Source: Cyanobium sp. (lineage in GTDB: Bacteria; Cyanobacteriota; Cyanobacteriia; PCC-6307; Cyanobiaceae). Taken from it: a stretch of 64,000 nucleotides of DNA. Position 1 is the first letter of the stretch, and every line of letters begins with the position of its first letter. Shown here one piece after another: positions 1-64,000 of the stretch. The stretch covers positions 62,001 to 126,000 of the forward strand of contig BJHE01000001.1 of the NCBI GenBank assembly GCA_014191755.1, in the 5' to 3' direction. A program made the translations under genes and the position numbers. Under the pieces are notes generated by a model. It made no database searches, had not been told where the DNA came from, and worked only from the letters and a program-made list of their open reading frames with translations.

Positions 1-1
1 G

Positions 2-517
2 CGCGCCTACAAGGATGAATTGGAGTTTGAAGCGCTGCTCAGCAATCAGCCCGAACCAAGTTCGGAGGAGCTTCAGAAACGCCTCAGCGAAAAGGCGAGG
101 GAACTCCAAGATCAATCCAAGCAGGAAAGCACCCATGCCATCAAAAATGTCTTTGCCGACATCGCAAGCTTGATCGGGTTTGTACTGGTCTGCCTGCTAG
201 GTCAGAGGGATATTCAGATCCTGCGCGGCTTCATCGATGAAGTCGTCTACGGATTGAGTGATAGCGCTAAGGCTTTTACGATCATTCTCGCTACCGACAT
301 TTTCGTGGGTTTCCATAGTCCTGAAGGTTGGACTGTGCTGCTTGATGGGGTCGCCCGCCACCTCGGTCTGCCGGCCAAGGAAAACTTCATCATGCTCTTC
401 ATCGCCACCTTCCCGGTGGTGCTGGCCACGATCTTCAAATACTGGATCTTCCGCTACCTCAATCGCGTCTCCCCTTCTTCGGTGGCCACCTTGCGCACCA
501 TGAATGGCGGTGGTTGA
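2..517 (+). CDS. pxcA: Proton extrusion protein PxcA/CemA family, C-terminal part (5' truncated at window edge)
   Basis: Frame open from base 2 (RAYKDELEFEALL...); C-terminal motifs FADIASLIGFVLVCLLGQRDIQILRGFIDEVVYGLSDSAKAF and DIFVGFHSPEGW typical of CemA/PxcA. Confidence 0.85.
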   Translation, partial: RAYKDELEFEALLSNQPEPSSEELQKRLSEKARELQDQSKQESTHAIKNVFADIASLIGFVLVCLLGQRDIQILRGFIDEVVYGLSDSAKAFTIILATDIFVGFHSPEGWTVLLDGVARHLGLPAKENFIMLFIATFPVVLATIFKYWIFRYLNRVSPSSVATLRTMNGGG

Positions 518-1070
518 TTCCAATCTTCCCCGTTTCACCTTGATCAGTGGTCCTGCCGGTTCAGGCAAGAGCCGCTGGGCTGAACATCTCGCCGCGCAAA
601 GTGGTCTCGAGGTGATTTACATCGCCACCGGTCCCATCCTTGAGGATGATGCCAGCTGGCAGGAGAGGCTGCGACGTCACCGAGATCGTCGTCCGCCGGA
701 CTGGGACCTCTGGGAAGTGGCTGGCGATCTCTCGCCTGCTTTAGGGCGATTGGTTTCGGGGCAGCTCGCCCTGATCGATTCCCTAGGCACCTGGGTGGCG
801 GCCCACCTTGAGGCCGATCAGGGCGAATGGTCGGGTTGTTGTCAGGCCCTGCTGGAGCAGGTGCGAATCGGAGCGGGCCATCTGCTGATGGTGGGCGAGG
901 AATGTGGCTGGGGGGTGGTTCCCCCCACGGCGGTGGGAGGACGTTTCCGGGAGCGGCTCGCTGTCCTGCAACAGCAGCTGGCCGCCGAAGCAGATGCATC
1001 CTGGCTGGTGATTCACGGTCGTGCTCTCAATCTCATGAGCCTGAGCCTTCCGGTGCCGGGTGTCCCCTGA
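504..1070 (+). CDS. cobU: Adenosylcobinamide kinase / adenosylcobinamide-phosphate guanylyltransferase
   Basis: P-loop SGPAGSGKSRWAEHLA, followed by VIYIATGP and RRPPDWDLWEV typical of CobU. Confidence 0.85.
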   Translation: MAVVDSNLPRFTLISGPAGSGKSRWAEHLAAQSGLEVIYIATGPILEDDASWQERLRRHRDRRPPDWDLWEVAGDLSPALGRLVSGQLALIDSLGTWVAAHLEADQGEWSGCCQALLEQVRIGAGHLLMVGEECGWGVVPPTAVGGRFRERLAVLQQQLAAEADASWLVIHGRALNLMSLSLPVPGVP

Positions 1071-1096
1071 TTCCCCCACCAACCGCCCCATCCACC

Positions 1097-1609
1097 ATGC
1101 CCAGGGTCGTTCTCTACCAGCCCCAGATTCCTCCCAACACAGGCAATGTGGCCCGCACCTGCGCCGCCACCGCTACCCAATTGCACCTGATTGAACCGCT
1201 GGGATTTCAGATTGATGACCGTCAGCTGCGCCGAGCCGGCCTCGACTACTGGCCCTTGGTGCCGCTTACGCTGCATCCTGATCTCCTGGCCTTCCTGGCC
1301 CACCAACGAGGCCGGGGCGGCCGCCTGATCGCCCTCAGCAGCCATGCCGCCCAGAGTTACATCGGTTTCAGCTTCCGCCCCGACGACTGGCTGCTCTTCG
1401 GCCGGGAAACGGATGGCCTGCCCTCGGATCTCCAGCAGGAGGCCGACGCCCGCCTGACGATTCCTCTCGCTCGCCCGTCCCTGATGGGGGCTCCCGGCGT
1501 GCGCAGCCTCAATCTCTCAGTTGCCGTGGGTGTGGTTCTGTTTGAAGCCATCCGGCAGCTGAACAGCGGCACAGCCCCTTGGAGTCCCCCCAGCGGCAGT
1601 GGGTTCTGA
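1097..1609 (+). CDS. trmL: tRNA (cytidine(34)-2'-O)-methyltransferase (SPOUT family)
   Basis: MPRVVLYQPQIPPNTGNVARTCAATATQLHLIEPLGF and LLFGRETDGLP, SLNLSVAVGVVLFEA; start moved from the ORF-track start to ATG 1097. Confidence 0.88.
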   Translation: MPRVVLYQPQIPPNTGNVARTCAATATQLHLIEPLGFQIDDRQLRRAGLDYWPLVPLTLHPDLLAFLAHQRGRGGRLIALSSHAAQSYIGFSFRPDDWLLFGRETDGLPSDLQQEADARLTIPLARPSLMGAPGVRSLNLSVAVGVVLFEAIRQLNSGTAPWSPPSGSGF

Positions 1610-1752
1610 GCTGATCGCACTAGATCTGGTGCCCAGCGAGGGCCCGATTTGTCGCAGGGAACACTTGATCCCCAGGAGGCTGGGCGCTACTGTCTGCGCG
1701 GCCCGGGGATGTTGGCTTCTCCAACGGGTCTTGTCCAACGGGTGAATCCTGC

Positions 1753-2643
1753 ATGAAGCCTTACCGATTGATGCTCCCTCTGCTGCTTGCCACACCGGCA
1801 TTGGTGCCTGTGGTTGGCGCAGTTGCAAGCAATCCCGCCTTCAAGGCCCTGGAGCCTGAGGGTTTCCAGATTCTTGATGAGGTTGTGGTGGAGCCCTCTC
1901 CACCCCTGTCCCGCCCATCCACAGACACCTTGATCGCCCAGGAGATCGAGATTCCACGCCGGCCCTCGCTGCCGCCGCCACCGCCGGCCACCACAGTCTC
2001 CACAGTCGTTCGCCTGGGTGACACCCTGCTCAAGATCGCTCAGCGGTACGGCCTCACCATGGGAGAGCTGTTGCAGCTGAATCCCGGCCTGGAAACCGCC
2101 CGTCTCGTGGTCGGCAGTCAGATTCAGGTGGTGAGGTCGGCACCTGGCCGCAGCCGCATGCTGCTCGGCCTGGCTCCGGTAGGAAGTGGAGGGCTGAGCT
2201 GGCCAGAACTTCCCTCCTTCGGCAACGACCAGCGCCCAACGTCCCCCTATCTGCGGGGCAACAGCGCGTTGATCTGGCCAGCCCAGGGAACCTTCACCTC
2301 TGGCTACGGCTGGCGTTGGGGGCGCATGCACAGAGGCATCGACATCGCCAACAACGTCGGTACACCGATCGTGGCAGCGGCTCGTGGTCGGGTGAGCTTC
2401 GCTGGCTGGCACGAAGGCGGCTATGGGTATTTCGTTGAGATCACCCACGAGGATGGAAGCAGAACCCGCTACGGCCACAACAGCAACCTGCTGGTGAGGG
2501 AAGGGCAGCAGGTTGACCAGGGACAGGTGATCAGCCAGATGGGAAGCACAGGACGCAGCACCGGTCCCCATCTTCATTTCGAGGTCCTCCCCCCCGGAGA
2601 GGGGGCGATGAATCCGCTCCAGTTCCTGCCCCCCAGGGCCTGA
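1753..2643 (+). CDS. LysM + M23 family metallopeptidase (secreted murein hydrolase)
   Basis: Signal-like N-terminus, LysM (RLGDTLLKIAQRYGLTMGELLQLNPGL), M23 motifs HRGIDIANNVGTPIVAAARGRV and STGPHLHFEV. Confidence 0.9.
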   Translation: MKPYRLMLPLLLATPALVPVVGAVASNPAFKALEPEGFQILDEVVVEPSPPLSRPSTDTLIAQEIEIPRRPSLPPPPPATTVSTVVRLGDTLLKIAQRYGLTMGELLQLNPGLETARLVVGSQIQVVRSAPGRSRMLLGLAPVGSGGLSWPELPSFGNDQRPTSPYLRGNSALIWPAQGTFTSGYGWRWGRMHRGIDIANNVGTPIVAAARGRVSFAGWHEGGYGYFVEITHEDGSRTRYGHNSNLLVREGQQVDQGQVISQMGSTGRSTGPHLHFEVLPPGEGAMNPLQFLPPRA

Positions 2644-2710
2644 GCAGGGCCAACGCCCTTGCTCCCCTCATGAAGGGTGTCAGTCCATCCCCTAAGATCA
2701 AAGCGTTGGG

Positions 2711-2783
2711 GCTCGGTAGCTCAGCTGGTTAGAGCGTGGGATTCATAACCCCAAGGTCGGGAGTTCAAGTCTCCCCCGAGCCA
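2711..2783 (+). tRNA. tRNA-Met (CAT anticodon)
   Basis: GGCTCGG acceptor pairs with CCGAGCC; GCTC/GAGC D stem; TTCATAA anticodon loop; GGGAG-TTCAAGT-CTCCC T arm. Confidence 0.93.
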
Positions 2784-2832
2784 TGGGCAGTGCTTTTCGA
2801 AGGTGCTGCCAATTAGGGCAACCTCGCGCTGA

Positions 2833-3255
2833 TCAGCGAAGGTCGATTGCCCGCAGTCTTGTGCGGAAGCCGCCGGATTCCGACTCCCCATCTCCATTCT
2901 CCGTTTCCTCGGCAGCCAGGTTGAAGGGGTTCACGGCTGAGCCTTCGTCACCATTGCCTGCCCACGGCACAGAGCCCTGAATGAAGACTGAATCCTGGCG
3001 GCGTGGATCTGCCGCAACCACCACGACCTCCTGGGCGTTCTGCGCCCGACGGCTCCGGCCGTAACCACTTGTGGCCCGATTTTCCAAGGCCCTCGTGAGA
3101 CTGCGGCTGCGGTTCGCAGCCCCCACCGTTTCGCCGTCCTTGGGGCGGATCAGGGGATTGCCCTTGAGTTCCGAACGAACCTGATTGAGAAGCCGGAAGT
3201 GACCGGTGGTGTTGTACTTGCGAAGCACGGCGGGATCCCAGGCCATCAGGCTCAA
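2833..3255 (-). CDS. Conserved cyanobacterial hypothetical protein
   Basis: 140-aa ORF with an ordered N-terminus (MAWDPAVLRKYNTTGHFRLLNQVRSELKGNPLIRPKDGET). Confidence 0.65.
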   Translation of the reverse strand: MSLMAWDPAVLRKYNTTGHFRLLNQVRSELKGNPLIRPKDGETVGAANRSRSLTRALENRATSGYGRSRRAQNAQEVVVVAADPRRQDSVFIQGSVPWAGNGDEGSAVNPFNLAAEETENGDGESESGGFRTRLRAIDLR

Positions 3256-3435
3256 TCAACAGGACGATCTGCTGAGCCTATGGCGGCGCGGCACACCAGG
3301 GGCTTAGCAATTGTGATAGGTTGTTAAGGAGCCAACTGGTAGTCGGTCCGACTTCGCCTGAGTCCCTCGGGCCCGAGTCACTCCGTCAACGCCAAGGCCT
3401 CGGACCTCCACTAAGACACCACCACCTCCCCTCCC

Positions 3436-4026
3436 ATGACCAGGCTCGTCGGTTTGCCGGCTCCCGAATTCACGGCCACGGCTGTTGTGGATCAGGAGTT
3501 CAAAGAGATCAATCTTTCCGACTACCGCGGCAAGTACGTGGTGCTCTTCTTCTATCCGCTCGATTTCACCTTCGTCTGTCCCACGGAGATTACGGCCTTC
3601 AGTGATCGCTACGCTGATTTCACCAGCCGTAACACCGAGGTGCTTGGTGTTTCGGTGGACAGTCAGTTCAGCCACCTGGCCTGGGTGCAGACCGATCGCA
3701 AGGACGGCGGTCTTGGCGATATCGCCTACCCCCTAGTGGCCGATCTGAAGAAGGAGATCGCCGCATCCTACGAGGTTCTTGATGAATCCGCAGGCATCGC
3801 TCTGAGAGGCTTATTCATCATCGACCCCGATGGGGTCATCATGCACAGCACGATCAATAACCTGCCCGTGGGTCGCAGTGTGGATGAAACCCTGCGGGTA
3901 CTGCAGGCCTTCCAGTATGTGCAGTCCCATCCCGATGAGGTCTGCCCCGCCAACTGGCAGCCCGGCGACAAGACGATGAATCCCGATCCCGTCAAGAGCA
4001 AAGATTTCTTTGCCGCTGTAAACTGA
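3436..4026 (+). CDS. 2-Cys peroxiredoxin
   Basis: [20 protein letters not shown] peroxidatic Cys motif and resolving Cys motif [11 protein letters not shown]. Confidence 0.95.
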
Positions 4027-4073
4027 TCTTCGATCTTCGCTTATTTCGTCCGTTTCGGTAATCGATTCGATGG

Positions 4074-4104
4074 TCGGGGTCCCTGTTGGGGCCCCTTTTT
4101 TTGG
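4074..4104 (+). terminator. Rho-independent terminator after the peroxiredoxin gene
   Basis: GGGGTCCCTGTTGGGGCCCC hairpin followed by TTTTTTT, about 50 bp after the stop codon. Confidence 0.75.
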
Positions 4105-4547
4105 CCACCATCGCTTCGGCGACGCCCCTGATTCACAGCAGGGTCAGCCGGCCCCGCGATCCATCCAGACCCGCCAGCCGACCCAGAGACCGGCACCCCG
4201 AGATCGCCCGGGCGCTAGCGGAGCACCTCCTCCAGGACGAGGTCGCCTGGAAAGCACGTCGTCGAGGCCTTCAGCTGAAGCGGCCTACACCGATGCCAGC
4301 CACCTGCTGCAACAGGCCGGCGTTGCGCCACTGGGTGAGATCATTCAGTCGACTCGGTAGTGAGCCTCCGCTTACATCCTCCAGGGCGCTGCCCCAAGCC
4401 TCCCGCCACGCTGAGCAATGCGGTCCGTGGCCCGATCCCGCCCCGGCCCTCTCCCACTGGGCTCGCCGGGACGCATCGGTGATCCGGGTTCTTTCACCAG
4501 GAGCCCGGGGCCACCGCCACCAGCCGGCTGCCACGGCGATGGACGGA

Positions 4548-5201
4548 TCAGCCCAGGGCGGCCGCCAGAAGCCGCCGGCCGTCGATGCCGCCGGTAGCCG
4601 GGTCGCAGGCCCGCTCCGGGTGGGGCATCAGGCCGAGCACATTGCCTGCCGCATTGGTCAGGCCGGCCACATCGCCCACCGAGCCATTGGGATTGTCGGC
4701 ATAGCGGAGCACCACCCGCCCCTCCTGCTCCAGCTGATCGAGGTGTTCGGCATCGAGCTGGTAGCGGCCCTCACCGTGGGCGATCGGCAGCGTGATCGTT
4801 TCGCCGAGCCCATAGGCTTGAAGCCAAGGACTGGAGGGATTGCTGACCACGAGGTCCACGGGTTGGCAGAGGAAATGAAGGTCTCGGTTGCGGGTGAGGG
4901 CACCGGGCAGCAGGCCCATCTCCGTGAGCACCTGAAATCCGTTGCAGATACCCAAAACCGGCCCACCATTGGCGGCGAAGTCACGCACGGCCTGCAGCAG
5001 CGGCGCAAAGCGGGCAATTGCCCCGCAGCGTAGGTAATCGCCATAGCTGAACCCGCCCGGCAGCACCACGGCATCGATCCCACTGAGTTCCCGTTCCTCA
5101 TGCCAGAGAAAACGGGTCGTCAGTCCCAGACAGCCCTCCAGGGCCCAGCGCACATCCCGGTCGCAATTGGAGCCGGGAAAGACCACCACGCCGATGGTCA
5201 T
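4548..5201 (-). CDS. purQ: Phosphoribosylformylglycinamidine synthase subunit PurQ
   Basis: [53 protein letters not shown]. Confidence 0.95.
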
Positions 5202-5470
5202 GGCTCGACTCCGCCGGCGATCTCGGCCAGATCCACGCTCCAGTTTTCGATCACGGGATTGGCAAGCAGCCGGTCACCGAGCAGGTCCAGCCTTGCCTGG
5301 GCCTCCGCCCGGTCCGGTGCCTCCAGATCCACCTCAATGGCCTTACCGATCCGGAGACGTTTCACACCTTCCACCCCAAGCCGTTGGGCAGCGGCTCGAG
5401 TTGCCTCCCCAGCCGGATCAAGCACCGAAGGGCGGAGGGAAACCAGAACACGGGCTTTGAAGAGCGGCAC
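5198..5470 (-). CDS. purS: Phosphoribosylformylglycinamidine synthase subunit PurS
   Basis: ~90-aa protein, [20 protein letters not shown], overlaps the purQ start by 4 bp. Confidence 0.92.
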
Positions 5471-5563
5471 CGGCGGAGGGCAGGTTTGTTAAATCTTGGC
5501 AGGCCGGCCCCCCCACCCCTCAGGCATCAGAGCAGGTTGAAGAAGGCTTCATCTCATGCTTTC

Positions 5564-5941
5564 GTGGGCTCCTCGCCAGTCTGGGTCAACCAACCGCTCC
5601 GGAGGTCACTGCTGCTGCTGTTGCTGATGGCCGCTGTTCAGCTCAATGCCGGAGCAGAGGTCAGGGCGGCGGTTCCGACCCCAACCCCCCAGGCCATACC
5701 CCTGGAATGCCGGCTGGAGAGAGGACTATGGCAGCCCTGCTGGATGGAGGTGGTGACGATCGGAAGCCAGTGGGCCCTCGTGGTGGGTGCTCAACGCTGG
5801 GAATTCCGCCACGACGGCCGCGGCCGCGTGACCATGCAGCACGGAGCCGGTTCCTGGCGGCCGGTGAGCAGCCGCTGGGAGGACCGCAACAGCCTCTGTT
5901 GGGATGGGGTCTGCGCCCGCGGTGACATCCCCCTGGATTGA
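5564..5941 (+). CDS. Secreted hypothetical protein (start uncertain)
   Basis: Frame of ORF 5384..5941; the start must lie after the purS start; GTG 5564 gives a plausible signal peptide (RRSLLLLLLMAAVQLNAGAEVRA). Confidence 0.55.
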   Translation: MGSSPVWVNQPLRRSLLLLLLMAAVQLNAGAEVRAAVPTPTPQAIPLECRLERGLWQPCWMEVVTIGSQWALVVGAQRWEFRHDGRGRVTMQHGAGSWRPVSSRWEDRNSLCWDGVCARGDIPLD

Positions 5942-5944
5942 GAA

Positions 5945-7084
5945 TCAGGCTGTCGTTCGCGAGCCGATGCTGGCCCAGAGGGAGGCGAAGGCCCGCTCCA
6001 GCCGAGGCGCGTCGGCGGCGGCCCCCAGCACCACCAACTCCAGGGAGGGCTCGGCGGGCACCGAGCCCGGGATTTCCTGGGCTTCATACCAGCAATCCAG
6101 GCGGGCTCCCACGGCTTGGATCTGCAGGGGAAGGCGGCGACCTTCCTGGTGGAGTCGTCCCTTAAGTCGCAAAACCGGTTCCGTGCGGATCAGATGCAGG
6201 AGCTGTTGCTCAAGGGCTTCCCGCTCCCACAGACCGGTGCGGCGGATCACTACGGCCTCCATGGCGACATGGGTGTGGTGGTGCTCATGGTCATGGTCAT
6301 GATCGTGCTCATGGTCATGCTCATGGTCGGATCCGACCGCGCCCTGCTCCGCGGCGTTCCGGAGGTGGGGATCGTCGCTCGGATCAGCGCCCCTGGAGGC
6401 CAGCAGCAGGAACGGATCCACCCTGCCCCGGGCCATTGGGAGCACGGAGGTGCCCGGCCGGAGACGGGGGCGAATCTGGCCAACAACCTGCTCCAACCGT
6501 GTTCCGTCCAAGCGGTCAGCCCGGCTGACGAGAACGAGATCAGCGGCCTCAAGCTGATCCTGGAAGAGGTCCTCGATCGCTCGCAGGTGATCAAGGCTGG
6601 GGTCCGCCCGGCGCTGGGCATCCACCGCCTCGGCATCACCAACCACATGTCCCGCCGCAAGAGCCTCGCCATCCACCACTGTGACCACGGCATGCACGCG
6701 GGTCCGGGTGCGGATGGATGGCCAGCCGAAGGCCGCTACGAGGGGTTCGGGTAGGGCGAGTCCGCTTGTTTCCACCACGATCCCGTCGAGGTCGTCGGAG
6801 CGCTCCAGCAGGCTCAACATGGTGGGCAGAAACTCATCTTGAACCGTGCAGCAGAGGCAGCCGTTGGCCAGTTCCACCAGGCGACCATCCAGTTCCTGGG
6901 CATCACAGAAGCCACAGGCAGCCAGCAGGTCGCCATCGATGCCGATCTCACCGAACTCATTGACCAGAACGGCGAGTTTCAGCCCGCTTTCCAGCAAGAG
7001 GTGACGCAACAGGGTGGTTTTGCCGGAGCCGAGGAAACCGGTCACCACGGTGACCGGCAACCGGCTGGACGGGGAGACGGCCAT
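5945..7084 (-). CDS. CobW/COG0523 family metal-chaperone GTPase with His-rich loop
   Basis: PVTVVTGFLGSGKTTLLRHLL, ELANGCLCCTVQDEF (CXCC), ETSGLALPEPLV; DHEHDHEHDHDHDHEHHHTH segment; start placed at ATG 7084. Confidence 0.92.
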   Translation of the reverse strand: MAVSPSSRLPVTVVTGFLGSGKTTLLRHLLLESGLKLAVLVNEFGEIGIDGDLLAACGFCDAQELDGRLVELANGCLCCTVQDEFLPTMLSLLERSDDLDGIVVETSGLALPEPLVAAFGWPSIRTRTRVHAVVTVVDGEALAAGHVVGDAEAVDAQRRADPSLDHLRAIEDLFQDQLEAADLVLVSRADRLDGTRLEQVVGQIRPRLRPGTSVLPMARGRVDPFLLLASRGADPSDDPHLRNAAEQGAVGSDHEHDHEHDHDHDHEHHHTHVAMEAVVIRRTGLWEREALEQQLLHLIRTEPVLRLKGRLHQEGRRLPLQIQAVGARLDCWYEAQEIPGSVPAEPSLELVVLGAAADAPRLERAFASLWASIGSRTTA

Positions 7085-7086
7085 GC

Positions 7087-7713
7087 TCAACCCACCAGAG
7101 CGGACCAGGTCCAGGCGGCGCCGAGGCCGAGCAACACTGCCGCCATGGTGTGGCGGGTGGTGGCGGAGCAAGCGGCGGCGCTGTGGCGCAGAACACCGAG
7201 GGCCACCAGGAGCAACGCACCCTGGCTGATCAGCAACCCGATCAGGTAGGTGGCGATTGGCGCTGCAGTCCAGCCCAGCACCATTCCGCTGAGCACATAG
7301 CCATGCAAAGCGATCGCCGGGAGCAGGAGGCGGCGGTCCCAGCCCGCCAGGAGAATCAGGGCCACCAATACCAAGCTGAAAGACACCAGGGCTTCGGCCG
7401 CTGGCAGGCCTGGCAGCAGCAGCCCGAGGAAACTGCCACCCAGACCGGTGGCCAGCAGCGCGAGCATCCAGCTGCTGCGGTGACGCAGTCCCACCAGGGA
7501 GAGCGCCAGCAAAAAGAGCAGATGGTCGGGGCCCAGCACCGGGTGGGCCAGGCCGCTCAGCAGGCCGGTGAAGGGGTTGGGCTTGAGATGCAGCAGATGC
7601 ATCAGGTGGTGGGCGTGGGCCGCCTCTGGAAGCAACGCCAGGATCGCCAGGGCAGCGGGCAGCAGGGTTGCCAGGAAGCCGGGGCCCCGGCGCCCGGGAA
7701 GAGCTGAAGTCAT
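7087..7713 (-). CDS. HupE/UreJ family membrane metal transporter (probable cobalt permease)
   Basis: Multi-TM protein with HPVLGPDHLLFLLALSLVGL (HupE/UreJ motif); immediately upstream of the CobW gene and downstream of a cobalamin riboswitch. Confidence 0.85.
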   Translation of the reverse strand: MTSALPGRRGPGFLATLLPAALAILALLPEAAHAHHLMHLLHLKPNPFTGLLSGLAHPVLGPDHLLFLLALSLVGLRHRSSWMLALLATGLGGSFLGLLLPGLPAAEALVSFSLVLVALILLAGWDRRLLLPAIALHGYVLSGMVLGWTAAPIATYLIGLLISQGALLLVALGVLRHSAAACSATTRHTMAAVLLGLGAAWTWSALVG

Positions 7714-7743
7714 AGAAACCGGTCCGCGCCGAATTGTGGGTTT

Positions 7744-7876
7744 AAAACCGGCGGGCGTTCTGACTGGGCCAAAGAGTGGCCTTCACAGCTGCGGGACAGT
7801 GCCGGATTCGGGATCGGAATCCCCCACCGTGCTTTCCCCGTTTCCTTCGCAGGCTGATCCCCTACGAAACCGGTTG
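7744..7876 (-). promoter_or_regulatory. Cobalamin (AdoCbl) riboswitch
   Basis: Minus-strand sequence ...GGGGAAagcaCGGTGgggGATTCCgatcccgaatccggcACTGTCCCGCAGCTGTGAaggccactctttggccCAGTCAGAACGCCCGCCGG...; matches the GGGAA, GGTG-TCC, CCCGC-CTGTGA and B12-box core elements; flanking GGTTT/AAACC can form P1. Confidence 0.88.
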
Positions 7877-7929
7877 AATAAACTCTAGGTGCAGGTTGGA
7901 TGGGTCTCCCCGATACCGCTCCAACCTTG

Positions 7930-7985
7930 AAGCGAACCCACAGAGCGGAAGCGAACCCACAGAGCGGAGGCGAGCCCTCAGAGGG
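7930..7985. repeat. Short tandem repeat (19-bp unit, about 2 exact copies plus one degenerate)
   Basis: AAGCGAACCCACAGAGCGG AAGCGAACCCACAGAGCGG AGGCGAGCCCTCAGAGGG. Confidence 0.85.
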
Positions 7986-7988
7986 GGA

Positions 7989-8591
7989 TCAGCGGCACCG
8001 AAGGCTGTCGCGCGTTGTCACGCCGGTGCGGCTGTTCACACCGCTGGCTCGGGCACAAAGAGCCTTCTGTTCGGGGAGATCCAGGACGGCCTCGCTGAAG
8101 TCGGCTCCCTCAATCTGGGCATCGCGGAAATGGCTCTGCATCAGCATGGCGTTGCTGAACACCGCGCCCCTCAGATCCGCCCCATCAAAGCGGGTGGCGA
8201 AGGCCACCACATCAGCGAGAGAGGCATTGCTCAGGTTTGCCTGCCGCAGGTTGCTGGAGTTGAACACGGCCCCACGCAGGTCGGCATCGTGCAGATCGAA
8301 ACCCTCCATGCTGGCCTTTAGAAACTCCTGTTGCTTGAGATCCCGGCCGTGCATGTCGGGCTGAAGATCCTGGAGACTGCGCTGGCTCCGCAGTTCCGGT
8401 GCCGTGATCGCCAGGGCGGGCTGGGCCAGGGGCGCCAGGGGGATCAGCACCAGCAGCAGTGCCAGGAGGGGAGCCATAGCGGCGCGAAGGATGCCCGCCA
8501 GAGCCCCAACCAATGCCAAGCTCTCACCGGGGCTGATCGAAAGAATCTCCTCTTCCGCCCTGACGGGTGGCCTGCGATTGCCCATAACCAT
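7989..8591 (-). CDS. Pentapeptide-repeat protein, likely exported or thylakoid-lumenal
   Basis: Signal-like hydrophobic N-terminus then LHDADLRGAVFNSSNLRQANLSNASLADV...FDGADLRGAVFSNA repeats. Confidence 0.82.
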   Translation of the reverse strand: MVMGNRRPPVRAEEEILSISPGESLALVGALAGILRAAMAPLLALLLVLIPLAPLAQPALAITAPELRSQRSLQDLQPDMHGRDLKQQEFLKASMEGFDLHDADLRGAVFNSSNLRQANLSNASLADVVAFATRFDGADLRGAVFSNAMLMQSHFRDAQIEGADFSEAVLDLPEQKALCARASGVNSRTGVTTRDSLRCR

Positions 8592-8615
8592 GCTTGTACG
8601 CTTCTGGTCCAAGTT

Positions 8616-9275
8616 ATGGCAGGCATGGCGATGTCCCTGCGGGTGGTGGTTCCCCCCCATCCCCTGATCGCACACTGGCTCACGGTGCTTCGAGATGGCG
8701 GCACACCGCCGCCGTTGTTTGGCACCGCCATGCTCGAACTGGGCCGCTGGCTCACCTATGAGGCCTTGAGGGACTGGTTGCCCCAGAGGGTCGTGGCGGT
8801 GCAGACCCAGCTGGCCACCACGGAGGGCCAGGTGGTGGATGCCACCATCCCTCTGCTGGCTCTTCCCCTGCTCCCGGCAGGCCTGGGTTTATGGGAAGGG
8901 GCCCGCACCGTTTTGCCGGCTTCCGCGCTGGCGCCTCTGTGGATCGAGGAGAAGGGGCGGATCATCGGCCTGCCCGATGCCATCGGCGATCGGGTTGGCG
9001 TTCTGCTCTTCGTTCCCGAGATCACCGCCGCCGATGGTCTGATGCTTGTGCTTGAGCGGCTCGCCCAGCAAGGGGTGCAGGGTGAACGGCTTCGGATCAT
9101 CTCCCTGCTGGCGGCGGCACCGGGGCTGAAGGTCCTTGGCGAGCGATGGAGTGATCTGACGCTCTACTGCGCCTGCATAGACGCCGATGTGGATGGCCAC
9201 GGCCGAATTGTGCCTGGATTCGGGGATGCCGACCTCCGCTTCCGTGGGATCGAGGGCCTGGCTTCCCTAGGGTGA
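8616..9275 (+). CDS. Uracil phosphoribosyltransferase-like protein
   Basis: LRVVVPPHPLIAHWLTVLRDGGTPPPLFGTAMLELGRWLTYEA resembles the UPRT N-terminus (PL..HKLT..RD..T....F....E.. .L..YE); start uncertain. Confidence 0.75.
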   Translation: MAGMAMSLRVVVPPHPLIAHWLTVLRDGGTPPPLFGTAMLELGRWLTYEALRDWLPQRVVAVQTQLATTEGQVVDATIPLLALPLLPAGLGLWEGARTVLPASALAPLWIEEKGRIIGLPDAIGDRVGVLLFVPEITAADGLMLVLERLAQQGVQGERLRIISLLAAAPGLKVLGERWSDLTLYCACIDADVDGHGRIVPGFGDADLRFRGIEGLASLG

Positions 9276-9296
9276 AGAAGATGCTCCGATCCAGTC

Positions 9297-9623
9297 ATGG
9301 CTGATCCACGGCAACGCCCAGCCAGCTCCGGTAGCGGCCTGTTGCTGAGCGCCCTCGGTGGAGCCGTGCTCGGGGCAGCTGGCCTGGGTTGGTGGCTGCT
9401 CAGCGAGGCGGATCGTCGCCGGCAGAGTCGCCTGCCCCAGCCCCTGCGGCTAAAAGCGCCTCGCCAGCCGGCCGCTCCTGCTGATCTTCAGCCCCGGGCT
9501 GCCTTCCAGCCCACCCCGGCCGCCACGTCGGTCGATCCCCTGCTGCAGGAGCGGGTGCAACAGCTCAACAAGGCCATCGATGAGGTGCGCCGCCAGCTGG
9601 AGCAGCTCCAGCCCTTGCCCTGA
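9297..9623 (+). CDS. Small hypothetical protein with N-terminal transmembrane segment
   Basis: 108-aa ORF fitting between two same-strand genes; [21 protein letters not shown] hydrophobic stretch and C-terminal coiled segment. Confidence 0.55.
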
Positions 9624-9679
9624 TCCTGTGCCGGGTCTCATCGGTCGGTAGCTTTCCTCACAACCCGACCGCCGTCGCC

Positions 9680-11350
9680 ATGTTGCGCTCCGCCGCCATC
9701 ACCCAGGGGATCCAGAGGTCTCCAAACCGCGCCATGCTGCGGGCCGTGGGTTTCGGCGACGACGATTTCAATAAGCCGATCATCGGCATTGCCAATAGCT
9801 ACAGCACCATCACCCCCTGCAACATGGGGCTCAACGACCTGGCCCGCCGCGCCGAGCAGGCGGCCCTGCTGGCCGGTGCGATGCCGCAGATGTTCGGCAC
9901 GATCACCGTGAGCGATGGCATCTCGATGGGCACCGAGGGAATGAAGTATTCGCTAGTGAGCCGCGAGGTGATCGCCGATTCGATCGAGACCGCCTGCAAC
10001 GCGCAGAGCATGGACGGATTGCTGGCGGTGGGCGGCTGCGACAAGAACATGCCCGGCGCCATGTTGGCGATGGCCCGCATGAACATCCCCTCGGTGTTCG
10101 TGTACGGCGGCACGATCAAGCCCGGCAAGCTCGGCGCCTGCGATCTCACTGTGGTAAGCGCCTTTGAGGCGGTGGGTCAGTACAGCGGCGGCCGGATCGA
10201 TGAGGCCCAGCTCACCGCGATCGAGAAGAACGCCTGTCCCGGTGCCGGCAGCTGCGGCGGCATGTTCACCGCCAACACGATGAGCGCTGCCTTCGAGGCG
10301 ATGGGCCTCAGCCTGCCCTACAGCTCCACCATGGCGGCCGAAGATCCGGAGAAGGCCGACAGCGCCGCCCGTAGCGCCGAGGTGCTGGTCGAGGCGATCG
10401 CCAAGGGCATCCGCCCCCGCGACCTGATGACCCGCGAAGCGTTTGAGAACGCCATCAGCGTGATCATGGCGGTGGGGGGCTCCACCAATTCCGTGCTGCA
10501 CCTGTTGGCGGTGGCCCGCACCGCCGGCGTGCCGCTCAACATCGACGATTTCGAGGCCATCCGCCAGCGGGTGCCGGTGATCTGCGACCTCAAGCCCAGC
10601 GGCCGTTACGTGACCGTGGATCTGCACCGGGCCGGCGGCATCCCCCAGGTGATGAGGCTGCTGCTCGATGCCGGCCTGCTCCACGGCGACTGCCGCACCG
10701 TGGAAGGCCGCAGCCTGCGGGAGGTGCTGGCGGAGGTGCCCTCCGAACCACCCGCCGGCCAGGACGTGATTCGGCAGCTGAGTAACCCGCTCTACACCAA
10801 GGGACACTTGGCGATCCTCAAGGGCAACCTCGCCAGCGAGGGCAGCGTGGCGAAGATCAGTGGTGTGAAAACGCCGGTGCTCACCGGCCCGGCCCGGGTG
10901 TTCGAGAGCGAGGAGGAGGCCCTCGCCGCGATCCTCGCCAAACAGATCCGCGAAGGGGATGTGGTGGTGATCCGCTATGAGGGCCCGGTTGGCGGACCTG
11001 GCATGCGCGAGATGCTCGCTCCCACCGCCGCGATCATCGGCGAAGGCCTCGGCGACAAGGTGGCCCTGATCACCGATGGCCGCTTCTCTGGCGGCACCTA
11101 CGGCATGGTGGTGGGCCACGTGGCGCCGGAGGCCGCTGTGGGCGGCACGATCGGCCTGGTGCAGGAGGGCGACAGCATCACCGTAGATGCCCAACAACTG
11201 GTGATTCAGCTCAATGTTGATGATGCCGAACTGGAGCGCCGCCGCGCCCTCTGGGTGAGGCCCGAACCCCGATACCGCACCGGTGTGCTCGGTAAATATG
11301 CCCGCCTGGTGAGCAGCAGCAGCCTGGGTGCGGTCACCGACCAAGGCTGA
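9680..11350 (+). CDS. ilvD: Dihydroxy-acid dehydratase
   Basis: [54 protein letters not shown]-type motifs, [22 protein letters not shown]. Confidence 0.97.
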
Positions 11351-11372
11351 GCGGAGAAGCTGAGCGGAGCAC

Positions 11373-11804
11373 TCAGAAGTCTGCGTCGAGCAGGGCCCGG
11401 AGCCTCCTGGCCAGGGCCTCCAGCGGCGCTCCATCGGCGGGACGCTCACAGCGGAGTCCCATAGCATCCATCCATACCGGGTGGTTGCCCTGCCAGAGCA
11501 TGGGCAGGCTGTCATCCAGGCGCCAGGCCAGGGTGAGATGGAGGCGGGCGCTGGTCTCGCTGCCGCTGCGGAAGATCTCCAGTTCAAGATCGTGCTCCGG
11601 CAGGCGTTCCCCCTGGGCATTGCGCACCTCCAGCTCCAGGCTGCAATCGGGGTCATCCGGCCGGCTGGTGAGCACAACGCCATGACGTAGCGGTTTGCGG
11701 CACAGATCAGCCGCCGCCGCCACCAACTGGGCCAGATCGGCGTTCACCCCGGCCAACTCATCGGGCCAACCAGGCCCCAGGGGATCGGAATCGGCCCATT
11801 CCAT
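11373..11804 (-). CDS. Conserved hypothetical protein
   Basis: 143-aa ORF (GPGWPDELAGVNADLAQLVAAAADLCRKPL...WQGNHPVWMDAMGLRCERPADGAPLEALARRLRAL). Confidence 0.65.
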   Translation of the reverse strand: MEWADSDPLGPGWPDELAGVNADLAQLVAAAADLCRKPLRHGVVLTSRPDDPDCSLELEVRNAQGERLPEHDLELEIFRSGSETSARLHLTLAWRLDDSLPMLWQGNHPVWMDAMGLRCERPADGAPLEALARRLRALLDADF

Positions 11805-11873
11805 TCTGCAGTCGCCGTACGGCGCTCACTCCCAACAGGCTGGCCGATCGGTGTCGATTCCGCAGCCCGAAGG

Positions 11874-12446
11874 TCAGTTCACCGCGTAGATGGCCCGCAG
11901 CTCCAGATCGATCGGCCCAGGTCGGAAGCCCGGGTTGAGCCCCCCCGCATCATCGAACTTGGAGTGGAGCAGTTGCAGGCGGGTGATGCGGGACGCATCA
12001 AGGCGCAGGGGCAGCCCCATCGGCAGCTTTTCGATCGGCTGGGCGCGCACCGAAGGCGTGAGCTGATCAAAGCCGATCCGCACGCTGCTGTAGCCCTCCA
12101 GCTCGGTGCCGAATTCATGCACCCAGCGCAGGCCCCCCGGAATCAGCTCGGTGAGACCCGCCACCCCATCGGCACAGGCCACCGCCAGCTTGTAGCGGCG
12201 GCCATGGCCGGCCAGATCAAGGCGAAGCGCAGCGAAACCAGAGAGATCAAGCGGTGGCGAAAACAGGGGGGAGCGCACGCTCACAAAGCCACCGCCCTGT
12301 TCGATCAGTTCCCCCGAGAAGTGCAGACCGGCCTGGCTCACGTTGCAGCTGCCGCTGCTCCGCCCCCCCATGATCGTGTCGTTGAGGGCATGCCAACCGA
12401 CGAAGCCATCGCCGGCCACCACCAGCTTCCCTTCAGGCTGCATCAC
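11874..12446 (-). CDS. CIA30 family protein
   Basis: WHALNDTIMGGRSSGSCNVSQAGLHFSGELIEQGGGFVSVRSPLFSPPLDLSGFAALRLDLAGHGRRYKL. Confidence 0.85.
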   Translation of the reverse strand: MMQPEGKLVVAGDGFVGWHALNDTIMGGRSSGSCNVSQAGLHFSGELIEQGGGFVSVRSPLFSPPLDLSGFAALRLDLAGHGRRYKLAVACADGVAGLTELIPGGLRWVHEFGTELEGYSSVRIGFDQLTPSVRAQPIEKLPMGLPLRLDASRITRLQLLHSKFDDAGGLNPGFRPGPIDLELRAIYAVN

Positions 12447-12480
12447 GGAACGGTCCCATCAGGCCCCATTGTGATATCGC

Positions 12481-13194
12481 TCAGGTCAGGCCTTCGGCGG
12501 CGGCCTGGTCCGTCAGGATCAGCACCTCCTCCTCTGGGCTCACCAGGCGCGCCGGGGTGCGATCGGCCGGTTCCTTGGGATCGAGCAGGCGGCCGAGGGC
12601 CTGACGCTTGCCGGCGCCGCTCACGAGGAACACAACCCGGCGGGCGGCTGAGAGCACCGGCGCCGTGAGGGTGATGCGGGGCAGCCCCTTGCCCTCTCCG
12701 ATCGTCACCGGTCGATCCCGCACGGCAGGGGCGGCAGTTCCGGGGAACAGGGAGGCGGTGTGGCCATCGTCGCCGAGGCCCAGCAGGATCAGATCGAAGC
12801 GGGGTGGATCACCTGGACACAACGACTTGAGCAGGGCCGCGTAGGCCGTGGCACTGGCCTCAGGATCGGCCAGCTCGGTGGGCACCGGATGGAACCTGGC
12901 CCGGCTGCCCGGTTCACGGGCCAGCAACGTTTCCGCGAGCATGCGGGCGTTGCTGGAGGGATCCTCCCGGCTCACCCAGCGCTCATCACCCAGCAACACA
13001 TCAACGCGATCCCAAGCCAGGTGCTCCGCTCCCAGCAGGCGATAGGCCGCCTTCGGGGTCTCGCCACCGGCCAGCGCGATCTGGGCGCGATCCCGTTCGG
13101 CCAGGGCGAGGTCGATCACGGCAGCGATCTGCTCGGCGCACTGGCGGGCCAGGTCGTCGGCACTGGAGGCCACCGAGATCCGGTAAGAGGTCAT
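12481..13194 (-). CDS. pgl: 6-phosphogluconolactonase
   Basis: IALAGGETPKAAYRLL, VLLGDERWVSREDPSSNARM, LGLGDDGHTASLFPG. Confidence 0.93.
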   Translation of the reverse strand: MTSYRISVASSADDLARQCAEQIAAVIDLALAERDRAQIALAGGETPKAAYRLLGAEHLAWDRVDVLLGDERWVSREDPSSNARMLAETLLAREPGSRARFHPVPTELADPEASATAYAALLKSLCPGDPPRFDLILLGLGDDGHTASLFPGTAAPAVRDRPVTIGEGKGLPRITLTAPVLSAARRVVFLVSGAGKRQALGRLLDPKEPADRTPARLVSPEEEVLILTDQAAAEGLT

Positions 13195-14603
13195 GTCAGC
13201 CATTCGGTGTGGAAACTGCCGGAGCGGTCGGTGCGCTCGTAGGTGTGGGAGCCGAAGCAATCGCGCATCGCCTGTACCAGGTTCTGGGGCAGGCGGCCAC
13301 TGAAATAGCTCGTGATGTAGTCGAGGGTGCTGCTGTAGCAGGGCACGGGAATGCCCGCCGCCGCGGCACTGGCCACCACCGCCCGCAGGCCGGGCAGACG
13401 GCGGTTCACCTGATCCAGGAACCAGGGATCCACCATCAGGTTGGGAAGATCGGCCTTTGAGGTGTAGGCGTTCTGGATGCGTTGCAGGAGGCGGGCCCGG
13501 ATGATGCAGCCCCCCTTCCAGATCTGGCCGATCGCGGCCATGTCGAGCTTGTAGTCGTGCAGGTTGGAGGCCTCCTGGAGCAGGGCCATCCCTTGGGCAT
13601 AGCTGGCGATGCAGGCCAGCACCGTGGCATCCATCAGGGGGCCGCTGGCGGGATCGCCCAGATCCCAGGAGCCACTGGCCGTGGCGGTGAGCAGAGGCTC
13701 GGCCGCCAGCCGCTGCGGGCGCAGGGAACTGAGCACGCGTGCGTTGAGGGCCGCGTAGATCGTGGGCACGGGCACGCCCATGTTCAGGGCGCTCTCCACG
13801 GTCCACAGGCCCGTACCCTTCTGTCCGGCGGCATCCACGATGAACTCCACCAGATCACTGCCTGATTCGGGGTCCTTGGTGCGCAGACACACCTCAGTGA
13901 TCTCCACCAGGAAGGAGGCGAGCTCCTCGGTGCCATTCCAAGCGGCCAGCACGTCGGCCATGGCGGTGCCATCGAGGCCCGCCAGGCGCTTCATCAGGTC
14001 GTAGGCCTCGGCCAGGATCTGCTCGATGCCGTATTCGATGCCGTTGTGCACGGTCTTCACGAAGTGGCCGGCACCGCCAGGGCCGATGTAGGTCACGCAG
14101 GGGCCGTCCTCCACCTGGGCCGCCATCTTGCGGACCAGGGACTCGATCGCGTCGTAGGCGGCCTTGGTGCCCCCGGGCATCATGCTCGGCCCCTCCAGGG
14201 CCCCCTTGGCGCCACCGGAAACCCCCATGCCGATGAAACCGAAGCTCTTGCTCTCGAGCTCCTTGACGCGACGCTCGGTGTCGGTGTAGAGAGAATTTCC
14301 GCCATCGATGAGCAGATCGCCCTCCTCTAGCAGAGGCGACAGGGTGGCGATCATGTCGTCCACCGGCTGACCTGCCTTCACCATCACCAGGATGCGGCGC
14401 GGACGATCAAGAGCCGCCACGAATTCGGGTAGCGTTTCGGCTCCGATGATCTGCTTACCGGCCCCTCGGCCGGCAAGAAACTCCTGGGTTTTGGCGTAGG
14501 TGCGGTTGAACACCACACTTGAAAAGCCGTTTCGCTCCGCGTTGAGGACGAGGTTCTCCCCCATCACACCGAGACCGATCAGGCCGAAATGCGCCTTGCT
14601 CAT
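13191..14603 (-). CDS. gnd: 6-phosphogluconate dehydrogenase (decarboxylating)
   Basis: HFGLIGLGVMGENLVLNAERNGF, DGGNSLYTDTERR, FVKTVHNGIEYGIEQ. Confidence 0.97.
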   Translation of the reverse strand: MSKAHFGLIGLGVMGENLVLNAERNGFSSVVFNRTYAKTQEFLAGRGAGKQIIGAETLPEFVAALDRPRRILVMVKAGQPVDDMIATLSPLLEEGDLLIDGGNSLYTDTERRVKELESKSFGFIGMGVSGGAKGALEGPSMMPGGTKAAYDAIESLVRKMAAQVEDGPCVTYIGPGGAGHFVKTVHNGIEYGIEQILAEAYDLMKRLAGLDGTAMADVLAAWNGTEELASFLVEITEVCLRTKDPESGSDLVEFIVDAAGQKGTGLWTVESALNMGVPVPTIYAALNARVLSSLRPQRLAAEPLLTATASGSWDLGDPASGPLMDATVLACIASYAQGMALLQEASNLHDYKLDMAAIGQIWKGGCIIRARLLQRIQNAYTSKADLPNLMVDPWFLDQVNRRLPGLRAVVASAAAAGIPVPCYSSTLDYITSYFSGRLPQNLVQAMRDCFGSHTYERTDRSGSFHTEWLT

Positions 14604-14682
14604 GGGGCTGGGCAGAAATCCGTACACCCCAGTGTGGACAGGGTGGCCGGATCGTGCCGGGTGGAAGGGATCCCTGTCAGGA

Positions 14683-15981
14683 TCAGATCACACTGCCATC
14701 GGGAATGGTTCCGTTTTTCACCACGACAACGATGCCGTTACGGATGTAGACATTGAGTTCGGGGCGATCAGCTTCTTCAACACGATCTTTGTTGATAATC
14801 GTGACATTGTCTCCAATCCTCACGTTCTTATCGAGAATCGCCCGCTTTACCGTGGTACCCCGTCCCACTCCGATCGGTATACCACCGCGTTCTCGTAGCA
14901 ACAAGCGCTCTTCCATTGACTCGAAATAATCGGCCCCCATCACCAGGCTGTCCTGCAGCACCACCTCATCTTCAACTCGGGTCCGAACCCCCAGCACGCA
15001 GTGGTGAATGCTGCAGGCCTTGAGCAGAGACCCCTCGCCGATGATCGATTGGGTGACCTGGGCATCCTGCAGCTTGCTGGGGGGCAGGTAACGGGGGCGG
15101 GTATAAATGGGAAACTTTTCGTCGTAGAAGGAGAAGGCAGGATTTGGCTGTTCGGTGAGGGCCAGATTGGCCTCAAAGAAAGCACCGATGGTGCCGATGT
15201 CTTCCCAATAATCGTTGAATAGAAAACTCTGGAGATTATCACCGCGCTCCAAGGAGGCGGGAATAATTTCCTTGCCGAAATCGGTGGCGCCTGGATTGGA
15301 GTTCAGCAGATCAAACAGGGTATCGCGGCTGAACACATAGATGCCCATTGAGGCAAGGAAGGGTCGGCGGCTGGCTTCATCAGCCGACAGCCCCAGACTC
15401 TGGGTATCCACCCGCATCGCCTCAAGTGATTGGCCCTTGGGCTTTTCCCGGAATTCCCGGATGCGGCCGTCGGCCGTGGTTCGCATCAGTCCGAATTCCT
15501 CGGCCTGGGCGGCATCGACCGGCAGGGCTCCCACGGACAGCTGGGCGCCGGTTTCGACGTGATGCTGCACGAACTTGCTGTAATCCATTCGGTACAGCTG
15601 ATCGCCGGAGAGGATCAGGTAGTGGTCGACATCCCACTCCTGAAACAGCCATTGATATTTGCGCACCGCATCGGCCGTGCCCTCGAACCAGCTCGGGCTG
15701 TCCGGGGTTTGCTGGGCGGCAAGCACCTCCACAAAACCCTGACCGAAGCCGGCGGAGAGGTTGTAGCTCATCGTCAGATGACGGTTGAGCGAGGCGCTGT
15801 TGAACTGGGTTAAGACATAGATTTTATTAATCTCAGAGTTGATGCAGTTGCTGATCGGGATATCAATCAGCCTGTATTTACCTGCCAAAGGCACTGCGGG
15901 CTTCGCCCTCGTCTTGGTAAGGGGATAAAGGCGGGTTCCCGCGCCTCCTCCAAGGATGATCGCCAGTACTCTTTTCATCAA
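14683..15981 (-). CDS. glgC: Glucose-1-phosphate adenylyltransferase
   Basis: [64 protein letters not shown]. Confidence 0.97.
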
Positions 15982-16089
15982 TGTTCTCCTCTCACAGGCG
16001 CAGGGCAGACCGTACAGGAATGGGGTGGAATGCGGCGAGTGTCGGCGACACTTCGTAGCCGGGGGTTAGTCATCGATGGCTGGGGGAGA

Positions 16090-17400
16090 TCAGAGGAGAG
16101 AATCGCTGTCGGAGAGCTCGAAGAGCTCCCGCAGCACCTTCATGGCCAGGTGGCGCTGCTGGCGTGGCTGGGGTGCACGCAGATGGGTCACCGGGGTGTG
16201 GAGGATCTTGTTGATGATCCCCTTACTAAGGGCCTCGACCACCTTGCGCTCCCTGGCTGAGAGGTCGGGTCCCATGCGGCTTAGGGCCTTCTGGAGCTCC
16301 TGCTCTCGGATCTCCTCGAGCTGCAGGCGGAGTTTGTTGACCAGGGGAACGGCCTCCAGACCGTCCCACCATTCGAGAAACAGGCGGGATTCCTCCCGCA
16401 GCAGCCCCTCGGCCTCGGCGGCCATCTCGCGCCGGGCCTCCTGGTTGCGGGCCACCACCTCCTGCAGGTCATCGACATCGAAGGATTCGACCCCAGCCAA
16501 CTGGCTCACGTCGGAGCTGATGTTCCGGGGAACGCCGATGTCGATCAGCATCAGGCTGGACCTGCGGTTGAGGTGCTCCAGCCGGGAGGCCGTGATCACC
16601 GCCTCCTCGGCGGCGGTGCTGGTGAACACCAGGGAGCAGGTGCTGAGACAGTGGTCGAGATCCGTGAGCGGGCGGCACTGCACCGGGAGTTCGGGGAAAT
16701 CGGCGGCCAGAGCCTCAGCACGGGCCACGGTGCGGTTGAGCAGCACCAAACCCCGACAGCCCTTCGACTGAAGATGCTGCAGCAGCAGCCGGGCCATGCG
16801 GCCTGCTCCGACCACGGCCACCTGCTGGTGCTCCAGGCTCACCAGCTCATCGAGGCCACGGGCCTGGCCCACCTTCAGTTGGGCCAGTTCCACGGCGGCC
16901 GAGGAGATCGACACCGCACCGGTTCCCAGGTTGGTTTCCGTGCGAACCCGCTTGCCGGTGCTGACGGCCTGGTTCAGCAGGCGATTCAGGATGGGCCCTA
17001 CAGAGCGGTATTCCTGGCCGAGGCGCACCATCTTCTTCACCTGGGAGAGGATTTGCCCCTCCCCGAGCACCAAGCTGTCGAGGCCGGCCGCCACTCGCAG
17101 CAGGTGAGCCACGGCCTCCTCGTGGTGGTAGGTGAACAGATGGGGGCCGAGCTCTTCAAGGCTGAGACCGGAGACCTGGGTGAGAAAAGATCCCACGGCT
17201 TCGATCCCATCATCGGGATGGCGCAGCAGTGTGTAGATCTCAAGCCGGTTGCAGGTGCTGAGGATGGAGGCCTCCAGCACCTGTTCGTCGGAGCGGAGCC
17301 GCAGAAGCGAGGCTTCTAGGCTTTGCTCGGGGATGCTCAACCGCTCGCGGATCTCCACTGGAGCCGTTCGATGACTGAGGCCGACAACGGCTATGTGCAT
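16090..17400 (-). CDS. hemA: Glutamyl-tRNA reductase
   Basis: MHIAVVGLSHRTAPVEIRERLSIP, STCNRLEIY, DSLVLGEGQILSQVK. Confidence 0.97.
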   Translation of the reverse strand: MHIAVVGLSHRTAPVEIRERLSIPEQSLEASLLRLRSDEQVLEASILSTCNRLEIYTLLRHPDDGIEAVGSFLTQVSGLSLEELGPHLFTYHHEEAVAHLLRVAAGLDSLVLGEGQILSQVKKMVRLGQEYRSVGPILNRLLNQAVSTGKRVRTETNLGTGAVSISSAAVELAQLKVGQARGLDELVSLEHQQVAVVGAGRMARLLLQHLQSKGCRGLVLLNRTVARAEALAADFPELPVQCRPLTDLDHCLSTCSLVFTSTAAEEAVITASRLEHLNRRSSLMLIDIGVPRNISSDVSQLAGVESFDVDDLQEVVARNQEARREMAAEAEGLLREESRLFLEWWDGLEAVPLVNKLRLQLEEIREQELQKALSRMGPDLSARERKVVEALSKGIINKILHTPVTHLRAPQPRQQRHLAMKVLRELFELSDSDSLL

Positions 17401-17444
17401 GGAGGCGAGCTCACGTGCAGGTGCGGAGGCATCGGAGCTGGCGA

Positions 17445-18449
17445 TCAGCGCAGCGCGATGGTCTGGGCACCGGGTTTGATATGCACCGTATCGGTGAAGC
17501 GCGCTGTTCCGTCGAGGGTGCTGATCACCAGGGAGCTGGTGCGGATGAAATCCTTCTCAAACTTCACACCATCGAAGAGCAGGCCATCGGTGATGCCACT
17601 ACCGGCAAACACCACGTTCTCCCCGGAAGCGAGTTCCTCGGCCTCATAGATCTTGTCGGGATCGCTGATTCCCATCTCCGCCAGCCGGGCGAGGTTCCCC
17701 TCACGGGTGAGCCCCTCCCATTCCTTGGTCTGGGCCACGGCCGGGTCGTAGACGAGCTGACCCTGGAAGTGACCGCCGAGGGCCCGCATGGCTGCCGCTG
17801 AGATCACGCCTTCCGGGGCGGCACCGATGCCCATCAGGCAGTGGGTGCCGGTGCCAGCAAAACCGCAGGCGATGGCGGCCTGCACATCACCATCGGAAAT
17901 CGGCTGCACCCGGGCTCCTGTGGAGCGGATCTCGGCGATCAGGTCCTTGTGGCGGGCACGGTCCATCACCACGATCACCAGGTCGCTGGCGGGTATTCCG
18001 AGTGCCTCGCTGAGAATGGCGATGTTTTCGGTGGCTGATTTGCGGATGTCCACCTTGCCCTTGGCGGCCGGAGGCGCCGCCAGCTTTTTCATGTAGAAGT
18101 CAGGGGCGTTGAACAGACCGCCGCGGTCCGAGGCGGCGAGCACGGCCATGGAGCCACGCTGATTGTTGGCGCAGAGGTTGGTGCCTTCACAGGGATCGAC
18201 AGCGAAGTCGACTCCGGGTCCGGTGCCGCTACCCACTTCTTCGCCGATGTAAAGCATCGGGGCCTCATCCCGCTCACCTTCACCGATTACGATCCGCCCC
18301 TGCATCTGGATCTGGCCCATGCGCTTCCGCATGGCCTCCACGGCGGCGGCATCGGCCTCATCCTTCTGGCCCAGACCGGTGAGTTCGGCGGAGGCGATGG
18401 CGGCCTGTTCAACGACCTCAAGAATTTCCTGGATGAGAGTGCGATCCAC
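17445..18449 (-). CDS. glpX: Class II fructose-1,6-bisphosphatase / sedoheptulose-1,7-bisphosphatase
   Basis: [44 protein letters not shown]. Confidence 0.95.
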
Positions 18450-18679
18450 AGCGGTCCGGCGGTTGGTTAGTGGGTAGGGGCGCAGGGCGAACCAGGCGAG
18501 AAGGCGACTGGTTGGATGCCCGGTCGGTGGTTCCTTGGTGGAGCGGGGCCAAGGGCCGCCGAATCCGCTCAGGTCCCTGACAACTGCAGGACCTCCCGGT
18601 CCCAGAGCGGCGTCATCGTATCAGCGAGCACGGTGCGACCAGCCCGTACAATCGCGCCACCTGTAACCCCGCGGCCATC

Positions 18680-19351
18680 ATGAGCACCAAGCCTCTGGTG
18701 ATTTCCCCCTCGATTCTCTCGGCCGATTTCTCCCGGCTGGGCGAGGACGTGCGGGCTGTGGATGCCGCTGGGGCTGATTGGATCCATGTGGACGTGATGG
18801 ACGGACGCTTCGTGCCCAACATCACGATCGGGCCTTTGATCGTAGAGGCCCTGCGCCCGGTGACCACCAAGCCATTGGACGTACATCTGATGATCGTGGA
18901 ACCGGAGAGGTATGTGGCGGATTTCGCCAAGGCCGGCGCCGATATCATCTCGGTGCAAGTGGAAGCTTGCCCGCATCTGCACCGCAATCTCAGCCAGATC
19001 AAGGACCTGGGCAAGCTTGCCGGGGCTGTGCTCAACCCCAGCACATCGCTGAGCAGCCTGGAGTACTGCCTGGAACTTTGCGATCTGGTGCTGATCATGA
19101 GCGTGAACCCCGGCTTTGGAGGCCAGAGTTTTATCCCCTCCCAGGTGGACAAGATCCGCGACCTGCGCCGGATGTGTGATGAGCGGGGCTTGGATCCCTG
19201 GATCGAAGTGGATGGTGGTATTAAAGGAGGCAATGCTTGGCAGGTGATCGAGGCCGGTGCGAACGCCATTGTGAGCGGTTCGGGGGTTTTCGGTCAGGCT
19301 GATTATGCCGCCGCCATTGAAGGGATCCGCAAAAGCAAGCGTCCTGACTGA
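18680..19351 (+). CDS. rpe: Ribulose-phosphate 3-epimerase
   Basis: [59 protein letters not shown]. Confidence 0.97.
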
Positions 19352-19409
19352 TGGTTCGCTATCAAATTGAAGGCATCTTCTCTGTTTAACAAGAGTCTTA
19401 CCAATTAAA

Positions 19410-19436
19410 AATCCCCGCATGTTGACGGGGCTTTTT
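19410..19436 (+). terminator. Rho-independent terminator downstream of rpe
   Basis: CCCCG-CATGTTGA-CGGGG hairpin followed by CTTTTT. Confidence 0.75.
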
Positions 19437-19463
19437 CATTCTCTGAAGAAATTAAGAAAAGAC

Positions 19464-20243
19464 TCAAGTGGATCGGTTGATCCTGCGGCGAATTTTCCGA
19501 CTCCATCCGAAAGCTGCGGCAGCGCCTATCAAGGGAAGTGGAGCAGGGGTTTGAAGAGTAGGTGAAGTTTCAAATGAAAGATTCAAGGTAATGAAGCCTT
19601 TTTCTAGCAGAAATGAACTTTCTGTTGGTATAAAATCTGGATTATTAAGATCAACAAGTAAGCTTGGGCCTGGCACTGCACCTTGCTGGGTAGAGGCTGT
19701 TGTATTCAACTTAAAGCCTGAAATGAGAACATCAACGTCATCCATTGGCATCCTAACGGGAGAAGGCTCATCGCCCCATGTTGCTGCCGCAACATAATCA
19801 AGATTTTGCTTTAGCTTGGGTCCGTCAGCGATATCATACCAGCAGAAATATGGCAAAGAGTCGTCACATGATAAACTTTTTGATAGGTCTTGGCTCCAAA
19901 CAAGCTTGGGACTGAGAGAATCAGAAAAATTCCAAATTCCCACAGAGTGATCATCTTCAAATTTCCGATGAACTCCACCTTGCTTTGGTTTGTATATTCC
20001 TAAACGTACAAGCTTTCGATCGAAATCAGTAGTGAAATGATAACCTAGAACATAGGGGGGGCTGTCTACTTTACCTTCGGTTGCTGGCTTATTGAACCCG
20101 ATAGCCGGACCCGTTTCAGGCAATGCCTTAGCAGAAGGGACTTGAGAGAAAACGAGCACCGAGGCAGATCCTGCAACACCCAATGCCACATTCTTAAGGG
20201 AACGGGAAAATCTTGGAGTGATGAAAGTCTTTAAGTTAACCAC
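19464..20243 (-). CDS. Secreted protein with PEP-CTERM-like C-terminal sorting tail
   Basis: N-terminal signal (ALGVAGSASVLVFSQVPSAKA); C-terminus TPAPLPLIGAAAAFGWSRKIRRRINRST (Pro-rich motif, short hydrophobic stretch, Arg/Lys cluster). Confidence 0.75.
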   Translation of the reverse strand: MVNLKTFITPRFSRSLKNVALGVAGSASVLVFSQVPSAKALPETGPAIGFNKPATEGKVDSPPYVLGYHFTTDFDRKLVRLGIYKPKQGGVHRKFEDDHSVGIWNFSDSLSPKLVWSQDLSKSLSCDDSLPYFCWYDIADGPKLKQNLDYVAAATWGDEPSPVRMPMDDVDVLISGFKLNTTASTQQGAVPGPSLLVDLNNPDFIPTESSFLLEKGFITLNLSFETSPTLQTPAPLPLIGAAAAFGWSRKIRRRINRST

Positions 20244-20450
20244 TTTAAACTAGAGCAAGATCAGTCCTAAAGGTACCTCGAAAATTCGAGTTCCAGCGGG
20301 ATGCAGCAATTGAGGCTCATTCCCGCATCAGCCCTAGCTTGGGAAATAAGTCTTTAGATAGCTGATTTTTCGAGGTGCCCTCAAGCACTCATATGAAGGA
20401 TGACCGAGGAGCCGGAGGTATATCCGCAATCCCAGACATTATTGGCAAAC

Positions 20451-21368
20451 TCAGGCGTCTCCGAAGAACCAGCCATAGCTATGGAGACCGATCCCTAGCA
20501 AATTCACTCCGATGTAGCACACGGCGATGACCACCAAGCCAATCGCCGCCACCACCGCCGGGCGGCGTCCCTGCCAACCGCGGATCAGGCGGGTGTGAAG
20601 ATAGGCGGCATACACCAGCCAGCAGATCAGGGCCCAGGTCTCCTTGGGATCCCAGCTCCACCAGCTGCCCCAGGCTTCATTGGCCCACACGGCTCCACTC
20701 ACCAGGCCCACGGAGAGCAGCAGAAAACCCACCGTGATCGTGCGATAGCTAAGACTGTCGAGCTGTTCGCTGAGACGGAAGTGGCCGGTGGTCAGTTCAA
20801 GCTCGCCCCCCCCCGCGGCGGCCGCAGTCGCCTGCCGATAACCGCCGCTGCCGATCGAACTGCTGCGTAACTCCAGCTCGCCCTCGCGGTCGACGAGCAG
20901 AACGGCCACCGACAACAGCGAACCCACCAACAGGGCCGCATAGCTGAGCATGATCACACTCACGTGCATCACCAGCCAACTGGATCGTAGGGCCGGCACC
21001 AGGGGTGAGGCCTCCTGCAGCCGTTCCGGCAGGGCAAAACTGGCAAAAGCCACACAGCCCAGGGCCATCGGTGTGGCCGCCGCCGGCACGAGGGGACTGG
21101 GCCAACTGCGCTCCACCAGCAGTTGCACCAGCGTGCAGCCCCAGGCCAGGAAACAGAGGGATTCGTAGAGGTTGCTGATCGGGAAATGGCCTGACTCCCA
21201 CCAGCGCAGCACCAACTGGGCCGTCAGGCAGAGATTGGCAGCCGCCACCAGCAGGCGCACCCAGGGGCTGTTGCGGTCGCCACTCAGGGCCCAGAAGGAG
21301 AGGGGCAGCACCAAGAGCAGCAGAACAAAGGCGAGGAGCCCAAGGGCCAGGACCGGATCGTTCACCAC
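20451..21368 (-). CDS. ccsA: c-type cytochrome biogenesis protein (CcsA/ResC-type, system II)
   Basis: Multi-[16 protein letters not shown]; haem-handling [26 protein letters not shown] motif. Confidence 0.92.
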
Positions 21369-21432
21369 ATAAACTCAACTGTTGCTCACTCTGCCGCGTG
21401 ACCGAGGCTGCGGCGAAGCTCCGCAGGGCGGG

Positions 21433-22638
21433 TCACCGGCTGGCCACCCGCAGCAGATGGAGGCCTCCCGCCATGCCGATCAGCACGGGGGACCAGGCGG
21501 CCAGAAGCGGAACCAGGGTTCCGGAAATGCCGAGCGAGCTGAAGATGAAGGACATCAGGTAATAGCCAAAAATCAGCAGCACACTGATCCCGAATCCCTG
21601 GCTGCGGCTGGTTCGGTTGTAGGGTCTCACCCCAAGGCTGCTGCCGATTAGGCCGAACACCAGGCAGATCGCCGGAAAAGCAAACTTCTCTTGGATCCGC
21701 ACCCGCATGCGGCGGGCCTCTTTGGCGTTGCCGGCTTCCTCGTAGAGCCTCTCTGCCCGGCGAGCCTGGCCCACGGTCATGGCACCGGGATCGGTGGGAA
21801 TCTTGGCCACATCCACGGGATTGCGGCTCAGTGGATAGAGATAGCGGTCAAACTGAGCCGAGGTGGTGGTGCCCGAAGCATCATCGAGATTCACGATATG
21901 TCCGTTACTGAATTCCCACATTCCCTGGGATTCATTCCAGCGCCCACTTTCAGCTGTGAGCATCTGCCGCTGGCCTCCTCTGGAAAAATCAATCACGGTG
22001 ACATCCAGCATCTGTCCCTGTAAATACTTACGCGAATAGAAGAGATGGGTGAGCTGCTTGATGCTCTCTCCTTCGAGTTGCTTGATGCGTCCAAAGCGAG
22101 AATACAGAACATTGTTGCCTGTTTCGGTGGTGAGAGCCTTGCCGAGGGCCACCTCCAATGTGTTGGTGGCGGCGAGATTGGCCTTCGGCACGATCAGGTC
22201 GTTGAACAGGAAGGTGAGCAGGCTCATCAGCAGCGATAACACGAGGGCCGGCAGCACCATGCGGCTGGTGGAAACTCCCACGCTGCGTAGGGCCGTGAGT
22301 TCACTGTTTCCAGAAAGACTGCTGTAGGCCAACAGGGTGGCCATCAAGGTGGCCATCGGAAAGGCGAGCACCAAAAAACCCGGCAAGCGCAGGAGCAGCA
22401 CCTGCATGGCCGCCAACAGAGGCAGACCCGACTCGGCAACCCGTCGCACAAGCTCGAACACCACCCCCACCGAAAGAGAAACGGCGGTGAAGGCGGCGAT
22501 CCCGAACAGCAACGGGCCCAGCAACTCGTTGACCAACCAGCGATCCATCAAGGGAATCCGGTTCCATCGAACCTGAGAGGCCAACCGCTCCATGGGAATG
22601 GAGCGTTGCAGTTTCTGGAGACGGGTGAAGGCAGTCAA
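21433..22638 (-). CDS. LptF/LptG (YjgP/YjgQ) family permease
   Basis: MDRWLVNELLGPLLFGIAAFTAVSLSVGVVFELV...PGFLVLAFPMATLMATLLAYSSLSGNSELTALRSVGVS. Confidence 0.9.
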   Translation of the reverse strand: MTAFTRLQKLQRSIPMERLASQVRWNRIPLMDRWLVNELLGPLLFGIAAFTAVSLSVGVVFELVRRVAESGLPLLAAMQVLLLRLPGFLVLAFPMATLMATLLAYSSLSGNSELTALRSVGVSTSRMVLPALVLSLLMSLLTFLFNDLIVPKANLAATNTLEVALGKALTTETGNNVLYSRFGRIKQLEGESIKQLTHLFYSRKYLQGQMLDVTVIDFSRGGQRQMLTAESGRWNESQGMWEFSNGHIVNLDDASGTTTSAQFDRYLYPLSRNPVDVAKIPTDPGAMTVGQARRAERLYEEAGNAKEARRMRVRIQEKFAFPAICLVFGLIGSSLGVRPYNRTSRSQGFGISVLLIFGYYLMSFIFSSLGISGTLVPLLAAWSPVLIGMAGGLHLLRVASR

Positions 22639-23363
22639 AGCTGGAAAGCCTCGCCGAGATAATGGCGCCGCACCAGCGGATCCCTGGCCATGGCTTCGGA
22701 GCTACCGGAGGCCAGGATCCTGCCCTCGGTGAGGATGTAAGCGCGATCGGTAATGGCCAGAGTCTCCCGCACGTTGTGGTCGGTGATCAGCACACCCATG
22801 CCCCGGGTGCGCAGACCATCGATGAGGGCCTGAAGATCGGCCACCGCCAGGGGATCGACACCAGCAAAGGGTTCATCGAGCAGCAGATAGCGGGGGCCCC
22901 TCTCTCCCACGGCCAGGGCACGGGCAACCTCACAGCGGCGGCGTTCTCCGCCGGATAACTGATAACCCTTGCGGTGCTGAAAAGGCATCAGGTGGAAATC
23001 CTGGATGAGGCTGTCCAGCCGCTCTCGCCTCAAGGAGGTGGGCGTGCCGCTTTCTTGCAGGGCCAGCTGGAGGTTCTCACGCACCGTCAGGGAGCGGAAC
23101 ACACTGGCCTCCTGGGGGAGATAGCCGATTCCGAGACGGGCTCGCTTCGGCATCGGCAATCGGGTGACCGAGAGACCATCGAGGCGAACATCACCTCGGT
23201 CGGGCCGCAACAGACCGGTGGTGATGTTGAAGGTGGTGGTCTTGCCGGCGCCATTGGGCCCGAGCAGGCCTACGACTTCACCTGGATGAAGCACCACACT
23301 CACCCCATTCACGAGGGTGCGGCCCCCGAGGGTGATCCCCACCTGATCCAGATTCAGGCTCAT
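22635..23363 (-). CDS. lptB: LPS export ABC transporter ATP-binding protein LptB
   Basis: GLLGPNGAGKTTTFNITTGLLRPDRGDV, YLPQEASVFRSLTVRENL, LSGGERRRCEVARAL. Confidence 0.92.
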   Translation of the reverse strand: MSLNLDQVGITLGGRTLVNGVSVVLHPGEVVGLLGPNGAGKTTTFNITTGLLRPDRGDVRLDGLSVTRLPMPKRARLGIGYLPQEASVFRSLTVRENLQLALQESGTPTSLRRERLDSLIQDFHLMPFQHRKGYQLSGGERRRCEVARALAVGERGPRYLLLDEPFAGVDPLAVADLQALIDGLRTRGMGVLITDHNVRETLAITDRAYILTEGRILASGSSEAMARDPLVRRHYLGEAFQL

Positions 23364-23983
23364 GGCATCGGCGGGCGGGCTGCCGGAGCGGAGGGCGATT
23401 GAAGCCGGATCTTGCTGAGCACTTGCCGGCCCGAAGCTGGTTCAGCCTGGAGCCGCTCGCTGCTGAGCAAATACACCAGACGTTCGGCCCTGATTCGCTG
23501 ACCGTCGGCATCCACCACCTCCACATCACCACTAAGCACCAGGCGCTCTTCCCTTGAGAAGAACTGGGCCTGGCGTGCGGTGGCCACCATCCCCTTCTCT
23601 GGATAAACGATCCGCACATTGCCAGTGGCCGTGACGATGCCCGTGCGGTTGTCAGCCTGCTGGCGATCCGACTCGATCGTGACCATGCCAGCCCCCGCAG
23701 CAGGGACAGCGGTATCGGCCGACTGGATTGCTGCTCCGGCGCGGGTTGCTGGCGGGCTTGCCTCACCGGCCGGCGCACCCTGGGGCCTGGGCAGGAGGGG
23801 GGCTGCAGGGGTGGAGAGACCACCCGACTGGGCCTGGGCCCGAGAAAGCCTGGATGGAGAGGGCCAGACCAGGAGACCCAGGGCCAGCAGCAAAGCGCCA
23901 GCCCTTGGCCCCGGAACCGCTGTTATGGCGCGCTTGGGTGACGGCAAGGGGATGAAAATCGAAAACTCGACCAGGCGAGTCAA
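23360..23983 (-). CDS. LptA/OstA-like periplasmic protein
   Basis: IESDRQQADNRTGIVTATGNVRIVYPEKGMVATARQAQFFSREERLVLSGDVEV; overlaps lptB by 4 bp. Confidence 0.85.
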   Translation of the reverse strand: MTRLVEFSIFIPLPSPKRAITAVPGPRAGALLLALGLLVWPSPSRLSRAQAQSGGLSTPAAPLLPRPQGAPAGEASPPATRAGAAIQSADTAVPAAGAGMVTIESDRQQADNRTGIVTATGNVRIVYPEKGMVATARQAQFFSREERLVLSGDVEVVDADGQRIRAERLVYLLSSERLQAEPASGRQVLSKIRLQSPSAPAARPPMP

Positions 23984-24381
23984 TCTACCGGTGGCCCCTG
24001 CGGGGAGGCTGGCCGCAACTTGGGAGCGGGAAGGTCGTCCAGCTGTCGTTGCTGCTGGAGGGCATCTAGGAATCGGGCGCTGTTGCTGCGGAGCTCGTCA
24101 AGGTCGAAGCCGAGGGCGCCATCACCGCAGGGTGATAACCGCCCTAGCCCTTCCCCGAGCAGCACGGTGGCCCCGCGGAGGTTGCCCCGCTCGCGATGCA
24201 GATGAGAAACAGCAATCTGGAGAATGCCCTGGAGCTCCGTGCGCTCGGGCTCCAGGGTTTCGTGCCAGAGGGCTTCGAAGCCATCGTGGCATGCATACCA
24301 ATCGCCTTGGTTGAATTGCTGCACAGCTTCCAGCAGGCGGGGGTCGCCGGCCAGACCAGGCTCGCCGACCAAGTCGTTCAA
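23980..24381 (-). CDS. DUF309 family protein
   Basis: AVQQFNQGDWYACHDGFEALWHETLEPERTELQGILQIAVSHLHRERGNLRGA. Confidence 0.85.
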   Translation of the reverse strand: MNDLVGEPGLAGDPRLLEAVQQFNQGDWYACHDGFEALWHETLEPERTELQGILQIAVSHLHRERGNLRGATVLLGEGLGRLSPCGDGALGFDLDELRSNSARFLDALQQQRQLDDLPAPKLRPASPQGPPVD

Positions 24382-24386
24382 GGGAT

Positions 24387-26195
24387 TCAGCGCTTGGCGG
24401 GTTTGCGGGCCGGCAGCTTTCGCAACCGAATCGATTCGGGGGTGACCTCCAGCATTTCGTCGGGGCCGATGTACTCCAGGGCCCGCTCAAGGGTCATCTG
24501 GACAGGGGCTTGGAGGGTGTCGAGTTCCTCAGCACCGGCTGAGCGGATGTTGGTGAGCTGCTTGGCCTTGCAAACGTTGATCTCCATATCCTGAGGGCGG
24601 TTGTTTTCGCCGATGATCATCCCCTTGTACACCTTGGTGGTGGGGGTGATGAAGAATTGGCCGCGATCCTCGGCATTCTTGAGGGCATAGAAGGTGGCGG
24701 TTCCCTCCTCGAAGGCAATCAGAACCCCATTACGGCGGGTGTCGAAGTGACCCTGCATTGGGCGGTAATCGAGGAAAGAGTGGCTCATGATTCCCTCACC
24801 GCGGGTGGCACGGATGAAGTCGCCGCGGAAGCCAATCAGGCCCCTGGAAGGAACAACGAATTCCAGCTGGGTACGGCCGTCGTTGGTGTTTTCCATGTTC
24901 TGCATCTCGCCTTTACGGATGCCGAGCTTTTCAATGCAGGTGCCCACTGACTCTTCCGGCACATCCAGAACAAGGGTTTCAAAGGGTTCGTTAGGGCTGC
25001 CATCGATGGTGCGGTAGATCACCTGAGGCTGGCTGACCTGGAACTCGAAGCCCTCCCGGCGCATGGTTTCAATCAAGATGCCGAGGTGTAGCTCGCCCCG
25101 GCCGCTGACAGCCCAACGGTCCGGCGAATCGGTGTCTTCCACCCGCAGGGCCACATTGGTGAGCAATTCCTTCTGGAGGCGATCGCGGATCTGGCGGCTG
25201 GTCACAAACTTCCCTTCCTTGCCGGCGAAGGGGGAGTCGTTGACCACGAAGGTCATCTGCAACGTGGGTTCATCCACCTTGATCAGGGGCAGGGCTTCGG
25301 GGTGGTCAGGACAGGCAATGGTCTCGCCGATGTTGACCTCATCAAATCCAGCCACGGCCACCAAATCGCCGGCACTCGCCTGCTCAATCTCGACCCGCGC
25401 CAGACCCTGGAAGCCCAGCAGCTTGGAAATGCGACCCCGCTTGATAGAGCCATCATCGCGAATCAAAGCAGCAGGCTGGCCGGCCCGAATGGTGCCGTTG
25501 TGGATGCGGCCGATCATGATGCGACCGAGAAAATCGCTGTAATCGAGCGTGGTGACCTGCAGTTGCAGGGGCTTGTTGGGATCGCCGACCGGGGGCGGCA
25601 CATGGCGAAGGATGGCATCGAAGAGAGGCTTCATCGTGTCGCTCTCGGTCTTCATGTCGGGCTTTGCATAACCACCCATGCCGCTACCGAAAAGGTAGGT
25701 GAAGTCGCACTGGTCGTCGTCGGCTCCGAGCTCGATGAAGAGATCGAGAACTTTGTCGACAGCCTGCTCAGGATCAACTCGGGCGCGGTCGATCTTGTTC
25801 ACGAACACGATCGGACGCAGACCTTTCTCTAGGGCTTTCTTGAGCACGAAGCGGGTCTGGGGCATGGGCCCTTCATTGGCATCCACGATCAGCAGACAGC
25901 CATCCACCATGCCCAGCACCCGTTCCACTTCGCCACCGAAATCGGCGTGGCCGGGGGTATCAACGATATTGATGCGAATTCCGTTGTAATCAACGGCGGT
26001 ATTCTTTGAAAGAATTGTGATGCCGCGCTCCCGCTCTAGGTCATTGGAATCGAGGATGCAGGTCGGCACCGCCTCACCTTCGCGGAAGATTCCCGACTGG
26101 GTCAGCAGGGCATCCACCAATGTGGTCTTGCCGTGGTCGACGTGGGCAATGATCGCGATATTGCGAATCTGGGCGCCTTTGGCTTCGCCGCTCAT
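24387..26195 (-). CDS. typA: GTP-binding translation factor TypA/BipA
   Basis: [42 protein letters not shown], full-length 602 aa. Confidence 0.97.
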
Positions 26196-26427
26196 GGGGC
26201 CTGGGTCCTCAAGTGTTGGGGGTGATGGCGTCTGACCGAGTGACGCCGCGTTCGCGCGCTCCTAATCCATGGGCAGGTGGCAGCGGGAGAAAATGCTGCG
26301 CTTGCTGGATCGAGACCTGAGCTCCTGTCGTCACCCCGGTTTGAAGATCCCAGAGATGGGCACTGCAAGGAGGAAGCTGGAGTTCTGAAGCGATTCTTGA
26401 TTCTATAGCAGTCTGAGCCCGTCCCGG

Positions 26428-27312
26428 TTAAGGGAGGGTCGGGCTTAGGCGATGGGCTGGTTCAAACAGGCGCAAGGCCTCGGTGGACCCCACAAAACGC
26501 CAGTGCCAGGGCTCGTAGCTCACCCCCTGGCGGTTGTTGGCAGGAAAGGAGAGCAGGAAATGGAATCGCACGGCGTTGGCCTGGAGCCAGGCGAAGGCAT
26601 CGGTGGTTTCGAAGCTTGTTGAGAGGTTGGTCTGGGGGCTGCGGCCATCGGCGAGATCCACGGCGAACCCCGTGCTGTGCTCGGAGAACCCTGGCGGAGC
26701 ACTGACTCGGGCGCGCTCCTCGGGGCTCTGGCTGCGTTCGGCGCCCACCTCAAAAAAGAGATGACGCTGCAGGGCCAGGCTGCGGAAGGCACTGATCACT
26801 GTGAGTTGAACCCCATCAGCCGCAGCGGCGCGCTGCATGGCAAGCAACTGGCGGGCCGCCTCCTTTCTCAACTCGAGCCCAGGCGCGAAGGTAACCAGGC
26901 TGGCGGCCGGGGCTTCGGGATAAGGAAAGTGACCGAGTAACCGTCCATCGGCGGCCAATCTCGCGTTCAGGCCCGCCACCGGGGGCGGGACCAACCAGGG
27001 CCGCAGGGGCCCCAGAACCAGCACGACGGCCAAGGAGCCCACCACCAGGCTGCCGAGCAGGCTCCAGCGAAAACGGCTGGCGAGGCTCGATTGACTGCCG
27101 ACCGGCGGGCGACTTCGGCGGGCTAAAGGGATATCCGCTGCGCTGCCCCCCCGGCCCCCGGGCTCCCGCCCGCTTGAACTGGCTGGGCGGCGCCCTTCCC
27201 GGGCCTGGGCGCCGGGGACCGGGCCGCGCGGGCGGGAATCTCGGCCGGTGGCTCGCGGGGACACGCCGGGGATGAGAGACAGACTTGATGCTATGACGCT
27301 GCTGCCGAACAT
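26428..27312 (-). CDS. D-alanyl-D-alanine carboxypeptidase, VanY/M15B family
   Basis: SAFRSLALQRHLFFE, PGFSEHSTGFAVDLADG, YEPWHWRFVG; N-terminal TM. Confidence 0.88.
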   Translation of the reverse strand: MFGSSVIASSLSLIPGVSPRATGRDSRPRGPVPGAQAREGRRPASSSGREPGGRGGSAADIPLARRSRPPVGSQSSLASRFRWSLLGSLVVGSLAVVLVLGPLRPWLVPPPVAGLNARLAADGRLLGHFPYPEAPAASLVTFAPGLELRKEAARQLLAMQRAAAADGVQLTVISAFRSLALQRHLFFEVGAERSQSPEERARVSAPPGFSEHSTGFAVDLADGRSPQTNLSTSFETTDAFAWLQANAVRFHFLLSFPANNRQGVSYEPWHWRFVGSTEALRLFEPAHRLSPTLP

Positions 27313-27378
27313 CAGGCAACACGAGGGTTAGCGGTGTTAGCTTCTGGGCGAGAACCCTTGTCTGGAGTTAGTTTCAAG

Positions 27379-28782
27379 ATGTTGCGCGTTGCGGTTGTCG
27401 GGGGCGGCCCCAGCGGATCCTGTGCTGCGGAAGTTCTGGCTAAGGCCGGCATCGAAACTTGGCTTTTTGAGCGGAAGCTGGATAACGCCAAGCCCTGTGG
27501 TGGGGCGATCCCCCTTTGCATGGTGTCGGAATTCGACCTTCCCGAGTCGATCATCGACCGCAAGGTGCGGAACATGAAGATGATTTCCCCCTCCAATCGG
27601 GAAGTGGACATCAATCTGGATAACAATGACGAATACATCGGTATGTGCCGGCGTGAGGTGATGGATGCCTTCCTGCGCGATCGGGCCGCTTCCTTTGGGA
27701 CCCATCTGATCAATGGCCTGGTCACGAAGATCGACACCGGCGCGAACCGGCAAGGCCCTTACACCCTCACCTATTCCGACTATGCCGCTGGTGAAGCGAC
27801 CGGTGAAACCAGGATGTTGGAAGTGGATTTGATCGTGGGTGCCGATGGTGCCAACAGTCGCGTGGCCAAGGCGATGGATGCGGGCGACTACAACGTGGCC
27901 ATCGCTTTCCAAGAGCGCATCAAGCTGCCGCCGGAAGAGATGAAATACTACGAAAACTTAGCTGAAATGTATGTAGGAACGGATGTATCCCCCGATTTTT
28001 ACGCCTGGGTTTTCCCGAAATACGACCATGTGGCAGTGGGAACCGGCACCATGCAGAAGAACCAGTCTCTGATTAAGGGTCTGCAGCAGGGCATCCGCGA
28101 GCGAGCCAGCAATCGACTTCTCAAGGGCGAAGTGATCAAGGTGGAAGCCCATCCGATTCCCGAACATCCCCGGCCGCGCCGCGTTGTAGGGCGGATGGCA
28201 CTGGTCGGAGATGCTGCCGGCTATGTGACAAAAAGTTCCGGCGAGGGCATTTATTTCGCCGCGAAGAGTGGTCGCATGTGTGCCGAGGAGATCGTGGCAG
28301 CCAGCCAGGGCGGGCAGCGCATTCCCACGGAAGCCGATCTGAAGGTATATATCAAAAAGTGGGACAAAAAATATGGTCCCACTTATAAGGTTCTTGAGAT
28401 TTTGCAGAACATATTTTACAGCAATGACGCCGCCCGCGAAGCTTTCGTCGAGATGTGCGACGACAAGGATGTGCAACGTCTCACCTTCGACAGCTACCTC
28501 TACAAGCGGGTGGTTGCGATGAATCCCTGGCAGCAGCTCAAGCTGACCTTCCTCACCCTCGCCGCCGTGCTGCGGGGCCAAGCTCTGGCGCCTTCCTCCT
28601 ACAGCCCGGTAGCCAGTGCCGTGCGCAGCCCCGAACAAGTTGAGGCGATGGAGGCTGTGAGCGCGATCAAGGGCGGAATTCGAGTGAAACGGCCCGAAGC
28701 CAAGACCCACCCTTCCACTACAACCCCGGGAAAAGCGGACTCCCAGGACAGTCGCGAGCCGGCGCTGGCGGGCAAGCCGTGA
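27379..28782 (+). CDS. chlP: Geranylgeranyl diphosphate/chlorophyll reductase
   Basis: MLRVAVVGGGPSGSCAAEVLAKAGIETWLFERKLDNAKPCGGAIPLCMVSEF; start set at ATG 27379. Confidence 0.96.
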   Translation: MLRVAVVGGGPSGSCAAEVLAKAGIETWLFERKLDNAKPCGGAIPLCMVSEFDLPESIIDRKVRNMKMISPSNREVDINLDNNDEYIGMCRREVMDAFLRDRAASFGTHLINGLVTKIDTGANRQGPYTLTYSDYAAGEATGETRMLEVDLIVGADGANSRVAKAMDAGDYNVAIAFQERIKLPPEEMKYYENLAEMYVGTDVSPDFYAWVFPKYDHVAVGTGTMQKNQSLIKGLQQGIRERASNRLLKGEVIKVEAHPIPEHPRPRRVVGRMALVGDAAGYVTKSSGEGIYFAAKSGRMCAEEIVAASQGGQRIPTEADLKVYIKKWDKKYGPTYKVLEILQNIFYSNDAAREAFVEMCDDKDVQRLTFDSYLYKRVVAMNPWQQLKLTFLTLAAVLRGQALAPSSYSPVASAVRSPEQVEAMEAVSAIKGGIRVKRPEAKTHPSTTTPGKADSQDSREPALAGKP

Positions 28783-28878
28783 GGGTTCAAAGGCCAATCC
28801 GCCGCTGGTGGGGACAACTTCAGCTCAATGCCCAAGCCACTGATGCTTCAAGCGAGAATTTTTACTCAGCTAACCGGC

Positions 28879-29685
28879 TCAGCTCGAAGCTGAAGTGTAG
28901 TGGCGCAGGGCCAGCCTCCAGAGGGCTCGGCTACCCACCACACTCAACCCCGCTAAAACCAGTCCTGCAAGCAATGAACCGCCACTGGCCAGTCCCAGAA
29001 TCGCCTCAGCTGGCACGGTAGTGAGAAAGGCCACCGGCAAAATGGTGCTGAACACCACCCGAAGCGCTGGGGGATAGGCACTGACGGGGAATTGCCCAGC
29101 GGCCAGCAGGCTGCGGAGCACTTCGGTGGCATTCCAGATCTTCACGAACCAGATGCTGGTGGCCGCCAGCACGAACCAGAGGCTGTACAGAATGGTGATG
29201 CCAGCCAGAACCATCAGGCCTCCGGTGAGCAAGGCGGTGGTTTCGGGTTTGGCGCCGGAGCGGATCGTTCCCACCACCACCAGCGCAAGACCGAGAACCA
29301 TCTCCGGCAGGCCCCAGGGAGAAAGGGTGCGCAACGACAACCAGACCTGGGAATCCATCGGCTTGAGCAACACAAAGTCGAGGCCACCGCTCTGAACCTG
29401 TTTCACCAGGTTGCCGAGGTTGGGCCGTAGCAAGGTGCTCGAAAATCCATTCAGCAGCGTGTAGATGCCCAGCACCACCAGGGCCGCATTCCAGCTCCAT
29501 CCCCCCAGCTGTTGGCCGCGACCGAAGAACAGCGACAGCGTGAACAGGCTGCCCGCCAGGGTGATCAGCGTGGCCGCCACCTCAATCAGCAGATTGAACT
29601 GATACTCCATCTCGGCCGCCAGGGAGGACGACCAGAAGCGGGCGATGCTGCGAGCATGGCGACGGATGGTGGAGGCCGGTTCCAT
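28879..29685 (-). CDS. ABC-2 type exporter permease (COG3694-like)
   Basis: Six hydrophobic segments; FSSTLLRPNLGNLVKQVQSGGLDFVLLKPMDSQ; third gene of the ABC operon. Confidence 0.85.
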   Translation of the reverse strand: MEPASTIRRHARSIARFWSSSLAAEMEYQFNLLIEVAATLITLAGSLFTLSLFFGRGQQLGGWSWNAALVVLGIYTLLNGFSSTLLRPNLGNLVKQVQSGGLDFVLLKPMDSQVWLSLRTLSPWGLPEMVLGLALVVVGTIRSGAKPETTALLTGGLMVLAGITILYSLWFVLAATSIWFVKIWNATEVLRSLLAAGQFPVSAYPPALRVVFSTILPVAFLTTVPAEAILGLASGGSLLAGLVLAGLSVVGSRALWRLALRHYTSASS

Positions 29686-30530
29686 CAGCCACCCATGGCC
29701 GCATAGCGGCGGACGCCTGCGCGCCACAGCAGCAGGTTGAGTGGAATCAATACCGCCAGCCAGAGGGCTACGGTCCGAAAGGCTGCCAGCGCATCGATCG
29801 CACCTCCGGAGGCGAGCTGGGCCGGAACGTAAAGCATCGAAGGGAACGGGGTCAGCAGGGCGAATCGACGCACCGCTTCGGGATAGAGATCCAGAGGAGC
29901 GAGCATGCCCGAAAGAAAGAGATACGGCATGAACAGAAAGCGTTCCAGGGCACTGGCCCGCTCACTCCAGAAACAGAGCATCGTGATGGCGTGCTGCAGC
30001 AGGAAATTCAGCCAGAAGCCCAGGTGGGCGGCAAGCAGGGCCAGCAGCAGGCGAGCGGGCGAGGGGATCCATACCGCCTCTGGGACCGCCAGGAAAAAGA
30101 GCGCCACCATCGCCATCACGAAGGGCAGCCGGGTGGCCTGCTCAGCAAGGTGGGCAGCGGCATAGCGCCAGACCAGTGGCAGCGGTTGCAGCAACAGGGG
30201 AGAGAGCCGCCCCAGCAGATTGTCCTCCTCGAAGGCATATACCACCCACACCACCGTGAACTGGCGCACCACGAATGCCGCTAGGAAGTATCGGGCGAAG
30301 GCCTGGGGGCTGATGCCGGCCGCGGCACCGGCCGGAGCACTGCTCCAGAGCGAGAACATCAACAGGGGCATGACTCCGGAGAGGGCCCAGAGCAGAATCT
30401 CGGCCCGGAATTCGAGCATCAGCGCGTACTGACTGATGAACAGGGCTCGGGCAATGCGCAGGGCGGAGGCCAGGGCCGAGCGCCCACTCTGGCGACCACG
30501 AGGGAAGGGCCGGAAAAGACGCTGGTTCAT
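29685..30530 (-). CDS. ABC-2 type exporter permease (COG4587-like)
   Basis: Multi-TM protein between the other permease and the ATPase; overlapping/adjacent starts and stops. Confidence 0.85.
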   Translation of the reverse strand: MNQRLFRPFPRGRQSGRSALASALRIARALFISQYALMLEFRAEILLWALSGVMPLLMFSLWSSAPAGAAAGISPQAFARYFLAAFVVRQFTVVWVVYAFEEDNLLGRLSPLLLQPLPLVWRYAAAHLAEQATRLPFVMAMVALFFLAVPEAVWIPSPARLLLALLAAHLGFWLNFLLQHAITMLCFWSERASALERFLFMPYLFLSGMLAPLDLYPEAVRRFALLTPFPSMLYVPAQLASGGAIDALAAFRTVALWLAVLIPLNLLLWRAGVRRYAAMGG

Positions 30531-31516
30531 GGCTGCTCGATGCTTCCCTGCCGGAAAAGCCGGCCGATGATGTCCTCGATCGGGGGATCACGAACCTCAA
30601 GATCCAGAACCGGCAAGTCCGCCAGCAGACGTCCCACCACCGTGGTCAGGCGGTCGCGATCGACCAGCAACCGCACATCGCGTCCGCTGCATGATTCGAG
30701 CTCCCCGTAGCCGCTGAAGGCTGAGTCCGGCAGGGTGTCGGCCAGCTCCAGGCGCACCTCGCGGCGGGGAGCCAGGCGCTGGGTGAGCTGCTCGAGGCTG
30801 CCGTCATGGAACAGGGAACCGGCGTGGATCAGCAGGACGCGGGGGCACAGGGCTGTGATGTCAGCCATGTAATGGCTGGTGAGCAGCACCGTGGCGCCAT
30901 GGCGGCGGTTGTAATCGGCCAAGAAGCGGCGCATGGCCGCCTGGGCATTCACATCCAGACCAAGGGTGGGCTCATCAAGGAAGAGCACCTGCGGCCGATG
31001 CAACAGGGCCGCCATCAGTTCGGCTTTCATCCTCTGGCCCAGGGACAGCTTGCGCACGGGGCGGTGCAGTTCCTCCCCCAGCTCCAACATCTCCGCCAGT
31101 TCGCTAATGCGCCGGGCGGCCTCCCGGTCGTCGAGGCCGTAGACGGCCGCATTAACCCGCAGGGAATCCAGGGGAGGCAAATCCCAGATCAGCTGCTGCT
31201 TTTGACCCATCACCAGGGTGATGCGGCGCAGGAATGCCGCCTCGCGGCGGGCTGGAACATGGCCGGCCACCTCCACTCGCCCGCCGCTGGGATGGAGCAG
31301 CCCGCTCAGCATCTTGAGGGTGGTGGTCTTGCCGGCGCCGTTGGGGCCTAGAAATCCCACCATCTCGCCAGGCTCGATCGTGAATTCAAGATCCCGCACG
31401 GCCACAACCGTGCGGACCCTGCGCTTCAGAAAATGCCGCACGGTACCGGCTAAGCCGGGATCCTTCTCCGACACCCGGAAGGATCGGGAAAGGCCGCGAG
31501 CGCTCACGATTGGCAT
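30527..31516 (-). CDS. ABC transporter ATP-binding protein (COG4586-like)
   Basis: GFLGPNGAGKTTTLKMLSGLLHPSGG, KLSLGQRMKAELMAALLHRPQVLFLDEPTLGLD. Confidence 0.93.
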   Translation of the reverse strand: MPIVSARGLSRSFRVSEKDPGLAGTVRHFLKRRVRTVVAVRDLEFTIEPGEMVGFLGPNGAGKTTTLKMLSGLLHPSGGRVEVAGHVPARREAAFLRRITLVMGQKQQLIWDLPPLDSLRVNAAVYGLDDREAARRISELAEMLELGEELHRPVRKLSLGQRMKAELMAALLHRPQVLFLDEPTLGLDVNAQAAMRRFLADYNRRHGATVLLTSHYMADITALCPRVLLIHAGSLFHDGSLEQLTQRLAPRREVRLELADTLPDSAFSGYGELESCSGRDVRLLVDRDRLTTVVGRLLADLPVLDLEVRDPPIEDIIGRLFRQGSIEQP

Positions 31517-31683
31517 AGTTTCACCCTAAGGGGCCATGACCGGCTTCGGACAAGAAATTAAGAGGCTCTTTGGCGGGGGGAAGGGCGAAGGCGCAGTCAT
31601 GGGGAGAACCAAGCTGGTTGAGTGGTCTGGTGTTGACTGATCTAGTTGACAACCTTTTCTAGCTTTCGTCTGGTTTCTTTCGG

Positions 31684-33915
31684 TCAAGCTTTTTTAAGTT
31701 TCTCTTTAAAATCCAACATTTTCGTTGAATCCTTTGGAGGAGAAGATTCGCGACTCCTCAAGCGCGTGAAATCGGCTAGTACCGAGGCCTGGTTGCGCAG
31801 CACTGCCAAAAGATTGAGGCGGTTGGCCCGCACCGCCGGGTCGTCGGCCATCACCAGCACGCTGTCGGAGCCGTCAAAGAAGCGCTCCAGGATGGGGGCG
31901 TTCACAGCCAAACCTTCTGCCAGCTGTGAGTAGCGGTTTGGTTCGCAGCCGGTGGCGAATTCTGCTAGCGCCTGAACCGCCTTGAGCATCTCGGCCTCAC
32001 TGTTTTTTTCAAACAGGGCCGCATCCACCACGCCCTCCGGGCTGCGCACTGATTCGGGCAGATTGCCTTTTTCGGCCAGCCGGGAAGCCCGCTGCACCAC
32101 GGCCTGCACTGCTGCAAGCTCGCCGTTTTCAATTAGGGAACACAGCAGTTCGACGCGGCGGCGGGCATCGGCCGGATCGGCTAGTACCCGCTCCAGGGCC
32201 AACCCCTCCCCGGCGACCGCCTGCACCACATCCACCGCAAACCCCTCCTCCTCGAGCAGGCTCACGAGGCGCTGGCGCAGGAATTCCGCAAGTTCGGCGG
32301 CAAGGGCGGCGCTGTTCACCTCAAAAGCGGGGAAAAGCGCAGCCCACTGGCTGCTGCAGCGCTGCAGCAGGTCGGGCAGATCCAGCCGCCAGCCCCGCTC
32401 CCAGAGGATCTGGAGCAGGCCATTGCCGGCCCGGCGAAGGGCATAGGGATCCGAGGAGCCCGTCGGGCGTTCCCCTTTGGCATAGATGCTCAGCAGCAGT
32501 TCGAGCCGCTCCGCCAAGGCCACCACGGCCCCGGCATCGCTGCCAGGCAGGGCATCGCCGGCTCCGCGGGGGAGGTAATGCTCGAGCACGGCCAGAGCCA
32601 CGGCCCGAGGCTCCCCCTCGGCCAGCAGATATTTGCCCCCCATCACTCCCTGGAGCTCAGGGAACTCCCCCACCATCTGGCTCACCAGATCGTGCTTGCA
32701 GAGGTGGGCTGCGCGGCGGGCATGGTCAGCGGTCGGGGGGTTGAGAGGCAGCCGCTCCAGCAGAACATCGGTGCACCACTCCAGCCGCTCAACGCGGTCG
32801 CGCAGGCTGCCGAGGCCTTCCGCGAAGGTGACCCGCGCCAGTTGCTCGCGGCGGTCGATGCTGGCGGTGGATCGATCGGCCGCCAGGAAGAACTCGGCAT
32901 CGGCCAGCCGCGCCCGCAGCACCCGCTCGTTGCCGCGGCGAATCGTGGCGGCCGCCGCATCCAGTCCGTTGCCGATGCAAAGGAAGCGGGGGAGCAGCTG
33001 GGAGCCCGCCTCCAGCGCCAGGGGATCAGCCGGAGCGTCTTGACGCTGCAGGGGCACGTAGCGCTGATGGGCGCGCATCACCGTGCTGAGCACCTCGGGG
33101 GGGAGGTCCAGGAAGCGCTCCTCGATGGCACCCTCGATCAGGCGGGGCGATTCGACCAGATCCACCAGCTCCTCGAACAGGGCGTCAGGGAGATCGGGCC
33201 GGGCCGTGGAGGCTTCGGCGGCGGCGGTGATCGCCTGCCGGATGGCGGAGGCACGGGCCTGGCGATCGACCTGGACATCGGCGGCGGCCAGGGCGCCGAC
33301 ATAAGCAGTGGCGGTGTCAATCACCACGGGATCGGCGTGGAGTCGGTGGCCCCGGCTGATGCGATCGCTGTGCAGGGGGGGATCGCAATCGGCCAGGGTG
33401 ATCGGCACTACCGCTCCATCGAGCAGGGCCACCAGCCAGCGGAGCGGACGGCTGAAGCGGCTTTCGCCATTGCCCCAGCGCATGAAGCGGCGGCCCTGCA
33501 GGTTCCAGATCCAGGCGGGCGCCAGCTCGGCCAGCACCTCGGCGGTGGCCCGGCCCGGCTCGATGCTGCGGGCAAAGACGAAAGCCCCCTTTTCGGTGTC
33601 CCGCACCTCCAGGGCCTCGGGTTCCACGCCGCAGCGGCGGGCAAATCCCACGGCGGCGGGAGTCGGAAGGCCATCGCGGAAGGCCTGCTGGGCCGGAGGG
33701 CCCTTGCGTTCCTCGCTGCGATCCTCCTGCCGCTCCGCCAGATCCTCGAGCCGCAGGGCGAGCCGGCGCGGGGTGCCATCCACCCTGATGGCGCCGCTGT
33801 TGATCCGGGCCTCGGCCAGATCCCGCCGAACCCGCAGCATCAGCTGTTCGAGGGCCGAGCCTGCGAAATCGGCGGGTAACTCCTCGGTGCCGATCTCCAA
33901 CAGGAACGTGGCCAT
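31684..33915 (-). CDS. glyS: Glycine--tRNA ligase beta subunit
   Basis: MATFLLEIGTEELPADFAGSALEQL; start moved to ATG 33915 from the over-extended ORF. Confidence 0.96.
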   Translation of the reverse strand: MATFLLEIGTEELPADFAGSALEQLMLRVRRDLAEARINSGAIRVDGTPRRLALRLEDLAERQEDRSEERKGPPAQQAFRDGLPTPAAVGFARRCGVEPEALEVRDTEKGAFVFARSIEPGRATAEVLAELAPAWIWNLQGRRFMRWGNGESRFSRPLRWLVALLDGAVVPITLADCDPPLHSDRISRGHRLHADPVVIDTATAYVGALAAADVQVDRQARASAIRQAITAAAEASTARPDLPDALFEELVDLVESPRLIEGAIEERFLDLPPEVLSTVMRAHQRYVPLQRQDAPADPLALEAGSQLLPRFLCIGNGLDAAAATIRRGNERVLRARLADAEFFLAADRSTASIDRREQLARVTFAEGLGSLRDRVERLEWCTDVLLERLPLNPPTADHARRAAHLCKHDLVSQMVGEFPELQGVMGGKYLLAEGEPRAVALAVLEHYLPRGAGDALPGSDAGAVVALAERLELLLSIYAKGERPTGSSDPYALRRAGNGLLQILWERGWRLDLPDLLQRCSSQWAALFPAFEVNSAALAAELAEFLRQRLVSLLEEEGFAVDVVQAVAGEGLALERVLADPADARRRVELLCSLIENGELAAVQAVVQRASRLAEKGNLPESVRSPEGVVDAALFEKNSEAEMLKAVQALAEFATGCEPNRYSQLAEGLAVNAPILERFFDGSDSVLVMADDPAVRANRLNLLAVLRNQASVLADFTRLRSRESSPPKDSTKMLDFKEKLKKA

Positions 33916-34042
33916 GGGAAATGGACAGGGGAGGTGTTGGCGAACTGTATTGAAACGGTGGGTTGAGTTTCGGCGGCTAGAGATCGGCGGCCTGAGCGGT
34001 CGCAGTTCGCTAGCTTCGGTGCACAAGCGCAAGGAATCAGGA

Positions 34043-35986
34043 ATGGCCCCATCGAGGGTTGCCTCCCGTGCCACCGCCGATGGATCCTCCAAACGGCCAG
34101 CCCAGTCGGCTCCATCCCAGTCTGAGGCCAACGAAGCGAAGGCTGAGGCCAACGAAGCGAAGGCTGAGGCCAACGAAGCGAAGGCTGAGGCCAACGGAGC
34201 GAAGGCTGAGGCCAACGGAGCGAAGGCTGAGGCCAACGGAGCGAAGGCTGAGGCCAACGGAGTGAAGGCTGCGACACCGACCAAGTTCGAGCAGCTCAAG
34301 GCGAGCAGCACTCACCTGCACGAACCGCTGGGCAGCGAGCTTTCCAACGAACTGAAGAATTTCAGTGAGGGCGCCGTCCAGATCCTTAAGTTTCACGGCA
34401 GTTATCAGCAGGACAATCGCGATAATCGCCGCAAGGGAGAGGAGAAGGACTGGCAGATGATGCTGCGTCTCCGCAGTCCGGCGGGCCGCATCCCGGTGCC
34501 GCTTTACCTCGCCCTCGATGGGCTGGCCGACCGTTTGGGCAACGGCACCCTTCGGGCCACCACCCGCCAGGCCTTCCAGATGCATGGGGTGGCCAAGACC
34601 GACCTGAAGGAGGTGATCGGCACGATCGTGCGCTCGATGGGCTCCACCCTTTCGGCCTGCGGGGACATCAACCGCAACGTGATGGCACCAGCGGCCCCGT
34701 TCAGCGGCGGCGGGTACCCTGCAGCGCGGCTTCTTGCCGATCAGATCGCCGATCTGCTGACGCCGGAGGCCGCCGAGGGCTCCTATCTCGACCTCTGGGT
34801 GGATGGCGACCTCACCTACCGCATCCGTCCCAGCGCGGCGGTGAAGCGTGCCAAGGCCCGCCAGAAGGAGGGGGCCGTGTTCAGCGGTGACTCCGAGGAA
34901 CCGCTCTACGGCTCCACCTACCTGCCACGGAAATTCAAGGTGGCCGTCACCGTGCCCGGTGACAACGCCGTTGACCTGCTCACCCAGGACATCGGCCTGG
35001 TGCTCTTCACGGATCCGAACGGGCGGCCAAGGGGTTGCAATGTCTACGTAGGTGGGGGCATGGGCCGGACCCACAACAAGGAGGAGACCTTCGCCCGCAC
35101 CGCTGACCCACTGGGTTACGTGGCTGCAGACGACGTGCTGGATCTGATCCAGGCGATCCTGGCCTTGCAACGCGACCACGGTGATCGCCAGCAGCGGCGC
35201 CACGCCCGGATGAAGTACTTGATCCACGACCGAGGCATCGGCTGGTTCAAGCAGGAACTGACGCGCTACTTTTCCCAGCCCATCCGCCCCCTGCGGGACG
35301 AACCGAAGCGCAAGCTTCTCGACTACCTCGGCTGGCACCGCCAAGGCGATGGCCTCTGGTTCGTTGGTCTGCCCCTGCTGTGTGGCCGGCTGGAGGGGGA
35401 AACCAAGCTGGCCCTGCGGCGGCTGGTGGAGTTTTACCAGCTGGAGGTGAGACTGACGCCGAACCAGGATTTGCTGCTCTGCAACATCGGGGCCCCGCAG
35501 CGCAGTTCCCTGAAGCGGGAATTAACGGCGATCGGCTTCGCTGCCCCCGAGGACACCACACCCCTGGCCCGCCATGCGATTGCCTGTCCGGCCTTGCCCA
35601 CCTGCGGTCTGGCGATCACCGAAGCCGAGCGGATCCTGCCGATGGTGGTGGCCAGACTGGAGACCCAGCTGGCAGGGCTCGGTATCGAGCGGCCGGTGCT
35701 GGTGCGGATGACGGGCTGCCCGAACGGCTGCGCCCGCCCTTACATGGCCGAAATCGGTCTGGTGGGAAGCGGCGTGGACGAATACCAACTCTGGCTGGGA
35801 GGCACCCCAGGCCTGACCCAGCTGGCCAGGCCCTTCCTGCAACGGCTGCCGCTTGAGCAGCTTGAGAACACCCTGGAGCCGCTGCTCCTGGCTTGGCGCG
35901 ACCAGGGTGGCCGCACGAGTTTCGGGGCCTTCGTGGGGCAGATCGGCGACGCCAGGGTGGCAGAACTATTAGCCATCGCCGGCTGA
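34043..35986 (+). CDS. sir: Ferredoxin-sulfite reductase with repetitive N-terminal extension
   Basis: LKASSTHLHEPLGSELSNELKNFSEGAVQILKFHGSYQQDNRDNR...; siroheme/4Fe-4S motif ACPALPTCGLAITEAER and MTGCPNGCARPYMAEIGLVG; SD-like AAGGA before ATG 34043. Confidence 0.93.
   Translation: MAPSRVASRATADGSSKRPAQSAPSQSEANEAKAEANEAKAEANEAKAEANGAKAEANGAKAEANGAKAEANGVKAATPTKFEQLKASSTHLHEPLGSELSNELKNFSEGAVQILKFHGSYQQDNRDNRRKGEEKDWQMMLRLRSPAGRIPVPLYLALDGLADRLGNGTLRATTRQAFQMHGVAKTDLKEVIGTIVRSMGSTLSACGDINRNVMAPAAPFSGGGYPAARLLADQIADLLTPEAAEGSYLDLWVDGDLTYRIRPSAAVKRAKARQKEGAVFSGDSEEPLYGSTYLPRKFKVAVTVPGDNAVDLLTQDIGLVLFTDPNGRPRGCNVYVGGGMGRTHNKEETFARTADPLGYVAADDVLDLIQAILALQRDHGDRQQRRHARMKYLIHDRGIGWFKQELTRYFSQPIRPLRDEPKRKLLDYLGWHRQGDGLWFVGLPLLCGRLEGETKLALRRLVEFYQLEVRLTPNQDLLLCNIGAPQRSSLKRELTAIGFAAPEDTTPLARHAIACPALPTCGLAITEAERILPMVVARLETQLAGLGIERPVLVRMTGCPNGCARPYMAEIGLVGSGVDEYQLWLGGTPGLTQLARPFLQRLPLEQLENTLEPLLLAWRDQGGRTSFGAFVGQIGDARVAELLAIAG
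34124..34270. repeat. Seven tandem 21-bp repeats inside the 5' end of sir
   Basis: GAGGCCAACGAAGCGAAGGCT x3, GAGGCCAACGGAGCGAAGGCT x3, GAGGCCAACGGAGTGAAGGCT x1; encodes EANEAKA/EANGAKA/EANGVKA. Confidence 0.97.
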
Positions 35987-36062
35987 ACCGCCGGCCGGCC
36001 AGGCTTTTCCCCCGCCCTGGCACCCGCTGGTCAGACTCCAACGAGTTTTAGCCAGGCGGCCT

Positions 36063-36776
36063 TCAGGCGGGCGCCCGGCCGTAGTGGGCCTTGGTCTCAC
36101 CCCGCCTCCAGGCCCAGAGCTGATCGCCATGGCTGAAGTGCCACCACTCGTTGGGATGGCGGGCAAAACCGGCGGCCGCCATCACCGCCGCGAGGCGATC
36201 GCGCCGATGGTGCCAATGGGCCGCCTCGGAAGCAGGATTAGCCGCTGCCGCCGCAGCGAAATGGTCGGGTTCGGAGACCGGACCGATGGCATCGATGGCG
36301 CCCCCCATGGCCAGAGGCCGCCCATTGGCGTCAGCCAGGGTGAGATCCACGGCGCCGCCGGTGCTGTGGGGGGGCGGGGTTGCCGGATTAAGGCTGGGCT
36401 CGGCCCAGAAGCGGGCCACGGCCTCCACCACGGCCTGCTGGGCCGCTGGATCGGCGTGCTTTGGATCCAGGTCCCGGGCCCGACATTCCGCGGCGATGCT
36501 GTGCTCCACCATGAACCGCTGCACCGCAACGGGTCTCCAGGCATCGAAGATCGCCAGACGCCAGCCCTCCGGCCCCGCGGCCAGGGCGGCATCGGCCGCG
36601 AGCAACCGCGCGACCACGCCGGTCCTCAGCCGGAAGGGGCTGGCCCCGGGCCCGTAGGGAGCGCCCAGGCACACGTAGGGGTGGGGCTCCAGCCGCCACA
36701 GGCTGGGGGGCAGCGGCTCCAGAGATTCGCCGCTCTCCTCGATCGGGATCGGGCTCCAGGGGCGAGTCGCGGCCAT
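36063..36776 (-). CDS. D-alanyl-D-alanine dipeptidase, VanX/DdpX family
   Basis: IFDAWRPVAVQRFMVEHS, PPHSTGGAVDLTLAD, HPNEWWHFSHGDQLWAW. Confidence 0.9.
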   Translation of the reverse strand: MAATRPWSPIPIEESGESLEPLPPSLWRLEPHPYVCLGAPYGPGASPFRLRTGVVARLLAADAALAAGPEGWRLAIFDAWRPVAVQRFMVEHSIAAECRARDLDPKHADPAAQQAVVEAVARFWAEPSLNPATPPPHSTGGAVDLTLADANGRPLAMGGAIDAIGPVSEPDHFAAAAAANPASEAAHWHHRRDRLAAVMAAAGFARHPNEWWHFSHGDQLWAWRRGETKAHYGRAPA

Positions 36777-36959
36777 GGTGGGGGACGGGTGCTGGAGCCA
36801 GCCTGCTACGACGGCCCCCCCAAAACGATGGCTCTGAAGCGATCGGCGGCCAGAGAGACCGCCTGGGCCGATGGCTTGTCCGGTCGTCCCGCTGAGGTAT
36901 TGCCGCAGCGGCAACCAGGGGAAAGGAACCTCGAAGCCCTGCCGGTTCGCGGGATCGAA

Positions 36960-39557
36960 CTAATTGAGACGGGCAGCCTCCAGCTGACGTTGGCGCTGAT
37001 CGAGCAAGGCCTGGCTCAGGCCGGGGTGGGCCTCCAGGTCCGGATCGGCGGCTACCAACTCCTGGGCCAGCGCACGGGCCTGCTCGAGCAGGTCCACATC
37101 GTCGGCGAGGCTGGCCAAGGCCAGATCCGGCAGGCCCGACTGGCGAGTTCCCAGCACCTGGCCCGGCCCCCGAAGCCGCAAATCCATCTCAGCGATCTCG
37201 AAGCCATCGGTGCTTCTCACCAGCACCTCAAGACGCTGACGAGCATCGGCATTGTTGCCTTCATGCAGCAACAGGCAATGGGAAGCCGCCGCTCCCCGGC
37301 CCACCCGACCTCGCAACTGGTGCAACTGGGCCAGGCCGAAACGCTCGGCATGCTCGATCACCATCACGCTTGCCTCCGGCACATCCACCCCCACCTCCAC
37401 CACCGTGGTGCTTACCAGCACCTGGCTTTCACCGCGGGCAAAGGCCCCGATCGCCGCCTGCTTCGCCTCGCTGGAAAGGCGGCCATGCAGCAGGCCCACC
37501 CGTAGATCGAGGAACACCTCCTCGGCTAGGTGGCGGTGCACCTCCACCGCCGAGCGCAAATCGAGCTTCTCGCTCTCCTCCACCAGGGGCAGCACCACGT
37601 AGGCCCGCTGGCCCAGGGCCACCTGCTCGCGCACCAGCTCCCAGGCTTCCTGGCGCTCGCCGGATCGCAGCAGGCGGGTGCGGATCGGAGTGCGGCCAGG
37701 GGGAAGCTCATCGATCTGGCTCACATCCAGATCGCCGTGGATCGAGAGGGCCAGGGTGCGGGGGATGGGTGTGGCGGTCATCGTGAGCAGGTGCGGCTGC
37801 AATCCCTTGGCCATCAGACGGTTTCGCTGCCGGACGCCGAAGCGGTGCTGCTCATCCACCACCACCAGCCCCAGCCTGGCAAATTGAACTGGATCCTCCA
37901 GGAGGGCATGGGTGCCCACCAGGATCTGAAGCTGGCCGTTGATCAGGTCCTGCAGCAGTTCCCGCCTTCTTCGGGCCGGGGTGGAGCCGGTGAGCAGGGC
38001 ACAGCTCACGTGCAACTGGGGCAGCCAGTGGGCGAGCTTGGCAAGATGCTGCTCGGCCAGCACCTCGGTGGGGGCCATCAGGGCACCCTGGCAGCCTGCC
38101 TCGATGGCGCAGAGCAGGGCAGCGAGGGCCACCACGGTCTTGCCGCTGCCCACATCCCCCTGGAGCAGTCGTGCCATCGGCTGGGGACGGGCCAGGTCAT
38201 GGCGGATCTCGGCCAGCACGCGATCCTGGGCGCCGGTGAGGGGAAACGGCAGGATCGTGCGCAGCTGGCCCACCAGGTCGGCACCCCCGGGAGGCGGATC
38301 CAGGGCAAGGGCGGGGCGTTGGCGGAGCTTCTGGCGCCGCTGGGCCAGACCCAACTGCAGCAGCAGGAATTCATCGAAGACCAGGCGCCGCCGGCTGGCC
38401 TGCAGATCCGCCTGGTCGGTGGGCTGGTGAATGCCCTGCAGGGCCCGCTGACGGGGCAATAGGGCCAGCCGTTGGCGCAGGGCCTCCGGCAGGGGATCGC
38501 TCCAGCGATCGAGATGGGGTAGCACGGCCTGAATGGCCCTGCGGAGGGTCTCGGCGCGCAGGCCCTCCGTGAGGCCATAGACCGGCACCAGACGGCCGAT
38601 CAGGGGGGAACGGACCGGTGACCCGGTGCTCTCCAACACCTCAAGCAGGGGATCGGAAAAAGAAGGTCCGTAGGGACTCTCCTTCACCAGCCCGCTCACA
38701 GCCACCGTGGTGCCAGGAAGAAACTGACGCTGCTGGGCCTTCAGCCAGCCTGGGCTACTGAAGCGACGGCCGGCGAAGAAGCGGCTGACCCGCAGACGAC
38801 CCGTGCTGTCCTGCAGATGGAGCTCGAGAATCGAGAGATTGGGGTTGCGGGGACTGCTGAAGGCGTGGCAACGCCGCACCGTCGCCACCACCGTGGCGGT
38901 CCGACCGGGAACCAAAGCGCTGATGCGCACCAGGTTGGCGTAATCGAGGTAGTCGCGGGGGTAATGGGTGATCAGATCCCCAACCAGCAGCAGCCCGAGT
39001 CCGGCCAGCTGGGTGGCGGTCCGAGGACCGATGCCCGGCACCTCGGCTAGGGGTGTGCCGGCAAGCAGCGGGCGACTGGTGCGCTCAGTTGTACCTCCGG
39101 AAGGGGATGGAGTGGCGTAGGGACTGGAGGGCGGCAGGCTGGAGCCTCTTCCCCGCTGCGATGGGTCCCCCCCGGCCGCGCCCACCCCTGGGGAGCTGAG
39201 CAGCCGCAGGCGAGGAGGCGCCACCGGCAGCGCTGGTCGACTCTGGACCCTGACCTGGTGGAGCCCCTGGCGCAGCTGGCGGACCAGCATCTGCCGGCGG
39301 CCTAGATCCTCCAGCCGGTAGCGGCGGAACGCCGTGGCAAGAAGCGCGAGGGTTCGCACCGCGTCCGGGGTGAGATCTGGAGGGGGAGAATCAAGGTTGC
39401 GGGTCACGAAACTGGCGAAGGTTTCGTGGCGTCCCATCAGATCGCCGAAGCCGCGCTCGGCCTCGAGCCGGCAGGACTGCTGCAGGGAAGAAAGCCAGGC
39501 TTCCAGGGCCTGTGGGGGAGGGAGGGCCAGCTCAGGTTCACCGGAACCGGGCAGCAT
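36960..39557 (-). CDS. recG: ATP-dependent DNA helicase RecG
   Basis: RLLQGDVGSGKTVVALAALLCAIEAG, VVDEQHRFGVRQRNRL, TMTATPIPRTLAL, QLRGRVGRG; start ATG 39557 preferred. Confidence 0.95.
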   Translation of the reverse strand: MLPGSGEPELALPPPQALEAWLSSLQQSCRLEAERGFGDLMGRHETFASFVTRNLDSPPPDLTPDAVRTLALLATAFRRYRLEDLGRRQMLVRQLRQGLHQVRVQSRPALPVAPPRLRLLSSPGVGAAGGDPSQRGRGSSLPPSSPYATPSPSGGTTERTSRPLLAGTPLAEVPGIGPRTATQLAGLGLLLVGDLITHYPRDYLDYANLVRISALVPGRTATVVATVRRCHAFSSPRNPNLSILELHLQDSTGRLRVSRFFAGRRFSSPGWLKAQQRQFLPGTTVAVSGLVKESPYGPSFSDPLLEVLESTGSPVRSPLIGRLVPVYGLTEGLRAETLRRAIQAVLPHLDRWSDPLPEALRQRLALLPRQRALQGIHQPTDQADLQASRRRLVFDEFLLLQLGLAQRRQKLRQRPALALDPPPGGADLVGQLRTILPFPLTGAQDRVLAEIRHDLARPQPMARLLQGDVGSGKTVVALAALLCAIEAGCQGALMAPTEVLAEQHLAKLAHWLPQLHVSCALLTGSTPARRRRELLQDLINGQLQILVGTHALLEDPVQFARLGLVVVDEQHRFGVRQRNRLMAKGLQPHLLTMTATPIPRTLALSIHGDLDVSQIDELPPGRTPIRTRLLRSGERQEAWELVREQVALGQRAYVVLPLVEESEKLDLRSAVEVHRHLAEEVFLDLRVGLLHGRLSSEAKQAAIGAFARGESQVLVSTTVVEVGVDVPEASVMVIEHAERFGLAQLHQLRGRVGRGAAASHCLLLHEGNNADARQRLEVLVRSTDGFEIAEMDLRLRGPGQVLGTRQSGLPDLALASLADDVDLLEQARALAQELVAADPDLEAHPGLSQALLDQRQRQLEAARLN

Positions 39558-39598
39558 CGATGATGCTTGTACTGCTGGCGACTCCCCTTTCAGGGTTT

Positions 39599-41065
39599 TC
39601 AGCAGGGGTGCTCCGGACCCGGGCGCATCGAGCGGATGTCCTGCAGCCACAGTGCTTCGGCCTCGTGCGCCTGGATTCGCCGTTGAAGACGGCGGTACTG
39701 CTGAGCCATTCTGCGTCCCTCCTGACGGAGCTGCTGCAGCCGGCTCCGCACCGTGCGCAACCGGGGTTGCACCAGCTCGAGATCGGCGCGGCGCAGAAGG
39801 ATGGACTGGGCCCTGAGAATCCGGCCAGAGCGGCCGCTGGGAAGGGGCAGGGGCAGCTGCAGGAGATTGGGATGGCTGGACTGGACCTCGATCTGCCCCC
39901 TGAGAACACCCTCCAGCAGGTTGAGGGGTAGCAGGATCCGGATCAACCCGCACTGCAGCAGTTCCGTGTTGAGGGCATGGGAGAGATCCCGCAGCTGGCG
40001 AGTCAGGGCGAGTTCCACGCCCTCCAGCCAGGCCAGCAGCGCCACCGGATCGCGGGGCAGCAGTCCCCCCCCTTCCGGCGGGCGGTAGAGAGCACCGGGG
40101 TCCTCCACCCTGAAGCGGTCTGGCAAGAAACGCTCCAGGGCATCGAACTCCAGCGACAGGGCACGGAAGCGGAACGGGAAGGTCACATCCTCCGGCCGTT
40201 CTCCGAACGGCCCCGGTTCCTCCCCTTCTGCCGAGGGCTGATCGCTGACGTCATCACCACCCAGATCATCCCGGGCGGAGAACTCCGCCATGCCTTGCTC
40301 GTAGGGGTGCTCCAGCCCCCTGATGCCCCTGTCCATCCCGGCAGCGGCAGCGAGGGCGGAGAATAGGCTGAACAGATCCGAGGCGGTGTCATCCTCATCC
40401 GGGTCTGCCTGTTCGGGGGGCAGGGCATCGGAATCCTCCGGCTCCAGGCCAGATGATTCCGAAGCAGAGAATTCCGGTGCCGTGAATTCAGCGGCTGGGG
40501 ATTCAGCGGCTGAATCATTAGCGTCTAGTCCAGGGGCATCACCCCAGCCGAGCCAGCCACCCTCAATGGGGAGATCCAGCCCGAGATGGACCGATCCCTC
40601 GTGCTGCAAGCGGATGGACGCGCCACCCAGCGGAGCGAGGGGAGAAGCGAGATCCGAGCGAGGGTCCGCAGGAGGACCGTCCGTCATGGAGGGTTGTTGG
40701 AGGTCCCCGGCGGCATCTGAATCGCGATGAATGCGATCGGCCCGCAGGGCTTGCTCACGCGCGATCCTGCCGGCTAGGCAAGCCAGCTGCTCCACAGTGA
40801 GAAGGGTGGTGCAGCGTGTCACTAGGGCAGTGACGTTGGCGTGGAAGCGGCGGCGCTGGGCCTCAGAAAGGGTGGTGTAGCGATCGGGTTGCACCTGGGT
40901 TGCCAGGTGAAAGCACGCCTGATCCACACTCTGGGGCAGGATCTGGCGCAGCACCTGCAAGTAAAGCGCCAGCTGCCGATAAAGCTCCGGATTGGTGCTC
41001 GCCAGCTCACGCTGAATCCGCAGCAGATCGGCTTGCGTGGCAGATGGCCTGGAGACGGGGGTCAT
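39599..41065 (-). CDS. Conserved cyanobacterial hypothetical protein (acidic central region)
   Basis: 488-aa ORF between tsf and recG on the same strand; structured N- and C-termini, acidic low-complexity middle. Confidence 0.72.
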   Translation of the reverse strand: MTPVSRPSATQADLLRIQRELASTNPELYRQLALYLQVLRQILPQSVDQACFHLATQVQPDRYTTLSEAQRRRFHANVTALVTRCTTLLTVEQLACLAGRIAREQALRADRIHRDSDAAGDLQQPSMTDGPPADPRSDLASPLAPLGGASIRLQHEGSVHLGLDLPIEGGWLGWGDAPGLDANDSAAESPAAEFTAPEFSASESSGLEPEDSDALPPEQADPDEDDTASDLFSLFSALAAAAGMDRGIRGLEHPYEQGMAEFSARDDLGGDDVSDQPSAEGEEPGPFGERPEDVTFPFRFRALSLEFDALERFLPDRFRVEDPGALYRPPEGGGLLPRDPVALLAWLEGVELALTRQLRDLSHALNTELLQCGLIRILLPLNLLEGVLRGQIEVQSSHPNLLQLPLPLPSGRSGRILRAQSILLRRADLELVQPRLRTVRSRLQQLRQEGRRMAQQYRRLQRRIQAHEAEALWLQDIRSMRPGPEHPC

Positions 41066-41088
41066 GGCAGCGGAGCCATGGGGAAGGA

Positions 41089-41745
41089 TCAGGCCTTGCC
41101 CATGGCCGCCACTTCAGCAGCGAAATCGCTCTTTTCCACATCGATGCCTTCTCCGAGAGTGAAGCGGCTGAAGCGGCGAACCTGGATGTTCTCGCCGGTT
41201 TTACCGGCGGCCTGCTTCACCATCTCTCCTACCGTGATGGTGTTGTCACGGATGAAAGGCTGCTCGAGCAAGGCGAGTTCCTTAAGGCGCTTGCCAATGC
41301 GCCCTTCCACGATCTTCACCTTCATCTCCTCCTTCTTACCCGCCAGATCATCGCGGCCCATCTCGATCGCCTTTTCCCGTTCCGCAATCTCCTGGGGGAT
41401 CTCCTCGGTGCTCACATAATCCACACTGGGGCAGGCGGCGATCTGCATAGCCACGTTGCGCACCAGCTCCTGGAACAGTTCACCACGGGCCACAAAGTCG
41501 GTTTCGCAGTTCACCTCCACCAGTACGCCCACGCGGGCACCGGTGTGGATGTAGCTACCGATCGACCCTTCCGCAGCGGTGCGACCCGCCTTCTTCTCGG
41601 CGGTGGCGATGCCCTTCTGGCGCAACCATTCGGCGGCCTTGGTCATGTCGCCGCCGGATTCGGCCAGGGCTTTCTTGCAATCCATCATGCCGGCGCCGGT
41701 CTTGTCGCGCAGGTCCTTGACGAGTTTGGCGGTGATCTCAGCCAT
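41089..41745 (-). CDS. tsf: Elongation factor Ts
   Basis: [45 protein letters not shown]. Confidence 0.97.
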
Positions 41746-42008
41746 GGGAGTGAAGGAATGGAAATCGGGGAAGAGGAGAAATCTGCAGGGAGAAGGTCAG
41801 AGGACCCTGCCCTGAAAGGTCGGCTACGACATCCGGGCCAGCCCGGAGCCGCCAGTGGCAGGCCTCTTTGCAGCTTTAGCTGACCGCCTGGAGGATGGTC
41901 TGTCGCCTAAATCGCCGCTGATGGTGCTCGGTCTGCGGGCTCCACACCAGGGCCAAGACCGTCAACGATCTGGCCATGGTGGAGTGGGATGGGAGCAGTC
42001 CGGAGGCT

Positions 42009-42722
42009 TCAGCCCTCGTCGTCGCCGCCACGGTCTTGGGCGCCATGGCGTCCTTCATTGATCGCATCGGCCAGGCGACCCAGCACTAACTGCACCGAAC
42101 GCACGGCGTCGTCGTTGCAGGGGATGGGCACATCGCAAAGATCTGGATCGCAATTGGTGTCCAACATCGACACCAGCGGGATGTCGAGCTTGCGAGCCTC
42201 GAGCACGGCATTGGTCTCGCGGCGCTGATCCACCAGAATCACCACATCGGGCAGACGGCGCATGTTCTTGAGGCCGCCGAGGTACTTCTGCAGGCGATCC
42301 AGTTCACGACGCAACACCGCGGCCTCTTTTTTGGGTCGCATGGCGATGGCGCCGGACGATTCCATGCGTTCCAGATCCTTGAGGCGATCGATGCGGGCCC
42401 GCATCGTGGTCCAGTTGGTGAGCATGCCGCCCAGCCAGCGCTGGTTCACGTAGGAGGCACCACAACGGGTCGCCTCCTGGGCGATCACCTCGGAGGCCTG
42501 CTTCTTGGTGCCCACAAAAAGGAAGCGCTTGCCACTGCGGGAGGCGCTGCGGGTCCATTTGTAGGCGTTGTTCATGCAGACCGCGGTCTGCACAAGATCG
42601 ATGATGTGAACACCGTTACGCGCACAATAGATGTAGCGCGACATCTTCGGGTTCCAGCGCCGAGTCTGGTGCCCGAAGTGGGCACCAGCTTCCATCATCT
42701 CGGCGAGCGTGACGACAGCCAT
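42009..42722 (-). CDS. rpsB: 30S ribosomal protein S2
   Basis: [36 protein letters not shown]. Confidence 0.97.
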
Positions 42723-42929
42723 GGGATTCGATTGGGTTTCGGGTTGGCCACCACCTGCCAGGAAAGCCGGTCGATTGTGCGGGGTTGGAGTAGCGCGGGA
42801 TGCGCTGGGAACCTTGCAACCGAAGCCGGATCACCCGAAACGTGCAGGTGTGCGGTGTGACAGGACCCCAACAACCTATCAAACGGCCTGTTGGCGGCAG
42901 GTCTGGAGGAGCCGCGTCGCCAGCGGGCA

Positions 42930-43859
42930 TCAGACACCCTGTTGCCGGGCTTCGCTGTAGAGGGCCTCAACACCGATACGGTTCAAGGGAAGACGCAGAA
43001 GCTCCATCGCCAAGCCGGGGTGGCCCCGGCGGATCAACCAGCCCAGCAGGGGCCGCAGGCTGCGTTCATTGAGGAGGCCTCCCAGGGTGAGCAGTTCCCA
43101 CAGGATCCGGTGCAGCCAGGTGTACTGGATGATGAACCGCACCCGGCGAGTGGGGTGTTTGCGGTAGAAGACGAGTCCCATTTTGGCCCGCTCCCGCTCC
43201 ACCTGGATCAGCCGCGGGATTTGCTCCAGGCTGAGGGCCGGATGCCAGTGGTAGCCCACGGCGCGGGGGCAGCGCACCAGATCCACCCCAAGGCGCCGAA
43301 GGCGCTCTCCGAGTTCGAGATCCTCCCAGCCGTAGAGGCGGAAGGAGGTGTCGAACAGACCGGCACGTTCGAGAACCTGCCGATCAATCGCCACATTGCC
43401 GGTGGCGAAGTAGGCGAAGGACACATCATTCAGCTTGTGGGGCTCGCTGGTGGGATTTTCGAAATTGGCGGTATTAACCACGGCGCCGTAGGTGAAGCAA
43501 AGCTTGTCCCCCCGCTCCCGCCAGCGTTGCTCAAGGGCGCGCGCGTGGTGTTGCAGGAAATCCGGCAGCACCACAAGGTCACTGTCGATGAACACGATCA
43601 CATCGCCTTCGGCATGCTCCACCCCCCGGTTGCGGCCCGCCGCTGGGCCGCCATGGTCCTGGCAGATGAGGCGCACATGGGGCAAGGAGGCGGCATGCTC
43701 CCGGAGCCAGGCCACGGTGTCGTCGGTGGAGCCGTCATCGACGAGCACCACCTCAAAGCGCTCGATCGGCAGCGCCAGTTCCTGGCGTTCCAGGGCGATC
43801 AGGCACTGGCGCAGGATCGGCAGCCGGTTGTAGGTGGGGATGACGACGCTCAGGAACAT
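42930..43859 (-). CDS. Family 2 glycosyltransferase
   Basis: LSVVIPTYNRLPILRQCL, VVLVDDGSTDDTVAWL, GDVIVFIDSDLVV, GWEDLELGERLRRLG. Confidence 0.92.
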   Translation of the reverse strand: MFLSVVIPTYNRLPILRQCLIALERQELALPIERFEVVLVDDGSTDDTVAWLREHAASLPHVRLICQDHGGPAAGRNRGVEHAEGDVIVFIDSDLVVLPDFLQHHARALEQRWRERGDKLCFTYGAVVNTANFENPTSEPHKLNDVSFAYFATGNVAIDRQVLERAGLFDTSFRLYGWEDLELGERLRRLGVDLVRCPRAVGYHWHPALSLEQIPRLIQVERERAKMGLVFYRKHPTRRVRFIIQYTWLHRILWELLTLGGLLNERSLRPLLGWLIRRGHPGLAMELLRLPLNRIGVEALYSEARQQGV

Positions 43860-43915
43860 GGCAGCTGAAAGGAAGGCAAATAGGCAGCGATGGATGGGTC
43901 CGCCGCTCAGCCAAC

Positions 43916-43942
43916 AAAAAGGGGGATCCCTGGGGACCCCCC
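43916..43942 (-). terminator. Probable intrinsic terminator of the small basic protein gene
   Basis: Minus strand GGGGGTCCCCAGGGATCCCCC followed by TTTTT. Confidence 0.6.
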
Positions 43943-43976
43943 GCTGGGGCTTGCCGGCCCAAGGCGCTGCGCCAGA

Positions 43977-44132
43977 TCAGTCGGCGGCCCCGCCATTATT
44001 GGCGGTGCCGGTCACGCCATTGCCGGCACCTTCGCCACGACCCTCATTGCGCAGCTTGCGCTTCTTGAACTTGCGGGCGTAGGAGCGGTTGCGCTCCTGC
44101 TTTTCCTTCTTGAGATTCCTGCGCTTGGCCAT
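43977..44132 (-). CDS. Small basic conserved protein (51 aa)
   Basis: MAKRRNLKKEKQERNRSYARKFKKRKLRNEGRGEGAGNGVTGTANNGGAAD; internal ATG 44132 of ORF 43977..44294, downstream terminator. Confidence 0.7.
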   Translation of the reverse strand: MAKRRNLKKEKQERNRSYARKFKKRKLRNEGRGEGAGNGVTGTANNGGAAD

Positions 44133-44164
44133 GCGGACGGCTGTTCCTGGGGAATTGGATGGTT

Positions 44165-45013
44165 TTACCCTACCGAACCGCTGAGCGCTCGGCCGCTGAT
44201 GCTGGCCTCGGATAGCCGCCCATCCTCCATCTCCACCAGGCGATCCGCCACATCGAGAATGCGGGGATCGTGGGTCACCATCAGCACGCTGCACCCCTGA
44301 TCACGGGCCAGACGCCGCAGCAGCTCCACCACCTCGCGGCCCGTGCGGCTATCCAGGGCCGCGGTGGGTTCATCGGCCAGCAGCAGACGCGGCTGGGCCG
44401 CGAGGGCCCGGGCGATCGCCACCCTCTGTTTCTGACCGCCGGAGAGGTCGTGGGGGAGCTTGGCCAGGTGATCGCCGAGTCCCACGGCCCGCAACCACTG
44501 CCGGGAGAGGTCTCGACGGGCCCGGTAACCCAGACCAGGAAGCAGGTCGGCCCCCATCTGCACGTTCTGCTCTGCACTCAGGCAGCGCAGCAGGTTGTGA
44601 CCCTGGAAGATCATGCCAATCTGACGGCGCAGCAACTGGCGCTCCCTCCGGGCGGCACCATGGAGTTCCTGGCCGAAGAGCTGCACCGAACCCGCCATCA
44701 CCTGCCGCAGGGCGCCCACCAGGGTGAGCAGGGTGGTCTTGCCACAGCCCGAGGGGCCCGTGAGCAGCACCACCTCACCGGTGCGGATGGTGAGGCCCAC
44801 CCCATCAAGCACCTGACGGCGGTTGGCTCCACTGCCGAACCAGTGCTGCAGATCCCGTACCACCAGACTCGCCGGTGCTGTGTCCGGTAGCGGGAGGCCC
44901 TCGATGCTGCTGGTGGCCCCCGCCACTGGAGGGGGCTTGCCGTTGGGATGCCGGCTGACGATGCCATTGCTGGAATCGGAACCGGAAGCGGGGGGTTGGG
45001 GAGCTCTGCTCAC
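44165..45013 (-). CDS. devA: DevA-type ABC transporter ATP-binding protein
   Basis: LTGPSGCGKTTLLTLVGALRQVMAGSVQLFGQEL, LSGGQKQRVAIARALAAQPRLLLADEPTAALD. Confidence 0.9.
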   Translation of the reverse strand: MSRAPQPPASGSDSSNGIVSRHPNGKPPPVAGATSSIEGLPLPDTAPASLVVRDLQHWFGSGANRRQVLDGVGLTIRTGEVVLLTGPSGCGKTTLLTLVGALRQVMAGSVQLFGQELHGAARRERQLLRRQIGMIFQGHNLLRCLSAEQNVQMGADLLPGLGYRARRDLSRQWLRAVGLGDHLAKLPHDLSGGQKQRVAIARALAAQPRLLLADEPTAALDSRTGREVVELLRRLARDQGCSVLMVTHDPRILDVADRLVEMEDGRLSEASISGRALSGSVG

Positions 45014-45027
45014 GGGAATCGAGGGCC

Positions 45028-46206
45028 TCAGAAGATCTCAGCGGGATCGGCATCCCCGAGCTTGCGCATGGCCATCAGGGCCGAGCCCAGGCACATGGTG
45101 AGGATCATGCCGAACACCAGCAGCGAACGAGCACCATCCATCGCTACCGGCAACTTTGTGCCAGTGCGGATCAAGGTGTAAAGCCCCTGACCCGCCAGCC
45201 AAGCAGGCAGATAGCCCAACAGTGCCAGCAGAAGCCCCTCCCGGGCCACCACTCCAAGGAGCTGAGGGAAGGGATAGCCCATGGCCATCAGCGTGGCGTA
45301 CTCGGGCAGATGGTCACTTACATCGGAGTGGAGGATCTGATACACGATCACGCATCCCACAACAAATCCCATCGCTGTGCCAAGGGTAAAGATAAAGCCA
45401 ATAGCGGTGCTAGTTTGCCAGTATTTTTTCTCGAATTCTACGAATCCCTGCTTGGTGTAAATCGCCACGTCCTCCGGCAGGTGGGATTTCAGACGGGCCG
45501 CGACGGTGGCGGGATCGGCTCCTGGGATGAGGCGGATCAGGCCCAGTTCGATGCTGCCGGGGGCCAGGTCAGGCATCAGCTGGAGAAAGGTTTCACTGCT
45601 GGTCAGCAGGTTGCCGTCAGCACCGAACGAGGGGCCTAGCTCCACGAGGCCCGCCACCCGCACCCTCTTGCCGGCCACTTCGGTCTCGATCGTGCGACCC
45701 TGCTTGTACCAGTCAGCGATCGGCCCGAACTCCGGCCGGGACAGCGCATCGAAGAGAACCCGGCCCCGTTGGCTGAGCACATAAGTGCGCGCCACCAGAT
45801 CGGTGTCGGTGAACAGGGGATCGCCGGGCTCAAACCCCACTACCAGAATCGAACGGGTGGTGCGGGTCTGGGGATTGCGCCAGAGCAGAAAGTTCCAGTG
45901 CACGGGCGTGGTGCCCGCCACCTCCGGATCAGCCATCACCTGCACCAGCCGCCGCCTGGGAAAACTGGCCATCGCGATCGAGCTCATCGTGCGCGGGCTG
46001 ACCAGCACCAGATCGGCGGCGAAGCGCTTGTGCAGGGTCACGCTGGCGTCGAAGAGGCCATCGCGGAACCCGAGCTGCAGAAACATCAGGATTCCGGCGA
46101 AGGAGATCCCCGCCAGGGCCACCAGCAATCTGCCGGGCTGGCGAGTGAGCAACAGCCAAGCCAGGGGGATGCGGCGGTTAGGCCAGAGATGATCCAGGAG
46201 CATCAC
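45028..46206 (-). CDS. devC: DevC-type ABC transporter permease
   Basis: RIPLAWLLLTRQPGRLLVALAGISFAGILMFLQLGFRDGLFDASV, typical of DevC. Confidence 0.93.
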   Translation of the reverse strand: MMLLDHLWPNRRIPLAWLLLTRQPGRLLVALAGISFAGILMFLQLGFRDGLFDASVTLHKRFAADLVLVSPRTMSSIAMASFPRRRLVQVMADPEVAGTTPVHWNFLLWRNPQTRTTRSILVVGFEPGDPLFTDTDLVARTYVLSQRGRVLFDALSRPEFGPIADWYKQGRTIETEVAGKRVRVAGLVELGPSFGADGNLLTSSETFLQLMPDLAPGSIELGLIRLIPGADPATVAARLKSHLPEDVAIYTKQGFVEFEKKYWQTSTAIGFIFTLGTAMGFVVGCVIVYQILHSDVSDHLPEYATLMAMGYPFPQLLGVVAREGLLLALLGYLPAWLAGQGLYTLIRTGTKLPVAMDGARSLLVFGMILTMCLGSALMAMRKLGDADPAEIF

Positions 46207-46210
46207 GGGT

Positions 46211-47230
46211 TCATGGGGCGAGCCTGGCGATCACCTTCAGCCCTGTGAGCTGGCGCACCCGTTGGGCATCGGCCGGATCCAGCTGCACCCGCACCTCCAC
46301 GATGCGCGCGTCGGCATCACCGGTGGGATCGGTGGAGAGCACCTGGCGCTGCCGCACCTGGGGGCTGATGCGGCTGACGCGCCCGGCCAGCGTTCCAGTG
46401 AAGCCCCCGTTCTCGCTGGTGAGCCGCACGGCCATGCCGGGCATCACCCGGGCGATATCGCTCTCATAGACCTCCACCACGGCCTCCATGCGGTCGCTGG
46501 CGCCGAGTTCGAGAATTCCCTTGTCGCCGGGGCGTTCCCCCACCCGGGCATTGATCCGCAGCACCGTGCCAGCCATCGGGGAGCGCAGTTCGGTGTTATC
46601 GAGGTCGGCCTCCTCCTTCACCAGCTCGGCCTGAGCCTCCTGCAACTGGCCCTGCAGCAATAGGTGATCCTGCTCGCGGCGATCAAGTTCATCAGCAGCG
46701 ATCGCACCGACCTTGGTGAGCTGGCGGTAGCGGGCCAGTTCCCGGTTCTCCACATCCAGTCGGCGCCGGAGATTGGCGATGCGGGCGCGGAGCAGATTCC
46801 GCTGGGCAAGTTGGGTAGGGGCGGTGTCAAAGCGGGCCAGGAGCTGGCCGGGCAGCACCCTCTGACCTTCCACCACCTCCAGGGCGGTGATCCGGGGTGT
46901 GGCACCCATACCACTGGTCGGGGCGGCCAGCACGCGGATATCGCCGGCGGGCTCGAGCCGGCCCAGGGCTGCCACGGCCTCGGGCCTGGCAGGGGCCGGT
47001 TTGGCGCGCACCTCAGCTTCCCGCTTAGCTGCCGACTGGCCCAGCCATCCGGCTTTGAATGCCAACAGTCCAGCTCCGGCTGCCAGGGCCAGCGAGCCGA
47101 TCAGGACGGCGAGGAGGGGGCGGGAGGATCGTCGAACAGGAGGTTCTCGATGTATTGGTCCGCCCAGGCTGGGTTGAACGCCTTCTCCAGGACCCGGCGG
47201 GTTTTGTCGTTCTGTTTCTGTTGCTTGCAA
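46211..47230 (-). CDS. devB: DevB-type HlyD membrane fusion protein
   Basis: AALGRLEPAGDIRVLAAPTSG, TELRSPMAGTVLRINARVGERPGDKGILELG; start uncertain, overlaps pcyA. Confidence 0.9.
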   Translation of the reverse strand: MQATETERQNPPGPGEGVQPSLGGPIHREPPVRRSSRPLLAVLIGSLALAAGAGLLAFKAGWLGQSAAKREAEVRAKPAPARPEAVAALGRLEPAGDIRVLAAPTSGMGATPRITALEVVEGQRVLPGQLLARFDTAPTQLAQRNLLRARIANLRRRLDVENRELARYRQLTKVGAIAADELDRREQDHLLLQGQLQEAQAELVKEEADLDNTELRSPMAGTVLRINARVGERPGDKGILELGASDRMEAVVEVYESDIARVMPGMAVRLTSENGGFTGTLAGRVSRISPQVRQRQVLSTDPTGDADARIVEVRVQLDPADAQRVRQLTGLKVIARLAP

Positions 47231-47901
47231 TAGCGCTGCTGACCCTCCCAGCGATTCACCGTAGCCGGATCCGTGGGGCCTTGGGCCGTGCCCTCCGACA
47301 CCGCCGCGGCAAGCACTCCCAGCACGGCCGCCACATGATCGATGAAGCGCTCCTCCTCGGCCGGATCGACCGGCCGCACGAACAGCACGTGGGGGGAGAA
47401 AATCCCTCCCCAGGCCGGCAGCTCACGCTCCTGGGAGAAGGGGCCGGGATCGAGGGCTGCGAGGGCTCGGTCGATCCCCGCAGGCAGGGATCCCGTCACG
47501 GGGGAAAGGTCCACGATTGCGGCGGACACCACCCCGCGGCCGGCCACGATGTCGGCCCCAAAAACCGGCAGGTCGAAGCTGGGTTCGGGGAAGAACACGC
47601 AGTGAAGGATCTGCAGGCCCGCCCCCAGACGGGCCGTCTCGAGATGGAGCTTGCGCAGGCCTTGGCAGCGGTGCACCTCGTTGCGGATAAAGATCTCTTC
47701 ACCATCGAGGCTGCCGCCGATCGCCTCCAGGGCCGGATCGATTGTCAGGGGCTCCAGGCCGGGGAGACCGTCCCGGCAGGTGCGGATCCGCCCGGCAAGG
47801 GCGTCGACCAGCGGATGGATGCCCCCGAACGTTCGAGCGGAGACTCCCTTGGGGCCAGTGACCGGCTCAGCTGCGGCACGGAGTGGGGAATCCGGTGTCA
47901 T
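47101..47901 (-). CDS. pcyA: Phycocyanobilin:ferredoxin oxidoreductase
   Basis: EEIFIRNEVHRCQGLRKLHLETARLGAGLQILHCVFFPEPSFDLPVFGADIVAGRGVVSAAIVDLSPV. Confidence 0.95.
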   Translation of the reverse strand: MTPDSPLRAAAEPVTGPKGVSARTFGGIHPLVDALAGRIRTCRDGLPGLEPLTIDPALEAIGGSLDGEEIFIRNEVHRCQGLRKLHLETARLGAGLQILHCVFFPEPSFDLPVFGADIVAGRGVVSAAIVDLSPVTGSLPAGIDRALAALDPGPFSQERELPAWGGIFSPHVLFVRPVDPAEEERFIDHVAAVLGVLAAAVSEGTAQGPTDPATVNRWEGQQRYCKQQKQNDKTRRVLEKAFNPAWADQYIENLLFDDPPAPSSPS

Positions 47902-47944
47902 CACGGCGCCGCAGCCAGCAGAATGGCGATCTTGACACCAGCGC

Positions 47945-49219
47945 ATGCCATCCACATCCCGTTGTTGCGGCCCGTTGCTCCCTGGGCTGGAGCAACCCAA
48001 CCGCAGGGTGCTTGCCAATGGAGCCGAACTGGTGAGTCTCGATCTGGCCGAGGCCCCCTTGGTCTGTCTTGACTTCTGGTGTCGCGCCGGCAGCGTGTTC
48101 GAGGCCGGCAGCGAGAGCGGCATGGCTCATTTCCTAGAGCACATGGTGTTCAAGGGAAGCCACAGCCTGGCGGCGGGCGAATTCGACCGCAGGATTGAGG
48201 CCCTCGGCGGCAGCAGCAATGCCGCCACCGGCTTCGATGATGTGCACTACCACGTGTTGATTCCCCCCCAGGCGGCCCCGGAAGCTCTTGAGCTGCTCCT
48301 CGATCTGGTGCTGGAGCCTCGCCTTGAGGGGGATGCCTTCGCGATGGAGCGCCAGGTGGTGCTTGAGGAGCTCGCCCAGAGCGAAGACCAGCCGGAGGAG
48401 GTGGCGGTGCAGCAGCTTCTGGCGATGGCCTGCCCAGGCCATGCCTATGGCCAGCCGATCCTGGGCCGACGTGAGGCCCTGCTGGCCCACGAGCCCGAGG
48501 CCATGGCGGCCTTCCATCGGCGACTTTACGGCGGTGGCCGATGCGTGCTGGCCCTCGCCGGTGCCCTGGCCGGTACTGACCTGGAGGCGAGGGCCGTTGA
48601 AGGGGCGCTCGCCTCCGTGGCCCCCCTGGCAGGGCCGCCGCCCCTTGAGCCTTTGCGGGTGCAACCCGGGGAACAGCGGCTGGAGTTGCCCCGCTTGGAG
48701 GCGGCCCGGCTGCTGATGGCTTGGGGCCAGCCGCCGGCCCGGGATCTTCACGGGGTGATGGGGGGCGATCTGGCGACCTCCCTGCTGGCCGAGGGCCGGC
48801 GGAGTCGCCTGGTGGAGCGATTGCGGGAGCAGCTGCAGCTGGTGGAGAGCGTGGATCTGGATCTGCACCCGATGGAATGCGGCAGCCTGGCGCTGCTGGA
48901 GGCGGTGTGCGATCCAGAGGATCTGCCGGCCGTGCGGGCCGCCATCCACAGCGTCTGGGAGGAGGTGATGGCCGAGCCGGTGCAGGCGGCCGAGTGGTCG
49001 CGGGTGAGGCGGCTGGTGACGAACAGCTACCGCTTTGGGATGGAGGCCCCGGGCAACGTGGCCGGGCTGATCGGCACCGGGCATCTCTGGGGGCGCTACG
49101 AGAGTCTGGAGGCTCCCCTTGAGGCAATCGACTCCTGGGATCCGGAGACCCTGCGGGCCGAAGCTATAGCCAGCCTGGATCCCCGCCGCGCCTGCGTGCT
49201 TGAAGCGGTGCCCGCATGA
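47945..49219 (+). CDS. M16 family zinc peptidase (HXXEH-containing subunit)
   Basis: SGMAHFLEHMVFKGSHSLAAGEFDRRIEALGGSSNAATGFDDVHYH. Confidence 0.92.
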   Translation: MPSTSRCCGPLLPGLEQPNRRVLANGAELVSLDLAEAPLVCLDFWCRAGSVFEAGSESGMAHFLEHMVFKGSHSLAAGEFDRRIEALGGSSNAATGFDDVHYHVLIPPQAAPEALELLLDLVLEPRLEGDAFAMERQVVLEELAQSEDQPEEVAVQQLLAMACPGHAYGQPILGRREALLAHEPEAMAAFHRRLYGGGRCVLALAGALAGTDLEARAVEGALASVAPLAGPPPLEPLRVQPGEQRLELPRLEAARLLMAWGQPPARDLHGVMGGDLATSLLAEGRRSRLVERLREQLQLVESVDLDLHPMECGSLALLEAVCDPEDLPAVRAAIHSVWEEVMAEPVQAAEWSRVRRLVTNSYRFGMEAPGNVAGLIGTGHLWGRYESLEAPLEAIDSWDPETLRAEAIASLDPRRACVLEAVPA

Positions 49220-50556
49220 CCTCCGCCATCCCGTTCCCCGTGCCCAGCTTCAGCCTCAGCGGCGGCCTGCCGGTTGTCGCCCGCAGCCGTCCGGGGCCTG
49301 AGATCCTGGCGGCACGCTTGGTGATCCGAGGCGGGAGTGGCGCCGATCCGCTGCATCGGCGGGGCGCCCACCAGCTGCTTGCCGGATCCATGACCAGGGG
49401 CTGCGGCCAGTTTGATGCCGACGCCCTCGCCGATCTGGTGGAAGGGGCTGGGGCTGCTTTGCGGGCCGAAGCCCATGAGGATTCCCTAGTGCTCGGCCTC
49501 AAGTGTGCAGCCACGGACACCCTGGATCTGCTGCCGCTCCTCCTCGCCATGGCGCGGCGACCCCTCCTGGCCCCGGACCAGGTGGCTCTCGAGCGCCAGC
49601 TCAATCTCCAGACCCTGCAGCGCCAGAAGGAAGACCCCTACCAGTTGGCCCACGACCAGCTGCTGCGCCAGCTCTACGGCGAAGGCCCCTATGGCCACGA
49701 TCCCCTTGGGGTTGAAGGGGATCTCAAGGGGATCTCGGCTGATCTGCTCGCTGATCTAGCGGTGGGACTGGGGCGAGAGGGCGCCGTTCTGGTACTTACC
49801 GGAACTTTGCCTGACAACCTCCACTCCTTAATGGAGGACTCCCTCGAGGGCCTTCCCTGGACCACCCACCTGCCCTTGGTCTCGGCGGCGGCTGCGCCCC
49901 CACCTGTCGAACCAGGTGGCGTGTCAGCGGCCGGAGCCAGCCTCAGGTCCCTGGAGCAGGACACAGAACAGCTCGTGCTGATGCTGGGGTGCCCCACCGT
50001 GCCGCTCGGCCATCCCGATGCCCTGCCGCTGCGGCTGCTCCAGACCCACCTGGGAATGGGCATGTCGAGCCGCCTGTTCGTGGTGATGCGGGAGGAACGG
50101 GGCTTGGCCTACGACGTGGGGGTGAGCCACCCGGCACGCTGCGGGGCCGCCCCGTTCGTGATGCACCTCTCCACCTCCGCCGACCGGGCCGAGGAAGCAA
50201 CCGCCTGCCTCCTGGAGGAATGGCGGCGCCTGCTGGAGGAACCTCTGGATTTAGCGGCGCTGGAGCTGGCCCGCGCCAAGACCGTCGGCCAGGACGCCAT
50301 GGGACGCCAGACCTGCTCCCAGATCGCCGAGCGCCTGGCCCTGGTGCTCAGCCACGGCCTACCCGCCGACCATGTGGAACGGTGCCTGGCTCGGGCCGCC
50401 GAGCTGGATGGCGCAGCGCTGCAGCAGGCCGCCCGCCGCTGGCTTTCGCAGGCCAGCCTCAGCCTCGTTGGGCCGGCGCCGGCGCTGGCCTCGGCAACAA
50501 CCGCCTGGGAGGCTGCCGGCGGAATCGGGCTCACTCGTTCCCGGACGCCGGCCTAA
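49216..50556 (+). CDS. M16 family peptidase-like protein (no HXXEH)
   Basis: GGLPVVARSRPGPEILAARLVIRGGSGADPLHRRGAHQLLAGSMTRG and M16 C-terminal domain; ATGA overlap with the preceding gene. Confidence 0.9.
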   Translation: MTSAIPFPVPSFSLSGGLPVVARSRPGPEILAARLVIRGGSGADPLHRRGAHQLLAGSMTRGCGQFDADALADLVEGAGAALRAEAHEDSLVLGLKCAATDTLDLLPLLLAMARRPLLAPDQVALERQLNLQTLQRQKEDPYQLAHDQLLRQLYGEGPYGHDPLGVEGDLKGISADLLADLAVGLGREGAVLVLTGTLPDNLHSLMEDSLEGLPWTTHLPLVSAAAAPPPVEPGGVSAAGASLRSLEQDTEQLVLMLGCPTVPLGHPDALPLRLLQTHLGMGMSSRLFVVMREERGLAYDVGVSHPARCGAAPFVMHLSTSADRAEEATACLLEEWRRLLEEPLDLAALELARAKTVGQDAMGRQTCSQIAERLALVLSHGLPADHVERCLARAAELDGAALQQAARRWLSQASLSLVGPAPALASATTAWEAAGGIGLTRSRTPA

Positions 50557-50809
50557 GGTCCCGAACCGATAGTAGAAAGGTGCCCCGCCGGAAGCGCACG
50601 GCCAATTGGTCGAGGGGGCGGATCTCGCTCACCGCGCCCACCTCGCCGGTGGCCACCAGGTCGGGGGGACGCAGCATGGGCATCGGATCGGCCGTCTTGA
50701 GGTACGGAACGCTCTGCAGCAGGCAGACGCGATCACCCACCACAAAGCGGCGGAACGATTCGGCCGGTTCGGTTGTCTCCCCGCTCTCTCCCTGGTCGGA
50801 CTGCTTCAC
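50531..50809 (-). CDS. sipA: SipA / DUF3148 small regulatory protein (NblS-interacting)
   Basis: FVVGDRVCLLQSVPYLKTADPMPMLRPPDLVATGEVGAVSEIRPLDQLAVRFRRGTFLL. Confidence 0.85.
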   Translation of the reverse strand: MKQSDQGESGETTEPAESFRRFVVGDRVCLLQSVPYLKTADPMPMLRPPDLVATGEVGAVSEIRPLDQLAVRFRRGTFLLSVRDLRPASGNE

Positions 50810-50866
50810 CGGATCGCCCCTTCTCAGCCGAACCTAGCTGCAGCAGGATGGGCGCCTTGACCACTA

Positions 50867-51448
50867 ATGGAGAAACGTTTGCGGGCCCTTGCCACCTGGA
50901 GCGGAGCGATCGCCGGTCTGCTGCTGATCGTGGCCGGGGGTCTGATCCCCGCCTTCCTGGCGCTTCCAGGCCCGGAAGGGTGGAGCCTCCGTCCCCTGGG
51001 GATCACTCTCCAGGTGCCCGCTCTGCTGCTCACAGCGTTGGTGGCCGGTCCCCGCAGCGCCCTGCTGGCCGCGGTGGGCTATCTGAGCGTGGGGCTGTTC
51101 CAGCTGCCGGTGTTCCAGCAGGGGGGTGGGATCGGCTATCTGGTGGATCCAGGATTCGGCTATCTGGCGGGCTTCATTCCAGCGGCCTGGATCACGGGGC
51201 GACTGGCCCGCCAGCGCGGCATGGACGATCCCCTCGCCCTCACCGCGGCGGCAGGGGTTGGACTTCTCGTGCTGCAGCTCTGCGGTCTGCTCAACCTGCT
51301 CATCGGCGCCCTGGCCGGCCGCTGGGGCGCCAACCTGGTGCCGCTCACGGTGGGCTATGGACTGGCGATCCTTCCCCAGGCCCTGCTGTGCTGCGCGGCC
51401 GGGGTCCTGGCCTGGGTGCTGAGGCGGGTGCTGCTGGTGTCATCTTGA
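50867..51448 (+). CDS. bioY: BioY biotin transporter
   Basis: GITLQVPALLLTALVAGPRSALLAAVGYLSVGLFQLPVFQQGGGIGYLVDPGFGYLAGFIPAAWITG. Confidence 0.93.
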   Translation: MEKRLRALATWSGAIAGLLLIVAGGLIPAFLALPGPEGWSLRPLGITLQVPALLLTALVAGPRSALLAAVGYLSVGLFQLPVFQQGGGIGYLVDPGFGYLAGFIPAAWITGRLARQRGMDDPLALTAAAGVGLLVLQLCGLLNLLIGALAGRWGANLVPLTVGYGLAILPQALLCCAAGVLAWVLRRVLLVSS

Positions 51449-51458
51449 GAGGCTGAGC

Positions 51459-52070
51459 ATGCTCGATCCGATTCCAAAGATCACCACCACCTCGCCGGAT
51501 TCCCCCGCCCCAGGCCCTGGCACGACCCGTTCCCGCAGTGATCGGGGCCTGCCGCTGCTCCTTGCCCTGGCGGTGCTGATTGCGGACCAATGGAGCAAGT
51601 CGTGGGTGCTCAGCAACCTGGAACCAGGAAGGTTGTATCCCTTCCTGCCTGGTCTGCTGGCGCTCCAGCGGGTGAGCAACACCGGCGCCGCCTTCAGCCT
51701 GTTTCGAGATTCGGTGCAGGTCCTCGCCGTGGTGAGTCTGGCGGTGAGTGCCGCCGTGCTGCTGTGGATCCTCTGGAAGCCGCCCCATGGCCTTTGGCCA
51801 AGTCTTGCCCTCGGTTTTTTGCTGGGTGGGGCAGCCGGCAACGGTCTGGACCGCTGGAACCATGGAGCGGTGACCGACTTTCTGGCCACCGTGCCCTTCT
51901 CCTTCCCCGTGTTCAACCTGGCGGATGTGGCCATTAATCTGGCGGTGGCCTGCTTCGCCCTCGACCAGCTGGCAGCCTTCCTGCCGCGACGTTCCGGCCC
52001 AGGCAGCTCCCGATCCCGAGGAAGACAGGGTTCCGGACGGGGCGCCGGCCCCGGCGGCAGCCATGGCTGA
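51459..52070 (+). CDS. lspA: Lipoprotein signal peptidase (signal peptidase II)
   Basis: LIADQWSKSWVLSNL, ALQRVSNTGAAFSLF, GGAAGNGLDRWNHGAVTDFL, FPVFNLADVAINLAVA. Confidence 0.95.
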   Translation: MLDPIPKITTTSPDSPAPGPGTTRSRSDRGLPLLLALAVLIADQWSKSWVLSNLEPGRLYPFLPGLLALQRVSNTGAAFSLFRDSVQVLAVVSLAVSAAVLLWILWKPPHGLWPSLALGFLLGGAAGNGLDRWNHGAVTDFLATVPFSFPVFNLADVAINLAVACFALDQLAAFLPRRSGPGSSRSRGRQGSGRGAGPGGSHG

Positions 52071-54258
52071 GCGTCCCGGCCCCACCATCTCCGTTCATCT
52101 GGACCACCAGCTAGAGCGGCGGGTTCCCCTGCACGGCAGCCTCTATCGGATCGGCCGGGATCCGAATGCCGAGGTGCTGCTTGAGCAGGCGGCTGTGAGC
52201 CGTCGCCATGCCCTGCTGGAACGGCGCGGCAACCACTGGCTGCTCAGCGATGCAGGGTCCACGAACGGGCTGTGGTGGCAGGGGCGCCGGGTGCGGGAAC
52301 TGCTGCTGCGCGATGGGGATCGGGTGCGGCTGGGGCCGCCCCAGCTGCCCGATCTGCCCGAAATCAGCTTCCATGACGCCGAGTCCGGTCGGCGGCTGCG
52401 GCGGTTCCGGCTGGCGATCCTGGGTCCTGCTGCACTGGCCGGAGGAGGCCTGCTGCTCTGGCTCCTGGGGGCCGCGTTGGTGCCGATCCGGGGAAGCCTG
52501 GCGACCGTCCGAGGGCCGCTGCTGCTCTACGACCGTGCCGATCGGCCGATCGCTTCGGCCGATGACCGCCGCCACCGGGAACAGGCGAAGCTCGAGGGCT
52601 ATCCGCGGGTGCTGATCGATGCCCTGCTCGCCAGTGAGGACAGCCGCTTCTGGTGGCACCCCGGCATCGACCCGATCGGCACCGGTCGCGCCCTGGTGAC
52701 CAACCTGCTGGGCGGCCGGGTGCTGGAGGGCGGCAGCACCCTCACCCAGCAACTGGCCCGCAGCCTCTACCCGGCTCAGGTGGGCGAAGGCGAGACCCTG
52801 GGCCGTAAGGGGCGGGAACTGCTCGTGGCCCTTCAGCTGGAGGCGCGCTTCAGCAAAACCGAACTGCTCCTGAGCTACCTGAACCGCGCCTTTCTGGGCG
52901 CGGGCTGGGGCTTCGAGGATGCCTCCCGCCGACTGTTTGGCAAGCCTGCCGGGACTCTGTCCTTGGAGGAGGGGGCCCTGCTGGTGGGACTGCTCTCCTC
53001 TCCCTACGGCCACGATCCCTGCAGCCGCCCCCAGGAAGCCCTGGAGGCCCGCAACACCGTGCTTCACAAGATGGTGGACACCGGCCGCATCTCCGCCGAC
53101 CAGGGCCGCCGCGCCCGCCGTCTGCCGATCCGCCTGAGTGTGGATGCCTGCCGGGGCAATGAACGTCGGGCCATGCCCTTCTACAGCGACCAGGTGCGGC
53201 GCGACCTCGATGCGCTGGTGGGGGCGGATGTTGCGGCGGAAGGGAACTACCTGGTGGACACCCACCTGGATCCAGCTCTGCAGGAGCTGATCGAGCGGTT
53301 GCTGCGGGAGCACATCGAGGCCAGTCGCTCCCTTGGCGTGTCGGAGGGGGCGGTGGTGGTTCTCGACAGCCGCAACGGCGGCATCCTGGCGATCGTGGGA
53401 GGCCGCGACTACCGCCGCAGCCAGTTCAACCGGGCCTCGATGGCCCTGCGTCAGCCGGGGAGCACCTTCAAACTGGTGCCCTACACGGCGGCGATCGAAC
53501 GCGGGGCCAGGCCCGGCGATGGTGTGAACTGCGGGCCCCTAACTTGGCAGGGCCAGGTCTTCGAGAGCGGCTGCGGCGGCACGATCAGCCTGCGGCAGGC
53601 CCTAGCGATCAGCAGCAACACCGCTGCCCTGCGGCTGGCCCGGCGGGTAGGTCTCGATGCGGTGGTTCACAAGGCCCGAGACCTGGGCTTCAGCACACCG
53701 CTCGATCCCGTGCCGGGCCTGGCCTTGGGTCAGAGCGAGGTGACCCTGCTGGAACTCTCTGCCGCCTACGCCGCAGTGGCCGACAACGGCCTCTGGCATG
53801 CCCCGAGCACCATCCGCCATCTGACCGACGCCGAAGCCTGCCCAGCCGGGAAAGAGGAGAAGGGTTGCCGCAGCGTGCCGAAGACCGCACCATCTTCCAG
53901 GGGAGCCCGATCCAAGGATGGGAAGTTCTCAGTCGGCAAGCTCGAGCCCGGCGGCGTGGCCGGAGCGGCCGGTCGGCGAGCCATGGCCCCAGCCACGGCG
54001 AAGCTGATGCAGGAGATGCTGCGGGGTGTGGTGAACGGGGGCACCGGAACGGCCGCCTGGGTGAGCGGCGGGGTGTGGGGAAAGACGGGCACCACCAACG
54101 ACGGCCGCGACCTCCTTTTCGTGGGCGCGGTGCCCGATCGCCACTGGGTGATGGGGGTGTGGCTAGGGAACGACGACAACACGCCCAGCCGTTCCACCAG
54201 CCACCTGGCCGCTGAACTCTGGGGCCGGATCGTTCGCTCCTCGGTGGCCACCCCCTAA
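52063..54258 (+). CDS. Class A penicillin-binding protein with N-terminal FHA domain
   Basis: FHA: LYRIGRDPNAEVLLEQAAVSRRHALLERRGNHWLLSDAGSTNGLWWQGRRV; GT51: ASEDSRFWWHPGIDPIGTGRAL..GGSTLTQQLARSLY; transpeptidase: RQPGSTFKLVPY, SSNTAALRLA, WGKTGTTNDGRD. Confidence 0.95.
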   Translation: MAERPGPTISVHLDHQLERRVPLHGSLYRIGRDPNAEVLLEQAAVSRRHALLERRGNHWLLSDAGSTNGLWWQGRRVRELLLRDGDRVRLGPPQLPDLPEISFHDAESGRRLRRFRLAILGPAALAGGGLLLWLLGAALVPIRGSLATVRGPLLLYDRADRPIASADDRRHREQAKLEGYPRVLIDALLASEDSRFWWHPGIDPIGTGRALVTNLLGGRVLEGGSTLTQQLARSLYPAQVGEGETLGRKGRELLVALQLEARFSKTELLLSYLNRAFLGAGWGFEDASRRLFGKPAGTLSLEEGALLVGLLSSPYGHDPCSRPQEALEARNTVLHKMVDTGRISADQGRRARRLPIRLSVDACRGNERRAMPFYSDQVRRDLDALVGADVAAEGNYLVDTHLDPALQELIERLLREHIEASRSLGVSEGAVVVLDSRNGGILAIVGGRDYRRSQFNRASMALRQPGSTFKLVPYTAAIERGARPGDGVNCGPLTWQGQVFESGCGGTISLRQALAISSNTAALRLARRVGLDAVVHKARDLGFSTPLDPVPGLALGQSEVTLLELSAAYAAVADNGLWHAPSTIRHLTDAEACPAGKEEKGCRSVPKTAPSSRGARSKDGKFSVGKLEPGGVAGAAGRRAMAPATAKLMQEMLRGVVNGGTGTAAWVSGGVWGKTGTTNDGRDLLFVGAVPDRHWVMGVWLGNDDNTPSRSTSHLAAELWGRIVRSSVATP

Positions 54259-55964
54259 TGCTTCCCAAGCGCCTTTGGCTCTGGATTGCGCTGGCCTTGC
54301 TGCTGCTGGTGGTGGTCGCGGTGGTGCTGCAGGCCTTCAATCAGCTGCTCTGGCAACTCAGCTACTGGCTTCCTGGCTGGCTGATCGGGCCGCTGGTGTT
54401 GCTCGTGCTCGCCGCCGTCGGACTGGCCCTCGCCCAGGTGGGCCTGCCCTGGCTCCAGGCCCTGCGCCAGGGGAAAGGCATCGGTCCGGGCCGTCGCGGT
54501 GAGGCGCCGCTGAACCTGGAGCGGCCCGCCAGCCGTCGGGAGGCGGCGGAACGCAATCTCGATGCGATCGACCGCACCCTTGAACGGGTGCGCGATGCGG
54601 TGGAGCGGGAGGCCCTGCAGCAGGAGCGGATCCGCATGCAAACCGAGCTGGAGCGCGGCGATCTTCGGATCGTGGTCTTCGGTGGTGGATCCGTGGGCAA
54701 GACCTCCTTGATCCGTGCATTGCTGCAGGAGCTGGTGGGGTGCGTGGGAGCTCCGATGGGGTCCACCACCAGTTCCTCCTCCGACCGCTACCGCCTGCGG
54801 CTGCGGGGGCTTGAGCGGGCCGTGATCCTGGAGGACACCCCCGGCATCCTCGAATCGGGAGCCGAGGGCCTGCGGCGTGAGGAGCTGGCCCGGCGTCAGG
54901 CAGCCCGGGCCGATCTGCTGTTGCTCGTGGTGGATGGCGATCTGCGGGCCAGTGAACTGGCGGTGTTCGACACCCTGGCGAGCCTCGGTAAACGGCTGCT
55001 GCTGGTGCTCAACAAATGCGATCTGCGGGGCGAACGGGAGGAGGAACGGCTGCTGGAGTTGCTGCGGCAGCGCTGCGGCAAGCGGATCAGCGCCGAGGAT
55101 GTGATCCCCGCCAGCGCCGCGCCCCAGAGCGTGCCCATGCCAGGCGGCAGACCCCTCCAACCCGAACCCGAAGTGGAGCCCCTCCTGCGCCGCATCGCAG
55201 CGGTGCTCCATGTCGATGGGGAGGAACTGATCGCCGACAACCTGCTGCTGCAGTGTCGCCAGCTGGGAGAGGCCAGCCGTCAGCTGCTCGATCAGCAGCG
55301 TTGCCGCGATGCCGAGGGTCTTGTGGATCGGTACATGTGGATTGGGGCCGGGGTGCTCGCGGTCACTCCCCTTCCCGGCCTCGATCTGCTGGGCACCGCG
55401 GCGGTGCAGGCCCAGATGGTGATCGAGATCGGCCGTCTCTACGGGGTGAATCTCAGTCGCAGCCATGCTCAGGATCTCGCCCTCACCGTGGGGCGCAGCC
55501 TGGCGGGCCTCGGCCTAGTCAAGGGCGGGGTGGCGCTCCTGGGCTCGGCCCTCAGCCTCAACCTGCCGGCCCTGCTGGTGAGTCGGGCGGTGCAGGCGGT
55601 GAGCGCGGCCTGGCTCACCCGCTTAGCGGGTCGCAGCTTCATTGTGTATTTCCAGCAGGGCCAGGACTGGGGCGACGGTGGTCTGCCGGAGGTGCTTCAG
55701 CGCGAATACGACCTCAACCGCCGCGAGGGCGTGCTGAGGCGATTCCTGGAGGCCGCCTATCGCCAGGTGGTGGAGCCCCTCAAACAGCAGGCCCTGCGTC
55801 TACCGCCCCAACCGGACGAGCGATCCGAGCCACTTCATCCCCAAGCGGCGGAGCCGCGGAAGCGCCCGATCCGGGAAGCGAACTCCCAGGAGTGGCCGAA
55901 ACGGCCTCGGCGAAGGCCTCCGGAGGCGGGGGAAGCAGGGGACCGGAGCGATCGAGCACGCTGA
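54258..55964 (+). CDS. Membrane-associated Era-like GTPase with DUF697 domain
   Basis: IVVFGGGSVGKTSLIRALLQEL, LEDTPGILE, LVLNKCDL; C-terminal ALTVGRSLAGLGLVKGGVALLGSAL. Confidence 0.88.
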   Translation: MLPKRLWLWIALALLLLVVVAVVLQAFNQLLWQLSYWLPGWLIGPLVLLVLAAVGLALAQVGLPWLQALRQGKGIGPGRRGEAPLNLERPASRREAAERNLDAIDRTLERVRDAVEREALQQERIRMQTELERGDLRIVVFGGGSVGKTSLIRALLQELVGCVGAPMGSTTSSSSDRYRLRLRGLERAVILEDTPGILESGAEGLRREELARRQAARADLLLLVVDGDLRASELAVFDTLASLGKRLLLVLNKCDLRGEREEERLLELLRQRCGKRISAEDVIPASAAPQSVPMPGGRPLQPEPEVEPLLRRIAAVLHVDGEELIADNLLLQCRQLGEASRQLLDQQRCRDAEGLVDRYMWIGAGVLAVTPLPGLDLLGTAAVQAQMVIEIGRLYGVNLSRSHAQDLALTVGRSLAGLGLVKGGVALLGSALSLNLPALLVSRAVQAVSAAWLTRLAGRSFIVYFQQGQDWGDGGLPEVLQREYDLNRREGVLRRFLEAAYRQVVEPLKQQALRLPPQPDERSEPLHPQAAEPRKRPIREANSQEWPKRPRRRPPEAGEAGDRSDRAR

Positions 55965-56097
55965 CCACTAGGAGGTAGAGCACCCCGATCAGGATCGAGA
56001 GTGCACCGGTGAGGATCGCCACCCAGCGGGAACGGCGATCCCGCCCGGGCTCGCGGCGCGGAGCAGGGAGCGTTTCCAGACCGGCTGGGTCGTCCAT
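55780..56097 (-). CDS. Small single-TM membrane protein, convergently overlapping the GTPase gene
   Basis: MDDPAGLETLPAPRREPGRDRRSRWVAILTGALSILIGVLYLLVVSVLDRSGPLLPPPPEAFAEA; strong TM helix. Confidence 0.55.
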   Translation of the reverse strand: MDDPAGLETLPAPRREPGRDRRSRWVAILTGALSILIGVLYLLVVSVLDRSGPLLPPPPEAFAEAVSATPGSSLPGSGASAAPPLGDEVARIARPVGAVDAGPAV

Positions 56098-56161
56098 GAG
56101 GGGGCCGCAAGGCCAGCGGTCGAGCCCGAGCATGCTGGCAGACGCGGTGGGAGTGCAGTGG

Positions 56162-57628
56162 TCATCCGGGAGATCCGGCTGCTTCGTCGCAGCTGCCCAG
56201 CAGGATCGCGCTGAGGGACTCCAGGTGCTCGCTGCCGGTGTGGGGATTTCCCAGCACCGCCTTGAGATGGTGGAGACCTTGGTAATTCGGTCGCGACAGC
56301 ATCAGTCCCTCCCGCAACAGCAGCTGGCGGGTCCGCTGGCTCCAGAGGTCACAGCCGTCACGGTCGAGACCCTCGGGCCGGAAGGCCAGCAGGTGGAAAC
56401 TGCCGCCGAGCACCCGCAGCCGTCCGTCGCCAGCGAGCAGGTGCTCGAGCTGGCGACGACGGCCAATGGCCCCATCGAGCACGGCGGCGATGCCCTCCAG
56501 GCCCAGCTGGCGCAGACCCAGCCAAAGCTTGAGCACCTCCGCCGGTCGCGTGCCCTGCAATCCAGACTCGCCGCCGTGGCAGCCAACCCGGCTTGGCTCC
56601 ATGTAAGGAAGGCCGGTGGCGAAGGTGGCGCCGAGGGCGGCGGGGGAGGCCAGCAGCAAGAGCGAGGAGGTCTTGGTGATCCCCAGCAGCTTCTGAGGAT
56701 TCACGGTGACCGAATCCGCCAGATCGAGGCCTGCAACACGGTGGCGATGGGAATCGGCAAGGGCGAAGACCGCTCCGATCGCCCCATCCACATGGAGCCA
56801 CACCCCATGCTGATGACAAAGGGCGGCGATGGCGGCTAGTGGATCCACCGCTCCCCGCACGGTGGTGCCGGCGGTGGCCACCACGGCGATCACGGGAACG
56901 CCATGGCTGTCGAGGTCGGCCAGTTCCTCGCCGAGGCGGGTGGCATCCAGGCGACCTGCGTCATCCACGGCGATCGAACGCAAGGCACCGGGGGGCAGGC
57001 CCATCACCCGCATCGCCTTGGCTAGGGAGACATGGGCGTCGGCACTGCACAGCACCACCGCCTCGCCCACGCCATCGAGGCCCCGCTGGTGGCGAGCCAC
57101 CACCAGCGCCATCAGGTTGCTGAGACTGCCCCCACTGGCGGGCACCCCTCCAGAGCCGGGAGGCAGGCCGATCGCTTCGGCCAGCCAGCTGCAGAGGGCC
57201 TTCTCGAGCCGACTGAGGCTGGGGGAGAGTTCCTCGGCCAGCAAATTGTTGTTGAGGCCCGCCGCGATCAGGTCACCCACCACCGAGGCAATCAGGGGGG
57301 GCGGATCGAGATGGGCCAGAGCCCCTGGGTGGTTGGGGTTGTAGGCCCCCACCATGAGCTGCTGCAGCTCGGCCAGCAGAGCGTTGTTGCCGATGCCGCG
57401 CAAGCCGGGCGCCACGGGCGGCTGTATGGCGAGGCCGGGAAGCGGTGGCTGGTGGATGGCGGAGGAGAACCAGCTGCCCAGCAGAGCCGAGGCACCCTGA
57501 AGCAACCCCTGCAGGTCGGGATCGAGCGCCTGCGGATCAGGGAAGGGAAGGCCGGTCGTGGTAATGCCCTGCCGGGGTGACGGGGCTTGGGGCACGCTGA
57601 CCAAGGGCGGCTCGTTCGGTGAAGGCAT
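56162..57628 (-). CDS. PLP-dependent decarboxylase (group II; aspartate/2,4-diaminobutyrate type)
   Basis: SGGVPASGGSLSNLMALVVARHQRGLDG, ATAGTTVRGAVDPLAAIAALCHQHGVWLHVDGAIG, SVTVNPQKLLGITKTSSLLLL. Confidence 0.88.
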   Translation of the reverse strand: MPSPNEPPLVSVPQAPSPRQGITTTGLPFPDPQALDPDLQGLLQGASALLGSWFSSAIHQPPLPGLAIQPPVAPGLRGIGNNALLAELQQLMVGAYNPNHPGALAHLDPPPLIASVVGDLIAAGLNNNLLAEELSPSLSRLEKALCSWLAEAIGLPPGSGGVPASGGSLSNLMALVVARHQRGLDGVGEAVVLCSADAHVSLAKAMRVMGLPPGALRSIAVDDAGRLDATRLGEELADLDSHGVPVIAVVATAGTTVRGAVDPLAAIAALCHQHGVWLHVDGAIGAVFALADSHRHRVAGLDLADSVTVNPQKLLGITKTSSLLLLASPAALGATFATGLPYMEPSRVGCHGGESGLQGTRPAEVLKLWLGLRQLGLEGIAAVLDGAIGRRRQLEHLLAGDGRLRVLGGSFHLLAFRPEGLDRDGCDLWSQRTRQLLLREGLMLSRPNYQGLHHLKAVLGNPHTGSEHLESLSAILLGSCDEAAGSPG

Positions 57629-57739
57629 TCTGCCCTTCGCCGGTGCCGCGGCGCCTTGCACAGGGAAAGCGGATCGCGGCTCGGTAACGGCGGCTGCGAG
57701 CCAGGTGCCGGGGTGGAGCTACAACCGGACCGCAAAACA

Positions 57740-58243
57740 GTGAGCGGAGGCCCCGTGCGGGCGGATCCATGGGACACGTGGATGGAGAGGCTGCTGCGGC
57801 GGGCCGATCAGGTGGGACGGGAGGGGGAGGTGCCCGTGGCCGCGGTGGTGCTGGATGGGGAAGGTAAGGCCGTGGGCTGGGGGAGCAACCGACGCCATCG
57901 CCATCAGGATCCCCTCGGCCACGCGGAGCTGGTGGCCCTGGCCCGGGCGGCGCGGCTGCGGGGCAGCTGGAGGTTTCATGACTGCACCCTCGTCGTCACC
58001 CTGGAGCCATGTCCGATGTGCGCCGGAGCTCTGGTGCAAGCGCGCATGGGACAGGTGGTGTTCGGTGCCAGAGACCCCAAACGGGGGGCCCTGGGGGGAA
58101 CCATCGACCTCTCCCGTCACGCCAGTGCCCATCACAGGATGAACGTGGTTGCCGGGGTTCTGGAATCAAGAGCCCGCAGCCAGCTGGAGGAGTGGTTCCA
58201 TCAGCGTCGGCAACGAGCTGCCGCCGAGAAAAGGCCCGATTGA
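57740..58243 (+). CDS. tadA: tRNA-specific adenosine deaminase
   Basis: DPLGHAELVALARAARLRG, LVVTLEPCPMCAGALVQARMGQVVFGARDPKRGALGG; start uncertain (GTG 57740 or ATG 57782). Confidence 0.92.
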   Translation: MSGGPVRADPWDTWMERLLRRADQVGREGEVPVAAVVLDGEGKAVGWGSNRRHRHQDPLGHAELVALARAARLRGSWRFHDCTLVVTLEPCPMCAGALVQARMGQVVFGARDPKRGALGGTIDLSRHASAHHRMNVVAGVLESRARSQLEEWFHQRRQRAAAEKRPD

Positions 58244-58285
58244 ACACCGGCCCAGGCCGAGCCCCTTAGGGCAGAGTCCCGATGG

Positions 58286-58307
58286 GGAGGTACCGATCGG
58301 TACCTCC
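58286..58307. repeat. 22-bp perfect palindrome between convergent genes
   Basis: GGAGGTACCGATCGGTACCTCC equals its own reverse complement. Confidence 0.95.
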
Positions 58308-58315
58308 GTGGGCAC

Positions 58316-59563
58316 TCAGCCCACAGCAGCGGCGACCGGAGCGCTGGGCCGGAAGGCCGGCAATTCGTTGGCGAAGAGATCGAGGAGGCGGTCCACGTTC
58401 TCGGGGGTGCTGTTGTAACCCATCAACCCGATCCGCCACACCTTGCCGGCCAGGGCTCCAAGGCCGCCGCCCACTTCAATGCCGTGGCGATCAAGCAGGT
58501 GGCGACTGAAAGCCTTGCCATCCACGCCCTCGGGAATCCGAACGGTGGTAAGGGTAGGCAGCCGCAGTTCCTCGGGCACATGCAGTGCCAGACCGAGGGA
58601 TTCCAAGCCTGCCCACAGCCGTTCGGCGTTGCGCCGATGACGAGCCCAGGCATTCTCGATGCCCTCCTCGGCCAGGAGGCGCAAGGCCTCCCGCATGCCG
58701 AAGTTCATGTTCACCGGAGCGGTGTGGTGATACACCCGATCGGAGCCCCAATACTGATTGAGCAAGGAAACATCGAGATACCAATTGGGAACCTTGGTGG
58801 TGCGGGCAAGCAGCTTGGCCTCGGCGCGGGGTCCCATGGTGAAAGGGCCAAGGCCAGGGGGGCAGCTGAGGCCCTTCTGACTGCAGCTGTAAGCCAGGTC
58901 GACTTTCCAGTCATCGAGGAAGAGCGGAACACCCCCGAGGGATGTGACCGTGTCGAGGAGCAGCAGGCAGTCGTGCTGGCGGCAAAGATCACCGATGCCC
59001 TCCATCGGCTGGCACACCCCGGTCGAGGTTTCGGCATGCACCATCGCCAGGATGGTTGGCTTGTGGGTGGCGAGGGCTTCGGCGATCTCGGCCTTGCTGA
59101 AGGCCTCGCCCCAAGGGCGTTCAATCGTGACCACCTCGGCGCCGTAGCGGCCGGCCATATCAACTAAACGAAGGCCGAAGTAACCCATCACCGCCACCAT
59201 CACTTTGTCGCCGCGCTCCACGGTGTTGGCCAGGGTGGCCTCCATGGCGGCGCTGCCGGTGCCGCTCATGGGAATGGTGAGGCGGTTGTCGGTCTGCCAG
59301 GCGTAACGGAGCAGTTCCTGCACCTCGCCCATCAGCTCGATATAGAGGGGATCGAGGTGGCCGATCGGGGTTCGGGCCAGGGCCTGGAGCACGGTGGGGT
59401 GGGCGTTGGAAGGGCCCGGTCCGAGCAGGAGGCGATCCGGTGTGGCGATGGGGTCCAACCCGAGCCTGTGCGCGGTAGACACGGAAGTCGGGATGGGAAG
59501 AGAAGCCAAGACCGGTACGGAACGAAACGACGATCGATGGAGATTAGGGAACCGCAAGCCCAC
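58316..59563 (-). CDS. Alanine--glyoxylate / serine-pyruvate aminotransferase family protein
   Basis: LLLGPGPSNAHPTVLQALARTPIGHLDP, VMVAVMGYFGLRLVDMAGRYGAEV, YSCSQKGLSCPPGLGP; exact start uncertain. Confidence 0.93.
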   Translation of the reverse strand: MGLRFPNLHRSSFRSVPVLASLPIPTSVSTAHRLGLDPIATPDRLLLGPGPSNAHPTVLQALARTPIGHLDPLYIELMGEVQELLRYAWQTDNRLTIPMSGTGSAAMEATLANTVERGDKVMVAVMGYFGLRLVDMAGRYGAEVVTIERPWGEAFSKAEIAEALATHKPTILAMVHAETSTGVCQPMEGIGDLCRQHDCLLLLDTVTSLGGVPLFLDDWKVDLAYSCSQKGLSCPPGLGPFTMGPRAEAKLLARTTKVPNWYLDVSLLNQYWGSDRVYHHTAPVNMNFGMREALRLLAEEGIENAWARHRRNAERLWAGLESLGLALHVPEELRLPTLTTVRIPEGVDGKAFSRHLLDRHGIEVGGGLGALAGKVWRIGLMGYNSTPENVDRLLDLFANELPAFRPSAPVAAAVG

Positions 59564-59676
59564 ATAGCGGGACAGGGTTCGCTGGCTTCACCCCGATGGA
59601 GCGAAGCCTCTGGGGTGCCAAGACCAAGATGGGCCTCATCCGCGATGCTCGAAGCACGTGGAAGCGAATTGCCGCT

Positions 59677-60207
59677 TCAGCGGGCGCGGACGTTGGTGGC
59701 TGCCAGACCGCGGCAGAGGTGGTCGAAAGGGGGCCGGACCACGGCATTCACGGAAGCCGAGTCGGCGAGACCGGTGGCGAGCAGCTTCTCCACCACTTCC
59801 TCAGCGAGCAGGGCGATGCCCCGCACGGTGGGTCCGGTCGGAACCCCCAGGCTCTTATACGTGTCGTCAAGTCCGTTGAGCACGCGCTCATCGAGAATCT
59901 GCAGATCGTCCGCGATCAGGGCGTAGCTGGCGTAGCGGAGGAAGTAATCGAGATCGCGCAGGCAGGCTGCCAGCCGGCGCGTGGTGTAGGCGTTGCCTCC
60001 GGGAAGGATCAGCTCGGGATCCTCGAGCCAGAGCCGCTGGGAGGCCTCGCGAACAATGGTGGCGGCTTCGCCGTTGATCAGTTCAACGGCAGCGAGCCGC
60101 AGCGCCGATTGGGCGTAGTAGCTGTCAATGCGATCGATCGCGGAGCGGTCGAAATAGCGGCCCAACTGATCGTAACGACCGATCAGCCCGGTGATGGCAT
60201 CGCGCAT
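59677..60207 (-). CDS. apcF: Allophycocyanin beta-18-type subunit
   Basis: MRDAITGLIGRYDQLGRYFDRSAIDRI, GGNAYTTRRLAACLRDLDYFLRYASYALIADDLQILDERVLNGL. Confidence 0.88.
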   Translation of the reverse strand: MRDAITGLIGRYDQLGRYFDRSAIDRIDSYYAQSALRLAAVELINGEAATIVREASQRLWLEDPELILPGGNAYTTRRLAACLRDLDYFLRYASYALIADDLQILDERVLNGLDDTYKSLGVPTGPTVRGIALLAEEVVEKLLATGLADSASVNAVVRPPFDHLCRGLAATNVRAR

Positions 60208-60449
60208 GAGTGGAAATGGATCGACGCACCTGCTGCGGAAGTTAGCACTTGCAATCGCCAAGATTCCTGTCCCCTGGTGGGATCCGGGCGTTTTGACAGA
60301 AACGGTTACGCGGCTGGCTTAGCGCTCCGTGCCGAGCGACGGGCGGTCGAAGCCAGAACCGGGCAGCGCGCCCGGCGCGGTGGTTGTGCTGGCTGCCGGC
60401 CCAGCCCAGCAAGGACAGCTTCGGTCGCAACAGCTACAAATTGAGTTCG

Positions 60450-60463
60450 GTATCGCTCCGTAC
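60450..60463 (+). promoter_or_regulatory. Candidate NtcA binding site upstream of glnA
   Basis: GTATCGCTCCGTAC = perfect GTA-N8-TAC, 50 bp before the glnA ATG. Confidence 0.7.
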
Positions 60464-60513
60464 CGTCTGGCCTTGACGCGCCCAGGGCGCTCCTTCACCA
60501 GCCCCACCCCCTC

Positions 60514-61932
60514 ATGGCTAAGACAGCGAACGACGTTCTCCGTCAGATCAAGGACGAGGGAATCGAACTAATCGATCTGAAATTCGTCGACCTGCACGGA
60601 AAATGGCAGCACCTCACGGTCTGCAACGATCTGATCGATGCAAGCGCCTTCAGCGACGGCGTGGCGTTCGACGGTTCATCGATCCGCGGTTGGAAAGCCA
60701 TCAACGAGTCGGACATGGCGATGGTGCCGGATCCGAATACCGCCTGGATCGACCCCTTTTACAGCCACAAAACCCTTAGCCTGATCTGCTCGATCCAGGA
60801 GCCCCGCAGCGGCCAGCCCTACAGCCGCTGCCCTCGCGCCCTGGCCCAAAAGGCGCTCGATTACTTGGCCAGCACCGGCATCGCCACCAAGGCCTATTTC
60901 GGTCCGGAACCGGAATTCTTTGTCTTCGATGATGTGCGCTACAAGAGTAGTAATGGTGGCAGCTTCTACCAAGTGGATTCGGCCGAGGCCGCCTGGAACA
61001 TCGATCGCGTCGAGGAGGGCGGCAACCTCGCTTATAAAATCCTGCTGAAGGAGGGCTATTTCCCAGTTGCTCCCAACGACACTCTGCAGGACATCCGCAG
61101 CGAGATGCTCCTCACGATGGGAGCCCTCGGGGTTCCGATCGAGAAGCAGCACCACGAAGTGGCCACGGCCCAGCACGAGCTCGGCATCAAATTTGCCGAA
61201 CTGATCAGCGCAGCCGACAACGTGATGATCTATAAGTACGTGGTGCGCAACATAGCCAAGAAGTATGGCAAAACGGCCACCTTCATGCCCAAGCCGATCT
61301 TCGCCGACAACGGCAGTGGCATGCACGTGCACCAGAGCCTCTGGAACGACGACCAGCCGCTCTTCTTCGGCGAAGGCACCTACGCCAACCTTTCCCAGAC
61401 TGCCCGCTGGTACATCGGTGGCTTACTGAAGCACGCCCCCAGCTTCCTCGCCTTCACCAACCCCACCACCAACAGCTACAAGCGCCTGGTGCCCGGTTTC
61501 GAAGCTCCGGTGAATCTGGTGTACTCGCAGGGCAACCGTTCGGCCGCCGTGCGAATCCCGCTCACCGGTCCGAGCCCGAAGGCGAAACGTCTTGAGTTCC
61601 GCTCCGGTGATGCCCTCGCCAATCCATACCTCGGCTTCGCCGCCATGCTGATGGCCGGCATCGACGGCATCAAGAACCAGATCGATCCCGGCGACGGCAC
61701 CGATGTCGACCTGTTCGAACTCTCGGCCGAGGAGCTCGCCAAGATCTCCACCGTGCCCGCCTCACTCAATGGGGCCCTCGAAGCCCTCAAGGCCGACAAG
61801 GACTACCTGCTGGCCGGCGGTGTGTTCAGCGATGACTTCATCGACAACTGGATCGCCCTGAAGTACGAGGAGGTGCAGCAGCTGCGCCAGCGGCCGCACC
61901 CCCACGAGTTCACCATGTACTACGACGCTTGA
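60514..61932 (+). CDS. glnA: Type I glutamine synthetase
   Basis: [69 protein letters not shown]. Confidence 0.98.
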
Positions 61933-62043
61933 TTCCCTTGCAGCTCCATCGGGGAGGCCTGGATCGAACTCTCCCCCGCTGTCGCGGGGAAGTTCATCAA
62001 CGCGGCGATCAGAACCTGGGTTGGGCAGTCCCCACACCCAGGC

Positions 62044-62289
62044 TTAACCTCGCCGCAGCTGGGCGATGGCGTTGGCCTGGCGCCGTTTGTCACGGGCGTG
62101 CCCTTTCGCCCAGGCGGTGATCGGACCACTGATGTCGGCGGCTTCGCTGGGGTCGGGCTGAGCCTGGAGACCTTGCAACAGGGCCAGGCGACGCCGCTCC
62201 TCCTGCTGACGACCGCGGGCCCAGGCCACGAAAAGGCTGTCGCGATCACGAACGACTGTCGTGAGGTGGTCAAAATCGGTCGTGCTCAT
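62044..62289 (-). CDS. Small conserved hypothetical protein
   Basis: MSTTDFDHLTTVVRDRDSLFVAWARGRQQEERRRLALLQGLQAQPDPSEAADISGPITAWAKGHARDKRRQANAIAQLRRG; helical, ordered composition. Confidence 0.6.
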   Translation of the reverse strand: MSTTDFDHLTTVVRDRDSLFVAWARGRQQEERRRLALLQGLQAQPDPSEAADISGPITAWAKGHARDKRRQANAIAQLRRG

Positions 62290-62482
62290 CAGAGGGCAGC
62301 TAAAACACTTGATCATTCTGTATCAACCACTACGGATTCAGGGGTTGCCAGGGCAGCTTTGCAACGTTGCGCTGCGCACCCGCCACCAGCCCGTCATCAA
62401 GCAGCCGGATGGACGGCCCCCGTGGAGGTCCGCAACCACCAGAAGAAGAAGCTGACCTCAGCAACGTGACCGCAGCTCGGCG

Positions 62483-62779
62483 TCAGCCAGCCAGCAGCCT
62501 CGCGAGCAGCAGCCCGGCTCCACCCCAGCGGCAGATCCGCCAGAAGAGTTCACTCCCGGCCTGGGGCGATGCCAGAGCTTCGGGCAAGGGATCCAGCAAC
62601 CGCTGAGCCATGGAGAGGTGCTGGCGGCGGCGGCGCTCGCGGGAGCCACCACTGCTTCGAGCCGCAGCCAAGCTATGAAGAGCACTGAGATGGTGGAGAA
62701 GTCTCGGGCCCTGGGGCCCGAGGGAAGTCCGCCGCAGCTCAGGCCAGCGTGGGGGAGAACGTCGGAACGCGGGGCTCAT
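62483..62779 (-). CDS. Hypothetical protein (tentative)
   Basis: C-terminal part of ORF 62483..63232; only the portion not antisense to the divergent gene looks protein-like (LLHHLSALHSLAAARSS...MAQRLLDPLPEAL). Confidence 0.4.
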   Translation of the reverse strand: MSPAFRRSPPRWPELRRTSLGPQGPRLLHHLSALHSLAAARSSGGSRERRRRQHLSMAQRLLDPLPEALASPQAGSELFWRICRWGGAGLLLARLLAG

Positions 62780-62788
62780 GGCGCCAGG

Positions 62789-63169
62789 ATGGATCAGGCC
62801 CAGGCAAATCGTCCAGTGCATCACCCCTCCAAACCCTCTCAGCCCGGCCCCCCCAGCTCCGGCTCCCCTCCTGCCGCCGGAACCGGCGGCAGGGTCGAAT
62901 CCTGGCCCGATGGCAGCCGGGAGCTGGCAGAACACCTGCAACGTCGGCTGGTGATCAGCGATCGCGACTGGCACGCCCTCAAGGCACAGCGATCCCGCCG
63001 GGCCGCTGAGCAACTGGCTGGTGCCCTGGTGCAGTTGCTGGGGGCGGATGATCCGGCGGCGATGAGGGGCGGGGAGGCTCGTCAGCGAGCGATCGCTCTC
63101 ACCGCCAGCGCCCTCGCCTGGCTCAAGGGGGAACTCAGGGATCCAGGCTGCCCGGACCACGGCCGCTGA
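62789..63169 (+). CDS. Conserved cyanobacterial hypothetical protein
   Basis: GSRELAEHLQRRLVISDRDWHALKAQRSRRAAEQLAGALVQLL...RQRAIALTASALAWLKGEL; helical ordered sequence. Confidence 0.65.
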   Translation: MDQAQANRPVHHPSKPSQPGPPSSGSPPAAGTGGRVESWPDGSRELAEHLQRRLVISDRDWHALKAQRSRRAAEQLAGALVQLLGADDPAAMRGGEARQRAIALTASALAWLKGELRDPGCPDHGR

Positions 63170-63644
63170 GCCGGCTGCGCTGAATCGCCACCTGGAGGCG
63201 ATTGCCTCGGTGACTCCAGCGAACGTCATCAAAGCAATGGTGGATTAAAAAGATCCCGCGACCGCAGGGGGCTTCCAGGCAGCCCGGCAACCCCCCGGAT
63301 CGCCGTTGCGACGGAACACCGTCCCCCTGGTCCTGCACCTGCCACACCAGCCAGCGCGGTGTGAGGATCCGCCGCACCCTCAGGCACTTGGCAGGATCGC
63401 AACCATTGCCGTGGCGCACGGCATTGACAAGCACTTCATGAAGACCGAGCTGGAGCTGGGCGGGGCCATCGACGCCTGCGAAGGGCTCCATCAACAGTTC
63501 CACGAAGGGCCCCAGATGAAGCGTGGAGGGGGTGATGTAGTCCGTCCAGCGCAATGGGCTGGCGGACCATCCGAATCTCAGCGGCAGCCTGGACTTGGGA
63601 CCTGCTGGGAACCAGGGAGCCTCAGGCATGCGGCTCCATGGCAT
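63135..63644 (-). CDS. Anti-sigma-factor-type ATP-binding protein (HATPase_c_2, RsbW-like)
   Basis: ELLMEPFAGVDGPAQLQLGLHEVLVNAVRHGNG (N box), WQVQDQGDGVP, GRGIFLIHHCFDDVRW. Confidence 0.82.
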   Translation of the reverse strand: MPWSRMPEAPWFPAGPKSRLPLRFGWSASPLRWTDYITPSTLHLGPFVELLMEPFAGVDGPAQLQLGLHEVLVNAVRHGNGCDPAKCLRVRRILTPRWLVWQVQDQGDGVPSQRRSGGLPGCLEAPCGRGIFLIHHCFDDVRWSHRGNRLQVAIQRSRLSGRGPGSLDP

Positions 63645-63761
63645 GGGAATTCACCACAAAGAGGCAGGGCCGAAGGAGTTTTCGGTCCCTAATGGGAAGA
63701 GGGGCCGTGGGCCTAGAGGGAGCAGGCAATTCCGCTGCCAACGATGTCTGCTGATCCGAAA

Positions 63762-64000
63762 TTAGCCTGTGGCAGCTGGGTTGGCGATCTTGATGCGGGA
63801 GGCCAGGGCAGGGTGTTGGAGCAGGGCATCCATGAGCCGAACGCCGCGGAGTTGGTTGACCAGGGGAAGATGGCCCTCCGGTGCCTCCACCGACCACGTG
63901 AAGGATCGGGGATAACGGGTCCAGATGCCATTGGCCTTCCAGCCGAGCTTGGGCCAGAGACGCTCCCACTGACCATCGCAGGAGAGCAGCAGTCGACCCT
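63762..64000 (-). CDS. Unidentified protein, C-terminal fragment (5' end beyond window)
   Basis: Minus frame open to the edge: GRLLLSCDGQWERLWPKLGWKANGIWTRYPRSFTWSVEAPEGHLPLVNQLRGVRLMDALLQHPALASRIKIANPAATG*; absent from the ORF track because its start lies outside. Confidence 0.6.
   Translation of the reverse strand, partial: GRLLLSCDGQWERLWPKLGWKANGIWTRYPRSFTWSVEAPEGHLPLVNQLRGVRLMDALLQHPALASRIKIANPAATG

Follow-up and report, generated by a model that had tools for sequence, protein, structure and literature searches.

The 64,000-nt stretch of DNA analysed here (the window) contains a gene for ferredoxin-sulfite reductase with seven near-identical 21-bp repeats near its 5' end, and this raises the question of whether the repeats are translated and, if so, whether the peptide they encode does anything for the enzyme. 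Our reading is that the array is probably a coding minisatellite without a specific function, located in the variable N-terminal tail of an enzyme that is otherwise normal. The sister referred to throughout is Lake Pavin MAG record JAPLIE010000043.1 (genome G010; locus L003, the same as L043), whose reductase is 94% identical. The features discussed are:

34043..35986, + strand: sir, ferredoxin-dependent assimilatory sulfite reductase, 647 amino acids plus stop (TIGR02042, Pfam, maize homologue)
34006..34019, + strand: conserved TTCGCTAGCTTCGG element, a candidate promoter, with a -10-like TAGCTT at 34011-34016; it begins 37 nt before the ATG
34031..34035, + strand: Shine-Dalgarno-like AAGGA in the sequence, 7 nt ahead of ATG 34043; the sister keeps it as CAGAGCAAGGAACCAGGA-ATG
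34043..34123, + strand: N-terminal block before the array, residues 1-27, with the first 14 codons conserved (MAPSRVASRATADG / MSPSKVANSAAADG / MGPSRVTDRANTDG)
34124-34270, + strand: 21-bp repeat array of seven in-frame units, residues 28-76, (EANEAKA)3(EANGAKA)3 EANGVKA
34262..34264, + strand: GTG, the alternative start named in the original prediction; the GCG-to-GTG change is private to copy 7
31684..33915, - strand: divergent neighbour of sir, which we take from its well-known start to be glyS (glycyl-tRNA synthetase beta subunit), with its start placed at 33915, the ATG of MATFLLEIGTEELPADFA

Judged by its sequence, the sir product is a ferredoxin-dependent sulfite reductase, otherwise ordinary and with a complete core. 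It matches TIGR02042 at 748.2 bits (curated cut-off 731.5; E 4e-225) over residues 78-642 and profile positions 9-577 of 581, it carries the Pfam domains NIR_SIR and NIR_SIR_ferr, and it is matched by maize Fd-SiR (5h8v) with an E value of 2e-172. Cysteines 515, 521, 559 and 563, which serve the siroheme and 4Fe-4S cluster, are invariant in an alignment of 15 homologues. The first 77 residues fall outside the family match. A literature search on N-terminal extensions of cyanobacterial SiR gave nothing directly relevant.

The array itself is highly regular. Tandem Repeats Finder reports a period of 21, 7.1 copies, a 98% match and zero indels at 34122-34271; read unit by unit, the array comprises three copies of GAGGCCAACGAAGCGAAGGCT, three of GAGGCCAACGGAGCGAAGGCT and one of GAGGCCAACGGAGTGAAGGCT. 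Variation within the unit is confined to codons 4 and 5: copies 1-3 have GAA and copies 4-7 GGA as codon 4, and codon 5 is GTG in copy 7 and GCG in the remaining copies. Together with the 647-residue frame, these readings bear out the original prediction of seven 21-bp repeats in frame with the reductase core, and the block-wise pattern supports the ordered duplication history that it had proposed. Exact matching at period 21 continues for up to 65 bases, whereas among 50 first-order Markov sequences of 64 kb generated at random the longest such run has 11, so the array is not due to chance. With its near-identical units arranged head to tail (7 x 21 bp), inside an open reading frame and in a multiple of three, it has the form of a coding minisatellite, or amino-acid tandem repeat. 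Searches of the same genome found the array at this locus only (DNA) and, for a similar peptide, one insignificant second match, with an E value of 0.65 (protein).

The window holds other short repeats. A minus-strand ORF at 5945-7171, presumably GTPase-like and resembling CobW (we take the adjoining ORF, 7087-7713, to be HupE/UreJ-like), has a His-rich tandem stretch, HEHDHEHDHDHDHEHHH, derived from 12-bp repeats at 6281-6329. At 7929-7983, in apparently intergenic DNA, a 19-bp unit that is not a multiple of three, GAAGCGAACCCACAGAGCG, is repeated about three times.

Among relatives, the array is narrowly distributed. The sister has six units (EANAAKA EAIPAKA EANPAKA EDNPAKL QDNGAKL QASGAKA) which agree with the window array in phase and at both boundaries but have diverged in unit sequence. 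Inspected upstream regions of further relatives contain no heptad array. A comparison of repeat number across relatives, as originally suggested, thus gives seven units in the window, six in the sister and none in the other inspected loci; both assemblies are apparently draft and the array, at 147 bp, is about as long as one short read, so that copy number may be misassembled. Across 42 genomes of the genus, a DNA pattern for EANxAKAEAN was matched in the window's genome alone; the sister array, being diverged, does not match it. The N-terminal tails of other relatives differ in length and sequence; that of a relative about 84% identical (G026, locus L032) has 36 residues and no repeats. From this distribution, the array appears to have arisen before the window and sister lineages split and after divergence from the L032 lineage, or else to have been lost elsewhere. 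One genome, G030 (95% complete), has no full ferredoxin-SiR match, with weaker siroheme-reductase relatives only and one region with an 820-amino-acid open frame; sir is possibly replaced or missing there.

Is the array translated? An open frame alone is weak evidence, since five of the six frames of the repeat unit lack a stop. The reading frame that begins at ATG 34043 crosses the array into the reductase and continues for 647 residues to the stop at 35986. Window, sister, L032/L004 and L033 all align at this ATG and share the block that follows it, and the pre-array peptide M-PS-V...DG is conserved in three relatives. The block shows third-position changes and, in L033, one in-frame 6-nt insertion, a pattern expected of coding DNA. 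The AAGGA pointed out in the original prediction is confirmed in the sequence and kept in the sister. On these comparisons, ATG 34043 is well supported as the predicted start, which favours its use in the annotation of sir. With a coding block ahead of the array and the enzyme behind it, all in one frame, translation of the array is almost certain; the earlier proposal that the repeats are read from ATG 34043 gains support from the conserved block and from the GCG found in the sister at the site of GTG 34262.

An element of the form TTCGCTAG.TTCG occurs upstream of sir at a similar position across relatives' loci, as TTCGCTA in about 35 of 40 loci and as TAGCTACG in three marine loci, and is a candidate promoter or regulator site. 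A consensus scan of the sir upstream region for sigma-70 promoters and terminators found none. The form TTCGCTAG[TC]TTCG, a few tens of bases before sir, is strongly conserved in Cyanobium/Synechococcus relatives (L003-L042), and TAGCTACGGT-like forms are found upstream of sir in Prochlorococcus. The divergent sir-glyS intergenic region is 127 bp, and in several relatives the same glyS N-terminus is encoded in antisense ahead of sir. The glyS frame has no stop upstream, through the array, as far as a GTG at 34311, which creates a spurious 875-amino-acid ORF (31684-34311, minus strand) that may mislead gene callers; we rejected a longer minus-strand glyS through the array, the product starting at the usual MATFLLEIGTEELP.

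Two readings would remove the repeats from the protein or give them a role outside it. That they form an untranslated leader, with translation starting at GTG 34262 or nearby, would fit the position of this GTG, in frame and seven codons ahead of the conserved core, and the short tails (about 12-24 residues) of some relatives. However, the GTG is absent from the closest relative, is not among the start candidates of L003/L043, and has no substitute between the sister's ATG and its core, making this reading extremely unlikely. It is also at odds with the ATG and first 14 codons, which are conserved or coding-like in three relatives, L033 with its in-frame insertion included, and with the conserved promoter-like element, which begins 37 nt before ATG 34043 at a spacing much like that before other species' starts. 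Alternatively, the array could work as DNA or as RNA, for instance by providing a regulatory site or an RNA structure between the divergently oriented genes sir and glyS, since it sits just inside sir and adjoins their intergenic region. We give this next to no weight: the conserved upstream element falls outside the array, relatives with the same gene arrangement are without it, and folding of 34024-34290 gave no RNA structure beyond that of shuffled sequences (z -0.14).

If the array is part of the protein, the divergence from the sister indicates how far its peptide is constrained. In the array dN is 0.20-0.21 and dS 0.29, versus 0.024 and 0.27 in the reductase core; amino acids have changed about 8-9 times faster in the array, at equal synonymous divergence. 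Amino-acid-changing codons number 13 of 42 in the array and 27 of 567 in the core (Fisher p 4e-7, which is overstated, as duplicated units are not independent), and synonymous changes do not differ (p 0.52). The 27 codons ahead of the array differ at two nucleotides. We infer that the array peptide is under little constraint, a direction that is clear even though the p-value is too small. The two arrays agree in frame, which must be kept, and are similar in length (49 vs 42 residues). Lysine at unit position 6 in all 13 units of window and sister, and alanine at position 5 in 12 of them, could reflect weak constraint or just ancestry.

The original prediction saw a charged, helical segment here and considered a nucleic-acid or protein-binding role by analogy with plant enzymes. 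The units are indeed rich in Glu and Lys, but 'charged' is misleading, as the mix is near-balanced: the array has a net charge of -3 (pI 4.8) and the entire extension is neutral. A conserved helix also lacks support, since unit position 4 is Pro in three of the six sister units and Gly in two, and the prolines in particular would fit poorly into an unbroken, conserved helix. Four of the seven window units carry Gly; we rejected a coiled coil as the main reading on the Pro and Gly within units. AlphaFold, from an alignment of only 15 sequences (mean pLDDT 65.6, with parts of the core low too), gives pLDDT below 50 across nearly all of residues 1-95; this weak model has a helix over residues 27-51 only, in the Glu-type and not the Gly-type copies. 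As for binding, plant SiR compacts the DNA of the plastid nucleoid, which the relevant passages of a review do not tie to an N-terminal repeat (PMC4154389). The acidic array leaves that analogy unsupported here, and a basic DNA-binding segment of the DCP68 kind was not found in the extension, a result that concerns the extension only and not the core. A tail that has a function, either by forming an Ala-cored helical or coiled-coil structure or by binding DNA or ferredoxin, and so tunes oligomerisation, location or electron delivery, is in our view unlikely. EANEAKA could be read as a heptad with Ala at a/d and Glu/Lys at g/e, and the partial AlphaFold helix, the invariant lysine and the plant precedent are compatible with such a function; against them stand the Pro and Gly residues, the lack of net positive charge, the very low pLDDT of the extension, the near-neutral nonsynonymous rate and the absence of the array from the other relatives inspected. 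A more specific version, in which two lake picocyanobacteria share a lineage-specific spacer or oligomerisation helix, tunable in seven-residue steps, that adjusts contact of SiR with ferredoxin or other cell structures, is very unlikely.

We propose that the tail is most likely a dispensable, harmless spacer and not a means of binding DNA. Tandem duplication of 21 bp of the tail would have taken place in the ancestor that the window species shares with its Lake Pavin relative. Slippage or unequal exchange would then alter tail length in seven-residue steps and nothing else, because the unit is a multiple of three without a stop in frame. The near-identity of the window units points to later, recent re-amplification in this lineage, with one or two founder units probably giving rise to the two blocks; copies in the sister lineage would have drifted apart. 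The GGA shared by the 3'-terminal units suggests that the array is older there, and that renewal of the 5' blocks was a separate event. Selection would mainly maintain the frame while the tail tolerates length change, and the tail, probably disordered or transiently helical ahead of the conserved fold, would have only to avoid hindering folding, siroheme/4Fe-4S insertion and ferredoxin access. The array does not alter what is known of sulfite reductase itself. It is a clean, small example of slippage lengthening the tail of a metabolic enzyme with its core untouched, the sister presenting a different later state, and the comparison cautions against assigning function to such tails.

Relative to the TIGR02042 family and maize SiR (5h8v), the window protein has the entire catalytic core (about residues 78-642) and the four cluster/siroheme cysteines, and differs in the seven-unit extension ahead of the core. 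It belongs to the same enzyme family as plant SiR/DCP68, the nucleoid protein treated in those review passages (PMC4154389), but its extension, which has no net charge, is not within the region alignable to maize SiR, and DNA binding has no support here. In-gene tandem repeats that create disordered regions are a known class (PMC9879509, PMC6749651). In those of Borgs, unit length is a multiple of three and disordered regions are a common product (PMC9879509), and the window array resembles them in its in-frame, (near-)perfect units, its fast turnover and its low-complexity, K/E-containing product. Borg repeats form many arrays in an extrachromosomal element, whereas the window array occupies one locus, on the chromosome, in a metabolic enzyme of a cyanobacterium. 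The authors of the Borg study argue for strong selection on their in-gene repeats (PMC9879509), and the window array bears no sign of such selection; the precedent thus covers the form of the repeat and not its neutrality.
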